Shown one piece after another: positions 1-64,000 of a stretch of DNA of 64,000 nt (the stretch's first letter is position 1; each line of letters starts with the position of its first letter). Below the pieces are notes generated by a model. The model was given only the letters and a program-made list of their open reading frames with translations. It was not told where the DNA came from and did not search any database. The stretch is from NCBI RefSeq assembly GCF_900101785.1, contig NZ_LT629688.1, positions 3,410,001 to 3,474,000 of the forward strand, read 5' to 3'. Source of the stretch: Auraticoccus monumenti (GTDB lineage Bacteria > Actinomycetota > Actinomycetes > Propionibacteriales > Propionibacteriaceae). The position numbers and the translations under genes were made by a program.

Positions 1-246
1 GCTACCGCGGGCCCCTTACCAAATTCGTGCCCCCCCCCCGCTCCGCGGGGAGCCACGCGACGGTGCAGGTCAGCTCTGCCAGGTCCACCCCCGACACTGG
101 AGGCCTGCGGAGCGGGAGTCCTTGACCTGAGTCCCCCCGCTGCGGGCGCGACGCTGCTGGCCGGGCAGCACGCCCGACGCCCCACGATTGTCCTCGCACC
201 AGGGCAGGCTCAGCCTATGGGGGACAGGGCGCCAGAATCGCCCCCT

Positions 247-945
247 CTAATCTCGCCTACTGCGGCGAGACTTTGTTGACCCGAGTATCACGTTAACTAG
301 GACCCAGATAACCGCGACAGTTAGCGCCATGACTGGCGCGACGGAACACCGCTTCGTTCTTGAGGCTGCGTCTAGGCGGCGGTTTGTGCGTGGCGACCGG
401 ATTGCCTCACTAGAAGCCGAGCGGTAATACTTCTCCATTGTAAGGTATTCCGACCTCAACCTCGTCAACATGACGGCCAAGAAGATCAAGCCGACAGGAA
501 GAATTTTCACAAACAGGTTTCCAAGTATTACTGCATACTTTTGATAAGTCACTATTAATCTGTCAGAACTTTGCAACTGCTGATCAATGGCCTCGGAGAA
601 ATCGCCGTGAAGAGCAAGGATGCTAGGCAACGTTACGCCTAAAGCAGCACCACCAACTGCACCAACTACGACAGCCGCGTCCCGAAGGTTCGTAGCAGTG
701 TGGCTTGCAACATCAGCGTATGCATCGGAACGAACGATTGCCATTGTTGACGAACGCGGATCGGGCCATCCACGACGTTTGGGCCATTCGCCCTCGCCCC
801 GCTTGAGCAACTCGTCATCAGTAGCCGTAAATAGGAGAGGTTGATCACGGTGTTTCGCGTATTCCCTAACATTTTGGGAACCCAACCAAAATGAGACTAT
901 CGCCAGCAAGAGAGCGACGATTGCTACGACAACAAGAGCCGTCAT
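247..945 (-). CDS. Hypothetical multi-pass membrane protein (232 aa)
   Basis: No family recognised. The protein has a hydrophobic N-terminal segment (about residues 2-22), a second at about 88-112, a third at about 138-162 and a fourth near 203-222, with a polar stretch between the first two and a basic C-terminal tail. The ATG start at 945 overlaps the stop of the upstream gene by 4 bp, so the pair is probably translationally coupled. Codon use is clearly AT-richer than the genes right of 29 kb, and the neighbourhood is orphan and decayed. I infer recent acquisition but cannot assign a function. Confidence 0.6.
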   Translation of the reverse strand: MTALVVVAIVALLLAIVSFWLGSQNVREYAKHRDQPLLFTATDDELLKRGEGEWPKRRGWPDPRSSTMAIVRSDAYADVASHTATNLRDAAVVVGAVGGAALGVTLPSILALHGDFSEAIDQQLQSSDRLIVTYQKYAVILGNLFVKILPVGLIFLAVMLTRLRSEYLTMEKYYRSASSEAIRSPRTNRRLDAASRTKRCSVAPVMALTVAVIWVLVNVILGSTKSRRSRRD

Positions 946-1265
946 CTGCGTGCCTCATTCAGGCCCAAGGTTGGACGCGGTAACTGTAGGAAAGCAGGTA
1001 GTGATGTCGCATAGTAACAGAGCATTACCACAATGAACCCAGTGAAAAAACAAAGCACCGCGGTAAAAAGCAGAAGAAGAGCCGTTGTCTGAACCCAGGC
1101 ACCCTGCACCTCGACGCTTTCTGCCACAAATAAGGCGACAACTAACGCCACGAAAGTACTACAGCCCAATGCTATGAGCAGAAAAGCGGCTCCACGAACC
1201 AAGAAAAACCGAGGACGATTAAGGCGCACAGTCGTAGTATCCGTAGCCTTCTCTTGCCGCGCCAC
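942..1265 (-). CDS. Hypothetical small membrane protein (107 aa)
   Basis: Starts with GTG, directly preceded on the coding strand by a purine-rich GGGGAGG. Two long hydrophobic segments (about residues 24-48 and 57-87) follow a short polar N-terminus, giving a probable two-TM protein. The stop overlaps the start of the downstream 232-aa membrane protein (ATGA). Base composition is AT-rich for this genome. No homologous family recognised; it may be the partner of the downstream protein. Confidence 0.55.
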   Translation of the reverse strand: MARQEKATDTTTVRLNRPRFFLVRGAAFLLIALGCSTFVALVVALFVAESVEVQGAWVQTTALLLLFTAVLCFFTGFIVVMLCYYATSLPAFLQLPRPTLGLNEARR

Positions 1266-1464
1266 CCTCCCCGCCCTTCATCTACTGGTCTTTGTGTCTC
1301 ACCCAATCAGCCCGGGGAGTTTACACGCGGCGCTGGTGAGCGCCCAACGCCTCTAGTGTCACCCACATACTCCACTTCCCTTGCGGGGGCTCAGCGCCCT
1401 CGGCCACGCGCACGTGCCCCCGCTCCGGGGTGGCAGAAGCCGCGGGCAAGGCGGTCGCGGGACA

Positions 1465-1930
1465 CCCTCACTCACTCCCCTGTTCCCCGAGCTGGCGGCT
1501 GCGGTCGTGGACCAGTGTGCCCGACGGCACCCCGCTCGACGCCGAGGTCGTGATCTACCAGGACGGCCGGCTCAGCTTCGATGCGCTGCAGCAGCGGATG
1601 GCCGCCGGCAGTCGTCGCGCCCCGTGCCTTCGCGAGCGCTGCGGCGACGAGGGCGCCAGCTGCATTGAGGCACCGGCACCGATGCGATGGGGGTCGAGGG
1701 CGTCGTGGCCAAGCGCGCCAGCGCCCGCTACGGCGTCGCTGGCAGCTGGGTGAAGGTCAAGGGCACCGCCAGAGCCTGGAAGGGGTCGTGGGCGCCGTCG
1801 TGGGACCGCTGCAGCGCCCCGAGGCGCTGGTGGTGGGCTCCTGGGCCGAGGACGAGACGCTGCGCATTTTCGGCCAGGCCCCGCTGACTCCTCGCCAGGC
1901 CGATCAGGTCGGGCCGCTAACTCGACTTGG
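1465..1930 (+). pseudogene. Decayed ATP-dependent DNA ligase fragment (LigD ligase-domain type)
   Basis: Ligase-like peptides appear in order but in different reading frames: SLTPLFPELAAAVVDQ (frame from about 1470), then VPDGTPLDAEVVIYQDGRLS with FDALQQRMAAG (about 1517-1610), then GVEGVVAKRASARYG-SWVKVKG (about 1690-1760), then LEGVVGAVVGPLQRPEALVV (about 1775-1840). These match the adenylation-domain motifs PDGTxLDGEL and EGVVAKR and the start of the OB-fold of Ku-associated bacterial ligases. At least three frameshifts and missing central sequence make it non-functional. A diverged copy of its 3' end lies at 29249. Confidence 0.7.
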
Positions 1931-2096
1931 GCGATCGGCGCATCCTGACCCGATGAAGGGTGCTGGCCAGGGCGGGTGCCGCGGTGTTGGCCGCGACGCC
2001 GAGCCCGACGAACCAGGTGTGAGACTTTGAGGGCACCAGGCGCACACCGCCTACTTCGCCGCGATTCACAGCACAACACCAGGGGAGCACAAAGTT

Positions 2097-2684
2097 GTGA
2101 ATGATAATGACAAGGCCAAGAACGAAAAACCAGGCTTCTTACGACACCCTGTGACTGTCCTTATTATCGGTGCCATTGCTGGTTTTACATCCGGTTTCGC
2201 CACGAATTACTTGTCTAGTTCTCTATCCAGCGACATTACCGTCTCCCAGTACTGGCGCGATAAGCGGCTTGCTGTGTACAGCGATTTTTATGCAAGCGTG
2301 CAAGATGCTGAGACTCTACATACGACCATACGTAACCGGGTCAGGTTCGCGACGGTCTATGAAGTGGACGAAATAGATTTGAAGGAACTGGACACATTAA
2401 GCATTCAGGTCGGAGAGTTGAACGACGTGCTCGAAGATAGAGCAAGTTTTGCTGCATTAATTTCTGACGAATCAGTCAGTCGCTCAGTCAACCGGGTGAC
2501 GCAGGAAAGCCACGATATTGAGACAGAACTTACGCAACTCCTCCTCCACCTCCACATCATAAACGGCGAGGGTGAGAATCTCAAGGAAAATCACCTCAAC
2601 GATTTTGAACAAGAACTGTCTGAGTTTAATGACTCGAAGGTCGAGGTTCATCGGCAGCTCCGCGAAGCACTTGGAATTAAGTAA
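2097..2684 (+). CDS. Hypothetical membrane-anchored protein (195 aa)
   Basis: GTG start with AGGGGAG about 9 nt upstream. One N-terminal TM helix (about residues 19-41) is followed by a roughly 150-residue soluble part rich in Glu, Leu and Ser with long predicted helices. This resembles single-TM proteins with a helical cytoplasmic or extracellular stalk. Codons such as AAT, GAT and ATA are frequent, unlike the rest of the window, suggesting horizontal transfer. A GC hairpin follows the stop. No family recognised. Confidence 0.6.
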   Translation: MNDNDKAKNEKPGFLRHPVTVLIIGAIAGFTSGFATNYLSSSLSSDITVSQYWRDKRLAVYSDFYASVQDAETLHTTIRNRVRFATVYEVDEIDLKELDTLSIQVGELNDVLEDRASFAALISDESVSRSVNRVTQESHDIETELTQLLLHLHIINGEGENLKENHLNDFEQELSEFNDSKVEVHRQLREALGIK

Positions 2685-2704
2685 GTTCAACGCAGAAAAG
2701 AAGT

Positions 2705-2725
2705 CGCCCCCTTCGGTCGGGGGCG
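2705..2725 (+). terminator. GC-rich hairpin after the 195-aa gene
   Basis: A perfect 7-bp stem CGCCCCC/GGGGGCG with a TTCGGTC loop lies 20 bp after the stop codon. There is no T-tract, as is usual for actinobacterial intrinsic terminators. Confidence 0.5.
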
Positions 2726-2800
2726 CGCCGGCTCGAAGTCCGGCTCGCCAGCAAGCAAAGACTGGAGTTGGGGCCCGCAGGTGTGGCCCACCGGAGCTGG

Positions 2801-3296
2801 CTAGCGCCCGCGGAGCGGAGCCAGCGTAGTTTGCTCTGACGAAGCCTTTCGCCATCCATCCTTGGTCTGCGTGCCGGCGGAGCCGTGACCGACACGCTCG
2901 ACGCGCGTTACCCCAAAGACGCGCCGGAACTTAGCCGGTCTCGGGTCTCCCTTGATGCGGTTGTGGGTGCCTTCCGCGTCTAGCGCGGCCCGGCGCTCCG
3001 CGACCCTGCCGTCGGTGAGCAGGACCCGCACGCGAGCAGTGGCGGACGGCGCCGCCACGTTGATTACTGCCGGAGCGCCAGGGCTCGTGCTCGGCACATG
3101 TCGCGCGACCCGACCTTGGCACGCCCACTCCACAGCGTGAAACGATGCTGGACTTGCCGGACCCGTTTTCACCGAAGATCCGCGCGGATGTCGGCCGGGT
3201 CGCGTCGCCTAACGCGACTCGTTGGTGCCCCGGCACGCCGCGGAAGCCCTCAAGTTCGACCTCCGCAACACGAAGTCGTCGGACCGCGTCGCCCAT
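2801..3296 (-). pseudogene. Truncated, frameshifted AAA ATPase N-terminal fragment
   Basis: Translation from 3296 gives VAEVELEGFRGVPGHQRV then a Walker A motif GENGSGKSSIV. The natural continuation (AVEWACQGRVARHVPSTSPG..) is found only in the -1 frame. A single extra base in the A-run at 3140-3142 explains the shift. The second frame reads about 90 more family-like residues to roughly RPAKFRR, then loses coding character. Walker B and the C-terminal half are absent. It looks like the start of an SMC/RecF-like or defence-type AAA protein that was shifted and then truncated. Confidence 0.6.
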
Positions 3297-3313
3297 ATTC
3301 CCGCTGCCCGGCC

Positions 3314-3519
3314 TCAGGCGTCGCGGGAGCTGGGGTACGTGCCGCTCGCGCCCGCAGCCTGCTCGATCCCGTCAGCGACATCGGCGGCCACGACCACCTT
3401 TACCTGGAGCTGTGCCCAGGAGACCTTTCCCTCGTCGGCGGCGTTGGACAGCTCCAGGAGCAGTCGGCGGACGGCGTCGCGACCTGCAGGCGAGCCGATC
3501 GGGGCGAGCACCGAGGTCT
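3314..3519 (-). pseudogene. 3' remnant of an unknown gene preceding the AAA fragment
   Basis: The last about 65 codons of this frame (LKTSVLAPIGSPAGRDAVRR onward, ending at 3314) have convincing amino-acid composition and stop 18 bp before the AAA start, as an upstream operon partner would. Its 5' part is missing: the frame runs into the 3' end of the HTH gene at 3520. I read it as the truncated first gene of a lost two-gene system. Family unknown. Confidence 0.35.
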
Positions 3520-4074
3520 TCAGGGCTTGTCCGGCGCGGGAAGGATGACGTTCGCCACCACCCGACGCCTGCGCCCCTCTCCCGGCGCGTTCGCGAGCCT
3601 GGACTGGAACACCGTCGCGAGATCGCGCGTGAACTCGAGGAACTCGGTGTCGGTCAGCCACACGGCGTTCATGCTGTACCCGACGCCGTCGCGCACGATG
3701 TCGGGAGTGCCGGCGGCGAGGTACCTGTCGAAGTCAGCGATCAGTCCCGCGACGAAGGCCAGGAAGGCCTGGCTGTGCTGCTCGGGGGTCATCGCCGCGA
3801 GCTCGGCCGCACCGAGGGAGGCGGCGGCGTGCGCCAGGGTGTACGTGCGCTCGACGCTGCCGCGGATGCGTCGCTCAGCCGCGACCCGCAGCACTCCCGC
3901 ATCCGCCAGGAGCGCGACGTGACGGTAGAGGCTCCCGGCCGGCACGTCGTCGAGCTCGGCCGCGAGCTGCGTGGTGGTGAGGGCCCGGTCGCCCAGGAAC
4001 GCCCGCACGATCCGCATGCGCACCGGATGCAGCAGGACCTCTGAGCTCGCCATGGCGTCGAGCATACCAGCCAT
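3520..4074 (-). CDS. ArsR/HTH_20-type winged-helix transcriptional regulator (184 aa)
   Basis: The N-terminal winged helix is visible in LLHPVRMRIVRAF, TTTQLAAELDDVPAGSLYRH and VALLADAGVLRV (about residues 15-65). A C-terminal helical sensor-like region follows (FLAFVAGLIADFDRYLAAG, AVWLTDTEFLEFTRDLATVF). Members of this family usually repress a divergent transport operon. Here the divergent genes encode a PLDc_N protein and an ABC-2 exporter, with an inverted repeat between them. MASSEV, eight codons in, is an alternative start. The C-terminus may be slightly altered where it abuts the decayed region at 3519. Confidence 0.8.
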   Translation of the reverse strand: MAGMLDAMASSEVLLHPVRMRIVRAFLGDRALTTTQLAAELDDVPAGSLYRHVALLADAGVLRVAAERRIRGSVERTYTLAHAAASLGAAELAAMTPEQHSQAFLAFVAGLIADFDRYLAAGTPDIVRDGVGYSMNAVWLTDTEFLEFTRDLATVFQSRLANAPGEGRRRRVVANVILPAPDKP

Positions 4075-4090
4075 TCACACCTGTGATAAC

Positions 4091-4108
4091 GTTCTTAAAC
4101 ATGAGAAC
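4091..4108. promoter_or_regulatory. Inverted repeat at the start of the exporter operon
   Basis: The sequence GTTCT-N8-AGAAC is a 5-bp inverted repeat that includes the ATG at 4101. It lies 17 bp from the divergent regulator gene start, a position suitable for a repressor site controlling the exporter operon. No Shine-Dalgarno is visible before 4101, so the transcript may be leaderless. Confidence 0.4.
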
Positions 4109-4421
4109 AAACCTTGATCTCTCCTCCGTCCCCCTCGCGGTCCTCATCGGGTTGGGTGCGCTCCTGCTCGTCCAGCTCGGACTCGCCGTGGTCGCGTTGG
4201 TCGATCTGCACCGGCGCCCGGCCGTGGCCGTCGCGACCGGCAACAAGTGGATCTGGGTGGCGATCATCGCCGTCTGCAGCTTCATCGGCCCGATCCTGTA
4301 CCTCGCGATCGGTCGCAAGCAGGCGCAGACGGTCGACCAGCCGGTAGCCGGGCGGAGACGGTCGAGCACCGATCTCGCCGACGCCCTCTACGGCACCGAC
4401 GAGAAGCTGGCGCAGCGATGA
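4101..4421 (+). CDS. PLDc_N (phospholipase D N-terminal-like) membrane protein (106 aa)
   Basis: Two TM segments (about residues 9-33 and 49-69) with the family signature WIWVAIIAVCSFIGPILYLA followed by IGRK. PLDc_N proteins are small membrane proteins often found as the first gene of ABC-2 exporter operons. The last codons overlap the ATP-binding-protein start (ATGA at 4418). I chose ATG 4101 rather than the in-frame GTG at 4083, because 4101 begins the conserved part and lies within the putative operator/promoter. Confidence 0.8.
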   Translation: MRTNLDLSSVPLAVLIGLGALLLVQLGLAVVALVDLHRRPAVAVATGNKWIWVAIIAVCSFIGPILYLAIGRKQAQTVDQPVAGRRRSSTDLADALYGTDEKLAQR

Positions 4422-5347
4422 GCTCCGCCATCCGGACCGCCGCGCTGACGAAGTCCTACGGCCCCGAGCGCGTCGTCGACTCCCTCGACCTCGACGTCGA
4501 GGAGGGGTCGATCTTCGGTTTCCTGGGGGCGAACGGAGCGGGGAAGACCACGACCCTGCGGCTCGCCACCGGGCTCGCCCGGCCGACGAGCGGGTCGATC
4601 CAGATCCTGGGACGTGATGTCGGCGCAGGCGGCAGTGCCGGGCGTTCTGAGATCGGGTTCCTGCCCGACGTGCCAGCCTTCTACGGCTGGATGACGGCGC
4701 CGGAGTTCCTGCGCTTCACGGGCGGGCTGTTCGGGATGTCGGGTGCCGCTCTGCGCGAGCGGACGGAGATGCTCCTCGACCTCGCAGGACTCACCGACGT
4801 GACGTCGAAGCTCGGCGGCTTCTCACGCGGTATGAAGCAGCGCCTCGGCATCGCCCAGGCCCTCGTCAACGCACCCAGGCTGCTTCTGCTCGATGAGCCC
4901 ACCAGCGCCCTCGACCCCATGGGCCGCAAGGACGTGCTCGACATGATCATCTCGCTGCGCGGGCGCACCACCGTGTTCTTCTCGACCCACATCCTCGGTG
5001 ACGTCGAGCGGGTGTGCGACACGGTCGCCATCCTCGACCGCGGACGGATGGTCACGCAGGCCCCGATCCACGAGCTGAAGGCACGGTATGGCAAGGAGAG
5101 GGTGGTGGTCGAGGTGACCCGGGATGCCGACGTCCTCGCGAGGGACTTCGGCGAACGCCAGTGGGCGACCTCGACGACGACCCCTGGAGACGACGGCCGG
5201 ATCGAGATCACGGTCACCGATCTCCGCGCTGCCCAGCACGACATCCCGGCGATCGTCGCAGCACGTGGCAGTGGCCTCGCGCGGTTGGAGGCCGGAGAGA
5301 TCGGGCTCGAAGAGGTCTTCGTCGACCTGGTGGGAGGCAAGAAGTGA
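4418..5347 (+). CDS. ABC transporter ATP-binding protein (ABC-2/CcmA type, 309 aa)
   Basis: Complete ABC ATPase. Walker A GANGAGKTT lies near residue 40, an atypical signature FSRGMKQRLG near residue 135, Walker B LLLLDEPTSALDP near 153, and the H-loop STHILGD near 190. A C-terminal extension of about 100 residues is typical of exporters pairing with ABC-2 permeases. The start overlaps the PLDc_N stop and the stop overlaps the permease GTG start, so all three genes form one operon. Substrate unknown; drug, peptide or lipid export are the usual options. Confidence 0.92.
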   Translation: MSSAIRTAALTKSYGPERVVDSLDLDVEEGSIFGFLGANGAGKTTTLRLATGLARPTSGSIQILGRDVGAGGSAGRSEIGFLPDVPAFYGWMTAPEFLRFTGGLFGMSGAALRERTEMLLDLAGLTDVTSKLGGFSRGMKQRLGIAQALVNAPRLLLLDEPTSALDPMGRKDVLDMIISLRGRTTVFFSTHILGDVERVCDTVAILDRGRMVTQAPIHELKARYGKERVVVEVTRDADVLARDFGERQWATSTTTPGDDGRIEITVTDLRAAQHDIPAIVAARGSGLARLEAGEIGLEEVFVDLVGGKK

Positions 5348-6108
5348 ACGCCACCCTCGTCTTCGCGCGCAAGGAGACGCTCGAGATCGTCCGCACCTGG
5401 CGGATCGTGGTGCTGCCGGCGATCCTGCTGTTCTTCGCCGTCTCTGCGCCGCTGCTCGCCCGTTTCACCCCCGAGATCGTCGGGGCCGTGGGTGGTGACC
5501 AGCTGGGGTCGCTCACCCTTCCCGACCCGACCTACCTGGACGCCTACTCGCAGTGGATGCAGAGTCTGGGGCAGATCTTCCTCTTCGCCCTGATCATCAT
5601 CTACGGGGGCATCGTCTCGTCCGAGACCTCGAGCGGCACGGCGATCCTGGTGCTCACCAAGCCGATGTCGCGGGGCGCCTTCGTCGCGGTGAAGGTCGTC
5701 GTCCACTCCGCCTTCCTCGCCGCGCTGGTGCTCATCGGGACCCTGGTGACCTGGGGCGTCACGGCTGCTGTCTTCGGCCAGGCGCCCCTGGAACCGGTGT
5801 GGGAGGGCACCCTGGTCTGGCTCGTGCTCGGCCTCTTCTACCTCTCGCTGATGACCTTCCTCTCGGCCCTGATCCCCTCAGCAGCCGGCGCCGCCGGGGC
5901 GGGCATCGGAGCCTTCGTGCTCCTCACCATGGGCGCGCTCTGGAGGCCCCTGGCCGACCACTCACCGGCCGGGCTCTCCGGCCGAGCGGCGGCGGTCGCC
6001 GCCGAGCAGCCGGTACCCGAGCTGCTGTGGCCCGTGCTGGTGTCGCTCGCGGGCACCGTCGCGCTCGTGGTCGCGGCCGCCGTGCTGTTCAGGCGCAGAG
6101 AGCTCTGA
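5344..6108 (+). CDS. ABC-2 type transporter permease (254 aa)
   Basis: Starts with GTG overlapping the ATPase stop (GTGA). About six TM segments are visible (around residues 18-37, 80-98, 120-145, 160-180, 185-205 and 228-248). The Pro-Met-Ser-Arg sequence after the second TM (VLTKPMSRGAFVAVK) is typical of ABC-2/NatB-like permeases. It works with the upstream ATPase and is presumably repressed by the divergent HTH protein. Confidence 0.88.
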   Translation: MNATLVFARKETLEIVRTWRIVVLPAILLFFAVSAPLLARFTPEIVGAVGGDQLGSLTLPDPTYLDAYSQWMQSLGQIFLFALIIIYGGIVSSETSSGTAILVLTKPMSRGAFVAVKVVVHSAFLAALVLIGTLVTWGVTAAVFGQAPLEPVWEGTLVWLVLGLFYLSLMTFLSALIPSAAGAAGAGIGAFVLLTMGALWRPLADHSPAGLSGRAAAVAAEQPVPELLWPVLVSLAGTVALVVAAAVLFRRREL

Positions 6109-6217
6109 GCGCGCGTTCGTCGGTCGCCGGGCAGCTGGCGGCAGCAGCTGGAAGAGGGTCCTCGACCGGCCGTGAACCGGTATGGCGCGGGGAGGAGCGG
6201 TGTGGCTGCGCCTGGTC

Positions 6218-8200
6218 CTACGCCCTGCCGGAGGCCGGGCCGGCGTAGCGCAGGGCGTAGACCAGCGCCCAGTCCTGGTCGTTGGCCAGCGGGTCGGCGC
6301 GGTGGGCCGGGGTGCCGTCCACGCAGCTCGGGTAGACGAAGGCGCAGGTCGCTGAGCCGTCCCGGTCGAACGACACCAGGTTGGCGCTCAGGATGTCGGT
6401 GCCGACCCTGCGCAGGGCTGCTGTCTGGTCCTCGGGAAGCAGGCCCGCGGGCCAGTCGAGGAACACACCCGCGCTGAGGACGGACCAGTAGTGGGGGAAG
6501 ACGTCGCCCCAGAGCCGGTCACCGCCGAACCAGAAACCGTCCCAGTGCCGGATCGGTATGTGACGGAGCCGGACGTCGGGCTGGTCAGCGGCGAAGGCCT
6601 GCAGCCAGCCCAGCCGTCGGCGAAGAGCATCCGCTGGTACCCCGCCAGGGTCCAGGGCATGGGCGGCCAGCAGCACCTCCAGCAGCGGCGCGACCATCGA
6701 CTGCTCGTAGTTCACCTCGTGCCCGGGCAGGTCGGTGCCGAGCTGGAGGAAGGTGGTGGCCTGGTCCAGCAGGTGGTCGGTGAGGGCGGTCGCCTCACGG
6801 GCGCGTCCCAGGTCGCGAAGCCGTGAGGACAGGTCCAGGACCAGCGCCCCGAGGTCGAAGGCGAGGAAGTGGCTGCCGCCGAGTCGGTAGTAGGCGTCCA
6901 TGACGGCCGTCGCCCGATCCACGTCGCCGGCCTCGAGCAGGAAGCGGGCGTACCAGGGGAAGTTGTAGAGCCGGGGATCCCGACGTCCGCTGGTGTCGTC
7001 ACGAACGACCCCGTCGGCTCCCACGACGTGCTCGGTGACGAAGCGCAGGTAGCCCGCGAGCGCCTCGTCGAGGACGTCGGCATCACCCCAGCCGCGGCGC
7101 CGGGCCTGCTGCAGCAGCAGCGCGCTGCCGACCCGTTCCCGGGTGTCGGACCAGTCCGACCAAGCCACACCCACGACGGTCAGCTGCGAGCGGTTGTCGT
7201 AGGGGACGAAGGCGTAGCGACGGCTGTCGGAGCGCTCCAGAGGGCGCTGCCGTTCGACCAGGAAGCGGATCCGGGCCTCCACCAGCTCTCGCAGGGGAGG
7301 GTGCACCAGCGCAGTCAGCCGGGCGCGGCGCCCGTTGCGCTCGGCCTCGACGTGCACGACACCAGGGCGTTCGGTGCAGAGCGGCAGGGGTGTGGTGGAC
7401 GTCCACCCGTCGGCGAGGCGCACCGGGAGGTCCCCGCCGACCTCGACGGCCAGCTGGTCGGCGTCGAGGGGCTGTTCACGAGCGGCGGTGAAGGCGGCCA
7501 GGTCGTCGTACCAGGCCAGCTCCCAGCCCAGCCGCAGCGTCTGTCCGGGGGCGAGCTCGATGACCGGCTGTCCGCCCATCGCGTGCGGAGCGCGGGCGTG
7601 GTCGGTGACGTGCAGGAACACGTGCCCGCGCACGTTGCTGCCGGTGTGGGTGTCGCGGGAGCTGATGGAGTAGGCCCACAGCTCCCCCTCGGTGACTCTC
7701 AGCCCCAGGCCCGGTCCGGCGCCGCTCATCGGTACCGCCCACACCCAGGCGTCGGACCCGCCGGTGTGGATGTGGGCGTGGACGGCGTGCTCGAGGCAGT
7801 CCCGGGCTGAGCCGTACAGGTCACGCCAGGGGGTGCTGATCGCGAGCGAACCCACCCGCAGCGGCATCCCTCCCTCGTTGGTCAGCTCGTACGTCTCCCG
7901 CGCACGCTCTCCGAAGCGGCGGCTGCTGCGCAGCACCGCCTGCCCCAGGTGGTGGACCACGTCGACGCCGTCGTCACGCCACTCCACCGAGGAGGGGTGG
8001 TCGAAGCGCCAGCCGCGCGCGTCGAGCACGGCGAAGCCCTTGCCCCAGCGGAAGGCCCCGTCGTGCAGCTGGCCCTCGACGCCTGGCGCATCCTCGACGA
8101 GGAGGACGCTGTGGTCGCTGCCGGGTCGACGGACGGCGGTCACCGAGCCGTCAGCGGCGACCTCCGCCGTGCCGGCGCCGAGCGCGAACTTCCTCGTCAT
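6218..8200 (-). CDS. Putative six-hairpin glycosidase-like protein (660 aa)
   Basis: A large cytoplasmic-looking protein without signal peptide. The first about 330 residues are beta-rich (repeated short aromatic/Gly strands, e.g. FRWGKGFAVLDARGWRFDHP). The C-terminal 330 residues are helical with aromatic/acidic motifs (YNFPWYARFLLEAGD, HEVNYEQSMVAP, HWDGFWFGGDRLWGDVFPHY), which resembles an (alpha/alpha)6 catalytic barrel of glycoside hydrolases or polysaccharide lyases. I do not recognise a specific GH/PL number, and catalytic residues are a guess (Glu/Asp in the WDGFWFGGDRLWGD region). It stands alone, with no transporter nearby. Confidence 0.6.
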   Translation of the reverse strand: MTRKFALGAGTAEVAADGSVTAVRRPGSDHSVLLVEDAPGVEGQLHDGAFRWGKGFAVLDARGWRFDHPSSVEWRDDGVDVVHHLGQAVLRSSRRFGERARETYELTNEGGMPLRVGSLAISTPWRDLYGSARDCLEHAVHAHIHTGGSDAWVWAVPMSGAGPGLGLRVTEGELWAYSISSRDTHTGSNVRGHVFLHVTDHARAPHAMGGQPVIELAPGQTLRLGWELAWYDDLAAFTAAREQPLDADQLAVEVGGDLPVRLADGWTSTTPLPLCTERPGVVHVEAERNGRRARLTALVHPPLRELVEARIRFLVERQRPLERSDSRRYAFVPYDNRSQLTVVGVAWSDWSDTRERVGSALLLQQARRRGWGDADVLDEALAGYLRFVTEHVVGADGVVRDDTSGRRDPRLYNFPWYARFLLEAGDVDRATAVMDAYYRLGGSHFLAFDLGALVLDLSSRLRDLGRAREATALTDHLLDQATTFLQLGTDLPGHEVNYEQSMVAPLLEVLLAAHALDPGGVPADALRRRLGWLQAFAADQPDVRLRHIPIRHWDGFWFGGDRLWGDVFPHYWSVLSAGVFLDWPAGLLPEDQTAALRRVGTDILSANLVSFDRDGSATCAFVYPSCVDGTPAHRADPLANDQDWALVYALRYAGPASGRA

Positions 8201-8448
8201 GGGCGGCAGGCCTTCCTGGGGTGCTGGGTCGTGAAGCAGTTCAGGCGCTCAGGAACCGGGGGCGCGGGCAGGTCGGGCAGTGCGTCGCAGATCTGAGCAC
8301 GATGCAGCGAGGCGGTGCCAGCAGCGGCGTCGCGCTGGTGCCGGGAGTCTACTGACGGGTGCGGCGAGTCGAGGCCCGGTGGCGTGTGTGGTGGCCAGCA
8401 GGTCGACGGCACCTCGCGAGGCGGGGTGCGAGGTCTCGGGCGCGCGGG

Positions 8449-9903
8449 TCATGCTGGGGTGAGCGCGTCGGCACGCCCCGGCTCGTAGCCCGCGGGCCGG
8501 GCGCGCTCCATGCGCTCGAGCTGGCCGAGGGCGACCGCACGGGCGCGGTCGGTTCCGATGTCGGCGATGCTCAGGGTCACCGGCCCCGGGGTGGTGTCGA
8601 CGTGGACCGTGGCCAGGTCGAGGCGCCGCTGCAGCGGTCCGCGGGTGATCCGCACCGACTGCGTCTTGGCGTGCGGGACCACCGACATGGTGTCGACCAG
8701 CCATCCGCGGCGGGTCACCACGACCCGGTCGTCCCAGCCGTGCCGCAGCGTCCACCAGCTCGACCACCGGACCCAGCGCGAGCTGCGCGGCGAGGGGTGC
8801 AGCTCGACGGCGTCCAGGTCGACGTCGGGCAGGATCGCCCGCAGCCCGGTCCGCAGCTGCTCCAGGGTGGCCACCGGGAGCAGGAGCGAGCTGCTGGCCT
8901 GCTGCGCGGTCTCCTGCGCGCTCCTGGTCTGGCCCAGGACGTCGATGCGCACGCGGTAGAGCCCGAGAGGCCGCCAGAGGAGCGACTGGGTGATGGAGAT
9001 GCCCTGGATGCGGTCGACGGGGAGGGACTGGCTGGTCAGGTCGGTGAGACCCCGGGTGATCTCCAGGGCGGCCCCGGAGCGGGCCAGGGTGTAGCTGAAC
9101 TGGCTGATCAGGTACTTGCCGAGGGCGCTGGCCACGCCGATGAGGAGCGGGATGACGGCGGGGAGGGCGTACCTGGCCACGTCGAGCACGGTGGTCACGC
9201 CGAGGCCCACGACGAGCAGGAGCGCCGGCACGAGGAACTCCCCCGTCAGCAGGAACCCCTGCACGAGCTGCCTGGAGGAGAGGCGGACCAGCACCTCGTC
9301 GGCGCCGGTCGCGTCGGTCCCGGTGCTCAGCGGTCCGGTCCCGTCCCCGGTGCTGGGCTGCTCGCCGTCGGCGCGGGCGAGCAGGTGGTCCCTGAGCCGG
9401 GAGGCCTGGTCGCGCTCGAGGTAGCGCAACCTGGTGCCGGAGTCGCCCGGACCCGCCTGCAACCGCATCTCGACGAGGCCGACGATGCGGGCCGCCAGGG
9501 GGTGGACGACGTCGATGGTCTGGAGACGCTGGAAGGGGATGCGCTTGGACTGCCGAAAGACCGCCCCGGTCTCGATCCGCAGCTCGTCGTCGTCGATCAC
9601 GAAACGGGTGAAGCGCCAGGTCATGAAGCCGGCCAGGGCGGACACCACCACGACGACGGCGACCCCCAGCAGCACCCAGCGCCACGAGCCGGCGAGGTTG
9701 GAGAGGAAGGAGTCGTCGCTGCCGTCGGGGACGAGCTGCCGGACGGCCCCGACCACGATGGCCACCAGGACGACCCAGCCTCGGATCAGCGGGGTGAGGG
9801 GGTGCGGGCGCTCGAAGATCGTGCCGTCGGCCGTCCCCCTGAGGACGTCGGCCGGCGTGGCCGGCGGCGGCTGGCCACCTCCGCTCCCGCCGGGACTACT
9901 CAC
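8449..9903 (-). CDS. PH (bPH2/YdbT-like) domain membrane protein (484 aa)
   Basis: Contains several DUF304/bPH2 repeats: the first around FTRFVIDDDELRIETGAVFR, SKRIPFQRLQTIDVVHPLAA and IVGLVEMRLQAG (about residues 75-130), then further copies with LPVDRIQGISITQSLLWRPL and TRRGWLVDTMSVVPHAKTQS. TM pairs separate them. The organisation matches B. subtilis YdbT. Its start overlaps the stop of the YdbS-like gene (ATGA). Some YdbS/YdbT pairs are linked to resistance against antimicrobial peptides; the role here is not shown. Confidence 0.85.
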   Translation of the reverse strand: MSSPGGSGGGQPPPATPADVLRGTADGTIFERPHPLTPLIRGWVVLVAIVVGAVRQLVPDGSDDSFLSNLAGSWRWVLLGVAVVVVVSALAGFMTWRFTRFVIDDDELRIETGAVFRQSKRIPFQRLQTIDVVHPLAARIVGLVEMRLQAGPGDSGTRLRYLERDQASRLRDHLLARADGEQPSTGDGTGPLSTGTDATGADEVLVRLSSRQLVQGFLLTGEFLVPALLLVVGLGVTTVLDVARYALPAVIPLLIGVASALGKYLISQFSYTLARSGAALEITRGLTDLTSQSLPVDRIQGISITQSLLWRPLGLYRVRIDVLGQTRSAQETAQQASSSLLLPVATLEQLRTGLRAILPDVDLDAVELHPSPRSSRWVRWSSWWTLRHGWDDRVVVTRRGWLVDTMSVVPHAKTQSVRITRGPLQRRLDLATVHVDTTPGPVTLSIADIGTDRARAVALGQLERMERARPAGYEPGRADALTPA

Positions 9904-10391
9904 AGCCCGGACAGCCTTGCCTCGGCCCGCCGGGACAGCTGGTCACGCAGCCGGGTGGCCTCGGCGGCCGGCAGGCCCGGGATGGTGGCGTCGGTGCTCG
10001 CGCTGGCCGTGACCAGCTTGACCGTGGCCATCCCGAGGCTGCGCTCCAGCGGGCCGGAGGTGACGTCGACCACCTGCATCCGCCCGTACGGCACCACCGT
10101 CAGCGCGCGGAACATGACGCCGTGGGTGATGTACAGGTCGTCGTCCAGCTCGGCGTAGCCCCAGTTGCGCCAGCGGCGACCGACCAGCGCGACGCTGAGG
10201 ACCAGGATGACGCCGAACACGGCCCACAGGAGGGCCCCGATCCACCAGAGGTCGGTGAGGAACCCCACCAGCAGGGCCGGGACGGTCGGCACCAGCGCGC
10301 AGGCGGTGGTGGTCCCGATCAGCTGGAGGGTCCTCCAGCGCGGGGAGATCGGCTGCCAGCTGGCGCCCGGCGGGGCGAAGAGCTCATCCAC
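9900..10391 (-). CDS. PH domain membrane protein (YdbS-like, 163 aa)
   Basis: Two TM helices (about residues 25-70) followed by one bPH2 domain: YAELDDDLYITHGVMFRALT, VVPYGRMQVVDVTSGPLERS, LGMATVKLVTAS. This is the single-domain partner usually encoded next to the larger YdbT-like protein, here with a 4-bp overlap. Start ATG at 10391, with no strong Shine-Dalgarno seen. Confidence 0.85.
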   Translation of the reverse strand: MDELFAPPGASWQPISPRWRTLQLIGTTTACALVPTVPALLVGFLTDLWWIGALLWAVFGVILVLSVALVGRRWRNWGYAELDDDLYITHGVMFRALTVVPYGRMQVVDVTSGPLERSLGMATVKLVTASASTDATIPGLPAAEATRLRDQLSRRAEARLSGL

Positions 10392-10550
10392 GTGCGACCA
10401 GCGGTCCCTTCTCGTCTCCGGTTCCCCGTACCGGGCGCCCGTGGGGCCCGTACCTCGCCGTGGCGACCGAGGTCGGGGCGCCGACGGGCGTGGGCGGGAC
10501 GGCCCGGTGGGCGCTGGGGAGGAGGATCACCAGCGACCTGCTCGACGGGG

Positions 10551-12551
10551 TCACCGTTCTCCGGCTGGGGGGACCGGCGAGGTCACCCAGACCGACGGCG
10601 GGAGTGCCGCGTCCAGGGTCGCCTCGTTCCCAGGGCCCGCGCGGCGGCCACCGAGGTGCTCGACCAGGTGGTGCTCGATGGCGCGGTGCAGCAGGATCTG
10701 GTTCGCCGGGTTGTCGAAGCCGTGACCCTCGTCGGCGGCGAGGATGTACTCGACGGGGACCCCGCGCTCCCTCAGCGGGGTGACGATGTTGTCGGACTCG
10801 GCCTGCACCACCCGGGCGTCGTTGGCACCCTGGGCGACCAGCAGCGGCGTCCTGATCCGGTCGATCATCGAGATCGGCGACCGTGATCGCATGTCCTCGA
10901 CATCGGCGGGGACCTCCGGGTCGCCGACGTACCGGTACCAGCTGTTGGCCATGTAGGGCCTGGTGAACGGCGGCAGCGACTGCATGAAGTTGGCCAGGTC
11001 TGACACCCCGACGTAGTCCACTGCCGCGGCGAACCGATCAGGAGCCAGGGCTGCTCCGACGAGTGCCGCGTACCCGCCGTAGGACCCGCCCATGATGCCC
11101 ACGCGTCGTGGGTCGGCGTACCCCTGCGCCACGGCCCAGTCGACGGCGTCGACGAGGTCGGTGTGCATCGCGCGTGCGAACTCCTTGATCGCGGCGGTGG
11201 TGTGGCGCCGCCCGTAGCCGGTCGAGCCCCGGAAGTTGACCTGCAGCACCGCATGACCCCGGTTGGCCAGGAGCTGCACCTGCGGGTTGTACCCCCAGGT
11301 GTCGTGCATCCAGGGCCCACCGTGCACGAGGAGCACCAGCGGCAGCCCCGCCGGTTCGACGCCCACCGGCAGCGTGAGGAAGGCGTGCAGCGGCAGCCCG
11401 TCGCGAGCTGCGAAGGCGACCCCCTCCATCGGCGCGAGGTCCGCCGGGTCCAGGTGCGGGTAGGGACGGAGCAGGACACGGCTCTCCCCCGTGCTGTGGT
11501 CGTACAGCCAGGTGATCGCGGGATCGCGGTCGTGGACGAACGTCGCCAGCCAGATCCGCTCGGAGCTGTCGGAGTGGAGGGTGCCGAGGACGCCGTCGGA
11601 CAGGCTCGACAGCGCGGCGTACACCTCGGCGAAGCCGTCGTCGAGCACCTCGATACGAGGCCTGTCGCCGATGAAGCGCGCGGCGATCACCGCTCCCGTG
11701 CGGCGGCTGGTGAAGACGACGGGCGGCAGGACCCCGGGGGCCATCGTCCCGAGGATGTCCAGGCTGGAGCCCTCGACGGCCGCGACGACCTCCTCCTCGC
11801 CGGTGTCCCGGTCGATGCGGATCAACCGGAGGTCGTCGGAGTCGCCGTAGGCGCCGACCAGCAGACCGGTCCCGTCGGGGGTGACCAGCTGCGGCTGCAC
11901 TCCCCCCGGGTGCTCGGCACCACCCAGGCGTCGCAGGTGCGTGCGCTCGCCGGTACGGGGATCGATCGCCGACAGCTCGATGGTGCCGTCCGCGTCGATG
12001 CGGGTGGAGAACGCCGGCGACCCGTCCTGGTCGAGCAGGACGTTCTCGGTCGGGTCCGTCTGCTCGTGGTGGAGGGTCGTCTCGCCGGTGGCCACGTCGA
12101 TGCGGAACAGGTCGATCGCGGCGGGCCGCTTGTTCATCGCGACCAGCATGCTGCCCGGGTGCGAGGGCAACGGGTCGGCACCGAAGACCCGCGACCCGGG
12201 CGGCAACGGCGTGAGGTCGACCGCAGGGTCGTCCGGTGCGTGGGGGTCGACCCGGTACAGGTGCGCGTCCTCGTTGCCGTCGGTGTCCTGTGAGTACAGC
12301 AGCCAGCGCGAGTCCTCGCTCCAGTGGTAGCTGGTGATGCCTCGCCGGTCGTCGTGGGTGACGCAGACCGCGTCGACGTGCTCCTCCTCGACCCCTCGCA
12401 CCCAGACGTTGCGTCGTCCGTGGGCCGGTGCCAGGTACGCGATCCGCGTCCCGTCCGGTGAGATCGACGGGTTGGAGAACACCGGGTCGGAGAAGAGCTC
12501 CTCGACGTCGATCAGCCGGGGTAGGAGCTCGTGGTTCGAAGCGGTCCGCAT
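10551..12551 (-). CDS. Prolyl oligopeptidase family S9 peptidase (666 aa)
   Basis: An N-terminal beta-propeller (about residues 1-400; NPSISPDGTRIAYLAP at its start) precedes an alpha/beta-hydrolase catalytic domain. The nucleophile motif is GGSYGGYAA (Ser near residue 490), the Asp lies in GANDARV (near 590) and the His in ADEGHGFD (near 620). No signal peptide, so probably a cytosolic acyl-aminoacyl or dipeptidyl peptidase. I chose ATG 12551 because GGAG lies 6 nt upstream and homology begins there; an open frame continues upstream. A near-consensus sigma-70-type promoter with an operator-like sequence lies about 130 bp upstream. Confidence 0.9.
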   Translation of the reverse strand: MRTASNHELLPRLIDVEELFSDPVFSNPSISPDGTRIAYLAPAHGRRNVWVRGVEEEHVDAVCVTHDDRRGITSYHWSEDSRWLLYSQDTDGNEDAHLYRVDPHAPDDPAVDLTPLPPGSRVFGADPLPSHPGSMLVAMNKRPAAIDLFRIDVATGETTLHHEQTDPTENVLLDQDGSPAFSTRIDADGTIELSAIDPRTGERTHLRRLGGAEHPGGVQPQLVTPDGTGLLVGAYGDSDDLRLIRIDRDTGEEEVVAAVEGSSLDILGTMAPGVLPPVVFTSRRTGAVIAARFIGDRPRIEVLDDGFAEVYAALSSLSDGVLGTLHSDSSERIWLATFVHDRDPAITWLYDHSTGESRVLLRPYPHLDPADLAPMEGVAFAARDGLPLHAFLTLPVGVEPAGLPLVLLVHGGPWMHDTWGYNPQVQLLANRGHAVLQVNFRGSTGYGRRHTTAAIKEFARAMHTDLVDAVDWAVAQGYADPRRVGIMGGSYGGYAALVGAALAPDRFAAAVDYVGVSDLANFMQSLPPFTRPYMANSWYRYVGDPEVPADVEDMRSRSPISMIDRIRTPLLVAQGANDARVVQAESDNIVTPLRERGVPVEYILAADEGHGFDNPANQILLHRAIEHHLVEHLGGRRAGPGNEATLDAALPPSVWVTSPVPPAGER

Positions 12552-12678
12552 GGTCTGCTCCTTCGGATCGGATCGGGTCGGGGCGGGTCGGGTCGGTCGA
12601 TCTGAGTCGACACCCTGTTCCCAGGACCCGGTCAAGCTCCCCGGATCGCCGGGGTCGACGGCGCATTCCGGTTCTCGC

Positions 12679-12721
12679 ACAGTACGGGCCGTCTCGTCTC
12701 GCGTCAAGACGCGGCGTCTCG
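12679..12721 (-). promoter_or_regulatory. Promoter/operator of the S9 peptidase gene (shared 18-bp element, site A)
   Basis: On the minus strand: -35 TTGACG, exactly 17 bp, -10 TACTGT (12684-12679). The -35 and spacer contain TTGACGCGAGACGAGACG, identical in the promoters at 15.2 and 25.0 kb. Overlapping the -35 is CGAGACGNNGCGTCTTG (12721-12705), which matches the centre of the palindrome in front of the TetR gene at 13444. I infer TetR repression. Confidence 0.65.
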
Positions 12722-12844
12722 TCACTGTGGAGCCTGACCCGCGGCACCCACCGGCCTGCGAACCCGACCTGCACCCCGGGAACGTGCCCTGGGTGTGCTG
12801 GTCGGCCTCCGGACGGCGGTCAGCCGCTCAGCGCCCGGCCTGGG

Positions 12845-13444
12845 CTACGCCTCTTCCGGGGGCTTGCGCAGTCCCAGGAAGGCGATGTGCAGGGCGGCGT
12901 CGATCTGCTCGGGCCGGAGCGGTCGGGTGTGGAGCAGCAGCCGGTAGTACATGGCTCCGAACAGCATGTCGATGACCGCCTCGCTGTCGGCGTCCGCCCG
13001 GATCTCCCCGCTCGCCTGGGCGCGCCTGATCCGTTCCTGCCACGCCAGCGTCGCCGGTTCGATCACCTTGTCCAGGTGGGCCCGCGACAGCGACGGGTCC
13101 GACTGCCCCGCCGCGATGAGGCCCTGGATGACGGGGCCGAGCTCGGTGGAGCTGAGCAGTTGCGTCACGGCCTTCATGTGATGGGCGAGGTCGTCCAGGA
13201 GGTGCCCGGAGTCGCGGAAGTCCACCACGGTGGCGAGGCTCTCGTCGAGGGCCTCGAGGGCCACTGCCCCCTTGGAGGGCCACCACCGGTAGATCGTCTG
13301 CTTGCCGACGCCGGCGCGCTTGGCGATCGCCTCGATCGAGGCACGCTCGTAGCCGACCTCGCTGATGAGCTCGACGGTGGCGGCGAGGATGGCCTGGCGA
13401 GACCGCTCGTTCCGTCGGGAGGGGTCAGGGGTAGATGATGTCAC
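12845..13444 (-). CDS. TetR/AcrR family transcriptional regulator (199 aa)
   Basis: N-terminal TetR HTH: SRQAILAATVELISEVGYER, ASIEAIAKRAGVGKQTIYRW, then WPSKGAVALEAL. The C-terminal part fits the TetR_C_16/33-like ligand domain (ELGPVIQGLIAAGQSDPSL). I chose GTG 13444 because the conserved part starts there, and a -10 TATGCT ends 6 nt upstream, which implies a leaderless mRNA; the frame is open further upstream. A 26-bp palindrome overlaps its own promoter, indicating autoregulation. The same core occurs upstream of the S9 peptidase and SpoIIM genes on either side. Confidence 0.88.
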   Translation of the reverse strand: MTSSTPDPSRRNERSRQAILAATVELISEVGYERASIEAIAKRAGVGKQTIYRWWPSKGAVALEALDESLATVVDFRDSGHLLDDLAHHMKAVTQLLSSTELGPVIQGLIAAGQSDPSLSRAHLDKVIEPATLAWQERIRRAQASGEIRADADSEAVIDMLFGAMYYRLLLHTRPLRPEQIDAALHIAFLGLRKPPEEA

Positions 13445-13450
13445 CTCGTG

Positions 13451-13483
13451 AGCATACAACAAGGCGAGACGTTGCGTCTTGTT
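13451..13483 (-). promoter_or_regulatory. Autoregulatory palindrome and leaderless promoter of the TetR gene
   Basis: Positions 13458-13483 form an imperfect 26-bp palindrome, with arms AACAAGGCGAGAC and GTTGCGTCTTGTT. The -10 TATGCT (minus strand, 13456-13451) lies next to it and 6 nt before the GTG. The core CGAGACGTTGCGTCTTG (13465-13481) recurs with 2-3 changes at 12705-12721 and 15233-15249. Confidence 0.65.
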
Positions 13484-13557
13484 ACCCCGCTGTGCGCTGT
13501 GGCGGCGTGCCCGATCCCCCGGGGTGTGCTTCCATCCCATGACGTCGTGGCTGTCGC

Positions 13558-13923
13558 TCACCGAACCGGCAGGCCCTGACCCTCCAGGTCCGACGGCATC
13601 GGCAGTCCCGACCCGCCCGGCCCTCCCGGGTGGAGCACCAGCACACCCCGTCTCCTGCTCGGCTCACTACCGGCCAGGGGGGAGACCATGATCTCGATCT
13701 CAGCCGCGTCCGGCTCGCCGTCGTCCAGTGGCACGATCACCAGCCCGCACTGCAGCCGGCCTGCCGTAGCGGCCACCTAGTCAGGACACGCCGACCAGGC
13801 GAGCGGGGTCAGCCCGACATCGCCACGCTCCTCCGACACCGCGGGGGTGAGGACCATCAGTCCTGCTGCGGAGGCCACCACGGCTAGCGCCATGACCCCG
13901 GTGAGCGCACGTGCGTCCTTCAT
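13558..13923 (-). pseudogene. Secreted alpha/beta hydrolase (tripeptidyl-aminopeptidase type), N-terminal remnant
   Basis: ATG 13923 begins a clear signal peptide (MKDARALTGVMALAVVASAA..) and continues to WSACPD, where an in-frame TAG (13777-13779) interrupts it. After the stop the same frame continues with family sequence: AGRLQCGLVIVPLDDGEPDA and GVLVLHPGGPGGSGLPMP. This is the N-terminal and oxyanion-loop (HPGGPGGSG) part of SlpD/Tap-like hydrolases. The frame then ends at 13558 and the catalytic Ser/Asp/His domain is missing. Both a nonsense mutation and a 3' deletion have occurred. Confidence 0.7.
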
Positions 13924-14433
13924 CTCTGACCCGTTCCTCGGTCGTTCTCGGATGGAGCACTGGTGGACGAGTGCTCTGGTCGGAGCACCGCCGTGTCGGG
14001 ACCGTGAGCCGTGAGCCGTGACGGCCGTCGCTGTCGACGGTCGGCGGCGTGCTCGGCCACGCCGCTCCCGGCCAGGTGCGGCCGAGATCGAGCCTGCGGT
14101 CCCTGCCGGCGACGGCGGCTCCGGTCGCCGAAGAAGATGAAGGGGACGGTGCTCGCCACCCCGACGACGAGGGGCCCGATCACCGCGGGCACGACGGTGA
14201 CGAGCTCCTGAACCCAGCGAGGGGGTGCCGAGCAGGTCCTACGTCATGGAGTCGTCCCTCTCCCTCGGATGGAGTGGCCCCGGCCGACGCGTGTTCGCGC
14301 CCGGAGAGGTGGTGTGCCGGAGATCCTGCTGACCGGGTTGCACGGCTCGCCGGCGTTCCCGGCGTGCCGGGTCCGGACCGGCTCGGCGACTCGACCCGAG
14401 GGTCGGTGCGTCGGTGCGAGGCCTGACCCGCGG
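13924..14433. other. Intergenic stretch, largely without recognisable genes
   Basis: Nothing secure is visible. On the minus strand near 14120-14220 a short frame encodes a very hydrophobic peptide (WVQELVTVVPAVIGPLVVGV followed by ASTVPFIFFGD) that could be the core of a small membrane protein. An in-frame TGA lies just upstream and the sequence after it is Arg-rich and not convincing, so I treat it as a possible remnant. A palindrome TGACC-N3-GGTCA overlaps the SpoIIM stop region near 14425-14437. Confidence 0.4.
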
Positions 14434-15048
14434 TCAGCCCCTGAGGAGCAGGGGCACCAGGTAGCGGAGCGACAGCGCCTCGTAGACCGCGCCGAGGACC
14501 AGCAGTGCGAGCGCGAGCAGCCCCAGCCAGCCCAGCTGCCGAAGACCGAGGAGATAGGCCTGGCGGCGGGTGGAGACGCCGACCGTGGCCGGTCGCAGCC
14601 AGGACCTGCCGAGGACGAAGGCACCCAGGGAGAGGAGGACGTAGGCCTGGAACTCGATGACCGCGGTGAGGGAGTGCGGGATGAGGGCGAGCCAGAGCCT
14701 GTCGTCGGTGGGCGACAGGGTGGCGCCCAGGGTGAAGGCCTGGTAGGCCATCACCACGATCCCCGCGAAGGGGATGACCAGCGAGGGCAGCACGATCGAC
14801 AGCAGGCCCACCGTGATGACGTTCACACCGAGGATGACCAACGCGAAGAGCCACGGGGTGCTGAGCAGCGACGCCACGAGCGCGGCAGTGCCATCGGCCT
14901 CCAGGGAGGCCGTCCTGTCCGTCGACAGGCCGGGGAAGACCAGTCCCGCCGCGAAACCCAGGAGGAACAGGCCGTACAGGAGCGCATTGAGGATCAGGTA
15001 GGCCCCGAGATGGGCACGGACGATCTGGAAGGGTCTGCGGAGTCGCAC
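14434..15048 (-). CDS. SpoIIM-like integral membrane protein (204 aa)
   Basis: About five TM segments: LGAYLILNALLYGLFLLGFA near residues 13-38, then segments around 68-88, 88-110, 128-150 and 172-198. The order and the motif AFTLGATLSP resemble the stage II sporulation protein M (SpoIIM/DUF95) family, which is common in non-sporulating actinobacteria where its role is unknown. ATG start at 15048. The promoter at about 15.2 kb carries the same element as the S9 peptidase and CPBP protease promoters, suggesting a common regulon. Confidence 0.75.
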   Translation of the reverse strand: MRLRRPFQIVRAHLGAYLILNALLYGLFLLGFAAGLVFPGLSTDRTASLEADGTAALVASLLSTPWLFALVILGVNVITVGLLSIVLPSLVIPFAGIVVMAYQAFTLGATLSPTDDRLWLALIPHSLTAVIEFQAYVLLSLGAFVLGRSWLRPATVGVSTRRQAYLLGLRQLGWLGLLALALLVLGAVYEALSLRYLVPLLLRG

Positions 15049-15353
15049 GTTCGTCTCTCTCGATGAAGGTGGGGTGGGGGCTTCCGCAGTCCCCGAGGAC
15101 GGGGAGGGCGCGGAGGACTCAGCGGGTGAGGACCCCGTTGCGGGGAGCCCCCCACCCCGGTGCCCGCCCGGATCTGCTCTCCCGGGGATGCGCTGCGGTG
15201 ATCCTTACGGTACGGGGCGTCTCGTCTCGCGTCAAGACGGTCCGTCTCGCGAGAACGCGCCGAGTTTCAGGGCCGGAGCAGGTACCGGGCCCCGCAGAGA
15301 GCGCTACGGCACCTGGTCCAGGGTCTTCCAGGTGGGCTCGGGCGGCCGCCTGC
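15049..15353. other. Upstream region of the SpoIIM gene
   Basis: No gene recognised. It holds the promoter/operator at 15207-15249 and an apparent leader of about 150 nt before the SpoIIM start. Reading frames here are low-complexity Arg/Gly/Pro shadows. Confidence 0.5.
15207..15249 (-). promoter_or_regulatory. Promoter/operator of the SpoIIM gene (shared element, site B)
   Basis: Minus strand: -35 TTGACG (15235-15230), 17 bp, -10 TACCGT (15212-15207). The spacer again reads CGAGACGAGACG. CGAGACGGACCGTCTTG (15249-15233) overlaps the -35 and differs from the site upstream of the S9 gene in three bases (GACC in place of CCGC at the centre). Confidence 0.62.
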
Positions 15354-16242
15354 TCAGCGGTCCGCGCTCACCCGCGGCGCGTCCTCGGCGCGGAGTCCTG
15401 ACTCGGGGACGCGGCGCAGGGCGGGGATGACGCGATCGGCGGGCTCGGGGTCGTAGACCTCGATGCGGTGCTCGGGATAGCTGGCCTGCGCCCAGAGGTC
15501 GAAGGTGGCGCTGAACTCTCCCGCCACCGGGTGCCGGAACTGCTTGGTGCCGGAGATGCACTCACCGACACGACCTTCGGCCCAGAGTGCGGGCGAAGGC
15601 GGGATCCTTCATCACGAGCTCTCCGACGAGAGCGGCGAGAGCCCCGTCGTCGGGGTACCGGCCGCTGATCATGCGGTGGTAGGCGACCAGGTCACCGACT
15701 TCCTTGCTCCAGCTCGGGTACAGCGCCCGCGCTCGGGGGTCCAGGAACAGCAGGCGAGCCATCGAGGGCCGCTCGCTGGCGAGGGTGGGTGCGGAGAAGT
15801 GCAGGTGCGGTGCGATCAGCGCGTGTCCGAGTCGGTTCCAGGCCAGCACGTCGTTGCGGCGCCCGAGGAGCACAGCAGGGCGGTCGGTGACGAAGGCGAG
15901 CAGCGCGAGGGCCGCAGGACCGGCGACCTCCAGGGGTGGGGCCGCGCGACCGTCCTGGGACGCACGCGCCCTCGACAGGTCGAGCAGGTGCTCGGTCTCG
16001 GTGACGGTGAGCTGCAGCGCGGTGGCGATCCCGAGCAGCACCTGGTCCGAGGCGTGACGGCTGTGCCCCTGCTCGAGGCGGGTGTAGTAGCCGATGCTGA
16101 CGCCGGCCAGCTGGGCGACCTCCTCCCGACGGAGTCCGCGGACCCGTCGGCGAGCGCCGTAGCCGGCTAGCTGGGTGCGGTGCGGTGGGAGCTCGGCCCG
16201 CTTGGCCTGGAGGAACTCAGCGAGGGGCCCTGGGCTCATCAT
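15354..16242 (-). pseudogene. XRE/MmyB-like transcriptional regulator with a frameshift
   Basis: The N-terminal HTH (VRGLRREEVAQLAGVSIGYY, TRLEQGHSRHASDQVL) and most of the MmyB-like ligand domain (LGRRNDVLAWNRLGHALI) read in one frame from 16242 to about 15590, ending prematurely at 15562. The expected C-terminus continues in another frame (GECISGTKQFRHPVAGEFSA, TFDLWAQASYPEHRIEVYDP) to a stop at 15354-15356. One extra base (T at plus-strand position 15588) between ARg and LWAEGR restores the full about 295-aa protein if removed. It is divergent from an MFS transporter gene, the usual partner. This could be a recent null mutation or a sequencing error. Confidence 0.75.
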
Positions 16243-16343
16243 GGTCGGAGGCTACGCCGCGCAGCCTGGCCCATCCCCTCCCTGCCGTGGGTAGGAAAGA
16301 GCGGGATCTGGTACCCGGCTGTCCCCGGTCTGACGATGTGAGC

Positions 16344-17537
16344 ATGCGCTCCCCCATCCCGATCTACGCCCTGGCGCTGACGTCGTTCGCGCTCGGCACC
16401 GCCGAGTTCGCCCCGAACGGTCAGCTGTCCTCGGTCTCGGACGGCTTCGCCGTCTCCGTCGCCGACGCCGGCCTCATCACCACCGGCTTCGCCATCGGTG
16501 CGACCATCGGTGGCCCGCTCATCGCCGCGGCGACGCTCCGCGTGCCGCACAAGCGGCTGACCCTCGTGCTCGTGTCGGTGTTCCTGGTCGCGAACGTCGT
16601 CACCGCCGTCTCCCCCGGCCTCCTCGTGGCCGTGCTGAGCCGTGCCGTCGCCGGCGCCGTCCTCGGCACGTTCATGGGCGTGGCGGTCACGATCGCCAGC
16701 GACCTCGTCGCTCCAGCCCGACGCGGTCGGGCGATCGCGCTCGTCTTCTCGGGCCTGACGATCTCGAACGTCCTGGGGGTGGTGATCGGCAACCTCGCCG
16801 GCAACGCGTCGGGGTGGCGGAGCGTCTTCTGGTTCGTGACGGGACTCGCGCTCATCTCCCTCATCGGTCTCCTCGCCGTCCTGCCCCGGCAGACCGGGGC
16901 CGCCGCCGGGAGCTCGGGCAGCGTCGGCAGGGCGCTCCGGACCGGGCGCCTCTGGCTGACTTACGGCGCGATGGCCCTCGCCTACGCCGGCCTGTTCACG
17001 ATGTTCACCTACATCGAACCGATGCTGCAGGAGCGCGGCGGCGCCTCCTCGGGAGCCGTCGTCTGGCTGCTCCTGGTGTTCGGCGTGGGGCTCGTCCTCG
17101 GGACCCACGTCGCCGGCCACCTGGCCGACCGGTCCATCCGCAGCACGACCGTCACCGCGATGATCGCGCTGGTGGTGGCCCTGGTGGCGTTCTCCCTCCT
17201 CGGTACCCATCTCGTCGCCGTCGTCGTGCTGCTCCCTGTGCTCGGGGCCGCCGGCTACGGCATGGTCCCGCCGCTGCAGTCCTTCGCGGTCGAGATCGCC
17301 GAGGTCACCTCGCCGGTGGTCTCCGCCCTGGCGGCAGCGGCGTTCATGGCCGGCGTGAGCCTGGGTTCGGCCGTCGGTGGTGAGATCCTCCGCCGCGGGG
17401 GCGGGTACGAGGAGCTCCCCCTCGTCGGCGCCGGGTTGACGGTGCTGGGGCTGCTGGTCTTCCTCTCCGTCGACCGGCTGCACGGACGGGCCACGGCAGC
17501 AGCACTCCTGCCTCGCCCCGTCGCCGAGCTCGGCTGA
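16344..17537 (+). CDS. MFS transporter, DHA1 drug-efflux type (397 aa)
   Basis: Twelve TM segments begin right after MRSPIPIYALALTSFALGTA. The family motifs ALGTAEF in TM1 and RAVAGAVLGTFMGVAVTIAS in TM4 (motif C-like) place it with Cmx/AraJ-type DHA1 exporters. A 57-residue upstream extension is possible, but ATG 16344 starts at the conserved N-terminus. The divergent gene is an XRE/MmyB regulator that appears frameshifted, so expression may be constitutive. Likely an efflux pump; substrate unknown. Confidence 0.9.
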   Translation: MRSPIPIYALALTSFALGTAEFAPNGQLSSVSDGFAVSVADAGLITTGFAIGATIGGPLIAAATLRVPHKRLTLVLVSVFLVANVVTAVSPGLLVAVLSRAVAGAVLGTFMGVAVTIASDLVAPARRGRAIALVFSGLTISNVLGVVIGNLAGNASGWRSVFWFVTGLALISLIGLLAVLPRQTGAAAGSSGSVGRALRTGRLWLTYGAMALAYAGLFTMFTYIEPMLQERGGASSGAVVWLLLVFGVGLVLGTHVAGHLADRSIRSTTVTAMIALVVALVAFSLLGTHLVAVVVLLPVLGAAGYGMVPPLQSFAVEIAEVTSPVVSALAAAAFMAGVSLGSAVGGEILRRGGGYEELPLVGAGLTVLGLLVFLSVDRLHGRATAAALLPRPVAELG

Positions 17538-17609
17538 GAGCGTTCACCGGGGGGGTGGCCGGGGTGCTGCGCGCCGATGTGCTGCACGGCCCGGGCCAGC
17601 ACGCGGACA

Positions 17610-17638
17610 ACCCGGACCCCTGGCACCAGGGTCCGGGT
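17610..17638. terminator. Bidirectional terminator hairpin
   Basis: ACCCGGACCC and GGGTCCGGGT pair as a 10-bp perfect stem, with a second CTGG/CCAG pairing inside. It sits between two convergent genes, 72 bp after the MFS stop and 25 bp after the DUF4342 stop, so it can serve both. Confidence 0.6.
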
Positions 17639-17662
17639 CTCCTCACCGCGTCGGCCGACCTC

Positions 17663-17950
17663 TCAGGACGCGGACCTTGCGGGACGACGCTCCACACCGA
17701 TCGTCACGCGGGTGAGCAGCGCCGCGGCGGCACCCACCGCCACCAGCACCGGGGAGAACACGACGCCCGCCGCGGCGACCACGACCCCGGCCGTCAGCGG
17801 CAGCTCCAGGACCGGCTCGCCGTCGTCCTTGATCACCAGGCGGCTCACGTTGCCCTCGTGGATGAGCTCGCGCACTCGGCCCACCAGGTCGTCGGCCTTC
17901 ACCTCGTGCTCCTCGTAGCGGTTGTCGCTGGTGGTGCTGTCGTCGTCCAT
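17663..17950 (-). CDS. DUF4342-like protein (95 aa)
   Basis: ATG 17950 with GGAGAGG just upstream; the open frame extends further but is not conserved-looking. The N-terminal helix HEVKADDLVGRVRELIHEGN and the following strand SRLVIKDDGEPVLELPL are typical of DUF4342, which resembles a UBA-like helical region followed by a hydrophobic anchor. The C-terminal half (TAGVVVAAAGVVFSPVLVAV) is a TM helix. Function of the family is unknown. Confidence 0.75.
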   Translation of the reverse strand: MDDDSTTSDNRYEEHEVKADDLVGRVRELIHEGNVSRLVIKDDGEPVLELPLTAGVVVAAAGVVFSPVLVAVGAAAALLTRVTIGVERRPARSAS

Positions 17951-18064
17951 GACCGGACCTCTCCTACTGCTCAGCCGGACGATCCGGCCACGACAGGACC
18001 GTAGGAACCCGCTCGCGGCGTCCGCGTCCTCCGCAGGGTCCGAGCTGACGGACCCCTCGTACGG

Positions 18065-18116
18065 CTGCCGGCGGTACGCCCGGAGGACGCGCACCCCGTG
18101 GGCGGCGCCCTACGTT
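18065..18116 (+). promoter_or_regulatory. Putative response-regulator box and -10 of the 183-aa membrane gene (P1)
   Basis: TGCCGGCGGTA (18066-18076) resembles the TACCGCGGTA palindrome found upstream of the histidine kinase, and TACGTT (18111-18116) is a -10 candidate in the context CCCTACGTTCG. It is the weakest member of a three-site set (others at 18.7 and 20.9 kb). Confidence 0.35.
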
Positions 18117-18158
18117 CGCTGTCGGACCACCCCAGACCACATCCGATGGAGGACGAGC

Positions 18159-18710
18159 ATGACCGAGCCGTACCAGGACGCACTCCGCACCGGGTCCACC
18201 ACCCGGCTGCTGAGCCCCCTGCGCACCACCCGTGCGATCGCGCCGGAGTCACTCGCCCAGGCCGTGCACGGACTCGTGCTCTTCGTCGCCGTCGTGGGCG
18301 CCACCTTCGTGGCCGACTACCCCGTCGGGAAGATGCTGCTCTACTCCGTCGGCAGCGTCGTCCTGTTCTGGAGCGCCCACGTCTACTCCGCGGTCCTCGC
18401 CCACCAGCACGCGGCCAAGGCGTCCCTCCCGACCGGCCTGGCGACGGTGTGGCACGAGGCGCGACGAGCACTCCCCCTCCTCGAGGCCTGCATCGCCCCC
18501 GTCATCCCGCTGCTGCTGGCCGTGCTGGAGATCCTCCCCACCCCCGTCGCCTACGGTGCCAGCGTCTCGGTCGGCGTGGGCACCCTCGCACTCGTCGGGT
18601 TCCTCGCCCTGCACAACCGACGGGCCTCGCTGCGGCGCTCGCTGGTCGCGGCCGCCACCACCGGTGGCTTCGGGGCGGTCATCATCGCCGCAGAGACGTT
18701 CCTGCACTGA
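18159..18710 (+). CDS. Hypothetical membrane protein (183 aa)
   Basis: ATG 18159 preceded by GGAGGACGAGC (good Shine-Dalgarno). Five probable TM helices (about residues 29-49, 56-78, 103-120, 124-146 and 158-180). No family recognised. It lies directly upstream of, and in the same orientation as, a two-component system. A related promoter motif suggests it may be a target or accessory sensor of that system. Confidence 0.7.
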   Translation: MTEPYQDALRTGSTTRLLSPLRTTRAIAPESLAQAVHGLVLFVAVVGATFVADYPVGKMLLYSVGSVVLFWSAHVYSAVLAHQHAAKASLPTGLATVWHEARRALPLLEACIAPVIPLLLAVLEILPTPVAYGASVSVGVGTLALVGFLALHNRRASLRRSLVAAATTGGFGAVIIAAETFLH

Positions 18711-18723
18711 CGGCCCGGGCGCA

Positions 18724-18788
18724 TACCGCGGTACGGGGCCGGGCCACTCGACGGGGTGATGACGGTGCACCCCGCTCGGCCCTACCGT
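18724..18788 (+). promoter_or_regulatory. Promoter region of the two-component system (P2)
   Basis: A perfect palindrome TACCGCGGTA (18724-18733) is followed by GGGTGATG (18754-18761) and -10 TACCGT (18783-18788). The same three elements with the same 29-bp GGGTGATG to -10 spacing recur before the gene at 21002, whereas the -35 is poor in both. This fits activation by the encoded response regulator. Confidence 0.5.
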
Positions 18789-18829
18789 CGTAGCCAGACC
18801 GCCTGCGCGGTCGGAGAGGTGCACCGCTC

Positions 18830-20050
18830 GTGACACGCCGAATGACGACAGCCGTCCGCAACCCCTCCGCCGCGCTCCCCTTCTGGGCGTGGTGCACGGT
18901 CGCGGTGTTCTGCACCGCGCTCTACACCACCGCGGTCCCGGTCACCACCGACGCCTACGACCTGGGCGTGCTGGTGGCCCTGGCCGTGGTGACCGTGCAG
19001 TGCGGCTCGCTCGTCCTCGCCGTCCCCCGCCCGCTCACCGGGACCGCGCTGCAGCTGGCGTCGGTCGTCGCGCTCGCTCTCGTCACCCGTGACTCGGGCA
19101 ACGCGACGTGGCCGCTCCCCGTGACCGGCTTCCTCTCGCTCGGCGCGCTGATCCTGCTGCTGGGCCTCCGTGAGCGGTGGTACGTCTCCCTCAGCACGTG
19201 GTGGCTGAGCATCGTGGTCCTCGCCGCGGTGGTCGTCAGCTCCCCCGAGCGGTACGCGGTGCCCGACGAGTGGGGCACCAACCTGACCGTCTACGCCGGC
19301 TCCACCGCGATGCTGCTGATCGCGGCGATCGCCCTGGGTCAGCGGCACCGCATCCGTGCCGACCTGGAACGGGCGCGACGCGACGTCGAGCTCGAGCAGG
19401 CCCAGCGTCTCTACGTCGAGGAGCGCGCACGGATCGCCCGCGAGCTGCACGACGTCGTCGCGCACAGCATGTCCCTGATCCACATGCAGGCGCTGTCGGC
19501 GCCCTTCCGGCTGAGGGCCGCGGAGTCGTCCGCGGTCGACCAGGAGTTCGAGGACATCGCCCGCTCGGCCCGCGGCGCGCTCGACGAGATGCGCCAGCTC
19601 CTTGGCGCGCTGAGGTCCGAGGACGACGACCCCGACCTGGTCCCCCAGCCCCAGCTGGCCGACATCGACGACCTCGTCACGAGCACCTCCCGCGCGGGTA
19701 TCCCGGTCGAGGTCGAGCTCGACCCGCGGGCCGGCACCGCGAGCCCGATCGTCCAGCTGACCATCTACCGCATCGTGCAGGAGGCGCTCAGCAACGTCGT
19801 CCGGCACGCACCGGGCGCTGCGACCACCATCGACGTGTCCGTGGCCAGCGGATCGTTCCGCGTCTCGGTGCGCAACGCCCGGGCCCCGAGTACGTCGCAC
19901 CCCCGGACGCTCCCGACGCCTGACCGGGGCGGTGCGGGCCTGCGCGGGATGCGGGAACGCGTCGGCCTCCTCGGCGGACAGCTGTCGACGGGACCGGCCG
20001 ACGCCGGAGGATTCCTCGTCGACGCGACCATCCCCTCGACCGACCAATGA
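18830..20050 (+). CDS. Two-component sensor histidine kinase, HisKA_3 type (406 aa)
   Basis: The N-terminal half contains about five TM segments (residues 13-160). A linker coiled coil (RARRDVELEQAQRLYVEERA) leads into the H-box RIARELHDVVAHSMSLI (His near residue 206). The HATPase domain has the N-box YRIVQEALSNVVRHAPG (near 312) and the G-box RGGAGLRGMRERVGLLGGQL (near 365). GTG 18830 follows GGAGAGG by 11 nt; ATG 18842 is an alternative. It overlaps or abuts the cognate response-regulator gene. Confidence 0.92.
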   Translation: MTRRMTTAVRNPSAALPFWAWCTVAVFCTALYTTAVPVTTDAYDLGVLVALAVVTVQCGSLVLAVPRPLTGTALQLASVVALALVTRDSGNATWPLPVTGFLSLGALILLLGLRERWYVSLSTWWLSIVVLAAVVVSSPERYAVPDEWGTNLTVYAGSTAMLLIAAIALGQRHRIRADLERARRDVELEQAQRLYVEERARIARELHDVVAHSMSLIHMQALSAPFRLRAAESSAVDQEFEDIARSARGALDEMRQLLGALRSEDDDPDLVPQPQLADIDDLVTSTSRAGIPVEVELDPRAGTASPIVQLTIYRIVQEALSNVVRHAPGAATTIDVSVASGSFRVSVRNARAPSTSHPRTLPTPDRGGAGLRGMRERVGLLGGQLSTGPADAGGFLVDATIPSTDQ

Positions 20051-20061
20051 CCGGAGCCCCG

Positions 20062-20736
20062 ATGCCCACCCGAGTTCTCATCGTCGACGACCAGCCGATG
20101 TTCCGCATCGGCATGTCCGCCATCCTCGGCGCCGAGGACGACATCACCGTCGTCGGTCAGGCCGGTGACGGCGCCGAGGCGCTGGAGCGGAACCGCGCGC
20201 TCCGACCCGACGTCGTCCTGATGGACGTGCGGATGCCGAGGATGAACGGCATCGACGCCACCCGCCAGCTCACCCGACCGGCGGGGACCGCCCACGTCCC
20301 CAGGGTCCTCATGCTGACCACCTTCGACGTCGACGACTACGTCTACGCAGCCCTCGAGGCCGGCGCCAGCGGGTTCCTGCTCAAGGACGCCGACGCCCCC
20401 GAGCTCACCGCCGCCGTCCGCGTCGTCGCCCAGGGAGACTCGCTCCTGTCCCCACGCGTCACCCGCCGGCTGATCGAGAACTTCGTCGCCAGCAGACCCC
20501 CGGGCCTGACGTCGACGACGGTGTTCAACAGCCTCACCGAGCGCGAGCGCGAGGTGTTCCAGCTGATCGCCACCGGACGGTCCAACACCGAGATCGCCGG
20601 CGAGCTGTACATGGCCGAGCAGACCGCGAAGAGCCACGTCAGCCGCATCCTCACCAAGCTCCACCTGCGCGACCGGATCCACGCCGTGATGCTGGCCTAC
20701 GAGACCGGTCTGGTCACACCCGGTTCGCCACGCTGA
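20062..20736 (+). CDS. NarL/LuxR-type response regulator (224 aa)
   Basis: Receiver domain with the acidic pair in VLIVDDQ, phospho-acceptor Asp55 in VVLMDVRMPRMNG, Thr in MLTTFD and Lys in GFLLKDA. The C-terminal LuxR HTH is LTEREREVFQLIATGRSNTE followed by IAGELYMAEQTAKSHVSRIL. I prefer ATG 20062 because GGAG lies 5 nt upstream. ATG 20047, which overlaps the kinase stop, is the alternative. Partner of the kinase encoded upstream. Confidence 0.92.
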   Translation: MPTRVLIVDDQPMFRIGMSAILGAEDDITVVGQAGDGAEALERNRALRPDVVLMDVRMPRMNGIDATRQLTRPAGTAHVPRVLMLTTFDVDDYVYAALEAGASGFLLKDADAPELTAAVRVVAQGDSLLSPRVTRRLIENFVASRPPGLTSTTVFNSLTEREREVFQLIATGRSNTEIAGELYMAEQTAKSHVSRILTKLHLRDRIHAVMLAYETGLVTPGSPR

Positions 20737-20895
20737 GGTCCGGGGCTCAGGTCCGCCGTCCGACCTCCACCTCTGACGGCTCGCCACAACCCACGGGCTC
20801 CGCCTGACCGGGTGCCCGGAGCGGGGTCGCTGCCGGCCACGTGGAGCTGCACGCTCGGCCGGACCCGTCACCCCACGCCAGGGGCAGTGGCAGGG

Positions 20896-20960
20896 GTACC
20901 CGCGTACGCGCAGGGATCACCTCGCGGGTGATGCCTCCCCCCTCGTCCCGTTCCTACCGT
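20896..20960 (+). promoter_or_regulatory. Promoter of the FAH-like gene with response-regulator-like box (P3)
   Basis: TACCCGCGTA (20897-20906), GGGTGATG (20926-20933) and -10 TACCGT (20955-20960) repeat the arrangement upstream of the kinase gene: distances to the -10 are 58 and 29 bp here against 59 and 29 bp there. No good -35 is present. Confidence 0.5.
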
Positions 20961-21001
20961 CGGATCACCGCCAAGAGCGGCCCACCCAACGAGGAGCAGA
21001 C

Positions 21002-22288
21002 ATGACCACCATCCCCACCCGCCGGTCCGGGGCCGGATCCCCCACCCGCCGCAACCGGCATCGCCTGACGGTCGCCGGGATCGTCGCGGCCAGCCTCGGC
21101 GTGACGGGCCTCGGGTCCTACGCCGTCCTGCGCACGGCGACCCCGGACTTCCCGCTGGTGTACTCGGAGCGCATCGACGAGGGCGTCACCGAGGCGGTCG
21201 CCATCGCCGACCCCGCCACCGCGCTCACCTTCGCCCGCGTCGACGGCGCCTCCGGGCCGACCGTCCTGGCCGTCACCGGGTACACCGGTGGAGACATCAG
21301 CGGCGTCGACATCAGCGCCGCCACCGGGAACGCGTTCACCGAGCCGATCGCCGCCTTCGACGAGCTGGGCTACGCGGCCCTCGAGGACATCGCCACCGAC
21401 GCCTCCCTGCCGCCAGTCACCGTGGCGGCGTCGGAGGTGCTCACCGCCGTCGACACCCACAAGCGCCACGTCGGCACCGGCACCAACTACCGCGAGCACC
21501 AGGCCGAGTCGACCATCGACGAGCCCTTCCTGTTCCCCAAGGTCGGCGCACTCACCGACTCCGACGAGCCACTGCTGGCCGGGACCTCCGGCCTCCTCGA
21601 CTACGAGGTCGAGCTCGGTGTGGTCGCCCTGGACGACATCACCACCGAGACCGGGACACCGGAGCACATGGGTCTGGTGCTGACCAACGACTGGACCGAC
21701 CGGGAGCTGCTCAGCAGCCAGCTCGAGCCCGACGACCTCACCGCCGGCGCCGGCTTCACCAACGCCAAGAGCCAGCCGGGCTTCTTCAGCACCGGTGACC
21801 TCTTCGTCATCCCCGCCGACTGGCAGACCTACTACCAGGAGCTGGAGCTCGACCTCTTCGTCAACGGCGACCTCCGCCAGCGCGCCGACCCGTCGGACAT
21901 GGTCTGGGACGCCCCCACCCTGATCGAGAAGGTCCTGACCATCGGCGACCGCACCTGGGACAGCGACGGCGTGCAGACTTCGCTCACCGCCGAGCCCGGC
22001 GTCATCACCCGCGGCACCGTCATCCAGAGCGGCACGCCCGAAGGCGTGATCCACCGCGCCCCCGACACCCGTCAGCGGGTCCTCGGCTTCATGGAGTACG
22101 CCGGCAGCCTCGGCACCAACGCCGACTCCGTCGTCGACTCCGCCCTCCAGGTGTACGTCCGCGAGGCCCACGAGGCGGGGGTGTACTTGAAGCCGGGCGA
22201 CGAGATCGTCACCCGCTCGGAGGGTCTCGGGCAGATCTTCACCCCCATCGTCCCCGGCGAGCGGTCCGAGTCCGAGGACCTGGGCTGA
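21002..22288 (+). CDS. Membrane-anchored fumarylacetoacetate hydrolase (FAH)-like protein (428 aa)
   Basis: A basic N-terminus is followed by one TM helix or signal anchor (about residues 24-43, LTVAGIVAASLGVTGLGSYA). The rest resembles the FAH fold: VGTGTNYREHQAE, then FLFPKVG, the metal-ligand region LLDYEVELGVVAL, and a C-terminal VITRGTVIQSGTPEGVIHRA. FAH enzymes are normally cytosolic C-C hydrolases or decarboxylases; a predicted extracytoplasmic one is unusual. Gene order and shared promoter elements suggest control by the adjacent two-component system. Substrate unknown. Confidence 0.8.
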   Translation: MTTIPTRRSGAGSPTRRNRHRLTVAGIVAASLGVTGLGSYAVLRTATPDFPLVYSERIDEGVTEAVAIADPATALTFARVDGASGPTVLAVTGYTGGDISGVDISAATGNAFTEPIAAFDELGYAALEDIATDASLPPVTVAASEVLTAVDTHKRHVGTGTNYREHQAESTIDEPFLFPKVGALTDSDEPLLAGTSGLLDYEVELGVVALDDITTETGTPEHMGLVLTNDWTDRELLSSQLEPDDLTAGAGFTNAKSQPGFFSTGDLFVIPADWQTYYQELELDLFVNGDLRQRADPSDMVWDAPTLIEKVLTIGDRTWDSDGVQTSLTAEPGVITRGTVIQSGTPEGVIHRAPDTRQRVLGFMEYAGSLGTNADSVVDSALQVYVREAHEAGVYLKPGDEIVTRSEGLGQIFTPIVPGERSESEDLG

Positions 22289-22325
22289 GCCGGCCCGCTG
22301 GCCGGCGGTGACTGTCGGGCCGGCT
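22288..22325 (+). terminator. Terminator hairpin after the FAH-like gene
   Basis: AGCCGGCCCG pairs perfectly with CGGGCCGGCT (10 bp, 18-nt loop), starting at the last base of the stop codon. No T-tract. Confidence 0.55.
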
Positions 22326-22673
22326 GGGGGTGTCGCCCCGGCCGGCCCGATCACCGCATCCACCCTGCCGACGTCAGAGCGCCACTGGTACCGGGGCGGA
22401 CCGCGGTGGGGCTCGTTCGCCATCGGGGCCTACTACGGCGGGGCCGCGGTCGGGCCGCTCGTGCGGAGCGCTGCTCTCAGCACCTGAGGTCTCCAGCCTG
22501 GTGACCAACGCGGCCCCCGGAGGGCATGGCCGCGCACCCCTCTCGATCACTCGAATCCCGGGTCACGGCCTGCTCGAGCTGTTCACCACCATGGCCGGCG
22601 GGGCCTGCAACCCCAGGCCCGGGTGCATGGGCGACCACCTGACGTTCGGCAGCCGCGCGCCAGCACGTGCCGC
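22326..22673. other. Gene-free stretch
   Basis: I see no convincing gene, RNA or repeat. Reading frames are short and unlike the coding regions around them. It may contain decayed sequence. Confidence 0.45.
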
Positions 22674-23273
22674 TCAGCTCCCGGAGTGGGTTGGCAACAG
22701 CTGAGCCGCCAGTGATCGTGCTGTGGCGGTGAGCGTGGCCGTGTCCATCCCGGTCCTGCTCATGTACACGATCCCCTGTTGCGCAGCCAGCAGGGCACGT
22801 GCCAGTGACACCGGATCCGCGTGGGCCGGTAGATCGCCCTGGTCCTGGGCGCGAGAGACGCAGTCGGCGATCAGCGTCGTGGATCGCTCGTAGGTGTCGT
22901 GGGCGTGGCTGAGGACGTCCGGATCGGCGTTGCCCAGCTCGGACGTGCTGTTGGCGAGCATGCAGCCGCGTCGGGCACCGGACCCGGTCCCCTCACCGAC
23001 CGGCGCTTCGAGCAGCATGCGGAGAGCGTCGACGGCGCGGGGGGTCTCGGTGAGGGCTCGCCGGAGCTGGTGGTGGATGTCCTCGGTGTAGCTGCGCAGC
23101 GCCCGCAGGAAGAGCTGACGCTTGTCGCCGAACGCCGCGTAGAGGCTGCCCTTGCCCAGCCCGGTGACCCGCATCAGGTCCTCCATCGAGGTCGCGGCGT
23201 ACCCGGTGTCCCAGAACTGCTCCCGGACAGTGTCGAGGACCTGCACCTCGTCGAATGCTCGTGGTCGTGCCAT
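22674..23273 (-). CDS. TetR/AcrR family regulator (199 aa)
   Basis: HTH: MARPRAFDEVQVLDTVREQF, TSMEDLMRVTGLGKGSLYAA, FGDKRQLFLRAL. The C-terminal domain matches the TetR_C_11-like type (GCMLANSTSELGNADPDVL, with Cys and Asn in the usual places), seen in regulators of short-chain dehydrogenases. ATG 23273 chosen at the conserved MARPR start. Divergent from an SDR gene, with a 20-bp inverted repeat between them containing both TTGACC -35-like elements. Confidence 0.9.
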   Translation of the reverse strand: MARPRAFDEVQVLDTVREQFWDTGYAATSMEDLMRVTGLGKGSLYAAFGDKRQLFLRALRSYTEDIHHQLRRALTETPRAVDALRMLLEAPVGEGTGSGARRGCMLANSTSELGNADPDVLSHAHDTYERSTTLIADCVSRAQDQGDLPAHADPVSLARALLAAQQGIVYMSRTGMDTATLTATARSLAAQLLPTHSGS

Positions 23274-23288
23274 GGCTCCAGGATACGC

Positions 23289-23341
23289 GTTCTTGACCGT
23301 ACGGTCCATCAAGTCCTATGGTGGACCGGACGGTCAAGAAC
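23289..23341. promoter_or_regulatory. TetR operator: 20-bp inverted repeat between the TetR and SDR genes
   Basis: Left arm GTTCTTGACCGTACGGTCCA (23289-23308) and right arm TGGACCGGACGGTCAAGAAC (23322-23341) differ by one base when reverse-complemented, with 13 bp between. Each arm holds an imperfect or perfect GACCG(T)ACGGTC palindrome and a TTGACC that can act as a -35, so repressor binding would block both divergent promoters. Confidence 0.7.
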
Positions 23342-23374
23342 GCCGTTGCTCATCGAGATGGAAGCAGGCAGGAC

Positions 23375-24121
23375 ATGGGAAAGCTGGATGGCAAGGTGGC
23401 GATCGTCACGGGCGGATCGCGGGGGATCGGGGCGGCAACGGCGCTGGCGCTGGCCGAAGAGGGAGCCGACGTCGCGATCAGCTACTCGTCCTCGGAGGAT
23501 CAGGCGAAGGCCGTGGTCGCCGAGCTCGAGGCCAAGGGGGTGCGTGCGGCAGCCTTCCGCGCTGACCAGGCGGATGCGACGGAGGCGGCAGGGCTCATCC
23601 GCAGCGTGGTCCAGCAGTTCGGCCGACTCGACGTCCTGGTCAACAACGCAGGCTTCACCGCCGCTGCCCCGATCGACAGCGAGGACGTCGACGTGCCTGC
23701 CCTCGACCGCCAGCTCGCGGTCAACTACACCGGCGTCGCGGCAGCGATCAGGGAGGCGTTCCCGCTGCTGCCGGACGGTGGGCGGATCGTGAGCATCAGC
23801 ACCGGCGCAGCGACGCGGACGGGCTTCCCGGGGATGGCCGACTACGCAGCCTCCAAGGCGGCCCTCGAGGGCTACAGCCGGGGCGCGGCCCGTGACCTGG
23901 CCCACCGGGGGATCACCGTCAACGTGATCCAGGTCGGGTTCATCGACACCGAGATGAACCCCGCCGACGGTCCGGCCGCCTCCATGTTCCTCCCCACCAC
24001 AGCCATGGGGCGCTACGGCAGGCCGGAGGAGGTGGCCGCAGGCGTCGTCTTCCTGGCCAGCCCGCAGGCGTCCTACGTCACCGGCACGGTGCTGAGGATC
24101 GACGGCGGATACAGCGCCTAG
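23375..24121 (+). CDS. SDR family NAD(P)-dependent oxidoreductase (248 aa)
   Basis: Classical SDR: cofactor motif TGGSRGIGAATAL (residues about 12-24), NNAG near 91, catalytic Ser in ISTGAATRTG and Tyr/Lys in YAASKAA (about 156-160), and a C-terminal VTGTVLRIDGGYSA. AGGCAGG precedes ATG 23375. This is a 3-oxoacyl-ACP-reductase/glucose-dehydrogenase-like enzyme of unknown substrate, repressed presumably by the divergent TetR protein and co-transcribed with the DsbA-like gene. Confidence 0.9.
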   Translation: MGKLDGKVAIVTGGSRGIGAATALALAEEGADVAISYSSSEDQAKAVVAELEAKGVRAAAFRADQADATEAAGLIRSVVQQFGRLDVLVNNAGFTAAAPIDSEDVDVPALDRQLAVNYTGVAAAIREAFPLLPDGGRIVSISTGAATRTGFPGMADYAASKAALEGYSRGAARDLAHRGITVNVIQVGFIDTEMNPADGPAASMFLPTTAMGRYGRPEEVAAGVVFLASPQASYVTGTVLRIDGGYSA

Positions 24122-24166
24122 CCCGACCGTGCCACTGAGAAGCAGTCGAGAGAGACGAGACACGAC

Positions 24167-24826
24167 ATGACCGAGTCACCCATCGCAGTCGACATCTGGA
24201 TCGACTTCGTGTGCCCCTTCTCCTACATCGCGACCGCACGGATGCAGGCAGCCGCCGCCCGGGTAGCAGCCCCCGTCGACGTCGCGTACCACTCGTTCCA
24301 GCTGATGCCGGACCTCCCCGAGGACTACGAGGCCAGCAATGCCGAGTTCTTCCGCGACCACCGCGGGATACCGCCGGAGGAGCTCGAGCAGAGGAGCCAG
24401 CCGCTGGTCCAGATGACGGCCGGAGCGGGACTGCCCTACCGTCTTGCAGACATCCAGCAGGCCAGCACCCTGAAGGCCCATCAGCTCCTGCACCACGCCA
24501 AGGCCCGTGGCCGGCAGGTCGACGCGGCAGCAGCTCTGTATCGCGCCCACTTCGCCGAGGGCCGACACATCGGCCGCCTTGGCGTCGTCCTCGACATCGC
24601 CGGACAGCTGGGCCTCGACCGGGCCGACGTCGAGCGGTCACTGGTGTCTGAGCAGCACCTTGGGGACGTGCGGGCAGACACCGACCGTGCGGCGCAGCTG
24701 GGCATCCAGGTCGTGCCGTTCTTCGTCTTCGACGAGGCCTACAGCCTGTCCGGGGCGCAGGAGATCGAGACGCTCGTCGACGTCCTCACGCGGATGGGCA
24801 ACGGGGCCAGCACGGCACGCGCCTGA
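24167..24826 (+). CDS. DsbA family (FrnE-like) oxidoreductase (219 aa)
   Basis: Thioredoxin fold with a DsbA helical insertion. The N-terminal active-site region is DFVCPFSYIATARM, so the usual CxxC is CPFS, retaining only the first cysteine. The cis-Pro loop is VVPFFVFDEAYSLSGAQEIE. FrnE and 2-hydroxychromene-2-carboxylate isomerase-like proteins share this pattern; many act as glutathione- or thiol-dependent isomerases. No signal peptide, so cytosolic. It lies 45 bp after the SDR gene and is probably in its operon. Confidence 0.88.
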   Translation: MTESPIAVDIWIDFVCPFSYIATARMQAAAARVAAPVDVAYHSFQLMPDLPEDYEASNAEFFRDHRGIPPEELEQRSQPLVQMTAGAGLPYRLADIQQASTLKAHQLLHHAKARGRQVDAAAALYRAHFAEGRHIGRLGVVLDIAGQLGLDRADVERSLVSEQHLGDVRADTDRAAQLGIQVVPFFVFDEAYSLSGAQEIETLVDVLTRMGNGASTARA

Positions 24827-25296
24827 ACGCGGCACCGGGCTGAGCGCCACCGCGGCCTCATCTCGGCGAGGCATCCGTGGAGGGACGACGTCATTGCTGC
24901 CGGGAGACCATCTCTGGTTGCGAGCAACCGGTGGACATCACACCGACGGCGAACGCCGCCGTCGGCACACGGCGACCGGCAGCGCCCTAGAACGAGCGGA
25001 CCTTGACGCGAGACGAGACGCATCGTATCGTCAGCGGTGTGCCGCGGGCACCGCGTCCATGCCGCTGCTACGCACACCGTCACGGCTGCACGGCCGCTAC
25101 CAAGAGCAACCCGTGCGGCCTGGACGAGTACGACCGTGCACACGGCTCCGGACCACGCGCTCCCCGCCAGATCGACGTCCAGGACCTCTTCTCCGACACG
25201 TCCACCTCCCAGGCGGCACGCGCAGGGAAGCACGAGCGTGCGCTGCGGCTGCGTTCGAACTGCTCGACGACCTCGCAAGCTGACCAGGAAGCGACC
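24827..25296. other. Long leader/intergenic region before the CPBP protease gene
   Basis: Contains the promoter at 25003-25031 and then about 260 nt before the likely start. A frame continuous with the protease is open from GTG 25039, which lies 7 nt after the -10. A leaderless, 86-residue longer N-terminus is therefore formally possible, but the extra sequence (Arg/Thr/Ser-rich) does not look like a domain. Nothing else is recognisable. Confidence 0.45.
25003..25031 (+). promoter_or_regulatory. Promoter of the CPBP protease gene (shared element, site C)
   Basis: -35 TTGACG (25003-25008), 17 bp, -10 TATCGT (25026-25031). The -35 plus spacer is TTGACGCGAGACGAGACG, identical over 18 bp to the S9 peptidase and SpoIIM promoters. 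The second half-operator upstream of the -35 is degenerate here (CGAGCGGACC). Confidence 0.6.
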
Positions 25297-26265
25297 ATGA
25301 CCACCACCCCCATGACCACGACGACCCCCCCGACCGTCACCACCCCCACGACGCAGAGCTGGCTGCTGCGGGACGACGCACCCGTCTCCTCGCCACGGGT
25401 TCCGCCGGGCGTCGAGTACCACCGCGTCTACGCCGGCCAGAAGCGCCGCATCCTGCGCGGCGTCCTCACCATCGTGCTGCTCTTCGTCGGACTGGTCGCC
25501 TTCGCCCGCCTCGCCCTGCTCGGCGCCGGGCTCATCGACGCCCAGCTCGGCCGCACCGGGGCCTCGCCTCTGCAGCACGCCGCCGGCGCGGTCGGCCTCG
25601 CCGCGCTGATCCCGTACAGCATGCTGCTCCAGCGCCTGCTCTACGGGCTGCCCGCCGGCTCGCTGCACTCCGTGACCGGACGCTTCCGCCTCGCCGTCCT
25701 CGCCCGATCCCTGCTCCTCTTCGGGCCCCTGCTCGTCATCCTCATCGCCGTCAACTTCCTGGTACCCGGGGAGAGGGTGCCCTGGACCACGGCCGACCTC
25801 GTCGCCCTGTTCGTCACCGGCGTGCTCCTCACCCCCCTCGCCGCGGCCGGTGAGGAGTACGGGCTCCGCGGCCTGATGTTCCGCGTGCTCGGCGGCTGGA
25901 CCCGCGGCGCCCGATCCGGTGCCGTCCTCGGCATCGTCGTCACGACCGTCCTGTTCTCCCTCGCCCACGGCACCCTGGACCCCTACCTGCTGTCCTCCTA
26001 CCTCATCCTGTTCTCGGTGATGGCCTTCGTCACCTGGCGCACCGGTGGGCTGGAGGTCGCCGTCGTCCTGCACGTCGTCTACAACGTCACGACCCTCGTC
26101 CTCGCCACGACCCTGCACATCGACCTCCTCGGCGCCCTCGCCGGCCGCGGTGAGGCGGTGGGCTCCCCCGCCAGCCTGATCCCCGGCGCCGGCCTCGTCC
26201 TCATCGCCGCCGTCGTCTGGTGGACGACCCGGACGTCGGGCCCCGCGCGCACGCCCGCAGCCTGA
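25297..26265 (+). CDS. CPBP family intramembrane metalloprotease (322 aa)
   Basis: ATG 25297 with AGGAAG 6 nt upstream. After a Thr/Pro-rich cytosolic tail the protein has about eight TM segments. The CPBP (Abi/CAAX protease-like) motifs are present: EEYGLRGLMF (EExxxR, near residue 187), FSLAHG (FxxxH, near 220) and HVVYNV (HxxxN, near 258). Homologues act as glutamic-type CAAX proteases or in bacteriocin immunity. Its promoter shares an 18-bp element with two other genes in this window. Confidence 0.88.
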   Translation: MTTTPMTTTTPPTVTTPTTQSWLLRDDAPVSSPRVPPGVEYHRVYAGQKRRILRGVLTIVLLFVGLVAFARLALLGAGLIDAQLGRTGASPLQHAAGAVGLAALIPYSMLLQRLLYGLPAGSLHSVTGRFRLAVLARSLLLFGPLLVILIAVNFLVPGERVPWTTADLVALFVTGVLLTPLAAAGEEYGLRGLMFRVLGGWTRGARSGAVLGIVVTTVLFSLAHGTLDPYLLSSYLILFSVMAFVTWRTGGLEVAVVLHVVYNVTTLVLATTLHIDLLGALAGRGEAVGSPASLIPGAGLVLIAAVVWWTTRTSGPARTPAA

Positions 26266-26489
26266 GGTCCGGTCGGGGGACTCACAGCCGCTCAGGAGAT
26301 CGAGACGCTCGCCGGCCCTCCTACGCGCAAGGAACCCTGGGGGCTACCTGCAGCCCTCCAGCTGCGCAGGGCGCGTGGCGCAGCTCGCGGCAGGGTGGCA
26401 CCACCCCACTCCCCCGTTCCCTGAGCCGCCAGCGGGGGTCTCGGAGCAAGTACGCACTTCCGGTCGCACAGGTCACGCCGACGCGCTGC

Positions 26490-27389
26490 TCAGGCGTAGT
26501 GGCCAGCGCTGACGTCGTCGAGCAGGGACGGTCCGGACGGTCGCCAGCCCAGCTGATCGCGGGTGATCGCGCTGGACGCCGGGACGTCCGTCGCGACGAA
26601 TCCGGCCAGCCAGCCGAGGTGCTCCTCGGCACCCTCCCGCGCGATCGACTCCACGGGCAGTCCCATGCTCCGACCCAGCGCCTCGGCCAGGTCGCGGACG
26701 GCGATCCCCTCCTCCGTTGCGGCGTGCAGCACCGAGCCCGCTGCGGCCTGCTCGACCGCAAGACGAAAGAGCGTCGCAGCGTCCGAGCGGTGCACCGCGG
26801 GCCAGCGGAATGCGCCGTCCCCGATGTAGCGGATGACGCCCGCCGCACGGGACGCGTTCGCGTACATCTCAGCGAGTCCGCCCGCCCCATCGGCGTGCAC
26901 GGTGGGAGCGAGACGCACCACGGATGACCGGACGCCGCGGTCCGCGAGGGCCAGGGCCGCCGCCGCGCCTGCCAGTCGTGCGGTGGCCGGGCCGGCCTCC
27001 GTCGGGACGTCCCTCTCGGTCGTCGGCCGACCGAACGACAGCCCGGCCAGTCCGGACGCGATGACGAGGGTCGGGTCGTCGCCGCCGACCGAGGTGCCGA
27101 GGGTCTCGATCGCGACACGGTCGGCCTCGGCGGCGCCGTCGTAGTCACCGGTGAACGCGATGTCGTGCTTGAACGCGAGGTGGACGACGGCGTCGTTCGC
27201 CCCGGCCGTCGATCGCAGGAGATCGAGGTCGTCGAGTGTGCCGCGCACGGCCGTCGCGCCGAGATCGGAGATCGTCCTGGCCGCGGTCGCGGAGCGTGCG
27301 AGCCCTGAGACCCGGTGGCCTGACGCGAGCAGCTCGGGCACGACGGCACGGCCGATGAATCCGGATGCTCCGGTGACGAAGATGTCCAT
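26490..27389 (-). CDS. NAD-dependent epimerase/dehydratase family protein (299 aa)
   Basis: Extended SDR: N-terminal VTGASGFIGRAVVPELLASG (TGxxGxxG), HLAF near residue 70, and an atypical active site (ASGLAGLSFGRPTTERDVPT) without a clear YxxxK. C-terminal substrate domain WPAVHRSDAATLFRLAVEQA. This resembles the YwnB/NAD(P)-binding 'atypical SDR' group adjacent to TetR regulators. ATG 27389 has GAGG 6 nt upstream. Divergent from the TetR gene with two palindromic operators between. Confidence 0.88.
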   Translation of the reverse strand: MDIFVTGASGFIGRAVVPELLASGHRVSGLARSATAARTISDLGATAVRGTLDDLDLLRSTAGANDAVVHLAFKHDIAFTGDYDGAAEADRVAIETLGTSVGGDDPTLVIASGLAGLSFGRPTTERDVPTEAGPATARLAGAAAALALADRGVRSSVVRLAPTVHADGAGGLAEMYANASRAAGVIRYIGDGAFRWPAVHRSDAATLFRLAVEQAAAGSVLHAATEEGIAVRDLAEALGRSMGLPVESIAREGAEEHLGWLAGFVATDVPASSAITRDQLGWRPSGPSLLDDVSAGHYA

Positions 27390-27406
27390 GAGGTCCTCAA
27401 GGTAGT

Positions 27407-27457
27407 GATGACAGTGACTGACATGACGCTAGCACGATCATGTCAGTGACTGTCATC
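27407..27457. promoter_or_regulatory. Two 15-bp palindromic TetR operators
   Basis: TGACAGTGACTGACA (27409-27423) and TGTCAGTGACTGTCA (27441-27455) are near-palindromes matching TGWCAGTSACTGWCA, centres 32 bp apart (about three helical turns). The flanks extend them into a 20-bp inverted pair (27407-27426 and 27438-27457). The right one overlaps the promoter of the leaderless TetR gene (-10 TACTCT at 27460-27465). Confidence 0.7.
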
Positions 27458-27471
27458 GTTACTCTGACAGC

Positions 27472-28065
27472 ATGAGCCGATGGGATCCGGGCGCGCAGGG
27501 CCGTCTGGCGGACGCCGCGCTGGAGCTTTTCGCCGAGCAGGGCTTCGACCGCACGACGGTCGCCGGCATCGCAGCCCGCGCCGGGTTGACCGAGCGCACG
27601 TTCTTCCGCCACTACGCCGACAAGCGCGAGGTGCTGTTCGCGGGCGACCGCCTCGCGCACCACATCGCTGCGCGCCTGGCTGAGGTGCCGTCCGGCGTGA
27701 CTCCGCTCGAGGCAGTGACCGTCGTGATGGAGGACGCCAGCGAGGTGACCACCGCCCGGGCCGACTGGGCCCGTCAGCGAGCCGAGATCGTGGCGGCCCA
27801 TCCTGAGCTCCGAGAGCGCGAGCTCGCCAAGATGGGGATGCTGGCGACGGTGATGGCCGAGGGCCTGCGCGAACGAGGAGTCTCAGCGGCTCCCGCGCAG
27901 CTCACCGCCGAGATCGCGGTCCTGGCGTTCCGCCTGGCCTACGAGCGATGGGCGGCCGGCCCTCCGTCGGTGCCCGCCGCGTCCTTGGTACGCGTTCTGC
28001 TCGCCGAGCTGCGCGACGCAGTGACTTCTACGTGCCCCTCCCCGACTGCACCGACCCCGCCATGA
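27472..28065 (+). CDS. TetR/AcrR family regulator (197 aa)
   Basis: HTH: RLADAALELFAEQGFDRTTV, AGIAARAGLTERTFFRHYAD, KREVLFAGDRL. The C-terminal domain (TAEIAVLAFRLAYERWAAG) is typical of the TetR_C group next to NAD-binding oxidoreductases. The ATG lies 6 nt after a -10 TACTCT and no Shine-Dalgarno is visible, so the message is probably leaderless. It probably represses itself and the divergent epimerase-like gene. Confidence 0.88.
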   Translation: MSRWDPGAQGRLADAALELFAEQGFDRTTVAGIAARAGLTERTFFRHYADKREVLFAGDRLAHHIAARLAEVPSGVTPLEAVTVVMEDASEVTTARADWARQRAEIVAAHPELRERELAKMGMLATVMAEGLRERGVSAAPAQLTAEIAVLAFRLAYERWAAGPPSVPAASLVRVLLAELRDAVTSTCPSPTAPTPP

Positions 28066-28662
28066 CGGTGCTGGGCGACACCCACGTCACCGTCGGGCAC
28101 AACACCGGGCACCGGGGTGGTCGCCTCGAGTGCGGTGAGCATCGACGGCTCACACTGGCGTCGCCCTCCGCTCAGCCGGCCAACTCCTGCGGCGGCCCGA
28201 TCGGTGCAGCATGTACGTCACGACCGAACCAGCTGGAAATCTGTCAGCGCGCATCCTTTGCATCCCGGCCGTGGCGCCGGCTGGAGGCGCATCTGAGGAC
28301 GTCGGCCAACGGCGGGCTTCGTCAGCTCGGGATGTCCCAGGTGAACCCGTCCGTCTACGACGCCGACACCCCGAGCCGTGGCTGCGGGCTATGAGGTGCA
28401 GCTGAGCTCAGGGGTGGAGACGCGCCTCGGCGCGCTGGACGAAACGTCGTAGTGAATGGGCCAGCCTTGATCATCTCGGCGGCCCCCACCGGCATGTCCC
28501 ACATTGAGCTCGATGGGCACTCCTGGGATCGACCGGTCGACCGCCGCAGCACAGCCCACCGGGATCAGGGCCCCGACGAGAATCGAGTTGAGGGCTGCTG
28601 CACCGTGGGGCACGTCACGCTGCCACCTACTCGTGCAGCAGACCCCTGCGATGGGAGCTACG
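28066..28662. other. Degenerate intergenic region
   Basis: No gene can be supported. Short frames on both strands (for example ALNSILVGALIPVGCAAAVD, minus strand around 28530-28590) have some protein-like composition but no start, length or family, so they could be remnants. Together with the ligase fragment at 29.25 kb this marks a decayed border of the accessory region. Confidence 0.4.
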
Positions 28663-29214
28663 TCAGCGCGGTGGGTGCCCACCCCTCTCGATCACCGCTC
28701 GCAGGCCTGACCAGTCGGCGGTATAGCCAGGGTCGACTTCGGCACGCCAACGCCCATACAGATCACAAGCGGTGCGCACGGTCTCCGGGCCCAGAGACCC
28801 GGACAGCACCTCCGCTGCCGCCCGCGCGTCCACATCCTGCGGCGTGGCATACCGGTGATGTGACGAGCCGGTGTCCTGGTCGGCCAGGAGCATCTGCTGC
28901 ACGAGAGCCTCTCGGAGGATTCCCAGTAACAGGTGGAGACCGACCAACTGGGCGCCACGGCCAAGACGACTCGCCGCGAGGGCTGCGTCGAAACGAATCG
29001 AGACGTCAGGCGGAGGGTCAGCCGGGAGCAACAGGCGCGCACCTCTCGCGCGAACATCGATCCGTCGGCCGTCTTGCATCACCAGACGCACCGCTTGGTT
29101 CTCCCCATCGGCAGTCTCCTGCCAGGCCCAAGGGACACCGTCGAACAGCGCACCCGCCTCGCTACCAGAAGCGAGCTGCAACTCGACACGCGCGGCCTCC
29201 TCAACTCGTTGCAC
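28663..29214 (-). CDS. Hypothetical protein, 5' end uncertain (about 183 aa)
   Basis: From GTG 29214 (VQRVEEAARVELQLASG..) to the stop at 28663 the composition is convincingly coding, with a beta-rich first part (VRLVMQDGRRIDVRARGARL) and a helical second part (HLLLGILREALVQQMLLADQ, RTACDLYGRWRAEVDPGY). The frame remains open upstream (LARFSSAPASW) but runs into the ligase fragment at about 29249. The true N-terminus may therefore have been replaced and the gene may be a truncated pseudogene. No family recognised. Confidence 0.45.
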   Translation of the reverse strand: MQRVEEAARVELQLASGSEAGALFDGVPWAWQETADGENQAVRLVMQDGRRIDVRARGARLLLPADPPPDVSIRFDAALAASRLGRGAQLVGLHLLLGILREALVQQMLLADQDTGSSHHRYATPQDVDARAAAEVLSGSLGPETVRTACDLYGRWRAEVDPGYTADWSGLRAVIERGGHPPR

Positions 29215-29248
29215 CCACGAGGCCGGGGCACTCGAGAAGCGTGCCAGT

Positions 29249-29403
29249 TGTGGTGGGCTCCTGGGCCGAGGACGGGACGTGCAGATCTGGTCCGGGCTCC
29301 GCTGACTCCTCGCCAGGTCGGTCAGGTCGGGCCGCTCCTGCGGCCTCGGCGGCGGTACCGCTGCGCTTCGTCCACGTGCGGCTGGACTCGAGGCGGGTAT
29401 CAG
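29249..29403 (+). pseudogene. Second fragment of an ATP-dependent DNA ligase (C-terminal end)
   Basis: Bases 29249-29336 are about 85% identical by eye to 1829-1918: an identical 24-bp start TGGTGGGCTCCTGGGCCGAG + GACG, and an identical CCGCTGACTCCTCGCCAGG. Shifted frames give VVGSWAEDGT and, further on, VPLRFVHVRLDSRRV, which resembles the conserved ligase C-terminus HPLRFVRxRPDL. The piece between is shortened. It ends just before the zinc-ribbon gene start. Confidence 0.55.
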
Positions 29404-29409
29404 CCCGGT

Positions 29410-29595
29410 ATGGCTGATCCCGTTCCCGCCGGCAGCGACGTCTCCGCCGGCACCTACCCGTGCACCCAGTGCGGCTACCGGCTGCAGGTCGGCTCCACCA
29501 AGCACCTGCCGCCCTGCCCCAGCTGCGGCAGCGGCCACTACGAGACCCTCAGCGGCGGGGACTCCGAGGATGATCCCTACCCCGGCCGGCACTAG
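29410..29595 (+). CDS. Small zinc-ribbon protein (61 aa)
   Basis: Two CxxC knuckles separated by 17 residues: PCTQCGYRLQVGSTKHLPPC then PSCGSGHYETLSGGDSEDDP. This is the actinobacterial zinc-ribbon family that ends in LSGGDSxxDPYP. ATG 29410 is the first in-frame start at the conserved region; no strong Shine-Dalgarno is visible. Its upstream sequence is the ligase remnant, so its native promoter may be displaced. Probable Zn2+-binding protein of unknown function. Confidence 0.78.
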   Translation: MADPVPAGSDVSAGTYPCTQCGYRLQVGSTKHLPPCPSCGSGHYETLSGGDSEDDPYPGRH

Positions 29596-29751
29596 CAGCC
29601 GTCAGCCGTCGACGTCGCTCGGCCGGTCTGCGGCACCTGCCGAGAGCTGTGAGCGGCGACGCGCGACGACGAGTGCAGTGACCCACGGGACCGACAAGAC
29701 CCTGACCAGCTGGCGGGTCCCGCCCGTCCGGACCGATCGGGGACGAGCCGC

Positions 29752-30771
29752 TCAGCCCTTGAGCAGAACCCAGCTGCTGCCCGGCTTGAGCAGCATCGGC
29801 TCGCCGTCCTCGTCGGTGAAGGTCATCGGGTCCTCCACCTCGTCACGGCGCCAGGTGCCGGTCAGGGTACGGCCCTCGCGGGTCACCTCGACCTTTCCCT
29901 TGCCGGTGGTCTCGGAGACGATCGACTGGCTGGAGGTGGTGTCCTCGTCGTCGCGGTTGCGCACCGAGAGCACCACCACGTTGTCGACCAGGACGGCGTC
30001 GCCACCGTCGGTGTAGGGGTCGCCGTTGACGGCGGGCTGGTAGCGGTCGTCGCGACGCTCGAAGGTGAAGTCGTCCCCGCCGATGCCCACCGCCAGGTCG
30101 TCGCTGTCCTCGGCACCGTCCCAGGCGTCGTCCTGGTCGCCGAACTCCCAGCCGATGTCGCGGGCCTCCCCCACCTCGTGCTGCTTCGCCAGCGCCCCGA
30201 GGTCGACCACCACGTTGTGCGGGGCTGGCCGGGTGCTGTCGCGGTCGCTGCGCTCGATGGGCACCAGGTGCTTCGAGCCGCGGACGTTCGCCTGCACCTT
30301 GGAGTTGGCCCCGCTGTAGACCAGCCCGGGCTCCCCGAACAGCGGCAGCAGCTCCACGTCGGTGTTCCGCGCGCTGCGGACCGGGCCGACCCGGTCGGGG
30401 AACTCGGTGTGGAAGACCGCCACCAGCCGCGACAGGCCGGCCTCGACCTCCTCGGCCACCACGATGTCGGCCGAGGAGAGCCCCAGCTGGGGCCGGGCGG
30501 GGGCCAGGTTGTCGATCTTCACCGCGAACACCTCCGCCTCGACCACCTCCTCGCCGGTCAGCGGGTCGACCGGTTCGGGCTCGGGCGTCGGGCTGGGGCT
30601 CGGGGTGGGGGTGGCGCTGGGGCTCGGGGCGGCGCTGGACGGGGCGGGTCCCGGGGTGGCGGGGGCGGCCGACGGGCCACGGCCACCGAGGGCGACGGCC
30701 ACGACGACCGCAGCCACCACGACGGCGGCGGCCACGGCCAGGCCGATGGTCTGGGGACGCTTGAGCTGCAT
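29752..30771 (-). CDS. DUF3048 (YerB-like) secreted protein (339 aa)
   Basis: N-terminal signal anchor (about residues 10-28; no lipobox Cys) followed by a Pro/Ser/Thr/Glu-rich linker (residues 33-70). The DUF3048 domain begins at VFAVKIDNLAPARPQLGLSS and continues with FPDRVGPVRSARNTDVELL and YSGANSK; the C-terminal part is also conserved (VDNVVVLSV .. WRRDEVEDPMTFTDEDGEPM, LLKPGSSWVLL). The family's role is unknown, although B. subtilis YerB is cell-surface associated. ATG 30771 with AAGGCAGC upstream. Confidence 0.9.
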   Translation of the reverse strand: MQLKRPQTIGLAVAAAVVVAAVVVAVALGGRGPSAAPATPGPAPSSAAPSPSATPTPSPSPTPEPEPVDPLTGEEVVEAEVFAVKIDNLAPARPQLGLSSADIVVAEEVEAGLSRLVAVFHTEFPDRVGPVRSARNTDVELLPLFGEPGLVYSGANSKVQANVRGSKHLVPIERSDRDSTRPAPHNVVVDLGALAKQHEVGEARDIGWEFGDQDDAWDGAEDSDDLAVGIGGDDFTFERRDDRYQPAVNGDPYTDGGDAVLVDNVVVLSVRNRDDEDTTSSQSIVSETTGKGKVEVTREGRTLTGTWRRDEVEDPMTFTDEDGEPMLLKPGSSWVLLKG

Positions 30772-30897
30772 GCTGCCTTCTCACGGGGGGGGGTGGTGCA
30801 CCCCACCGGGGTGCACCGACATCCAACTCCGCGCCCGGCGGGTGCGTCCACCCGACGCGCGGCCCCAGCGCGTCGGCGTCGGGGTCAGGCTCCGCGC

Positions 30898-30998
30898 AGC
30901 TGGGCCGCCGACGGGCTCGGCGAGCGGCGCCGCCGACTGGCTCAGCCCGGCGCCGCCAACGGGCTGAGCGCGGGCGGCACCTCTGTCGGGCTCAGCGC
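30898..30998. repeat. Short degenerate tandem repeat between dxs and the DUF3048 gene
   Basis: About four imperfect copies of a roughly 24-bp unit of the form GCCGCCgACgGGCTCaGcgcGG (lower case variable). It overlaps a terminator-like hairpin at 30941-30968. Not translated. Confidence 0.45.
30941..30968 (-). terminator. Hairpin downstream of dxs
   Basis: CTCAGCCCG and CGGGCTGAG form a perfect 9-bp stem with a 10-nt loop, 24 bp after the dxs stop. No T-tract. Confidence 0.5.
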
Positions 30999-32899
30999 GG
31001 CTGCGTCGCCGCCTCCGTGGCGGCCTCGTCCAGACGGGCGACCGCCTCGACGGCGCGGCGGGCCACGGCGGGGGCGGTGAGACCGATCTGCTCCAGCAGC
31101 TCCGCGCGGCTGGCGTGCGGCAGGAACTCCTGCGGGATCCCGCACACCTGGACCGGTGTGGTCACCCCGGCCGCCGACATCTCCAGCAGCAGCCGGGACC
31201 CCAGACCGCCGACCACCCCGCTGTCCTCGATGCTGATCACCAGCTCGTGCTCGGCAGCCAGGGCGAGCAGCGACTGCTTGACCGGCAGGGCCCAGAGCGG
31301 GTCGGCCACGGTGGCCCCGATCCCCTGCTGCCCCAGCCGGGCGGCCACGTCGAGGGCCAGACCGGCCATCTGGCCGTGGCCGACCACCAGCACCCGCGGC
31401 TCGCGGTCCACGTGCAGCAGGTCCAGGCCGTCGCGGTGGCTGACGGCCTCGATGTCGTCAGGGACCTTCTCCTTGGAGAAGCGGATCACGGTGGGGGCGT
31501 CGTCGACGGTGACCGCGTGGGCCAGCGCCTCGCGCAGCCGCCGACCGTCGCGGGGGGCGGCGAGCTGCAGCCCGGGGACCACCCCGCAGATGGACAGGTC
31601 CCACATCCCGTTGTGGCTGGCGCCGTCGGTGCCGGTGACGCCGGCGCGGTCCAGCACCACGGTGACGCCTAGGCGGTGCAGCGCGACGTCCATCAGCAGC
31701 TGGTCGAAGGCGCGGTTGAGGAAGGTGGAGTACACCGCCACCACCGGGTGCAGCCCGGCGCTGGCCAGCCCGGCGGCAGCCGTGAACGCGTGCTGCTCGG
31801 CGATGCCGACGTCGAAGGTACGGGCCGGGTAGCTGACCGCGAACTGGTTCAGCCCGGTGGGGTGCAGCATCGCCGCGGTGATGGCCACCAGGTCGTCGCG
31901 CTGCCCGCCGAGCTCGACCATGGCCTCGGCGAAGACGTTGGTCCAGATGTGCGGCACGATCGAGGACAGCGGCTCCCCGGTGTGGGCGTCGATCTGGCCC
32001 ACGGCGTGGAACCGGTCCTCCTCGTGCCTCTCGGCGGCCAGGAACCCCTTGCCCTTGACGGTCAGGCAGTGCACCAGCACCGGACCGCCGAAGCGCTTGG
32101 CCTGGCGGAGCGCGCGCTCGACGGCCTCGACGTCGTGGCCGTCGATCGGGCCGACGTACTTCAGCCCGAGGTCGGAGAACATCCCCTGCGGGGCCAGCAC
32201 GTCCTTGAGACCGATCTTGATGCCGTGCAGCAGCTCGTAGGCCGGCCCGCCGACCAGCGGGGTGCCGCTGACGCTGCGGCGCACCAGGTCCAGCACCTGC
32301 TCGTAGCGGCGGTCGGTGCGCAGCGCGGCCAGCTGGTTGGCGATGCCACCGACGGTGGGGGTGTAGGAGCGGCCGTTGTCGTTGACCACGACCACCACCG
32401 GGAGGTCGGGCTGGAAGGCGATGTTGTTGAGGGCCTCCCAGGCCATCCCGCCGGTCAGCGAGCCGTCCCCGACCACGGCCACCACGGTGCCGTCCTCACC
32501 GCGCAGCACCTTGGCCTTGGCCAGGCCGTCGGCCCAGGACAGCGCGGTCGAGGCGTGGGAGTTCTCCACCCAGTCGTGCTCGGACTCCGCGCGGCTGGGG
32601 TAGCCCGACATCCCGCCGGACTGGCGGAGCCGGTCGAACCCCGCACGGCGACCGGTGAGCAGCTTGTGCACGTAGGACTGGTGGCCGGTGTCGAAGACGA
32701 TCGGGTCCCGCGGGGACTCGAAGACCCGGTGCAGGGCCAGGGTCAGCTCGACGACGCCGAGGTTGGGACCGAGGTGGCCCCCGGTCCGGCTGACGTTGGT
32801 GACCAGGAACTCGCGGATCTCCTCGGCGAGCTCGTCGAGCTGCGGACGGGTGAGGCCCTGCAGGTCGGCGGGTGAGTCGATCCGGTCGAGGTACGGCAT
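30992..32899 (-). CDS. dxs: 1-deoxy-D-xylulose-5-phosphate synthase
   Basis: 635 aa, normal length. It catalyses the TPP-dependent condensation of pyruvate and glyceraldehyde 3-phosphate, the first step of the MEP isoprenoid pathway. Visible motifs: [13 protein letters not shown], the TPP/Mg motif [44 protein letters not shown] and [21 protein letters not shown] chose ATG 32899 ([14 protein letters not shown]), matching the usual N-terminus; the frame is open 18 codons further upstream. Its presence implies the MEP rather than mevalonate pathway. Confidence 0.97.
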
Positions 32900-32989
32900 G
32901 CGTCCGAGTCTAGGCGCGGACCCCCATCCCGACGGGGATGAGGCGACCCTCACCGGCAGGTCGCGACCACGGTCGGAGACGGCATCTGC

Positions 32990-33367
32990 TCACAGTCGTG
33001 CCACGAACACCCGACCCCGCAGCGCCTCCTCCACCAGCGAGACCGCGCGCCGGGTCCGGGTCAGCTGGGCGGTCTGCTCCTGCCAGGCGCTGGCCGCGGA
33101 CTCCACCACCTCGGGGGCGACGTGCTGGGCCAGCGCCACCCGGACCTGCGAGAGCCCGGACCGGCTGGAGGCCAGCTGCCCCTCGACGTACTCGGTGGCG
33201 AAGCGGGCCAGCACCACCGGGTGGCGGCGCAGCACCGCGTAGCGGCGGTAGTCGGCCGGGCAGCAGTCGAGCAGGAACTCGGTGGCGGTCGCCTCCCAGC
33301 CCGGGGCACCCGGCGGGTGGACCGTCTCCGGCCACCCCGGCGGCACCCACACCTGCGTCTGGCTCAT
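32990..33367 (-). CDS. Conserved actinobacterial hypothetical protein, SOS-box preceded (125 aa)
   Basis: A soluble, mostly helical protein with an N-terminal PPGWPETVHPPGAPGWEATA segment and conserved DCCPADYRRYAVLRRHPVVL. I know similar proteins near dxs in other actinobacteria but not a function. ATG 33367 with GGAG about 6 nt upstream. Eleven bp upstream of the start is a perfect LexA box (33379-33394), so DNA-damage induction is likely. Confidence 0.75.
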   Translation of the reverse strand: MSQTQVWVPPGWPETVHPPGAPGWEATATEFLLDCCPADYRRYAVLRRHPVVLARFATEYVEGQLASSRSGLSQVRVALAQHVAPEVVESAASAWQEQTAQLTRTRRAVSLVEEALRGRVFVARL

Positions 33368-33378
33368 CGCGACTCCAA

Positions 33379-33394
33379 TCGAACGTCTGTTCGA
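33379..33394 (-). promoter_or_regulatory. LexA/SOS box
   Basis: The 16-mer TCGAACAGACGTTCGA on the minus strand fits the Gram-positive/actinobacterial consensus CGAACRNRYGTTCG completely. It overlaps the region immediately upstream of the Shine-Dalgarno of the 125-aa gene. Confidence 0.8.
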
Positions 33395-33624
33395 CCAGTG
33401 TGCCTCCTCGACGCCCTCCTCGCCAACCGGTGCCCGCCGTCAGCCGCGGCTGCGGGACCGTTTCCCCGGACGGGCGGGCGGGCGGGACGCTTGCGGCGCG
33501 CGGGTCAGCGAGCGCGCCGGATCACCGAGGCTCGGTGACCGGGGACCTCACCGGCTGCATCATGAGCAGCCACGGGGTGGTCGGGCGCGAGCATCACCAC
33601 CCCCGAGGCCGTTACGGTCGCCGG

Positions 33625-34029
33625 GTGAGTCGATCGACGCGGGTGAGCGCCTACGGCGTCTGCAGGAGGGCGGGTGCGCTGCTCCTGGTCCACCAGGTGG
33701 CCCCGGGCCCGGCAGCGGGGCTCTGGACGTTGCCGGGCGGTGGCCTGGAGTTCGGTGAGCACCCGGGCGACGCGGTGATCCGTGAGGTGCGGGAGGAGAC
33801 CGGTCTGGTCGCCCGGGTGGGACGGCTGCTGGCCGTCCACGACGACGTCTACGACCTGGGTGACGGGGTGCAGCGCCACGGTGTGCGGCTGCTGTTCTCT
33901 GCCTCGGTCGACGGGGACCCGGTCCCGGCACAGGTCGAGGAGGTCGACCAGGTGGCGTGGCACCAGGTCGGGTCGCTCCCCGCCGGTGTCACGGCCTGGG
34001 CCAGGTTGGCTGCGGCCCTCGAGCTCTGA
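33625..34029 (+). CDS. NUDIX hydrolase (134 aa)
   Basis: NUDIX box GGGLEFGEHPGDAVIREVRE followed by ETGL (residues about 37-60), matching Gx5Ex7REUxEExGU. The size and the C-terminal VEEVDQVAWHQVGSLPA fit MutT-like or ADP-ribose pyrophosphatase-like enzymes that hydrolyse nucleoside diphosphate derivatives; substrate not predictable. GTG 33625 lies 6 nt after a -10 TACGGT and has no Shine-Dalgarno, suggesting a leaderless mRNA. Confidence 0.85.
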   Translation: MSRSTRVSAYGVCRRAGALLLVHQVAPGPAAGLWTLPGGGLEFGEHPGDAVIREVREETGLVARVGRLLAVHDDVYDLGDGVQRHGVRLLFSASVDGDPVPAQVEEVDQVAWHQVGSLPAGVTAWARLAAALEL

Positions 34030-34059
34030 GCCGATGGGCATCCGGTGACCGGCCGGGCC

Positions 34060-34101
34060 GGTGGTCGAGTCCCGGTACACCGCTACCGGGGCTCGACCAC
34101 C
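34060..34101. terminator. Strong bidirectional terminator hairpin
   Basis: GGTGGTCGAG-T-CCCGGTA pairs with TACCGGG-G-CTCGACCACC (17 pairs, one T-G pairing, 6-nt loop). It lies between convergent NUDIX and MFS genes. Confidence 0.7.
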
Positions 34102-34112
34102 ACCGTCGGTGC

Positions 34113-35375
34113 TCAGACCGGGGTCGGCGTCCGGTCCGCCGTCGCCGCCTCCACCGGGACCTCCTCGCGGAAGAACAGGAAGAAGAAGATCGAGACCACC
34201 ACGGCCAGCCCGGCCGGGATCAGCCAGATCGAGGTCCAGGCGTGGCCGCCCTCGGTGACGTAGGCGTCGACGATCGGGCCCGAGATCAGCGAGCCGATCA
34301 GCAGACCGAGACCGTAGGTCGCCATCGAGATCAGGCCCTGGGCGGAGCTGCGGACGTGGGAGGGGGCGTACTTGTCGGTGTAGATCTGACCGGCCACGAA
34401 GAAGAAGTCGTAGCAGATGCCGTGCAGGACCAGGCCGATCAGGATCATCCAGAACATGGAGCCGGTGTCGCCGAAACCGAACAGCACGTAGCGCAGCGCC
34501 CAGGCCAGCATGCCCACCAGCAGCGTCTTCTTGAACCCGAGCCGGCGGAGCAGGAACGGCATCGCCAGCAGGAACAGCGCCTCCGACATCTGCCCCAGCG
34601 ACTGGTAGGCCGCCGCCGCCTGGACGCCGCTCTCGTTGAGGTAGAGGTTGGTGAAGTTGTAGTAGAAGGCCAGCGGGATGCAGATCAGGACCGAGGAGAT
34701 GAAGAAGGTCAGGTAGGAGCGGCTCTTCAGCAGACCGAGCGCGTCCAGACCGAGCAGCTGCCCGATCGAGCCACCGCGGTCGCGGCCCCGCGGCGGGGTG
34801 TCGGGCAGGAAGAAGGCGAACACCCCGAGGAGGGCCGAGCCGACCGCGGCCATCAGGAAGGTGAGCTCGAGGCTGCCACCCTGCTCCCAGCCGAACCAGC
34901 CGATGATGAGACCGGCCACGATCCAGCCCAGGGTGCCGAAGACGCGGATGGCCGGGAACTGCTTCTCGGGGTCGCGGAGCTGGTTGAACGAGATCGAGTT
35001 GACCAGACCGAGGGTCGGCATGAAGACGATCATGTAGACCAGCGCGGCACCGAAGAAGGGGCCGAAGGATCCCGCCTGGCCGGCCAGGAACATCATCACC
35101 GCGGCCACCAGGTGCAGCACCCCGAACACCTTCTGGGCGGCGAAGTACCGGTCCGCGACCAGCCCCACCACCAGCGGGGCGAGGATGGCCCCGAGGGACT
35201 GGGTCAGGAAGGCGAGGCTGATCTGGCTCCCGCTCGCGCCGAGCTCCTGGGCCAGGTAGGTGCCGAGGGTGACGAACCAGGCACCCCAGACGAAGAACTC
35301 CAGGAACATCATCGCCGACAGCTTGACCCGGACGACCGGGTCGAGTCGGGCCGGGCTCTCAGCACGGAGGGACAT
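34113..35375 (-). CDS. MFS transporter, nucleoside:H+ symporter (NupG/NHS)-like (420 aa)
   Basis: Twelve TM segments with the NHS-family start FLEFFVWGAWFVTLGTYLAQ (compare E. coli NupG/XapB, which begin similarly) and a long central loop (PDTPPRGRDRGGSIGQLLG). GLVNSISFNQLRDPEKQFPA and SAQGLISMATYGLGLLIG are further family features. Probably a proton-coupled nucleoside importer. I chose ATG 35375 because the conserved sequence begins there and GGAGCCCACG precedes it. Confidence 0.85.
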   Translation of the reverse strand: MSLRAESPARLDPVVRVKLSAMMFLEFFVWGAWFVTLGTYLAQELGASGSQISLAFLTQSLGAILAPLVVGLVADRYFAAQKVFGVLHLVAAVMMFLAGQAGSFGPFFGAALVYMIVFMPTLGLVNSISFNQLRDPEKQFPAIRVFGTLGWIVAGLIIGWFGWEQGGSLELTFLMAAVGSALLGVFAFFLPDTPPRGRDRGGSIGQLLGLDALGLLKSRSYLTFFISSVLICIPLAFYYNFTNLYLNESGVQAAAAYQSLGQMSEALFLLAMPFLLRRLGFKKTLLVGMLAWALRYVLFGFGDTGSMFWMILIGLVLHGICYDFFFVAGQIYTDKYAPSHVRSSAQGLISMATYGLGLLIGSLISGPIVDAYVTEGGHAWTSIWLIPAGLAVVVSIFFFLFFREEVPVEAATADRTPTPV

Positions 35376-35499
35376 CGTGGGCTCCTGACCTGGACGTGGT
35401 TGCGGCGGGACCGCCACCGGTGACAGGACTGTAGGGCGCGGCACCGGGGCTGCACCAGAGCCGCGCCGTCGTGTCGGCGCCGGGTCCTACGATGGCGGC

Positions 35500-35916
35500 G
35501 TGACTGCCGCCGCCGACGTCGTGTGCCAGATCGTCGCGGGCGAGCTGGAGGCCGCCGTGGTCACCCGGACGCCGGAGCTGATCGCCTTCCTCGACCACCG
35601 GCCGGTGTTCAAGGGCCACGTGCTGATCGCCCCGCTCGCCCACGTGGAGACCGCGCTGGAGCTGCCCCGGGAGCTGATGACGCCGCTGCTGGTGCTGGCC
35701 CAGCGGGTGGCCCGGGCCCAGGCCGACGTGCTCGGCGCCCACGGCACCTTCATGGCCGTCAACAACGTGGTCAGCCAGTCGGTGCCGCACCTGCACCTGC
35801 ACGTGGTGCCCCGGCGCCGCAAGGACGGGTTGCGCGGGTTCTTCTGGCCGCGGACCCGCTACGCCGAGGGCGAGGCCGCCCGGATGGCCGCCGACCTCGG
35901 CGCCGCCCTGGACTGA
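35500..35916 (+). CDS. HIT family protein (138 aa)
   Basis: Histidine triad HLHLHVVP at residues 97-104 (His97, 99, 101 being the triad, with the preceding PVFKGHVLIAP at 35-45). HIT hydrolases act on nucleotide conjugates such as AMP-lysine or Ap4A. GTG 35500 lies 6 nt after a -10 TACGAT with no Shine-Dalgarno, indicating a leaderless transcript. Convergent with acnA. Confidence 0.9.
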   Translation: MTAAADVVCQIVAGELEAAVVTRTPELIAFLDHRPVFKGHVLIAPLAHVETALELPRELMTPLLVLAQRVARAQADVLGAHGTFMAVNNVVSQSVPHLHLHVVPRRRKDGLRGFFWPRTRYAEGEAARMAADLGAALD

Positions 35917-35985
35917 GCCGCTCTCCCCCGGCCAGCAAGCCCCGACTCCCCGGGCCTGCGAACGCGATGCCCCCCGTACGACGCC

Positions 35986-36021
35986 ACGAGGGGCCCCCGA
36001 CCGTGGTCGGGAGCCCCTCGT
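35986..36021. terminator. Bidirectional terminator hairpin between the HIT gene and acnA
   Basis: ACGAGGGGC-CCCCGACC pairs with GGTCGGG-AGCCCCTCGT: about 16 pairs around a 2-nt centre, 21 bp after the acnA stop and 70 bp after the HIT gene. Confidence 0.75.
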
Positions 36022-36041
36022 CAGGACGTCGGCGGGAGGCC

Positions 36042-38999
<2,958 letters not shown>

Positions 39000-39027
39000 G
39001 GGGGCTCACTTCCCGGTCTGCGATTTG

Positions 39028-39058
39028 TCTTGACCTCAAGATATCACCGGCCCGGTGA
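39028..39058 (-). promoter_or_regulatory. Palindromes upstream of acnA
   Basis: TCTTGACCTCAAGA (39028-39041) has perfect 6-bp arms, followed directly by TCACCGGCCCGGTGA (39044-39058), perfect except its centre. The first is of the type bound by MarR-family regulators of aconitase genes in streptomycetes (TamR, from memory, not verified). The minus-strand TATCTT is a possible -10. Confidence 0.5.
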
Positions 39059-39274
39059 CATCGGAACACCGACACCCAGTGCACCACGCGGGCGGGCGGC
39101 AGCGGCGGGGCACCCTCCGGGTCCTCGCGCGCCATCACCCTGCGGACGGCCAGGACCGCCACGCACGCCACGCGGTGCTCCTCGCGGAGGCACCGACGGT
39201 CCCGGCCGTGAGCGCTCCCCCACCGTCACGGAGTCGTCGGGAGCAGAGCCGGTCCGTCGGGTCCGGGGCCTCGC

Positions 39275-40474
39275 TCAGTGCGTCTCCGAGGACCCTCCGG
39301 CGCGGATGTCGGTGTCGATGAACTGACGAGCCACCGCCACGTCGGTGGACGAGTGGGCGAGGATGGACAGACTGACCGTCAGGGCCGTCAGGTGGAACAG
39401 CTCGTCGGCCAGGTCGACCCCGGACTCCAGCACGATGAGTCCGTAGACGACCGAGGCGAACCCCTTCGGACCGAACCACATGGCGGCCGCCTGCTCGCGC
39501 GGACCCAGTCCGGAGCCGCTGAAGGACAGCCCGAGCGCGACCGGGCGCGCGACGACGAGGGCGAGGACGGCGAAGACCCAGCCGGTCCAGGCGATCTCCT
39601 CGACGAGGAAGGTGGGCGTCATCAGGGCCGCGAAGACCAGGACCGCCACGAGCTTCAGCTGCTCGGCCACCAGCTCACCCAGCTGCTCGAACTCGTGGCG
39701 GAGCTCCTGGGACATGGTCGCGACGGTGGCCCCGGCGGCGAAGGCCCCCAGGAAGAGGTTGGCCTGCGTGGTGAGGCACAGCCCGAGCACCAGCAGGCCC
39801 ACGGCTGCTGGCAGCAGCGGCTGCAGGCGCTGGACGGCGGAGAAGAAGCGCAGACGCTCCAGCCGCAGCACCGACCAGGGCACGGCGACGCCGATGACCA
39901 CCCCGAGCGCGAGCTCCGTGGCCAGGGTCCAGCCGCTCGCCTCCGTACCGCCTGCTGCGGCGAGCAGGACCAGGACGATCGGGAGCGCCAGGCCGTCGTT
40001 CACCCCGGACTCGACGTTGAGCAGGTGACGCAGCCGCGGCGGCACCTCCCGCCTCCCGACGATGGCAGCCGCGAACACCGGGTCGGTGGGTGAGAGCACG
40101 GCCCCCAGCAGCAGCGACTCCAGCCAGGGCAGGCCCACCACCCAGTGCGCCAACGCCGCGGTGACCAGCAACGTGAGCGGGAGCCCGAGCACCAGCGCAC
40201 GGCCCGGCAGCCGCCAGGCTCGCCGCAGGTCCGTGACGCCGACCCGCATCCCGTCGCTGTACAGCACCGAGAACAGCGCGAGCTCGGCCAGCACCGACAC
40301 CGCCGGGTCGCCGGACTGCACCTGGAGCACGTCCAGGACGCCGGGACCGAGCAGGAAGCCCGCCACCAGGAACAGCACCGCTGTCGACAGCACCGTCCGA
40401 TCCGCCAGCTCCGACAGCAGCACCGCGACCACGAGCACCGCGGAGAAGCACACCACCAACGTCGCGATGTCCAT
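39275..40474 (-). CDS. Cation:proton antiporter, CPA1/NhaP type (399 aa)
   Basis: About 12 TM segments. Family motifs: AVLFLVAGFLLGPGVLDV, GAVLSPTDPVFAAAIVG (the antiporter TDP motif near residue 130) and NVESGVNDGLALPIVLVLLA (ESGxNDG near 155), followed by a short C-terminal tail. Probably exchanges Na+ or K+ for H+ across the cytoplasmic membrane. ATG 40474 chosen at MDIATLV; an unconvincing open frame continues upstream. Confidence 0.9.
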   Translation of the reverse strand: MDIATLVVCFSAVLVVAVLLSELADRTVLSTAVLFLVAGFLLGPGVLDVLQVQSGDPAVSVLAELALFSVLYSDGMRVGVTDLRRAWRLPGRALVLGLPLTLLVTAALAHWVVGLPWLESLLLGAVLSPTDPVFAAAIVGRREVPPRLRHLLNVESGVNDGLALPIVLVLLAAAGGTEASGWTLATELALGVVIGVAVPWSVLRLERLRFFSAVQRLQPLLPAAVGLLVLGLCLTTQANLFLGAFAAGATVATMSQELRHEFEQLGELVAEQLKLVAVLVFAALMTPTFLVEEIAWTGWVFAVLALVVARPVALGLSFSGSGLGPREQAAAMWFGPKGFASVVYGLIVLESGVDLADELFHLTALTVSLSILAHSSTDVAVARQFIDTDIRAGGSSETH

Positions 40475-40652
40475 GTGGCGTCCTAGCTCCTTCCACGTCG
40501 GTCGGTGACGTCGCGGCGCTCCCACGCTGCACGACCTCGGGTGGGGACCGGCCTGGGTCCCGCCGACCCGCCCTCGCGCTCGGTGTCGCACTGCGCGTGC
40601 TGGCTCCACCCGGTCACCGAGGGGGCCGGTCGGACAGCTGGCCGGACCTGGA

Positions 40653-41153
40653 TCACATCAGCCACGGGATGATCCGCCCGTCCGCCAGACCGATCGTCTC
40701 CTCCGCGGGAGCGGCCTCGACGGCGGTCATGAAGGCCTCGAGACCCCGCTCGAGGGCGCGTCGGTCGGCGGGGCCCATCCGGGAGACGACGTCGTCGACG
40801 AGTCGCCTCCGACTGCTCATCAGCTCGGCCACGAACCGGGCTCCGTCGGCGGTCAGCGCCAGCACCGTGCTGCGACCGTCCTGAGGGTCGGGTGCGCGCA
40901 GGACCCGGCCAGTGGTGACGAGCTGGTCGCAGGTGCGGCTGGCGTTGGAGGGGTTGACGTCGAGGTGCTGGGCGATCGTGGTGAGGTTCATCGGCCCCCG
41001 GGTGTCCAGGAGCACCAGCACCCGCAGCTGGGGCACGGTGATCTGCTCGGCGACGTCGTGGAGGGTCCGGGCGACGATCGCGGTCAGGGTCCGCGAGACC
41101 GTCATCATCGCCTCGGTGGTCCGGGCCTGCTGCTCGTCCACGTCGTCCCTCAC
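40653..41153 (-). CDS. MarR family transcriptional regulator (166 aa)
   Basis: Winged helix: ITVPQLRVLVLLDTRGPMNL, TTIAQHLDVNPSNASRTCDQ, LVTTGRVLRAPDPQDGRSTV. The wing (DPQDGRST) is diagnostic of MarR proteins. GTG 41153 overlaps the stop of the upstream transporter gene (GTGA), so translation is likely coupled; GTG 41141 is an alternative. As the last gene of the formate-dehydrogenase-like operon it probably regulates that operon. Confidence 0.88.
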   Translation of the reverse strand: MRDDVDEQQARTTEAMMTVSRTLTAIVARTLHDVAEQITVPQLRVLVLLDTRGPMNLTTIAQHLDVNPSNASRTCDQLVTTGRVLRAPDPQDGRSTVLALTADGARFVAELMSSRRRLVDDVVSRMGPADRRALERGLEAFMTAVEAAPAEETIGLADGRIIPWLM

Positions 41154-41833
41154 AGCTGCTCGCGCACGCCGGGTTCGGTGGCGACGTGGTCGAGCTGGTC
41201 GACCATCCGGCCCTCCACCGCCTTCCGGCTGGCGCCGGTGCGGCCGAGCGGGAGCACGGTCCGTGACTCGCTCCCCTCGAGCTCCAGGGCCAGGGCGGCG
41301 TAGCCGCTCAGGACGGCCAGGGCGATGCCGACCCACCCGGCAGCGTGCATCCAGGTGCGTCCTCCGTCGAGCTCGGCGACGCCGGTCACCGCGAAGCGGG
41401 TGGCGCTGGTGAGGATGACGAGGGCCGGGACCGCCTTGTGGCGGGCCGCCACGGCCGGGACCAGGAGGCACGCCGCTGAGAGGAGCAGGATGACGCCGAG
41501 TCCCGCGCTGGTGGTGCCGGGTGCGGAGGTGAGGGTGGCCAGGCAGGCCGCGGCCCAGGTGCCCGAGAGGATGCCCATGCCGGTCGCGGCCACCGGGTCA
41601 CGGGCCAGGAACCCCATGACCGCGGCCAGGAGCTGCAGCGGCACCGTGAGGACGAGCACCCCGAGTGCGACGGTGTGCCCCTGGTCCTGCGGGACCCAGG
41701 AGAGCTGCACGCTGGCGAACGCGACGGTGGCGACCGTCAGCGCGAGGAACCCGAGGGGCAACGGGCTGGCGATCGGGCGAAGCACGACCCGGACCGCGGA
41801 GGTCGGGTCCGGTACGGGGGTCTCGTGGCTCAC
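41150..41833 (-). CDS. GPR1/FUN34/YaaH-like membrane transporter (227 aa)
   Basis: Six TM segments starting with ASPLPLGFLALTVATVAFAS (compare the NPxPLGL start of acetate/succinate transporters). MGFLARDPVAATGMGILSGT corresponds to the FAGDPFGATAF-type motif, and TSATRFAVTGVAELDG to the C-terminal portion. I am fairly sure of the superfamily but not the substrate; acetate, formate or another small acid is plausible in this context. GTG 41833 start, 8 bp after the 173-aa gene; its stop overlaps the MarR gene start. Confidence 0.65.
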   Translation of the reverse strand: MSHETPVPDPTSAVRVVLRPIASPLPLGFLALTVATVAFASVQLSWVPQDQGHTVALGVLVLTVPLQLLAAVMGFLARDPVAATGMGILSGTWAAACLATLTSAPGTTSAGLGVILLLSAACLLVPAVAARHKAVPALVILTSATRFAVTGVAELDGGRTWMHAAGWVGIALAVLSGYAALALELEGSESRTVLPLGRTGASRKAVEGRMVDQLDHVATEPGVREQL

Positions 41834-41841
41834 AGGGGTCC

Positions 41842-42363
41842 TCAGCCGGTGACCATGACCTGGGCGGCGGTGGCCTTGACCATCGAGTTCGCCCACCTCA
41901 TCTGGCGCAGGGTCTCGGGGTGGCAGTCCTCGGCGACGGCGAGGAGCTCGCGGTCCTTCATGGCCTGGGCGGTCTGCGCGAGGACCTCCCAGTCCAGGGA
42001 GACCCCGGCTGCGGTGCGGTGGAGGTGGCGCAGGTCGGCCAGCAGCACGAGCGCCGGCTCGTGGAAGCGCCCGGTGAGCTCCGCGCCCTTCTGCTGGATC
42101 CGGGCCAGCAGCGTCGCCTCGTCCTCCGCCTCGGGGTCGAGCTCGAGCCCGTAGTCCCGACCGACCTCGCTGAGGCGTCGGACGTGCTCGCGGGACCACC
42201 GGGCGACGTCGCGGGCCACGTGGAAGACCTCGTGGTCGACCTCGTGCCGGTCCGAGAGGCTGCGCAGGTCCTTGCTGAGGTCGCTCTCGGCCCGGTGCAG
42301 CTCCTCGATCGCCGCGCCGACCTTGTTGCCGTGCAGGCTCCGCAGGGTCTGGGTGATGTTCAT
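41842..42363 (-). CDS. Hypothetical four-helix protein of the formate-dehydrogenase-like operon (173 aa)
   Basis: Almost entirely helical with regularly spaced His residues (HEVDHEVFHVARDVARWSRE, EPALVLLADLRHLHRTAAG). This could indicate a ferritin/hemerythrin-like bundle, but I recognise no family. The start overlaps the end of the Mo-enzyme gene by 4 bp, so the two are co-translated. A role as accessory or electron-transfer-related protein is conceivable but unproven. Confidence 0.65.
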   Translation of the reverse strand: MNITQTLRSLHGNKVGAAIEELHRAESDLSKDLRSLSDRHEVDHEVFHVARDVARWSREHVRRLSEVGRDYGLELDPEAEDEATLLARIQQKGAELTGRFHEPALVLLADLRHLHRTAAGVSLDWEVLAQTAQAMKDRELLAVAEDCHPETLRQMRWANSMVKATAAQVMVTG

Positions 42364-44840
42364 CGGGCACCTTCCTGGTCGTGCAGCGTCTCCTCCGACA
42401 GGGCGGTGTCGTCCCCCCTGGTGGGTGGGACCGCCGCACCGACCGGTCGTGAGGCGGTCGTGGTCGGCGCCGGCGCGGGGGTCCCGTCGGAGGCCGAGAC
42501 CCGGGTGGCGGCGGCGGCGGCCGTCTTGAAGATCGGCTGCTTCGAGGCGGCGTCCCAGTCGGTGCGGGTCAGCTCGTTCGCGGCACGGGTGTGGCGGTCG
42601 GGCCCGTCCCCCACCGGGGTGTCCCAGTAGCCGTAGTGGAACGGCAGGAACAGCACACCGTCGCGGATGCCGCTGATGCGGAGCCGGGCGTGCACCTCAC
42701 CGCGCTCCGTGCTGATGCGCAGGAGGTCGCCCTCGGCCCACCCGGCCCGGGCGGCGTCACCGGCCGAGGCCTCCACCCACACCTCGCGGGCGGCAGCCTG
42801 CAGCTGCGGGGCGCGGCCGGTCTTGGTCCTCGTGTGGAAGTGGTACAGCGTGCGCCCGCTGATGAGGTGGAAGGGGTGGTCCGCCGTCGGCACCTCGTGC
42901 GGGGGCAGGTACTCGGCCGCCTTGATGACCGCCTTCGCCTCCGGGTTCAGCGCCTTGTACTCCGTCGGCGACACGGGGGCACCGGTGACCAGGTCCTTGC
43001 CGTAGCTCTCGCAGTAGCTCGGATCGGACCAGAAGCGCCCGTCGACGTAGATGTGCTCGGTGCCGTCGGGGTGCTCGTCGTTGCAGGGCCACTGGATCCC
43101 GCTGCCGCCGCGGAGCTTGTCGTAGGACAGGCCGGTGTAGTCGCAGGGCCGGCCGCGGGTGCACTCCTTCCAGCCCTCGAACGCCTCCTCCGGGGTCGTC
43201 CACTTGACCAGCGGGTCGCCGTCCTTGTCGCGGAGGTCCAGCCTGCGGGCGTAGTCCAGCAGGATGTCCAGGTCGGGCCGAGCCTCCCCCGGCGGCTCGA
43301 CGGCCTTCTCCGACAGGTGGACGGTCCGGTCCACGTTGGTGAACGTGCCCGTCTTCTCGCCCCAGGTCGCGGCCGGCAGCACCACGTCGGCCAGCTGCGC
43401 GGTCTCGGAGAGGAAGATGTCCTGCACCACCAGGAACAGCCGTTCCTGGGACAGGATGCTGCGCATCCGGGCCAGCTCGGGCATGGACACCGCCGGGTTG
43501 GTCGCGGTCACGTAGAGGAGGCGGACCGAGCCGTCCTCGACGTAGCGCATGATCTGCATCGCGTGCGTGGGCGAGGTGTAGTGCGGGATGTCCATCGGGT
43601 CGATGTTCCAGACCCTCGCCAGGTCCTCGATGTGGGCGTCGTTGGACCAGTTCCGGAACGCCGGCAGGTCGCCGTCGGCGCCCGCCTCCCGGGTGTTCTG
43701 CGCGGTGGGCTGCCCGTTCATCTGCAGGATCCCGCAGCCCGGCCTGCCGAGCATGCCGCGGACGATGTGGACGTTGTTGACCTGGACCGCGGCGGCCGTG
43801 GACTGGTGGGACTGGTAGAAGCCCTGCAGCACCGTCGACACCAGCCGCTGGGAGCTGCCGATCAGCCGGGCCGCCTCCCGCAGCTCCTCGGCCGGGACGT
43901 CACACACCTTCGCCGCACGCTCGACGGTGCAGCCCCTCGTCATCTTCTCGAGCTCGGCGAAGCCGACCGCGTGCGCCTCGACGTACCCGTGGTCGACCCA
44001 GTCGTGCTCGAGCAGCTCGTGCAGCAGGGCGTTCATCAGCATCACGTTGGTGCCGGGCCGCGGGGCGAGGTGCACGGTCGCGTGGTCCGCGACCGGGGTC
44101 CGGCGGGGGTCCACGCACACGATCTTCGGCGGGTTGGGTCCCGCCAGCCGGTCCAGGATGCGTGTCCACAGCACCGTCTGGGTCTCGGCCATGTTGTGGC
44201 CGTAGAGGCAGATGACGTCGGCGTGGTCGATGTCGGTGTAGGAGCCGGGCTGTCCGTCGGAGGCGAAGGACTCCTTCAGCGCGGCGGCCGCCGTGGCGGT
44301 GCACAACCGGGTGTTGCCGTCGACGTGGCTGGTGCCGATCCCACCGTGGGCGATGAGCCCGAGGGTGTAGTACTCCTCCAGGAACAGCTGCCCGGAGGTG
44401 TAGAACGCGATGGACGACGGTCCGCGCTCCTCCAGCAGCTCGGTCGTGCGACCGGCCACCGCAGCCATGGCGGTCTCCCAGTCGCACTCGACGAGCTCCC
44501 CGTCCCGGCGGATCAGCGGCCGGGTCAGGCGGTCGGGGGAGTGGTTGGCCTGCCACCCGTAGAGGTCCTTGGGACCGAGCCGGCCGTGGTTGACGCGGTC
44601 CTCGGCCCGTCCCCGGACCCCGACGATCCTGCCGTCCTTCACCGCGATGTCCAGCGCGTCGCCGTTGGAGTGCAGGATCGACGCCGACTGCGTCCAGGAG
44701 TCCACGTCGGACTCCGTCAGGCCCTCGGCCAGGTGCGCGTCCACCCGCACCGGCCACTCCTCACCCGGCCCGTAGGCCGTCCTGGTCCCCCAGGGCTCCG
44801 CGATCCGGTCGACGCGTCCCATCCGCTCATCGCCTCTCAT
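42360..44840 (-). CDS. Molybdopterin oxidoreductase, formate-dehydrogenase-like, lacking the N-terminal [4Fe-4S] site (826 aa)
   Basis: Complete Mo-bis-MGD enzyme of the DMSO-reductase family. The N-terminal segment that normally holds four cluster cysteines reads WTQSASILHSNGDALDIAVK (about residues 45-65): no Cys. A probable Mo-ligand Cys remains in RLCTATAAAALKESF (near 180). MGD-binding motifs follow: YGHNMAETQT, NPAVSMPELARMRSI and VVLPAATWGEKTGTFTN; the C-terminal dinucleotide-binding domain starts at HLISGRTLYHFHT. Closest in character to FdhF-like assimilatory oxidoreductases. ATG 44840 chosen; ATG 44822 is possible. First gene of an operon with the next three. Confidence 0.85.
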   Translation of the reverse strand: MRGDERMGRVDRIAEPWGTRTAYGPGEEWPVRVDAHLAEGLTESDVDSWTQSASILHSNGDALDIAVKDGRIVGVRGRAEDRVNHGRLGPKDLYGWQANHSPDRLTRPLIRRDGELVECDWETAMAAVAGRTTELLEERGPSSIAFYTSGQLFLEEYYTLGLIAHGGIGTSHVDGNTRLCTATAAAALKESFASDGQPGSYTDIDHADVICLYGHNMAETQTVLWTRILDRLAGPNPPKIVCVDPRRTPVADHATVHLAPRPGTNVMLMNALLHELLEHDWVDHGYVEAHAVGFAELEKMTRGCTVERAAKVCDVPAEELREAARLIGSSQRLVSTVLQGFYQSHQSTAAAVQVNNVHIVRGMLGRPGCGILQMNGQPTAQNTREAGADGDLPAFRNWSNDAHIEDLARVWNIDPMDIPHYTSPTHAMQIMRYVEDGSVRLLYVTATNPAVSMPELARMRSILSQERLFLVVQDIFLSETAQLADVVLPAATWGEKTGTFTNVDRTVHLSEKAVEPPGEARPDLDILLDYARRLDLRDKDGDPLVKWTTPEEAFEGWKECTRGRPCDYTGLSYDKLRGGSGIQWPCNDEHPDGTEHIYVDGRFWSDPSYCESYGKDLVTGAPVSPTEYKALNPEAKAVIKAAEYLPPHEVPTADHPFHLISGRTLYHFHTRTKTGRAPQLQAAAREVWVEASAGDAARAGWAEGDLLRISTERGEVHARLRISGIRDGVLFLPFHYGYWDTPVGDGPDRHTRAANELTRTDWDAASKQPIFKTAAAAATRVSASDGTPAPAPTTTASRPVGAAVPPTRGDDTALSEETLHDQEGAR

Positions 44841-45190
44841 CTGCTCGCCGTGCTGCGCCGGCGGGCTGGTCGGGTCTCGATACGGCTGCCGTACCCGCGC
44901 CCGGCAGGTGCATGCGTTCGCGCAACGACTTCTTTGCGCCGACGCATGCGACCTCGCGTCGGGCGGCCAGGGACCGAGCCGGCGCACCCGCAGGAGCACA
45001 CCGGTCGGAGCCGACTGCCTCCCGGCCCTGGCCCCGGCGACCCGGGCGCTGGTCGTCGGCCTACCCGCGTCACCGCCGTCGCCGGGCTGGCCGGCAGGCA
45101 GGCACCGAGCAGCCGACGCGGGTCAGCGCGTGGGCGGACCGGGTTGGACGTGGGCTGGGTGCGTCACCAGGAGCGGGACCGTCACCGCCC
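44841..45190. other. Regulatory/intergenic region upstream of the Mo-enzyme gene
   Basis: No gene seen. It contains two palindromes close to the Mo-enzyme start and otherwise GC-rich sequence up to the end of the RNA methyltransferase gene. Confidence 0.5.
44881..44949 (-). promoter_or_regulatory. Two palindromes upstream of the Mo-enzyme operon
   Basis: TACGGCTGCCGTA (44881-44893, perfect 13-mer) and a larger inverted repeat GCATGCGTTCGCGCAA (44910-44925) / TTGCGCCGACGCATGC (44934-44949) with two mismatches in 16 bp and an 8-nt spacer. They lie 41-110 bp upstream of the ATG, where an operator or activator site is expected. Confidence 0.5.
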
Positions 45191-46591
45191 TCACCGCGAT
45201 CCGCTGCTCCGCGCGTCCGAGCCGGTTCTCTCCAGGACCGCCACGCACTCCACGTGGTGGGTCATCGGGAAGAGGTCGAAGCCGCGCAGCGAGACCAGCT
45301 CGTACCCGCCGTCGACGGCGGTGCGGAGGTCACGGGCCAGGGCCGCGGGGTCGCAGGCGACGTAGGCGATCCGCCGCGGGCGCCGGGCCAGCACCGCCCG
45401 CACCACCTCGGGACCGGCACCGGTGCGGGGCGGGTCGAGCACGACCAGGTCCGTCCGCCCGGGCATCCGGCGCAGCACCTGGGCCACCCGGCCGGCGGTG
45501 GCCCGGGAGCCCTCGGCGCCGACCGCCTCCAGGTTGCGTCGGGCGTGGGCCACCGCCGAGCGGGAGGACTCCACCCCCCAGACCTGCAGCCCGCGGCGGG
45601 CCAGCGCGACGGCGAACAGGCCGACCCCGCAGTAGAGGTCGAAGGCCCGCTCCCCCGGCTGCGGCTCCAGGCCCTCGAGCACCGCCTCGACCAGGGTCGC
45701 GGCGGCGCCGGGGTGCACCTGCCAGAAGCCGTCGGCCGCGACCGCGAGGCTGGAGCCGTCGACCTCCTGGTGCAGCAGCGCGGGTCCCTCGACCCGGTCC
45801 CCGTCGACCAGCGTGGTGCGGGTGCCGGCGGAGTCCACCGCGGTCTCCACCACCGCACCGCGCGTCCAGCCGGTGCGCTCGGGACGTCCGCGCGGGTCGC
45901 TGATCGGACAGCCCTGCGCGGGCACGGGCTGCAGCGCGTGGTCGCGGTGGCGACGCAGGGCCAGCACGCCGTCGTCGTCGGCGTGGTAGCGCATCCGGGT
46001 CCGCCAGCCCAGCCCGCCGACGTCACCCGGCGCCGCCTCCACCGCGCCGTCCCAGCTCAGACCGGCCAGCCGCTGCAGCTGCTCAGCCACCACGGCGGTC
46101 TTGAGCGCCCGCTGACCGTCGAGGCTGACGTGCTGGAAGTCGCAGCCGCCGCAGCGTCCCGGCCCGCTCACCGGGCACGGCGCCTCGGTCCGCTCCGGGG
46201 CGGCCTCGTGCACCTCCACGGCGTCCCCGCGCCAGAACCGGTCGTGACCGGTGTCGGTCACGCGCACCGTCACCAGCTCGCCGGGGAGCGTGTGCCGGAC
46301 GAAGACCACGCGCCCCTCGTGACGCGCCACGCAGTGCCCACCGTGGGCCACGGCCCCCACCCGGACCGGTCCGAGCAGGTCCCCGACGCCACCGGGCTGA
46401 TCGCCTGCCGCACCGGGCAGGTCGCCTGCCGCACCGGGCAGGTCGCCTGCCGCACCGGGCAGGTCGTCTGCCGCACCGGGCAGGTCGCCTGCCGCACCGG
46501 GCAGGTCGTCTGCCGCACCGGGCTGGTCACCAGCGCCGCCAGCCAGAGCACGCCCCTCACCGGGCAGGTCGTCGCCTCCCACGCCGCTCAC
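45191..46591 (-). CDS. Class I SAM-dependent RNA methyltransferase, RumA/TrmA type (466 aa)
   Basis: Methylates a uridine at C5 in rRNA or tRNA. Fe-S cysteine cluster region CPVSGPGRCGGCDFQHVS (residues about 135-152); SAM motif FDLYCGVGLFAVALARRG; motif LVVLDPPRTGAG; catalytic Cys in YVACDPAALARDL; C-terminal MTHHVECVAVLER. The N-terminus is unusual: GTG 46591 (overlapping the permease stop) is followed by about 55 residues made of 7-residue repeats (GDLPGAA) before the TRAM-like part, encoded by a 21-bp tandem repeat. Confidence 0.88.
   Translation of the reverse strand: MSGVGGDDLPGEGRALAGGAGDQPGAADDLPGAAGDLPGAADDLPGAAGDLPGAAGDLPGAAGDQPGGVGDLLGPVRVGAVAHGGHCVARHEGRVVFVRHTLPGELVTVRVTDTGHDRFWRGDAVEVHEAAPERTEAPCPVSGPGRCGGCDFQHVSLDGQRALKTAVVAEQLQRLAGLSWDGAVEAAPGDVGGLGWRTRMRYHADDDGVLALRRHRDHALQPVPAQGCPISDPRGRPERTGWTRGAVVETAVDSAGTRTTLVDGDRVEGPALLHQEVDGSSLAVAADGFWQVHPGAAATLVEAVLEGLEPQPGERAFDLYCGVGLFAVALARRGLQVWGVESSRSAVAHARRNLEAVGAEGSRATAGRVAQVLRRMPGRTDLVVLDPPRTGAGPEVVRAVLARRPRRIAYVACDPAALARDLRTAVDGGYELVSLRGFDLFPMTHHVECVAVLERTGSDARSSGSR
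46390..46515. repeat. 21-bp in-frame tandem repeat (six units)
   Basis: Six consecutive 21-bp units CACCGGGCAGGTCGYCTGCCG (unit 1 has CTGAT in place of CAGGT), with a diverged seventh up to about 46536. It lies in the 5' part of the RNA methyltransferase gene and encodes a heptapeptide repeat. Unit length is a multiple of three, so copy-number change keeps the frame. Confidence 0.85.
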
Positions 46592-48597
46592 CGCCCCACC
46601 GGTCCGTGTCCGCGGCGCACCCGCTGGTCGCCACGGCGACCACGGGCCAGGCGCGAGGAACGGAGCTGGTAGGGCACCGAGGTCACCATCACCCCGGGGC
46701 TGAACAGCAGCAGCGCCTTGAGCCGCAGCGCGGACTGGTTGTGCAGCAGCTGCTCCCACCAGTGACCGACCACGTACTCGGGGACGTAGACGCAGACCAC
46801 GTCGCGCGGGGACTCCGAGCGGAGGGTCTTCACGTACTCCAGCAGCGGTGTCGTCACCTCCCGGTAGGGCGAGGCGATGACCTTGAGCGGGACGTCGAGG
46901 TCGAGCCGGTCCCAGGCCTCCATCAGCTCCTCGGTGCGCTCGGGGTCGACCGCCACCGTGACCGCCTCCAGGGTGCTGGGTGCGGCCGCCTTGGCGAAGT
47001 AGACCGCGCGCATGGTCGCCTTGTGCACCTGGCTGACCAGCACCACGGCGCGCACCCGGCTGGGCAGCTCGCCGGTCTCCCCCGGCGCCAGGGCGAGCTC
47101 GTCGGCGACCGTGTCGTAGTGCCGGCGGATGGCCTTCATCATCCCGAACACCGCGATCATGGCCAGGATGGCCAGGTAGGCGCCCTGGGTGAACTTGGAC
47201 ACCACCACGATCACCAGCACCGTGCCGGTCATGGTCAGCCCGATCGCGTTGATGACGCGGGCGCGCTGCATCCGGCGGCGGGCGGCGGGGTCGCGCTCCC
47301 CGGCGAGGTGGCGGGTCCAGTGCCGCACCATGCCGATCTGGCTGACGGTGAAGCTGACGAAGACGCCCACCACGTAGAGCTGGATCAGCGCGGTCACCTC
47401 GGCCTGGAAGACCAGCACCAGCAGCGCGGCGGCCACGGCCAGCACCACGATGCCGTTGGAGAAGGCCAGCCGGTCCCCCCGGGTGTGCAGCTGCCGCGGC
47501 AGGTAGCCGTCGCGGGCCAGGATCGAGCCCAGCACCGGGAAGCCGTTGAAGGCGGTGTTGGCGGCCAGGAACAGGATCACCATGGTGGCCCCCACCACGA
47601 AGTAGAAGCCGATCGGGAACCCGGAGAACACCGTCTCGGCCAGCTGGCCGATGGCCGTCCGCTCCACCACGTCGACCCGCTGGCCGTCCAGCGTGTAGTG
47701 GGAGCTGCCGAGGTCGACCAGCTTCAGCCCGGTCAGCTTCGCCAGCGCGATGACGCCCAGCATCATCGAGATCGAGCAGGCTCCCAGCAGGGCCAGCGTG
47801 GTCGCGGCGTTGCGGCTCTTGGGCTTGCGGAAGGAGGGGACGCCGTTGGAGATGGCCTCGATCCCGGTCAGCGCCGCCGACCCCGACGAGAAGGCCCGGG
47901 CCAGCAGCAGGGCCATGGCCAGCCCGGAGAAGGCGGCGAACTCCGGGTCGGGCTCGATCCCGTACTGGGCCGAGTGCACCCGCAGCTCCTCGCCGAGCAC
48001 CAGGATCCGGAACAGGCCGTAGCCGATCATGCCGAGGATGGCCACCATGAAGCAGTAGGTGGGGATGGCGAACATGGTCCCCGACTCCCGGATGCCGCGC
48101 AGGTTCAGCGCCATCAGCACCAGGATCACCACCGCCGCGGCCGTGCCCTCGTGCCCGTCGAGGAAGGGCAGCACCGCGGTGGCGTTCTGGATGCCCGAGG
48201 ACACCGAGACCGCCACGGTGAGCACGTAGTCCACCAGCAGCGCGCTGGCCACCGAGATGCCGGCGTTGGGCCCGAGGTTGGTGGTGGCCACCTCGTAGTC
48301 CCCGCCGCCGGAGGGGTAGGCGCGCACGTTCTGGCGGTAGGAGGCGATCACCACCAGCATCACCAGGGCGACCAGCAACGCGATGCGCCAGTCCCAGGCG
48401 TAGCCCGCCAGGCCCGCCAGGGACAGGGTGATCAGGATCTCGTCGGGGGCGTAGGCCACCGAGCTCAGGGCGTCGGAGGCGAAGACGGGCAGCGCGACCC
48501 GCTTGGGGAGCAGGGTCTCGCCGAGCTGAGTGCTGGCCAGCTTCCGGCCCACCAGCAGGCGCTTGCCCGCGTCGGACAGTTTCACGTGCGCCGACAC
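46588..48597 (-). CDS. APC superfamily permease, KimA (YdaO)-like potassium importer (669 aa)
   Basis: Twelve TM segments follow an N-terminal cytosolic stretch with LPKRVALPVFASDALSSVAY. SYRQNVRAYPSGGGDYEVAT and FSSGSAALTGIEAISNGVPS are typical of this subgroup. A roughly 150-residue cytosolic C-terminal domain (VRAVVLVSQVHKATMRAVYF) follows. B. subtilis KimA, a c-di-AMP-inhibited K+:H+ symporter, has the same layout. The divergent neighbours are two TrkA proteins, supporting a K+ role. Start GTG 48597; its stop overlaps the RNA methyltransferase start. Confidence 0.85.
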   Translation of the reverse strand: MSAHVKLSDAGKRLLVGRKLASTQLGETLLPKRVALPVFASDALSSVAYAPDEILITLSLAGLAGYAWDWRIALLVALVMLVVIASYRQNVRAYPSGGGDYEVATTNLGPNAGISVASALLVDYVLTVAVSVSSGIQNATAVLPFLDGHEGTAAAVVILVLMALNLRGIRESGTMFAIPTYCFMVAILGMIGYGLFRILVLGEELRVHSAQYGIEPDPEFAAFSGLAMALLLARAFSSGSAALTGIEAISNGVPSFRKPKSRNAATTLALLGACSISMMLGVIALAKLTGLKLVDLGSSHYTLDGQRVDVVERTAIGQLAETVFSGFPIGFYFVVGATMVILFLAANTAFNGFPVLGSILARDGYLPRQLHTRGDRLAFSNGIVVLAVAAALLVLVFQAEVTALIQLYVVGVFVSFTVSQIGMVRHWTRHLAGERDPAARRRMQRARVINAIGLTMTGTVLVIVVVSKFTQGAYLAILAMIAVFGMMKAIRRHYDTVADELALAPGETGELPSRVRAVVLVSQVHKATMRAVYFAKAAAPSTLEAVTVAVDPERTEELMEAWDRLDLDVPLKVIASPYREVTTPLLEYVKTLRSESPRDVVCVYVPEYVVGHWWEQLLHNQSALRLKALLLFSPGVMVTSVPYQLRSSRLARGRRGDQRVRRGHGPVGR

Positions 48598-48697
48598 TAC
48601 GCCCGACCGCGGGCCGGGAGCACCAGCGCTCGGACCGCCGGGAGACGGCGTGGTGCGGTAGCGTCAGCGGCGCAGGACGTCACGTCAGGAGATCTGT

Positions 48698-49360
48698 GTG
48701 CACATCGTGATCATGGGCTGCGGACGCGTGGGGTCGAGCCTGGCCAGGGGCCTGGAGCGACGGGGCCACACGGTCGCCGTCATCGACGTCGACGTCGACG
48801 CCTTCAGACGTCTCGGTCCGGCCTTCGACGGCGCCACCGTCAAGGGCGTGGGGTTCGACCGGGGCGTGCTGGTCCAGGCCGGCATCGAGCGGGCCGGCGG
48901 TTTCGCGGCGGTCTCCAGCGGTGACAACTCCAACATCCTCGCCGCCCGGGTGGTGCGGGAGACCTTCGGCGTGCACAACGTGGTGGCCCGCATCTACGAC
49001 CCCGGCCGCGCCGAGGTCTACGAGCGCCTGGGCATCCCCACCGTGGCCACCGTCCGCTGGGCCGCCGACCAGGTGCTGCGCCGGCTGCTGCCCGAGGGCT
49101 CCGAGCCGCTGTGGCGCGACGTCTCGGGCCAGGTGCAGCTGGTCGAGGTGCACGTCGACCGCTCCTGGGTGGGCCGCTCCATCGCCGAGATGCAGCGGGC
49201 CGCCCGGACCCCCATCCCGGTGCTGCTGCGGCTGGGCCAGGGTCAGGTGGCCACCCCCAAGACGCTCTTCCAGGACGGCGACCTGGCCTACATGGCGGTG
49301 GAGAAGAACCGGATCAGCGAGGTGGAGACCCTCTTCGCCGGCCCTCCGCCGAAGGAGTAG
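48698..49360 (+). CDS. TrkA-type K+ uptake regulator (RCK domain, 220 aa)
   Basis: RCK_N Rossmann motif MGCGRVGSSLARGLERRGHT with acidic residue VIDVDVD (NAD-binding), then RCK_C from about residue 140 (VQLVEVHVDRSWVGRSIAEM). Cytosolic gating/regulatory subunit for K+ transport. GTG 48698 is preceded by AGGAG (8 nt). Paired with a second TrkA gene 46 bp downstream and divergent from the KimA-like permease. Confidence 0.9.
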   Translation: MHIVIMGCGRVGSSLARGLERRGHTVAVIDVDVDAFRRLGPAFDGATVKGVGFDRGVLVQAGIERAGGFAAVSSGDNSNILAARVVRETFGVHNVVARIYDPGRAEVYERLGIPTVATVRWAADQVLRRLLPEGSEPLWRDVSGQVQLVEVHVDRSWVGRSIAEMQRAARTPIPVLLRLGQGQVATPKTLFQDGDLAYMAVEKNRISEVETLFAGPPPKE

Positions 49361-49406
49361 CCACCGTGCGCCGTTCCCCGACCACCACTGCAGAGAGGTC
49401 TCGACC

Positions 49407-50105
49407 ATGCGCGTAGCGATCGCCGGAGCCGGCAACGTGGGCCGCTCGATCGCCAGCGAGCTGCTGGCCAACGGGCACCAGGTGCTGCTGATCGACCGGG
49501 ACCCCCGGGCCATCAAGACCGAGTCCGTGCCCGACGCCGAGTGGCTGCTGGCCGACGCCTGCGAGCTGTCCTCGCTGGAGGAGGCCGGGCTGGACTCCTG
49601 CGACGCCGCGATCGCCGCCACCGGGGACGACAAGGTGAACCTGGTGCACTCGCTGCTGGCCAAGACCGAGTTCGGGGTGCCGCGCACGGTGGGCCGCGTG
49701 AACCACCCCCGCAACGAGTGGATGTTCGACGACCTGTGGGGCGTGGACGTCGCCGTGTCGACCCCCCGGCTGATGTGCGCCCTGGTGGAGGAGGCCGTCA
49801 CCGTGGGCGACCTGGTGCGGCTCTTCCAGTTCCGCAAGGGCAACAGCAACCTGGTGGAGATGACGCTGCCCGACGACTCCCCGGCGGTGGGTCAGCGGGT
49901 CGGGGCGCTGACGTTCCCGCCGGCGGTGGTGCTGGTGGCCATCATCCGTGACGGCCGGGCGACCGCTCCGCAGCGGGACGCGGCCCTGGAGGGTGGGGAC
50001 GAGCTGCTCTTCGTCACCGACCCCGAGCACGAGCGCGAGCTGGCCGAGCTGCTGACGCCGAACCACGTGCGTCCCTCGGTGATCGACAACACCGTCGGCA
50101 TCTGA
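49407..50105 (+). CDS. TrkA-type K+ uptake regulator (RCK domain, 232 aa)
   Basis: RCK_N motif IAGAGNVGRSIASELLANGH with VLLIDRDPRA and AATGDDKVNL; RCK_C from about residue 140 (FRKGNSNLVEMTLPDDSPAV). ATG 49407, GAGAGG 8 nt upstream. Probably forms a hetero-octameric ring with the preceding TrkA protein, as seen for Ktr/Trk systems. No Trk/Ktr membrane subunit is encoded nearby, so the partner may be the KimA-like permease or a distant TrkH. Confidence 0.9.
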   Translation: MRVAIAGAGNVGRSIASELLANGHQVLLIDRDPRAIKTESVPDAEWLLADACELSSLEEAGLDSCDAAIAATGDDKVNLVHSLLAKTEFGVPRTVGRVNHPRNEWMFDDLWGVDVAVSTPRLMCALVEEAVTVGDLVRLFQFRKGNSNLVEMTLPDDSPAVGQRVGALTFPPAVVLVAIIRDGRATAPQRDAALEGGDELLFVTDPEHERELAELLTPNHVRPSVIDNTVGI

Positions 50106-50148
50106 GGAGCGCCGGCCGCGGCCGGTGGGCGGCCGCGCCCGGCGGCGG

Positions 50149-50544
50149 TCACTGGGGCGCGGCGGCCAGGAGCTCGTAGCGGGGGTTGAACATCGTCCGC
50201 TGCCCCTCCATGGTGGTGATGCGGCCGTCGACCTTGAGCCGGGACCCGGGCTCGATGCCGGGGATCGACCGACGGCCCATCCACACCAGCGTCAGGGTGC
50301 CCGAGCCGTCCTTGAGGTCGGCCTGCAGCCAGCGGGTGGTGCCGCGCGGCTGCATGGTGATGCAGCTGACGGTGCCGCTGACGGTGACCCGGCTGCGGTC
50401 GGTACAACGCACCAGCGGGGTCGCACCGCACTGGCGGACATCACGCTGGAGCTTCTCGGACTCGAGCTCCTCGTTGGACGAGACCAGCCGGGACAGTGCC
50501 CGACCGAACGCCCCACGACGTGGACGCTCCCCCACCTGACTCAT
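50149..50544 (-). CDS. OB-fold nucleic acid binding domain protein (131 aa)
   Basis: An N-terminal helix (FGRALSRLVSSNEELESEKL) leads into an OB fold: VTVSGTVSCITMQPRGTTRW, LQADLKDGSGTLTLVWMGRR, SIPGIEPGSRLKVDGRITTM. Standard actinobacterial member of the dut-DUF3710-OB-fold cluster; function unknown. ATG 50544 chosen (MSQVGERP); the frame stays open upstream. Confidence 0.85.
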   Translation of the reverse strand: MSQVGERPRRGAFGRALSRLVSSNEELESEKLQRDVRQCGATPLVRCTDRSRVTVSGTVSCITMQPRGTTRWLQADLKDGSGTLTLVWMGRRSIPGIEPGSRLKVDGRITTMEGQRTMFNPRYELLAAAPQ

Positions 50545-50651
50545 CGCTCGCTCCCGGTCGTCGACGGAGGGCACGGTCGCACCTCCACCACCCATTGTGC
50601 CTCGCCGGAGGTCCCGGGAGAAGCGCGGGCCGTCGGCCCTGGCTCCCACCC

Positions 50652-51404
50652 TCAGCCCTGCGGCGGCGGGGTGACCCGGACACCCTCGGGCATGGTCATC
50701 GGGATGACGTTCCCGGCGGCCATCGCCTCGTCCCCGCGGCGCACCACGGTGGAGGCGAACACGTCGTGCAGCACGTCGGCCGGGGCCGCCGTGCCCTCGG
50801 CCAGCGCGGCCTGCCCGTAGAGGACGCCCCGCAGCAGCCAGCGGTCGCCCTCGGCCGCCCAGGTGCGCGAGGGCTGGTAGCCCTCCTCGCCGCCGGGGGC
50901 CTTGACCGGGACCAGCCGGCGGAGCTCGGTGCCGAACGGACCCTCGACCAGGGTGGTGCTGCCGCGCTGGGCGCGGGTCGCCTCGATCACGTCCGCGCGG
51001 ATCTCGGCCCACAGGCCCCCGCTGCGGGGGGCGGCGAAGACGGCGAGCTCGAGGGCGGACTGGCCGACCAGCACCATCGCCGAGACCACCTGGCCGCTGT
51101 CCTGGGCCACCTGCAGCCGCAGCTCCATCCCCTCGCGGGGGGTGATCACCAGGGCGCCGAGGTCGACGCGCTTGATGTCGTCGGCCTCGAGGTCGACCTC
51201 GGAGATGTCGAACGGCCCGTCGGCACGCCAGTCCTGGGAGAGGTCGAACGCGGCCCAGTCACGCTCCTCCTCGGCGGCGGGCGTCTCCTCCGCGACGGCG
51301 TCGGCGTCCGCGGCGTCGGTCTCGTCCCCGGTCTCGACCGGCTCGACCTCCTGGTCGACCTCGGTCCCGGCGTCATCGTCCCTGCGGCGACGGCCAAAGA
51401 TCAT
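50652..51404 (-). CDS. DUF3710 domain-containing protein (250 aa)
   Basis: A basic start [11 protein letters not shown] and an acidic low-complexity linker (residues 12-50) precede DUF3710, recognisable in [40 protein letters not shown] and [16 protein letters not shown]. Found next to dut across actinobacteria; function unknown. ATG 51404 overlaps the dut stop by 4 bp. Confidence 0.92.
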
Positions 51405-51943
51405 CGTGTGCTCTCCTGGAAGTGCTCGGGCGGATCCGGCTGCTGAGTCTGCCACGCCCGGACGCCACCGCTGGACCCGTGACCACCGGCCGCGCGGTCG
51501 GACCCGTCGAGGGAGCCGACCTCCACGAAGTCGGCCCAGCCGACCCGCTGGAGCACCAGCTGCGCGATGCGGTCACCGCGGTGCAGCACCACGGGGTGCT
51601 CACGGTCGGTGTTGAGCAGGCACACCTGCACCTCGCCGCGGTAGCCGGAGTCCACGGTGCCCGGCGCGTTGACGATGGTGAGCCCGGACCGGGCGGCCAG
51701 CCCCGACCGCGGGTGCACCAGGCCGACCCAGCCGTCGGGGATCTGCACGGCCACGCCGGTGGGCACCAGCCGCCGCTCACCGGGGGCCAGCTCGACGTCG
51801 GTGCGGGTGCACAGGTCGGCCCCAGCGTCGCCGGCGTGGGCGTAGCCGGGCAGCGGCAGGTCCGGGTCCAGGCGCTGGACGCGCACCTGCGGGCGCTCCA
51901 CCGCCTCCCCGGCGGTCGGGGGCGCGGGCACGGGGTCGGTCAC
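51401..51943 (-). CDS. dut: dUTP diphosphatase
   Basis: 180 aa. Hydrolyses dUTP to dUMP and PPi. Trimeric dUTPase motifs: [10 protein letters not shown] (I), HPRSGLAAR (II), [20 protein letters not shown] (III), [14 protein letters not shown] (IV) and GSSGGVRAW at the C-terminus (V). A roughly 18-residue tail follows. GTG 51943 overlaps the DUF3093 stop and the dut stop overlaps DUF3710, giving a compact operon. Confidence 0.95.
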
Positions 51944-52431
51944 GAGGGGGTGTCCTCTCGGGCGGTCGGGCGGGGGGTGGCCTCGCCGGCGGGGACGAGG
52001 TGGGCGGTGACGGCCGCGGCCAGCGCCTCGGGGTGGCGGCTGGCCACCAGCCACGCCGGGTGGGGGTCGGCGGGGTCGGCCAGCTCGATCCGGACGACCT
52101 GGTCCAGGTAGGGGCGCAGCAGGCGCCAGCAGCGGACGTCCGCGCGGCCCCGGACCCGGTCCTGGACCTCCTCCGGGCTCAGCACCCTGGCCCCGGCGAC
52201 CCACTCCCAGCCGATCCGGGAGCGTCCGGCACGCAGGCCGTCGGCGTCGGCCACCACCGGTGCGGACTGGCTGACCAGCACCGCCACGGTGCCCGCGGTG
52301 GCCACGAGGGTGACCAGGAGCGCCACCAGCGGCGGGGTGGCGAAGAGGCAGGTGAGGGTGAGGGAGCCGACCACGACCGCACCCAGCAGCACCCAGGAGA
52401 CGGGCACGGTGAGTCGTTCGCGGTGCGTCAC
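51940..52431 (-). CDS. DUF3093 membrane protein (163 aa)
   Basis: Short cytosolic start [13 protein letters not shown], then two TM helices (about residues 11-55), then a soluble domain ([32 protein letters not shown]). This matches DUF3093, normally directly upstream of dut in actinobacteria. GTG 52431 selected at the conserved THRERL. Function unknown; its stop overlaps the dut start. Confidence 0.88.
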
Positions 52432-52487
52432 GCGGACCAACCTAGTCGAGCGGGCGGCCCGGGGTGGAGCCCCGACCGGGGAGCCGG

Positions 52488-53978
52488 TCACGCCTGCGGG
52501 GGCTGCCCGGGGCCGGTGGGCAGCGACGCCAGCTCGGCCAGGGTCACCGGGACGGCCAGCGGCCGGGAGCCCAGCGCGCGGAGGTCCCGCTCGGCGACCT
52601 CCCGCCCCTCCAGCCCGGCGGTCAGGCAGGCGGCGGCGAACCCGCAGACCCGTCCCTGGCACCAGCCCATCCCGATCCGGGTCACCTGCTTCACCGCGCG
52701 GGCGTCGCTGGCCCCCAGCTCGTCGCGGGCCTCGCGGAGCCGGCCCACCTCGACCTCCTCGCAGCGGCAGAGCAGGGTGTCGTCGGTGAGCCAGTCCGCC
52801 CAGTGCTCTGGCACCGGGTGGTTGCGGTGCATGGACCGGGCGAAACGCCGGTGCCGGCCGATGGCCCGGGCCGGGGTGCCCGCCCGGGGCGGTGCCCCGG
52901 CGTCCTCGGCCGCGGCGGCGCCGGCCACCCGGCCCTCCAGGTCGCTGAGCACCGAGCCGCCCACGCCGCAGGCCTCGCCGGCCACCCAGACGCCGGGCAC
53001 GTCGGTGCGCTGCCGCTCGTCGACCTCCAGCACCAGCGAGGTGTCGACGTCCACCCGGGTGGCCGCGCCCAGCTGCAGACCCAGCTCCAGGGCGGGGGTG
53101 AAGCCCCAGCCCACCGCCAGCAGGTCGGCCTCGACCCGCTCGACGCGCTCCCCGGGACGTCCGTCGCGCCCGAGGCGGACCAGCTCGACCGCCTCCAGCT
53201 CCTCGGTCCCGACGGCCCGGCGCACCACGGTGCGGGTGCGGTAGGGGATCCGGTGCCGCACCATCGCCGCGGCCAGCCCCGCCCCCTCGACCAGCTTGCT
53301 CGGGACCCCGGCCACCGCGGCCAGGTCCCGGGCCCAGCCCACCGGGCGGCCCGCCTCGCAGACGGCGCGCACCTCGGCCCCGGCCCGGGCCAGACCGGTG
53401 GCCACCGGCAGCAGGAACGGACCGGTGCCCGCCACCACCACCCGGCGCCCGGCCAGGGTGCCGGAGCCCTTGAGCAGGGACTGGACGCCCCCTGCGGCCA
53501 TCACCCCGGGCAGGTCCCAGCCGGGCAGCGGCAGCTGCCGGTCCGCCCCACCGGGGCAGAGCACCAGCCGCTCCGCGCGCACCCGGGCCGGGCCGGGCGG
53601 GCTCCCCGGGGAGGGGGTGAGACCGAGGGCGAACACCCCGTCCTCGGCCACCGCCTGCCAGACCTGGGTGCGGCTGAGCAGGGTCAGGCGGCCGCTGTCG
53701 CGGTGCCGCTGCAGGGCGTCCCACAGGGTGGTCAGCCGACGTCCTCCGTGCTCGGCGTGCGGACGGGTCTCCCGGCCGTCGGGGTCCCGCCCACCGGGCA
53801 CCACGTCACCGGGCTGGCGCCAGTACTGCCCGCCCGGGGCCCCGCCGGCGTCGACCAGCAGCACGTCGATCCCGTGGTCCGCGGCCGTCACCGCGGCCGA
53901 GAGACCGGCCGGGCCGGCCCCGACCACCGCGACCGGCCACACCCGCGCGGCTGCCACGGCCTCCGCTCCCCTGCTCAC
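52488..53978 (-). CDS. D-hydroxyproline dehydrogenase-type FAD/NAD oxidoreductase, alpha subunit (496 aa)
   Basis: N-terminal FAD site VVGAGPAGLSAAVTAADHGI, second dinucleotide site VVVAGTGPFLLPVATGLARA (near 182), and a C-terminal BFD-like [2Fe-2S] site LCRCEEVEVG..GMGWCQGRVCG (Cys near 406-445). This is the large subunit layout of LhpF/HcnB/opine-oxidase enzymes, which oxidise cis-4-hydroxy-D-proline to pyrroline-4-hydroxy-2-carboxylate. The start overlaps the end of the [2Fe-2S] subunit gene, and the operon also contains the second FAD subunit. Confidence 0.85.
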   Translation of the reverse strand: MSRGAEAVAAARVWPVAVVGAGPAGLSAAVTAADHGIDVLLVDAGGAPGGQYWRQPGDVVPGGRDPDGRETRPHAEHGGRRLTTLWDALQRHRDSGRLTLLSRTQVWQAVAEDGVFALGLTPSPGSPPGPARVRAERLVLCPGGADRQLPLPGWDLPGVMAAGGVQSLLKGSGTLAGRRVVVAGTGPFLLPVATGLARAGAEVRAVCEAGRPVGWARDLAAVAGVPSKLVEGAGLAAAMVRHRIPYRTRTVVRRAVGTEELEAVELVRLGRDGRPGERVERVEADLLAVGWGFTPALELGLQLGAATRVDVDTSLVLEVDERQRTDVPGVWVAGEACGVGGSVLSDLEGRVAGAAAAEDAGAPPRAGTPARAIGRHRRFARSMHRNHPVPEHWADWLTDDTLLCRCEEVEVGRLREARDELGASDARAVKQVTRIGMGWCQGRVCGFAAACLTAGLEGREVAERDLRALGSRPLAVPVTLAELASLPTGPGQPPQA

Positions 53979-54331
53979 GCGTCCTCCTCCGTCGGGTGCT
54001 GCACCGCGTCCCGCTCCGGCGGCCGCCGGGTCGGGTCCTGCTCGCAGGGGTCGTGCTCCGGGACGGCGCCGCCGGGGTCGACCCGCAGACCCGGGCTGAC
54101 CGGCACCAGGCAGGCCCGCACCTCGGGCCCGCCGTCGAGGCGGACCAGGCAGTCGTAGCAGGCGCCGATGCCGCAGAACAGGCCCCGCGGACGTCCTCCG
54201 CGGCGGGTGCGGCGCCAGGAGCGCACCCCGTTCTCCAGCAGCGCGGCGGCGACGCTCTGCCCGGGCCGCGCGGCGAGCTCGCGGCCCTGCCAGTGCAGCG
54301 GCACCGTCCCCTCCTCCCGCGCCGCGCTCAC
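53975..54331 (-). CDS. [2Fe-2S] subunit of the hydroxyproline-dehydrogenase-like complex (118 aa)
   Basis: Ferredoxin-like: CGIGACYDC with Cys53, Cys58, Cys61 and RACL with Cys74 form the [2Fe-2S] site of the HcnA/LhpE gamma-subunit family. The N-terminal half has VPLHWQGRELAARPGQSVAA. The C-terminal about 40 residues are a polar tail. Overlaps both flanking genes by 4 bp, implying stoichiometric co-translation. Confidence 0.88.
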   Translation of the reverse strand: MSAAREEGTVPLHWQGRELAARPGQSVAAALLENGVRSWRRTRRGGRPRGLFCGIGACYDCLVRLDGGPEVRACLVPVSPGLRVDPGGAVPEHDPCEQDPTRRPPERDAVQHPTEEDA

Positions 54332-55482
54332 GCGGCCACCAGCTGCTCGAGCCGGGCGGGGGCGAAGGGGGTCAGGTCCAGCGACGGCTGCTGGCCGGTG
54401 AGCGCCTGGGCGATGAGGTGGCCGGTCCCCACCGACAGCCCGATGCCCGCGCCCTCGTGGCCGCAGGCGTGCCAGAGCCCGGGCAGCCGGGCGTCCTCGC
54501 CGATGGCCGGCAGGTGGTCGGGGCAGTAGGGCCGGAAGCCGTGGTAGCTGCGCATGATCCGCAACCCGGCCAGGGAGGGGAAGAGCCCCAGCGCGCCGGA
54601 GGCCAGCAGGGCCAGCGCCCGCGGGGACGGGGTGGCGTCGAACCCGACCCGCTCGCGGGTGGAGCCGATCAGGATGGTGCCGGCCGGGGTCCCCTCCACC
54701 ACCGGCGAGGACTGCAGCCCCGCGTCCGAGCTGCCCACGTCGAAGACGTACTCGGCGGCGTAGACCTTGTGCCGGACGGTCAGCGGGACGGGCTCGCTGA
54801 CCAGCACGAAGCCGCGTCGCGGGAGCACCGGCAGGTGCACCCCGGCCAGTCCGGCCACGTGGCCGGCCCAGGGGCCGGCGGCGTTGACCACCGCCGCGGT
54901 GGCGAGCCGGCCGCGGTCGGTGCGCACCGCGACGACCCGACCGGCCCGGCGCTCGATCCCGGTGACGGTCTCCCCCGCCCTGAGCACCGCACCGGAGCGG
55001 CGGGCCAGGGCGAGCAGGTGCGTGGCGGCCAGCACCGGCTGGACCTGGCTGTCCTGGGGGTACCAGGCGGCCCCGGCCACGCCGGGGTCGACCAGCGGCT
55101 CGCGCTCCAGCAGCTCGGCCACGTCGATGTCACGGGCGTCGACGCCGGCCGCCCGCTGCCGGACGGTGAGCTCGTGCAGCCCGGTCAGGGACGCCTGGTC
55201 GCGGGCCACCACCAGACCGCCCTTGGCCTCCAGCTCCCAGCGCCCGGCGTGCTCGGCCAGCTCGTCGTGCCACAGCCGGTGGGAGAGCAGGGCCAGGTCC
55301 AGCTCGGGACCCTGCTCCTTGTCCGAGACCAGCAGGTTGCCCTCGCCGGCGCTGGAGGTGCCGCTGCCGGGGGCGCCGCGCTCCAGCACGGTGACGTCCA
55401 GACCGGCCCGGGCGCAGAACAGGGCCACCGCAGCGCCGACCACCCCCGCCCCGACGACCACTACCTCGCTGGAGGACCTCAC
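54328..55482 (-). CDS. DAO-family FAD oxidoreductase, beta subunit of the hydroxyproline-dehydrogenase-like complex (384 aa)
   Basis: N-terminal FAD motif VVVVGAGVVGAAVALFCARA, DVTVLERGAPGSGTSSAGEG, and a C-terminal GFRPYCPDHLPAIGEDARLP with GHEGAGIGLSVGTG typical of DadA/HcnC/LhpB. The likely catalytic FAD subunit that oxidises the D-imino acid. GTG 55482 overlaps the GntR stop (GTGA); a start at 55503 is possible. Confidence 0.88.
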   Translation of the reverse strand: MRSSSEVVVVGAGVVGAAVALFCARAGLDVTVLERGAPGSGTSSAGEGNLLVSDKEQGPELDLALLSHRLWHDELAEHAGRWELEAKGGLVVARDQASLTGLHELTVRQRAAGVDARDIDVAELLEREPLVDPGVAGAAWYPQDSQVQPVLAATHLLALARRSGAVLRAGETVTGIERRAGRVVAVRTDRGRLATAAVVNAAGPWAGHVAGLAGVHLPVLPRRGFVLVSEPVPLTVRHKVYAAEYVFDVGSSDAGLQSSPVVEGTPAGTILIGSTRERVGFDATPSPRALALLASGALGLFPSLAGLRIMRSYHGFRPYCPDHLPAIGEDARLPGLWHACGHEGAGIGLSVGTGHLIAQALTGQQPSLDLTPFAPARLEQLVAA

Positions 55483-56153
55483 GGGCGTCCCGAGCCGGCC
55501 CACTCGCCGCGGACGTGGCCGATGTGGCGCACCATCAGCTCCCGGGCGCCCTCGGCGTCGCGGGCCTGGACCAGGTCGAGCAGCTCGTGGTGCTCCTGGG
55601 CCGAGGCGACCAGCTCACCGGACTCCAGCAGCGGGGCGAGCCCGAAGAGGCGGGTCCGTCCGCGGAGGTCGGAGACCACCTGGTTGAGCACCTTGTTGCC
55701 GGCGCGCTGGAGCAGGGCCAGGTGGAAGCGGCGGTCGGCGTCGACGTAGGCGGGCAGCTCGTGGCGCTCGACGGCGGCGACGATCTCGTCGGCCAGCGCG
55801 CGCAGGCCGGGCAGCTCCTCGGCGGTCACCAGGGGCACGACCCGGGCCACCATCGGCGGCTCCAGCAGCAGCCGCACCTCGGTGATGGCGTCCAGCTCGG
55901 AGTCGGCGACCTCGGTCACCCGGTAGCCCTTGTTGGGCAGCGCCTCGACCATGCCCTCCCGGACCAGGTCCAGCATCGCCTCGCGCACCGGGGTGGCCGA
56001 GACGTCGAACATCGCACCCAGGGTGGGGGCGGAGTACACCACGCCCGGACGCATCTCGCCGGAGATGATGGCGGCCCGCAGCGCGAACCCGACGCCCTCC
56101 CGCAGCGACTCGCGCTTCCGCAGCGGCGCCAGCCCCTCGATCCTGCCCTGCAC
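55479..56153 (-). CDS. GntR family (FCD-type) transcriptional regulator (224 aa)
   Basis: Winged helix ALRAAIISGEMRPGVVYSAP, TLGAMFDVSATPVREAMLDL, VREGMVEALPNKGYRVTEV, then an FCD all-helical ligand domain (ADRRFHLALLQRAGNKVLNQ, SAQEHHELLDLVQARDAEGA) with His residues suited to metal/ligand binding. I chose GTG 56153 because GGGGAGGGAG lies 7 nt upstream; GTG 56210, overlapping the racemase stop, is the alternative. It probably senses a proline derivative and binds the ATGTCACAT palindrome upstream of the DapA-family gene. Confidence 0.88.
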   Translation of the reverse strand: MQGRIEGLAPLRKRESLREGVGFALRAAIISGEMRPGVVYSAPTLGAMFDVSATPVREAMLDLVREGMVEALPNKGYRVTEVADSELDAITEVRLLLEPPMVARVVPLVTAEELPGLRALADEIVAAVERHELPAYVDADRRFHLALLQRAGNKVLNQVVSDLRGRTRLFGLAPLLESGELVASAQEHHELLDLVQARDAEGARELMVRHIGHVRGEWAGSGRP

Positions 56154-56206
56154 GTCGGTCTCCCTCCCCGGCGCCCTCCGGGGGGCGACCCGCTGCGGTG
56201 CGCCGT

Positions 56207-57208
56207 TCACAGCACGAAACCCGACGGGAAGGGGTCCCGGGGGTCGAGCATGTACTGCGCCGTCCCGGTGATCCAAGCACGCCCGGTGATGGTGGGGACC
56301 ACCGCCGGGCGTCCGGCCACCGTGGTCTCCTCGACCAGCCGGCCGATGAAGCGGGTGCCGATGAAGGACTCGTTGACGAAGTCGGTGTCCAGGGCCAGCT
56401 CGCCGCGCGCGTGCAGCTGGGCCATCCGGGCGCTGGTGCCGGTGCCGCAGGGCGAGCGGTCGAACCAGCCGGGGTAGATGGCCATCGCGTGCCGGGAGTG
56501 GCGGGCGTCCGAGCCGGGGGCGGACAGGTAGACGTGGTGGCAGCCGCGGATGTCGGGGCGCTCGGGGTGCACCGGGGGTGCGGTCTGGTTGATGGCCTCC
56601 ATCAGCGCCAGACCGGCGCGCAGCAGCTCCGGCCCGGCCGCGCGCTCGAAGGGGAGCCCGAGGCCGGCCAGGTCGGTGATGGCGTAGAAGTTGCCGCCGA
56701 AGGCCAGGTCGTAGGAGACGGTGCCGAACCCGGGCACCTCGACCTGCTGGTCCAGGGCGAGGGCGAAGGAGGCCACGTTGCGGATGGTGACCGACTCGGC
56801 CTGGCCGTCGCGCACCGCCACCTCGGCCCGGACCAGCCCGGCCGGGGTCTCGATGGTCAGCGAGGTGACCGGCTCGGTCACCGGCACCAGCCCGGTCTCC
56901 ACCGCCACCGTGGCCACCCCGATGGTGCCGTGCCCGCACATCGGCAGCACCCCGCTCACCTCGATGAACAGCACCGCCAGGTCGGCCTCGGGAGAGGTCG
57001 GCGGCTGCAGGATGGCCCCGCTCATGGCCGAGTGGCCGCGCGGCTCGTTCATCAGGAACGTGCGCAGGTGGTCGCTGTGGGCCATGAACCAGGTGCGGCG
57101 CTCGGCCATCGTGGCGCCGGGGAAGGTCCCGACGCCACCGGTGATCACGCGGGTCGGCATGCCCTCGGTGTGGGAGTCCACCGCGTGCAGCACCCGGGTG
57201 GTCCTCAT
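56207..57208 (-). CDS. Proline racemase family protein, probable 4-hydroxyproline 2-epimerase (333 aa)
   Basis: Both catalytic cysteines are present: Cys91 in PMCGHGTIG and Cys254 in RSPCGTGTSA. This separates it from the Thr-containing trans-3-hydroxyproline dehydratases and fits racemases/epimerases that convert trans-4-hydroxy-L-proline to cis-4-hydroxy-D-proline. Substrate-binding HDSHTEGMPTRV-like sequence (DSHTEGMPTRVITGG) at residues 11-25. ATG 57208. The neighbours encode the next two pathway enzymes. Confidence 0.92.
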   Translation of the reverse strand: MRTTRVLHAVDSHTEGMPTRVITGGVGTFPGATMAERRTWFMAHSDHLRTFLMNEPRGHSAMSGAILQPPTSPEADLAVLFIEVSGVLPMCGHGTIGVATVAVETGLVPVTEPVTSLTIETPAGLVRAEVAVRDGQAESVTIRNVASFALALDQQVEVPGFGTVSYDLAFGGNFYAITDLAGLGLPFERAAGPELLRAGLALMEAINQTAPPVHPERPDIRGCHHVYLSAPGSDARHSRHAMAIYPGWFDRSPCGTGTSARMAQLHARGELALDTDFVNESFIGTRFIGRLVEETTVAGRPAVVPTITGRAWITGTAQYMLDPRDPFPSGFVL

Positions 57209-57245
57209 CGCCGGCTCCCGGCCCGGCTGCCGCTGCGACGGGTGC

Positions 57246-58148
57246 TCATCGGACCAGGGCCTCCAGCACCGCCTCGGTCTGGGTGCGCACCACGTCGGCC
57301 ACCTCGGTGGGCAGCGGGTTGCGCGGCGGGCGGCTGGGGCCGCCGTAGCGCCCGGCGACGTCCATCGAGAGCTTGATGGCCTGGACGAAGACGGTCTTGG
57401 AGTCCCAGCGCAGCAGCGGGTGCAGCTGGGCGTAGAGCGGGACGGCCCGGGCCAGGTCGGCGGCGTCCCCGGAGGTGGCCAGACGGTAGAGCTCGGAGGT
57501 GACGGCCGGGATGGCGTTGGGGTAGCCGGCGATCCAGCCGACGGCCCCGGCCAGCCCCAGCTCGAGCAGCACGTCGTCGGCGCCGATCAGCAGGTCCAGC
57601 TCGGGAGCCACCTCGCGGATCTCCCAGGCCCGGCGGACGTCGCCGCTGAACTCCTTGACCGCCACGATCAGCCCCTCGTCGTGGAGGCGGGCCAGCAGCG
57701 TCGGGGTGAGGTCGACGCGGGTGTCGATCGGGTTGTTGTAGGCCACCACCGGCAGCCCCACCCTGGCCACCTCGCGGTAGTGCGCCACCACGGTGTCGTC
57801 GTCGGCCCGGTAGGCGTTGGGGGGCAGCAGCAGCACCGACGCGGCGCCGGCCTCGGCGGCGTCCTCGGTCCAGCGGCGGGCCTCGGCGCTGCCGTAGGCG
57901 GCCACCCCGGGCATCACGGTGAAGCCCTCGGGGGCGGCGGCGACGGCCGTGCGCACCACCTGGCGTCGCTCCTCGGAGGTGAGGGTCTGGTACTCCCCCA
58001 GGGAGCCGTTGGGGGCGACGCCGTCGCAGCCGTTGGCCGCCAGGAAGGCCACGTGCTCGGCGAAGGCGTCGTGGTCCACGGCCAGGTCGGCGGTGAAGGG
58101 GAGGGTGGTGGCGACGTGGATCCCGTGCCAGGCAGCTCGTGCGCTCAT
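57246..58148 (-). CDS. Dihydrodipicolinate synthase family protein, probable pyrroline-4-hydroxy-2-carboxylate deaminase (300 aa)
   Basis: DapA/NAL fold with Schiff-base Lys165 (IVAVKEFSGD) and Tyr137 (VVAYNNP). The loop GSLGEYQTL (residues 48-56) differs from the GTTGE of true DapA and is seen in pyrroline-4-hydroxy-2-carboxylate deaminases. Deamination and dehydration of that product give alpha-ketoglutarate semialdehyde. Context (epimerase and oxidase genes) supports this more than lysine biosynthesis. ATG 58148; a GntR-like palindrome lies 27 bp upstream. Confidence 0.87.
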   Translation of the reverse strand: MSARAAWHGIHVATTLPFTADLAVDHDAFAEHVAFLAANGCDGVAPNGSLGEYQTLTSEERRQVVRTAVAAAPEGFTVMPGVAAYGSAEARRWTEDAAEAGAASVLLLPPNAYRADDDTVVAHYREVARVGLPVVAYNNPIDTRVDLTPTLLARLHDEGLIVAVKEFSGDVRRAWEIREVAPELDLLIGADDVLLELGLAGAVGWIAGYPNAIPAVTSELYRLATSGDAADLARAVPLYAQLHPLLRWDSKTVFVQAIKLSMDVAGRYGGPSRPPRNPLPTEVADVVRTQTEAVLEALVR

Positions 58149-58175
58149 GTCAGTCCGTTTCTCGAAGTTAGTGCC

Positions 58176-58184
58176 ATGTCACAT
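58176..58184 (-). promoter_or_regulatory. GntR-like operator upstream of the DapA-family gene
   Basis: ATGTCACAT is a perfect 9-bp palindrome around one central base, inside GCCATGTCACATGC, resembling FadR/FCD-type GntR sites. It overlaps the stop codon of the M24 peptidase gene and lies 28 bp before the DapA-family start, so it could control an internal promoter for the enzyme half of the operon. Confidence 0.55.
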
Positions 58185-59579
58185 GCTAGGGGTGCTGTGC
58201 GTCCGCGTCCACCGCTCCACGCCCTCGGCGTCGATCGGCAGGGCGTCGGAGAGCACGTCGGCGCCGCCGGGGGTGACCAGCAGGTCGTCCTCCAGCCGCA
58301 CGCCGATCCCCCGGAGCTCCGGGGGGACGGTCAGGTCGGTGGCGTGGAAGTACAGCCCGGGCTCGACGGTGAGCACCATCCCGGGCTGCAGGGTGACCGC
58401 GTGCTGGTCGCCGGCCTCCACCGCCGAGCAGTCGTGCACGTCGACACCCAGGTGGTGGCCGATGCCGCACACCAGCCAGCGCCGGTGCTGCTGACCCTGC
58501 GGGGACAGCGCCTCGTCCACCGAGACCTCCAGCAGGCCCCAGTCGTGCAGACCGGTGGCCACCACCTCCATCGCCGCGAAGTGGAAGTCGCTGAACCGGG
58601 CGCCGGGGCGGACCGCGTCCATCCCGGCCCGGTGGGCCCGCTCGACCAGGTCGTGGACCCGGCGCTGGACCGGGTCGAAGCGACCGCTCGGCGGCACCGT
58701 CCGGGTCACGTCGGCGGTGTAGAAGGAGCGTCCCTCCACCCCCATGTCGAGCAGCAGCGGCGCGTCCGGCAGCACCGGGCCGTCGCAGCGGACCCAGTGC
58801 AGGGTCGGCGCGTGCGGCCCGGAGCCGACGATGGTGGCGTAGCCCGGCTGGTTGCCGAAGGTGCGGCAGTGCCGGTCGAAGGTGCCCTGCAGCCAGCGCT
58901 CCCCCAGGCCCGGCCGGTCGGGTCCGCCGACGGCGGTCGGCAGCTCGGCGGCCACCGCGGCGAAGCCGGCCACGGTGGCGTCCACGGCCTCGCGCAGCTG
59001 GGTCACCTCCCACTCGTCCTTGACCATCCGCAGCTCCGAGCAGCGACGGGCCAGCTCGGCGTCGTCCCCTGCGGCAGCCAGGGCGGGGTCGATCTCGTCC
59101 AGCGGCCGGACGGCCACGCCGAGGAGCTCCTCCCAGGCGGTGAGCGAGGGCGAGGGGCCGACCCACAGCTCGCCGGAGGCGGCGTCGGCGAAGAAGCCCG
59201 GCGTCCCGGGACGCCAGGGCGGCGGCAGGTGGAGGGTGGTGTCGTGACCGCGGCCCGTCGGCACCATCACCAGCACGGCGCCCTCCACCGCCACCCCGCC
59301 GGTCAACCAGGCGAAGTCGCTGCTCGGGCGGAAGTCGTAGGCGGTGTCGTTGGCCCTGACCGGGGCCCGGCCGGCGGGGACCACCAGGGTGCGTCCGGGC
59401 ACCGCCTCGGACAGCCGACGGCGGTGCTCGGCCGCGGCCTGCGGGGCGCCGGGCACCAGCTCCGGCACCACGGCGACGTCGGCCCAGCCGCGGCCCATGG
59501 CCTCCACGAAGGCGGGTACCCGGGCCAGCCGCGGCGGCTGGGTCCCCTGGTAGGGGACGGTGCGTTCGGTCAGGCTCAT
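58179..59579 (-). CDS. M24 family Xaa-Pro peptidase (aminopeptidase P type, 466 aa)
   Basis: An N-terminal creatinase-like domain (about 1-180; includes NDTAYDFRPSSDFAWLTG) is followed by the pita-bread fold. Metal ligands: Asp in LLLDMGVEG and FYTADVTRTV, His in GIGHHLGVDVHD, Glu in LTVEPGLYF and GIGVRLEDDLLV. The enzyme removes an N-terminal residue from peptides with Pro or hydroxyproline in second position, which suits the neighbouring catabolic genes. ATG 59579 overlaps the end of the S33 gene by 4 bp. Confidence 0.92.
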   Translation of the reverse strand: MSLTERTVPYQGTQPPRLARVPAFVEAMGRGWADVAVVPELVPGAPQAAAEHRRRLSEAVPGRTLVVPAGRAPVRANDTAYDFRPSSDFAWLTGGVAVEGAVLVMVPTGRGHDTTLHLPPPWRPGTPGFFADAASGELWVGPSPSLTAWEELLGVAVRPLDEIDPALAAAGDDAELARRCSELRMVKDEWEVTQLREAVDATVAGFAAVAAELPTAVGGPDRPGLGERWLQGTFDRHCRTFGNQPGYATIVGSGPHAPTLHWVRCDGPVLPDAPLLLDMGVEGRSFYTADVTRTVPPSGRFDPVQRRVHDLVERAHRAGMDAVRPGARFSDFHFAAMEVVATGLHDWGLLEVSVDEALSPQGQQHRRWLVCGIGHHLGVDVHDCSAVEAGDQHAVTLQPGMVLTVEPGLYFHATDLTVPPELRGIGVRLEDDLLVTPGGADVLSDALPIDAEGVERWTRTHSTPSM

Positions 59580-60865
59580 CGCAGCTCTCCTCCTCGGGCG
59601 GCGACCCGCTCGCGGAGCCCGCGGAGGACCCGCGGGTCGCCGAGGCCGTCGTGCTCCCACTCGTTGCTGATCCAGGCCTCGGCGTTGCCGAGGCCGGCCA
59701 GGGTCTGCAGCGACAGCCCGGCGTCGACGAACATGTCGTCGTGGTAGACCATCGCCGCCACCGGCACCTCGTTGGCGGCCAGCCGGGCGGTGTCGTACAG
59801 CTCGGGCCAGGACGTCCGCGCGGCCAGCAGGTCGACCGCGGCGGCGAAGGGCCGCAGCGCGGCGACCTCCTCGAACATCCACGGGAAGGCCATCTCGCCG
59901 GTGAACAGCAGCGGACGGGCGTCGGGGTCGAAGTCGGGGTGGGAGGCCCGCTCGGTCTCGGCGGCCCAGCCGGTGGTCACCTCGCCGCTGCCGTAGATGC
60001 TCTCCTGCAGGGACCAGAACAGCGGCGAGCCGACCTGGGAGGTGCGGGTCTGCACCTGCTGCAGGAAGTCCGCGCCGAGCCGGCCCGGGGCCACGAAGGC
60101 CTCGTCGACCAGCCAGTGCAGCCGCTCCGCCCCCGGCCCCATGCCCAGGTCGATGCCCACGCTCTGGAACCGGCGCACGCTGAGCCGGTCCCCGTCGGGC
60201 AGCCGGACGTCGCCCTCGGCCAGCCGGTCGGCGACCGCGGCGACCCGGTCCACGTCGGCGGGGTAGCGGCGGTAGTAGCGCGCCACCTTCTCCCGCACCC
60301 GGGGGAAGGTGCGCCGGTAGACCTCCTGGGCGCGCGGCGGCACGCCGGGGATGCCGCCGGTGACGTAGCAGGCGGTCAGCGCCTCCGGGGCCCTGGACAG
60401 GTAGACCAGGGTGAGGAACCCGCCGTAGCTCTGCCCGATGGTGGCCCAGCGCCGCCCGCCGTAGAGCTGGTGGCGCACCAGCTCGGCGTCGGCCACGATC
60501 GAGTCGGCCAGGAACCGGGACAGGTAGCGCGCCTGCTCCTCCGCGCTGCCGCGGGAGGTGAGCCGCTCGCCGTCGAGGAAGGTGCTGCGGCCGGTGCCGC
60601 GCTGGTCCAGCAGCACCACCCGGTAGTGCTCGAGGGCGACCTCGAGGAAGCCCGAGCGGTCGACCGGTCGCGGCCCCTTCCCACCCGGACCGCCCTGCAG
60701 GTGCAGCAGCAGCGGCAGGTCCTCACCGCGCCGGACCGGGTCGCACAGCTCGCGGACGAAGACGGTGATGGCCTCCCCGTCGGGCTGGTCGTGGTCCAGC
60801 GGGACGGTCAGCTCGTGCTCGCGCACCGCCATCCCGGGCAGCAGGTACTCCGTGACCGTCGTCAT
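59576..60865 (-). CDS. S33 alpha/beta hydrolase, prolyl aminopeptidase-like (429 aa)
   Basis: Oxyanion motif HLQGGPGGKG (residues 55-64), nucleophile Ser146 in GQSYGGF and a C-terminal His in WEHDGLGDP. Sequence and length match proline iminopeptidase-like enzymes, which release N-terminal Pro or hydroxyproline. GGAGGAG precedes ATG 60865. The start overlaps the ABC ATPase stop by 4 bp. No signal peptide, so it acts on imported peptides in the cytoplasm. Confidence 0.9.
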   Translation of the reverse strand: MTTVTEYLLPGMAVREHELTVPLDHDQPDGEAITVFVRELCDPVRRGEDLPLLLHLQGGPGGKGPRPVDRSGFLEVALEHYRVVLLDQRGTGRSTFLDGERLTSRGSAEEQARYLSRFLADSIVADAELVRHQLYGGRRWATIGQSYGGFLTLVYLSRAPEALTACYVTGGIPGVPPRAQEVYRRTFPRVREKVARYYRRYPADVDRVAAVADRLAEGDVRLPDGDRLSVRRFQSVGIDLGMGPGAERLHWLVDEAFVAPGRLGADFLQQVQTRTSQVGSPLFWSLQESIYGSGEVTTGWAAETERASHPDFDPDARPLLFTGEMAFPWMFEEVAALRPFAAAVDLLAARTSWPELYDTARLAANEVPVAAMVYHDDMFVDAGLSLQTLAGLGNAEAWISNEWEHDGLGDPRVLRGLRERVAARGGELR

Positions 60866-61782
60866 GCCGTCTCCTCCGCTCGTGCCGGGGCCGGGGTGTG
60901 GGCCCCGCCGGCCGGATGGGTGCCAGGGTCCTCGTGCGCCCCGGGCGCGCCGCGCCCGGGGTCGACCGCGCCGGCCCGGCGGGCGGCGTCCCACTCGGCC
61001 GGGATCCGGGGCACCGCCGCCAGCAGCGTGCGGGTGTACTCCTGGCGCGGGTCGTCGAAGACCTGGTCGCGGGTGCCGGCCTCGACGATCCGTCCCTCCG
61101 ACATCACCGCCACGTGCTGGGCGATCTGGCGCACCACGGCCAGGTCGTGGGCGATGAACAGGTAGCTGAGCCCCTGCTCGGCCTGCAGCCGACCCAGCAG
61201 CTCGATCACCTGGGCCTGCACCGAGACGTCGAGGGCCGAGACCGCCTCGTCGCAGATCACCACGCTGGGGTCGACGGCCAGCGCGCGGGCGATCCCGATC
61301 CGCTGGGCCTGGCCGCCGCTGAACTGGCGCGGCAGCCGCCGGGAGTGGTCGGGGTCCAGCCCCACCCGCTCCATCAGGTCGCCGGTGAAGGCCCGCGCCC
61401 CTCCGGGCACCCTGCGGCGCTGGTAGCGCAGCGGCGCGGTGACGATCTGCTCCACCGAGTGGCGGGGGTTGAGCGAGGAGAAGGGGTCCTGGAAGACCAC
61501 CTGGACCCGGGACCGGAAGCGGGCCAGCGCGGGCCCCCGCAGCCGGGTGACGTCCTCCCCCTCGAGCTCGATGGTGCCGGCCGTCGGCTCGACCAGGTGC
61601 GCCGCCATCCGCGCGGTGGTCGACTTGCCCGAGCCGGACTCCCCCACCAGGGCCAGGGTCTGCCCGCGCGGGATCTCGAAGGAGACGTCCTCGACGGCCC
61701 GGAAGGGGGGCCGGCGCACCAGCCCGCCGCCACCGAAGTCCTTGACCAGGCCGTGGGCCCGCATCACCACCTCGTTCACCAC
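60862..61782 (-). CDS. Oligopeptide/dipeptide ABC transporter ATP-binding protein, DppF/OppF type (306 aa)
   Basis: Walker A GESGSGKSTT (residues 47-56), Q-loop VVFQDPFSSLNPRHSVEQ, signature QFSGGQAQRIGIARAL, Walker B VVICDEAVSALDVSVQAQ, H-loop IAHDLAVV, and the family C-terminal TRTLLAAVP. The LxxLxxExxL region is as in DppF. An Ala/Gly/Pro-rich tail follows. Stop overlaps the S33 gene, start overlaps the other ATPase gene. Confidence 0.93.
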   Translation of the reverse strand: MVNEVVMRAHGLVKDFGGGGLVRRPPFRAVEDVSFEIPRGQTLALVGESGSGKSTTARMAAHLVEPTAGTIELEGEDVTRLRGPALARFRSRVQVVFQDPFSSLNPRHSVEQIVTAPLRYQRRRVPGGARAFTGDLMERVGLDPDHSRRLPRQFSGGQAQRIGIARALAVDPSVVICDEAVSALDVSVQAQVIELLGRLQAEQGLSYLFIAHDLAVVRQIAQHVAVMSEGRIVEAGTRDQVFDDPRQEYTRTLLAAVPRIPAEWDAARRAGAVDPGRGAPGAHEDPGTHPAGGAHTPAPARAEETA

Positions 61783-62597
61783 GACGCCTCCTGCTGCCCG
61801 ACGAGCGGGTCGTCGATCCGGGGGACGGCCTCCAGCAGCCGCCGGGTGTAGGGGTGGGCCGGGCGGCTGAAGACCTGCTCGGCGGCCCCCTGCTCGACCA
61901 CCTCACCGCGCTGCATCACCATCACGGAGTCGGCGATCTCGCTGACCACGGCCAGGTCGTGGGTGATCATCACCAGCCCGGCACCGGTGTCGGCACGGAT
62001 CTCGGCGATGAGGTCGAGGATCTGCTTCTGCACCGTGACGTCCAGGGCGGTGGTCGGCTCGTCGGCGATCAGCAGCTCGGGGTCGCTGCTGAGGGCCATC
62101 GCGATCATCACCCGCTGCCGCATCCCGCCGGAGAACTGGTGGGGGTAGTGCCCCACCCGCTCGGCCGCCTTGGGGATGTGCACCCGCTCCATCGACTCGA
62201 CGGCCGCCGTCCGGGCCTCCCGCCGGGTGGCCCGCGGCCGGTGCGCCCGGTAGGCCTCCTCGATCTGCAGCCCGACGGTGTAGTAGGGGTTCAGGCAGGA
62301 CAGCGGGTCCTGGAAGATCATCGCCACCCGGTTGCCGCGGACCTGGCGCATGCCACCGCGACCCAGCGTGGTGAGCTCGGTGCCGGCCAGCCGGATGGAG
62401 CCGGTCCGCCGTGCCCCCTTGGGCAGCAGGTCCATCACGGCCAGGCTGGTCATCGACTTGCCCGAGCCGGACTCCCCGACGATGCCCAGCGAGGCGCCGG
62501 GGGCCAGCTCGAAGGAGACCCCGGAGACCACCTCGACCTCGCCACGCGGGGTGTCGAAGACGACCGTCAGGTCGCGCACGTCCAGCAGCGCCGTCAT
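61776..62597 (-). CDS. Oligopeptide/dipeptide ABC transporter ATP-binding protein, DppD/OppD type (273 aa)
   Basis: Walker A GESGSGKSMT, MIFQDPLSCLNPYYTVGLQI, signature QFSGGMRQRVMIAMAL, Walker B LLIADEPTTALDVTVQKQI, H-loop ITHDLAVVSEIAD, and family C-terminal HPYTRRLLEAVPRID. ATG 62597 overlaps the permease stop. Partner of the DppF-type ATPase; the C-terminal end is shorter than typical DppD (no clear Fe-S Cys cluster). Confidence 0.93.
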   Translation of the reverse strand: MTALLDVRDLTVVFDTPRGEVEVVSGVSFELAPGASLGIVGESGSGKSMTSLAVMDLLPKGARRTGSIRLAGTELTTLGRGGMRQVRGNRVAMIFQDPLSCLNPYYTVGLQIEEAYRAHRPRATRREARTAAVESMERVHIPKAAERVGHYPHQFSGGMRQRVMIAMALSSDPELLIADEPTTALDVTVQKQILDLIAEIRADTGAGLVMITHDLAVVSEIADSVMVMQRGEVVEQGAAEQVFSRPAHPYTRRLLEAVPRIDDPLVGQQEASW

Positions 62598-63577
62598 CAG
62601 GCCGTCCTCACCCTCGGGTCGAGCAGGCCGTAGAGCAGGTCGACCACGATGTTGCCCACGATCACGAAGAAGGCCGCGAGCAGGGTCACCGCCATGATCA
62701 CCGGCTGGTCGTTGCGGGCGATGGAGTCCGCGGCGAGCTTGCCGATGCCGTTGAGCCCGAAGACGGTCTCGGTGATCAGCGCGCCACCCATCAGACCGGC
62801 GAAGTCCATCGCGAAGATGGTGGCCACCGGGGTGAGCGCGGGGCGCAGCGCGTGGCGGCGGACCACCAGGGAGGAGGGCAGGCCCTTGGCCCGGGCGGTC
62901 CGCACGTAGTTCTCCCCCAGCGTGTCGATCACGTTGGCCCGGGTCAGCCGGGCGTACAGCGAGGCGTAGGCGAAGGAGAGCACCACCCAGGGCATCAGGT
63001 AGTTGGCGAACCACTGCCCGGGGTCGTCGGCGAAGTCGACGGCCTGCGGGAAGGGCAGCAGCTGCAGCTTCACCACCAGGACGTACTGCAGCAGCAGGGC
63101 CAGCACGTAGTTGGGGATGGAGATGCCGCCGAGGGCGAGCATCATCGCGCCGCGGTCCCACCAGCTGCCCTCCTTGAGGGCGCTGACCAGCCCGCCGACG
63201 ATGCCGGCCAGCAGCCAGAGCACGGCCGCCCCGACGGCCACGGTGGCCGAGACCGGCAGCCGGTCCACGACCATGTCCCAGACCGGCAGGCTGTTCTGGA
63301 AGGAGTAGCCCAGGCACGGGGCGGCGCAGACCTGGCCGCCCTCGTAGGTGCGCCCGGCGAAGACCCCGGACAGGAAGCCCCCGAACTGGGTCCAGAAGGG
63401 CTGGTCCAGCCCGAGGTTGGACCGGATCTGGTCGATCCGCTCCACGGTGCAGTTCTTGCCGCAGATCTGCACCGCGGGGTCGGGCTGCAGCGCGAAGAAG
63501 ATGACGAAGGTGAACAGGCTGACCAGGAAGAGCACGACGGCCATGCCCAGCAGCCGGGTGCCCAGGAGACGGAGCAT
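62597..63577 (-). CDS. Peptide ABC transporter permease, DppB/OppB type (326 aa)
   Basis: N-terminal TM (about 8-30), then a periplasmic-type loop (about 31-105) that contains four Cys residues (ICGKNCTVER and QVCAAPCLGYS), unusual but seen in actinobacterial members. Five further TM segments carry the EAA-like loop LGENYVRTARAKGLPSSLVV. Start ATG 63577 and stop overlap the neighbours. Works with the DppC-type subunit. Confidence 0.92.
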   Translation of the reverse strand: MLRLLGTRLLGMAVVLFLVSLFTFVIFFALQPDPAVQICGKNCTVERIDQIRSNLGLDQPFWTQFGGFLSGVFAGRTYEGGQVCAAPCLGYSFQNSLPVWDMVVDRLPVSATVAVGAAVLWLLAGIVGGLVSALKEGSWWDRGAMMLALGGISIPNYVLALLLQYVLVVKLQLLPFPQAVDFADDPGQWFANYLMPWVVLSFAYASLYARLTRANVIDTLGENYVRTARAKGLPSSLVVRRHALRPALTPVATIFAMDFAGLMGGALITETVFGLNGIGKLAADSIARNDQPVIMAVTLLAAFFVIVGNIVVDLLYGLLDPRVRTA

Positions 63578-64000
63578 CAGCGCAGCTCCCCGGAGTCGGT
63601 GAGGGTGCGGAGCCGGTCGCCCAGCACGGTGAAGGAGAACACGAGCAGGAACAGGCACGCGGAGGGGATGAAGAAGTAGGCCGGGTCGACGGCGTACCAG
63701 CTGGACGAGGTGGCGATCATCTGCCCCCAGCTGGGCGTGGGTGGGATGACCCCGATGCCCAGGAAGGACAGTCCGGCCTCGGTGCCGATGTAGCCGGGCA
63801 CGGCCAGGGTGGTCATCACCACCAGGGTGGAGCGCAGGTTGGGCAGCACCTCGCGGAAGACGATGGTGAAGCCGCCGGCCCCCGAGGCCCGGGCGGCCTC
63901 GACGAACTCCCGCTGGGTGAGGCTGATGGTCTGGCCGCGGACGACCCGGGCCAGGTAGGGCCACCCGAAGACGGAGATCACCAGCACCAGCAGCGCCTGG
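63577..64000 (-). CDS. Peptide ABC transporter permease, DppC/OppC type (partial, N-terminus beyond the window)
   Basis: The visible C-terminal about 140 residues contain the EAA loop FVEAARASGAGGFTIVFREV, LPNLRSTLVVMTTLAVPGYI, EAGLSFLGIGVIPPTPSWGQ and a final TM ending in GDRLRTLTDSGELR. This is characteristic of OppC/DppC subunits. The N-terminal part and presumably the solute-binding protein gene lie to the right of the window. Confidence 0.92.
   Translation of the reverse strand, partial: QALLVLVISVFGWPYLARVVRGQTISLTQREFVEAARASGAGGFTIVFREVLPNLRSTLVVMTTLAVPGYIGTEAGLSFLGIGVIPPTPSWGQMIATSSSWYAVDPAYFFIPSACLFLLVFSFTVLGDRLRTLTDSGELR

Follow-up and report, generated by a model that had tools for sequence, protein, structure and literature searches.

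The window, which is the whole 64-kb stretch of DNA analyzed here, carries at positions 21002 to 22288 of the forward strand an open reading frame for a 428-aa protein of the fumarylacetoacetate hydrolase (FAH) type that is predicted to be exported. The original prediction gave these coordinates exactly and described a basic N terminus followed by a hydrophobic stretch; the sequence has both, with a net charge of +6 over aa 1 to 23 (21002 to 21070) and a candidate export or anchor segment, recognized by Kyte-Doolittle hydropathy, at aa 24 to 42 (21071 to 21127). The single Pfam family found in the protein is PF01557 (FAA_hydrolase; E value, 5e-20; 72.5 bits against a cutoff of 23.9), and the catalytic domain was placed at aa 156 to 416 (21467 to 22249) from this match and from the fold match of a model of aa 148 to 428. 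Full-length relatives are encoded on two alphaproteobacterial plasmids, a megaplasmid of Ruegeria sp. TM1040 (35% identity) and a plasmid of Rhizobium sp. ACO-34A (31% identity). The same genome has four further FAH-domain genes (G000:C1:3573046, 2724765, 453877, and 1204340).

The ATG at 21002 is preceded, at a distance of 5 nt, by the ribosome-binding site GAGGAG (20991 to 20996). The first 150 codons contain no second ATG, and in-frame GTG codons are found at positions 34, 53, 141, and 146; codon 34 falls within the hydrophobic segment itself, and neither it nor codon 53 has a clear ribosome-binding site. Third-position GC was 0.96 in codons 1 to 45 and 0.97 in the remaining codons, so the N terminus reads as coding sequence. 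Start codons, ribosome-binding sites, and codon bias thus offered no plausible cytosolic start downstream of the hydrophobic segment, and the N terminus is most likely translated as read from the ATG at 21002. An antisense open reading frame of 489 aa (20954 to 22423, reverse strand) overlaps the gene and is most likely a by-product of the high third-position GC content.

Upstream of the FAH gene lie a HisKA_3 sensor histidine kinase (18830 to 20050, forward strand; Pfam) and a NarL/LuxR-type response regulator (20047 to 20736, forward strand; open reading frame and Pfam) that ends 265 bp before the FAH start. Across 22 other genomes from the family of the window organism, nothing close to the adjoining kinase was found (best match, 143 bits, compared to 867 bits for its self-match), and the window genome contains 17 kinase matches. 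Downstream, at 22674 to 24823, we noted a divergent TetR (reverse)/short-chain dehydrogenase (SDR; forward) pair followed by a DsbA-like protein. The TetR and the SDR (23384 to 24118) were 26% and 30% identical, respectively, to counterparts beside relatives of the FAH gene, perhaps a generic similarity only. No RNA elements were found between 17000 and 27000. About 65 bp 5′ of the FAH start is an inverted repeat, AGGGATCACC-N5-GGTGATGCCT (20912 to 20936), that is a candidate operator. A shared operator or regulon was considered and rejected, since the motif ATCACCN5GGTGATGC has one other exact copy in the genome, within what looks like a coding region. When up to two mismatches were allowed, the motif gave 385 genome matches (171 plus 214), compared to 19 for a reversed control; this excess may reflect codon usage, and the surroundings of six of the 385 near matches were looked at.

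The protein belongs to a distinct set of FAH-type sequences. We assembled 16 readable members, consisting of the window protein, L037 (the Ruegeria megaplasmid), L038 (the Rhizobium plasmid), L068, and 12 of 13 newly found loci; L141 is cut by a contig end, and L144 was left out for an in-frame TAG, which makes 17 loci in total. The L144 gene (7933 to 9000, reverse strand) is close to that of L145 and, with its one in-frame TAG, is possibly a decayed copy or the product of a sequencing error. When 26 sequences were placed in a tree, a branch supported at 100/100 separated the 16 members from 10 ordinary FAH proteins. An earlier tree likewise separated four members from 38 other FAH rows at 100/100; the earlier tree carries a caution about meeting long branches that the 26-sequence tree lacks, and it included L107, a duplicate of the window gene that is the source of the “2 changes” in it. 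Within the subfamily, the window protein grouped with L137, L138, L139, L140, L142, and L143 at 95/90 and with these plus L146 at 92/88. Members also differ from ordinary FAH proteins in spacing: the distance from GxN to GTxxG was 179 to 190 residues in the 15 measurable members, compared to 164 to 168 in the 9 measurable ordinary proteins, and 71 to 85 residues follow GTxxG, compared to 36 to 45, with the exception of L146, which has 42. In the window protein, alignment places one subfamily insert of ~18 residues at aa 316 to 333 (21947 to 22000) and a second of ~40 residues at aa 355 to 394 (22064 to 22183), modeled as two helices; the second is missing from L146. The annotation of the two members from named species reads just “fumarylacetoacetate hydrolase family protein” for one and “hypothetical protein” for the other, and their predicted exported location thus appears to have been overlooked.

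Known FAH-type enzymes are cytosolic or mitochondrial. In the window protein, the segment has a mean hydropathy of 1.63 over 19 residues behind the net charge of +6. Shuffling the first 60 residues matched this value in 132 of 10,000 trials, and shuffling the whole protein matched it at any place in 811 of 2,000, such that the segment of this one protein, taken alone, would be a weak predictor of export. It becomes convincing because a hydrophobic segment is conserved near the N terminus in all 16 members compared. In 14 of the 16, no 15-residue stretch of the protein is more hydrophobic than the N-terminal one; the exceptions are L038 and L137, where a stretch elsewhere is slightly more hydrophobic. 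Fifteen members have a 15-residue window of at least 1.65 within the first 60 residues; in the other, L038, the segment lies at residues 52 to 70 with a hydropathy of 1.44. For 10 ordinary FAH proteins with starts chosen by us, the best such window reached at most 1.53, and 74 to 96 residues precede the GxN[FY]xxH motif, compared to 112 to 177 in the 16 members. When stop-to-stop frames were used as a control, 1 of 28 other FAH frames (L029) had a stretch of equal hydrophobicity equally far upstream, and the likely start of that gene, with its ribosome-binding site, falls after the stretch. By eye, the segment ends like a cleavable signal peptide in many relatives, with A-x-A-like sequences (ARA, AMA, ASA, and AAA), and a possible cleavage site follows SYA (aa 39 to 41) in the window protein. 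The positive charge ahead of the segment predicts an N-in/C-out orientation. The Tat consensus is S/T-R-R-x-F-L-K, and the sequence TRRNRHRL of the window protein, also judged by eye, lacks the hydrophobic positions of that motif. The window protein thus has the three traits of the subfamily, namely, the N-terminal hydrophobic segment, the position in the clade, and a Leu/Met replacement in the active site that is described below.

The catalytic apparatus appears to be complete. The catalytic center of human FAHD1 as listed in PMC7056447 consists of G24, R25, H30, E33, K47, E71, E73, D102, Q109, and K123, and the aligned residues of the window protein are, in the same order, G160, T161, H166, E169, K180, E202, E204, D230, L237, and K256. 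G160, H166, and E169 lie in the motif GTNYREHQAE (aa 160 to 169; 21479 to 21508), the metal ligands E202 and E204 are encoded at 21605 to 21613, D230 is encoded at 21689 to 21691, and the catalytic lysine K256 is encoded at 21767 to 21769. The glutamates of YEVELG, in which the original prediction had sought the metal ligands, do align with FAH metal ligands; the metal site, E202, E204, and D230 included, is intact in the window protein and kept in all 16 members. H30, E33, K47, E71, E73, D102, and K123 of FAHD1 were conserved throughout the 16, as was R106, a residue absent from the catalytic-center list in PMC7056447, and the G24 equivalent was kept in 15. Two positions differ. Thr stands at the R25 position in 14 of 16 members, and the position of Q109, a residue said in the account of the mechanism in PMC12176266 to stabilize substrate conformation, is occupied by Leu in 15 members and by Met in the other. 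The window protein, with L237 and T161, therefore lacks the Gln109 and Arg25 residues of FAHD1-type decarboxylases. Since Gln109 is replaced in every member and Arg25 is also replaced, a substrate other than oxaloacetate is argued for; the alignment suggests that the chemistry is likely intact and that the substrate is likely different from that of FAHD1.

A model of residues 148 to 428 (mean pLDDT, 61.6; pTM, 0.65) aligned with FAHD1 (6fog_E) with a Z score of 21.3 and a root mean square deviation of 2.9 over 203 residues and with YisK with a Z score of 21.0. These scores come from the second of two models only, the first having had a mean pLDDT of 47; the models were built on six sequences, among which the window protein was the sole subfamily member, and gave no trustworthy structure for the N-terminal 147 residues. 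The predicted FAH fold thus rests on a model of middling quality together with the Pfam match. Compared to FAHD1 (an acylpyruvase/oxaloacetate decarboxylase; PDB 6fog), with which it has in common the fold and E71, E73, D102, H30, E33, K47, and K123, the window protein adds the putative export segment, 159 residues before GxN, and the inserts of ~18 and ~40 residues and has Leu for Gln109 and Thr for Arg25; FAHD1 itself is mitochondrial. L-2,4-Diketo-3-deoxyrhamnonate hydrolase (PDB 8gsr; NCBIfam NF053535), whose substrate, judged from its name, is a 2,4-diketo acid, was among the best sequence and Foldseek matches, and we know of no export signal in it. The window protein matched four NCBIfam FAH equivalogs and reached the cutoff of none, with scores and cutoffs of 35.1 and 276.4 bits for HpaG C-terminal, 29.9 and 500 for DhyDRhmHlse (NF053535), 25.2 and 201 for YcgM, and 20.2 and 811 for PRK15203. 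Bacillus subtilis YisK (PDB 8sky), 27% identical over 202 aligned residues, has the FAH fold and, to our knowledge, no N-terminal export signal. Oxidized-polyvinyl alcohol (PVA) hydrolase (OPH) has beta-diketone chemistry and presumably belongs to a protein family other than FAH. At most, then, this product of the pva operon works alike, as a hydrolase for oxidized PVA that reference titles in PMC4611681 place in the periplasm.

The surroundings of the gene in relatives fell into three patterns. In L137, L139, L140, L142, L143, and L146, a FAD_binding_3/Rng_hyd_C aromatic-ring hydroxylase, an SDR, a small DUF6640 protein, and the exported FAH-type protein are encoded in one direction with short gaps (for example, L140:4973-9064, L142:4671-8734, and L146:5238-9161). 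This operon is thus shared by L146 and by five of the window protein's six nearest relatives, and the contig of the sixth, L138, starts inside the DUF6640 gene. Pfam calls were made for the hydroxylase and DUF6640 on L140 and for the SDR on L142, and the remaining copies were recognized by tblastn. A TetR-like gene lies upstream in four of the six operon loci (the L142 copy was checked against Pfam). The L146 cluster adds a cytosolic FAH, a maleylacetoacetate-isomerase-like glutathione S-transferase (GST), a carboxymuconolactone-decarboxylase-family protein, and an extradiol-dioxygenase-like protein, a content of the kind expected in aromatic ring degradation; the dioxygenase-like protein, the GST, and the cytosolic FAH all score below the NCBIfam cutoffs of named enzymes. 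In L143, an ANTAR-type response regulator and then an NMT1-like protein are encoded directly 3′ of the exported FAH gene (8934 to 10663), and a hybrid kinase and a sigma-54-type regulator are encoded ~4 kb upstream. A search of open-license papers gave no match for DUF6640.

In the second pattern, a MipA outer-membrane-type gene is found near the exported FAH gene (L037:7094-9089, L038:6400-11617, and L134:4865-9101), with two-component genes adjoining in two of the three loci and at a distance of ~3 kb in L037. In L038, a gene for a small acyl carrier protein (7171 to 7404) lies between the response regulator and exported FAH genes. The third pattern is mixed, with a major facilitator superfamily (MFS) transporter and TetR in L136 and L141; a P450 and a Rieske protein in L135; an SDR, a zinc dehydrogenase, and a methyltransferase in L145; and an ammonium transporter, TetR, and an aquaporin in L068. 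Several of the loci of relatives are cut by contig ends. The window copy does not share the hydroxylase-SDR-DUF6640 operon. A tblastn search over the 64-kb window found no relative of DUF6640 or of the hydroxylase and just the 30% identical SDR at 23384 to 24118; its pathway context is thus borrowed from another bacterial group, and its transfer to the window protein is our inference.

Full-length relatives were absent from 295 genomes of the phylum of the window, its own genome excluded (three pass 1e-15 over 153 to 208 residues only), from 295 genomes of its class, again excluding its own (best match, 3e-11), and from 56 relatives of the window genome, including one of the same genus (best match, 6e-11). 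In the class of G1207, presumed to be Alphaproteobacteria, 14 of 385 genomes had a relative (E values of 3e-58 to 3e-186), a count that includes a genome of the family of G679 and whose strongest match was a sequence already in the query alignment. The family of G679 gave a full-length relative in 1 of 394 genomes, and the phylum of G612 gave none in 398 genomes at 1e-18. From 4 to 6 candidates were scored per genome in the clade searches and up to 31 were scored per genome in the search of the 56 relatives. A scan of genome contigs returned only one weak ordinary FAH, and DNA synteny with three relatives was limited to scattered matches, many of them to the regulator. The distribution of the subfamily is patchy in the presumed Alphaproteobacteria and beyond, and horizontal transfer into the lineage of the window, taken to be actinobacterial from its high GC content and its kin, is the simplest reading, although the base composition shows full adaptation. 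A phage origin was rejected: searching 50,697 phage records with the Ruegeria protein gave no match, and the subfamily queries had no viral-contig relative.

We consider it probable, with appreciable room for doubt, that the protein is an exported, metal-dependent C-C hydrolase acting on small acylpyruvate- or beta-diketone-like compounds; the analysis itself shows the N-terminal segment and its conservation, the fold, the retained residues, and the operon of the relatives, while export, catalysis, substrate, and anchoring are all inferred. The N-terminal signal or anchor would carry the FAH-fold enzyme across the cytoplasmic membrane, and the enzyme, either remaining anchored or being released, would act outside. 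Because the metal site (E202, E204, and D230), the H166-E169 pair, K180, and K256 are kept, hydrolysis of a metal-bound diketone is expected: the metal would bind a 2-oxo or beta-dicarbonyl compound, and the neighboring C-C bond would be hydrolyzed, as it is by cytosolic acylpyruvases and diketone hydrolases. In the operon clade, the compound may derive from, or feed, the hydroxylase pathway. Since the gene is the last of the hydroxylase-SDR-DUF6640 operon in the nearest relatives, its likely role is to break down or detoxify a small diketone that is polyketide-like or derived from an aromatic compound. Several observations count against this picture, among them the weakness of the window protein's own segment, the quality of the models, and the missing hydroxylase and DUF6640 genes within the 64 kb. 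In addition, the neighbors of other members differ (MipA with two-component genes, MFS with TetR, or P450 and Rieske), and the partner enzymes of the operon look cytosolic, so an exported FAH-type protein misfits a simple linear pathway.

The original prediction had also raised a sensor-like function, which in its specific form would make the protein an extracytoplasmic ligand-binding or accessory protein that reports a diketone or 2-oxo acid to the adjoining kinase. This reading keeps a small probability because two-component genes adjoin the FAH gene in the window, where the response regulator ends 265 bp upstream, and in L038 and L134, where a response regulator and kinase flank the gene and a response regulator-kinase pair is convergent with it, respectively. 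L037, which like L038 and L134 has MipA nearby, carries a PAS kinase and regulators ~3 kb from the gene, and L143 has its ANTAR regulator directly downstream as well as the more distant hybrid kinase and sigma-54-type regulator. However, the window neighbors are ordinary HisKA_3 and NarL/LuxR-type proteins of a kind that is common (17 kinase matches in this genome), the kinases beside other members belong to a different family (HisKA), and what the nearest relatives share is a catabolic-looking operon and not a kinase. Moreover, a protein that did nothing but bind a ligand would have no need of the catalytic residues, all of which are kept. Judged by the gene order of the 17 loci, we do not favor a sensor-like role and regard it as unlikely.

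We think it less likely still that the protein is an exported, envelope-linked oxaloacetate decarboxylase or tautomerase of the FAHD1 or B. subtilis YisK kind. An envelope protein, MipA, is encoded near some members, and FAHD1 and YisK are among the best-aligned solved folds (Z scores of 21.3 and 21.0); YisK is reported, in PMC10825186, to be linked to the cell envelope and to act in peptidoglycan envelope remodeling. Against this, all 16 members have Leu or Met at the Gln109 position, and 14 have Thr at the Arg25 position. Oxaloacetate, moreover, is mainly a cytosolic metabolite. A further reading, that of a cytosolic FAH whose hydrophobic N terminus is an artefact or a membrane tether facing the cytosol, would agree with the location of known FAH enzymes and with the weakness of the segment taken alone; we give it very little credence, since the charge distribution predicts N-in/C-out, many relatives show an apparent cleavable signal peptide with an A-x-A-like end, and the start site and codon bias favor the long form. 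By contrast, an extracytoplasmic FAH-type hydrolase of a new type, as first proposed for this gene, is supported by the sequence comparisons and above all by the conservation of the N-terminal segment in all 16 members.

The fold and the chemistry of such proteins are already known; the conserved exported branch, the replacement of Gln109, and the operon were not found in the open-license literature. No title or opening abstract listed there describes an exported FAH branch. An FAH of Ruegeria pomeroyi (AAV95689), which may or may not be of this branch, appears in an exoproteome table (PMC5839243). A wider reading, which we hold tentatively and with some inclination to doubt, is that these proteins form a dispersed and unrecognized FAH branch that acts beyond the cytoplasmic membrane, providing the exported part of an operon for the degradation of aromatics or diketones, and that an unrelated high-GC bacterium acquired it from alphaproteobacteria. 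If this is true, the C-C bonds of diketones would be hydrolyzed in the periplasm or at the cell surface. An exported branch that is conserved and keeps its active site would put metal-dependent C-C hydrolysis outside the membrane, and it would offer a way into both DUF6640 and a degradation operon that has no name so far.
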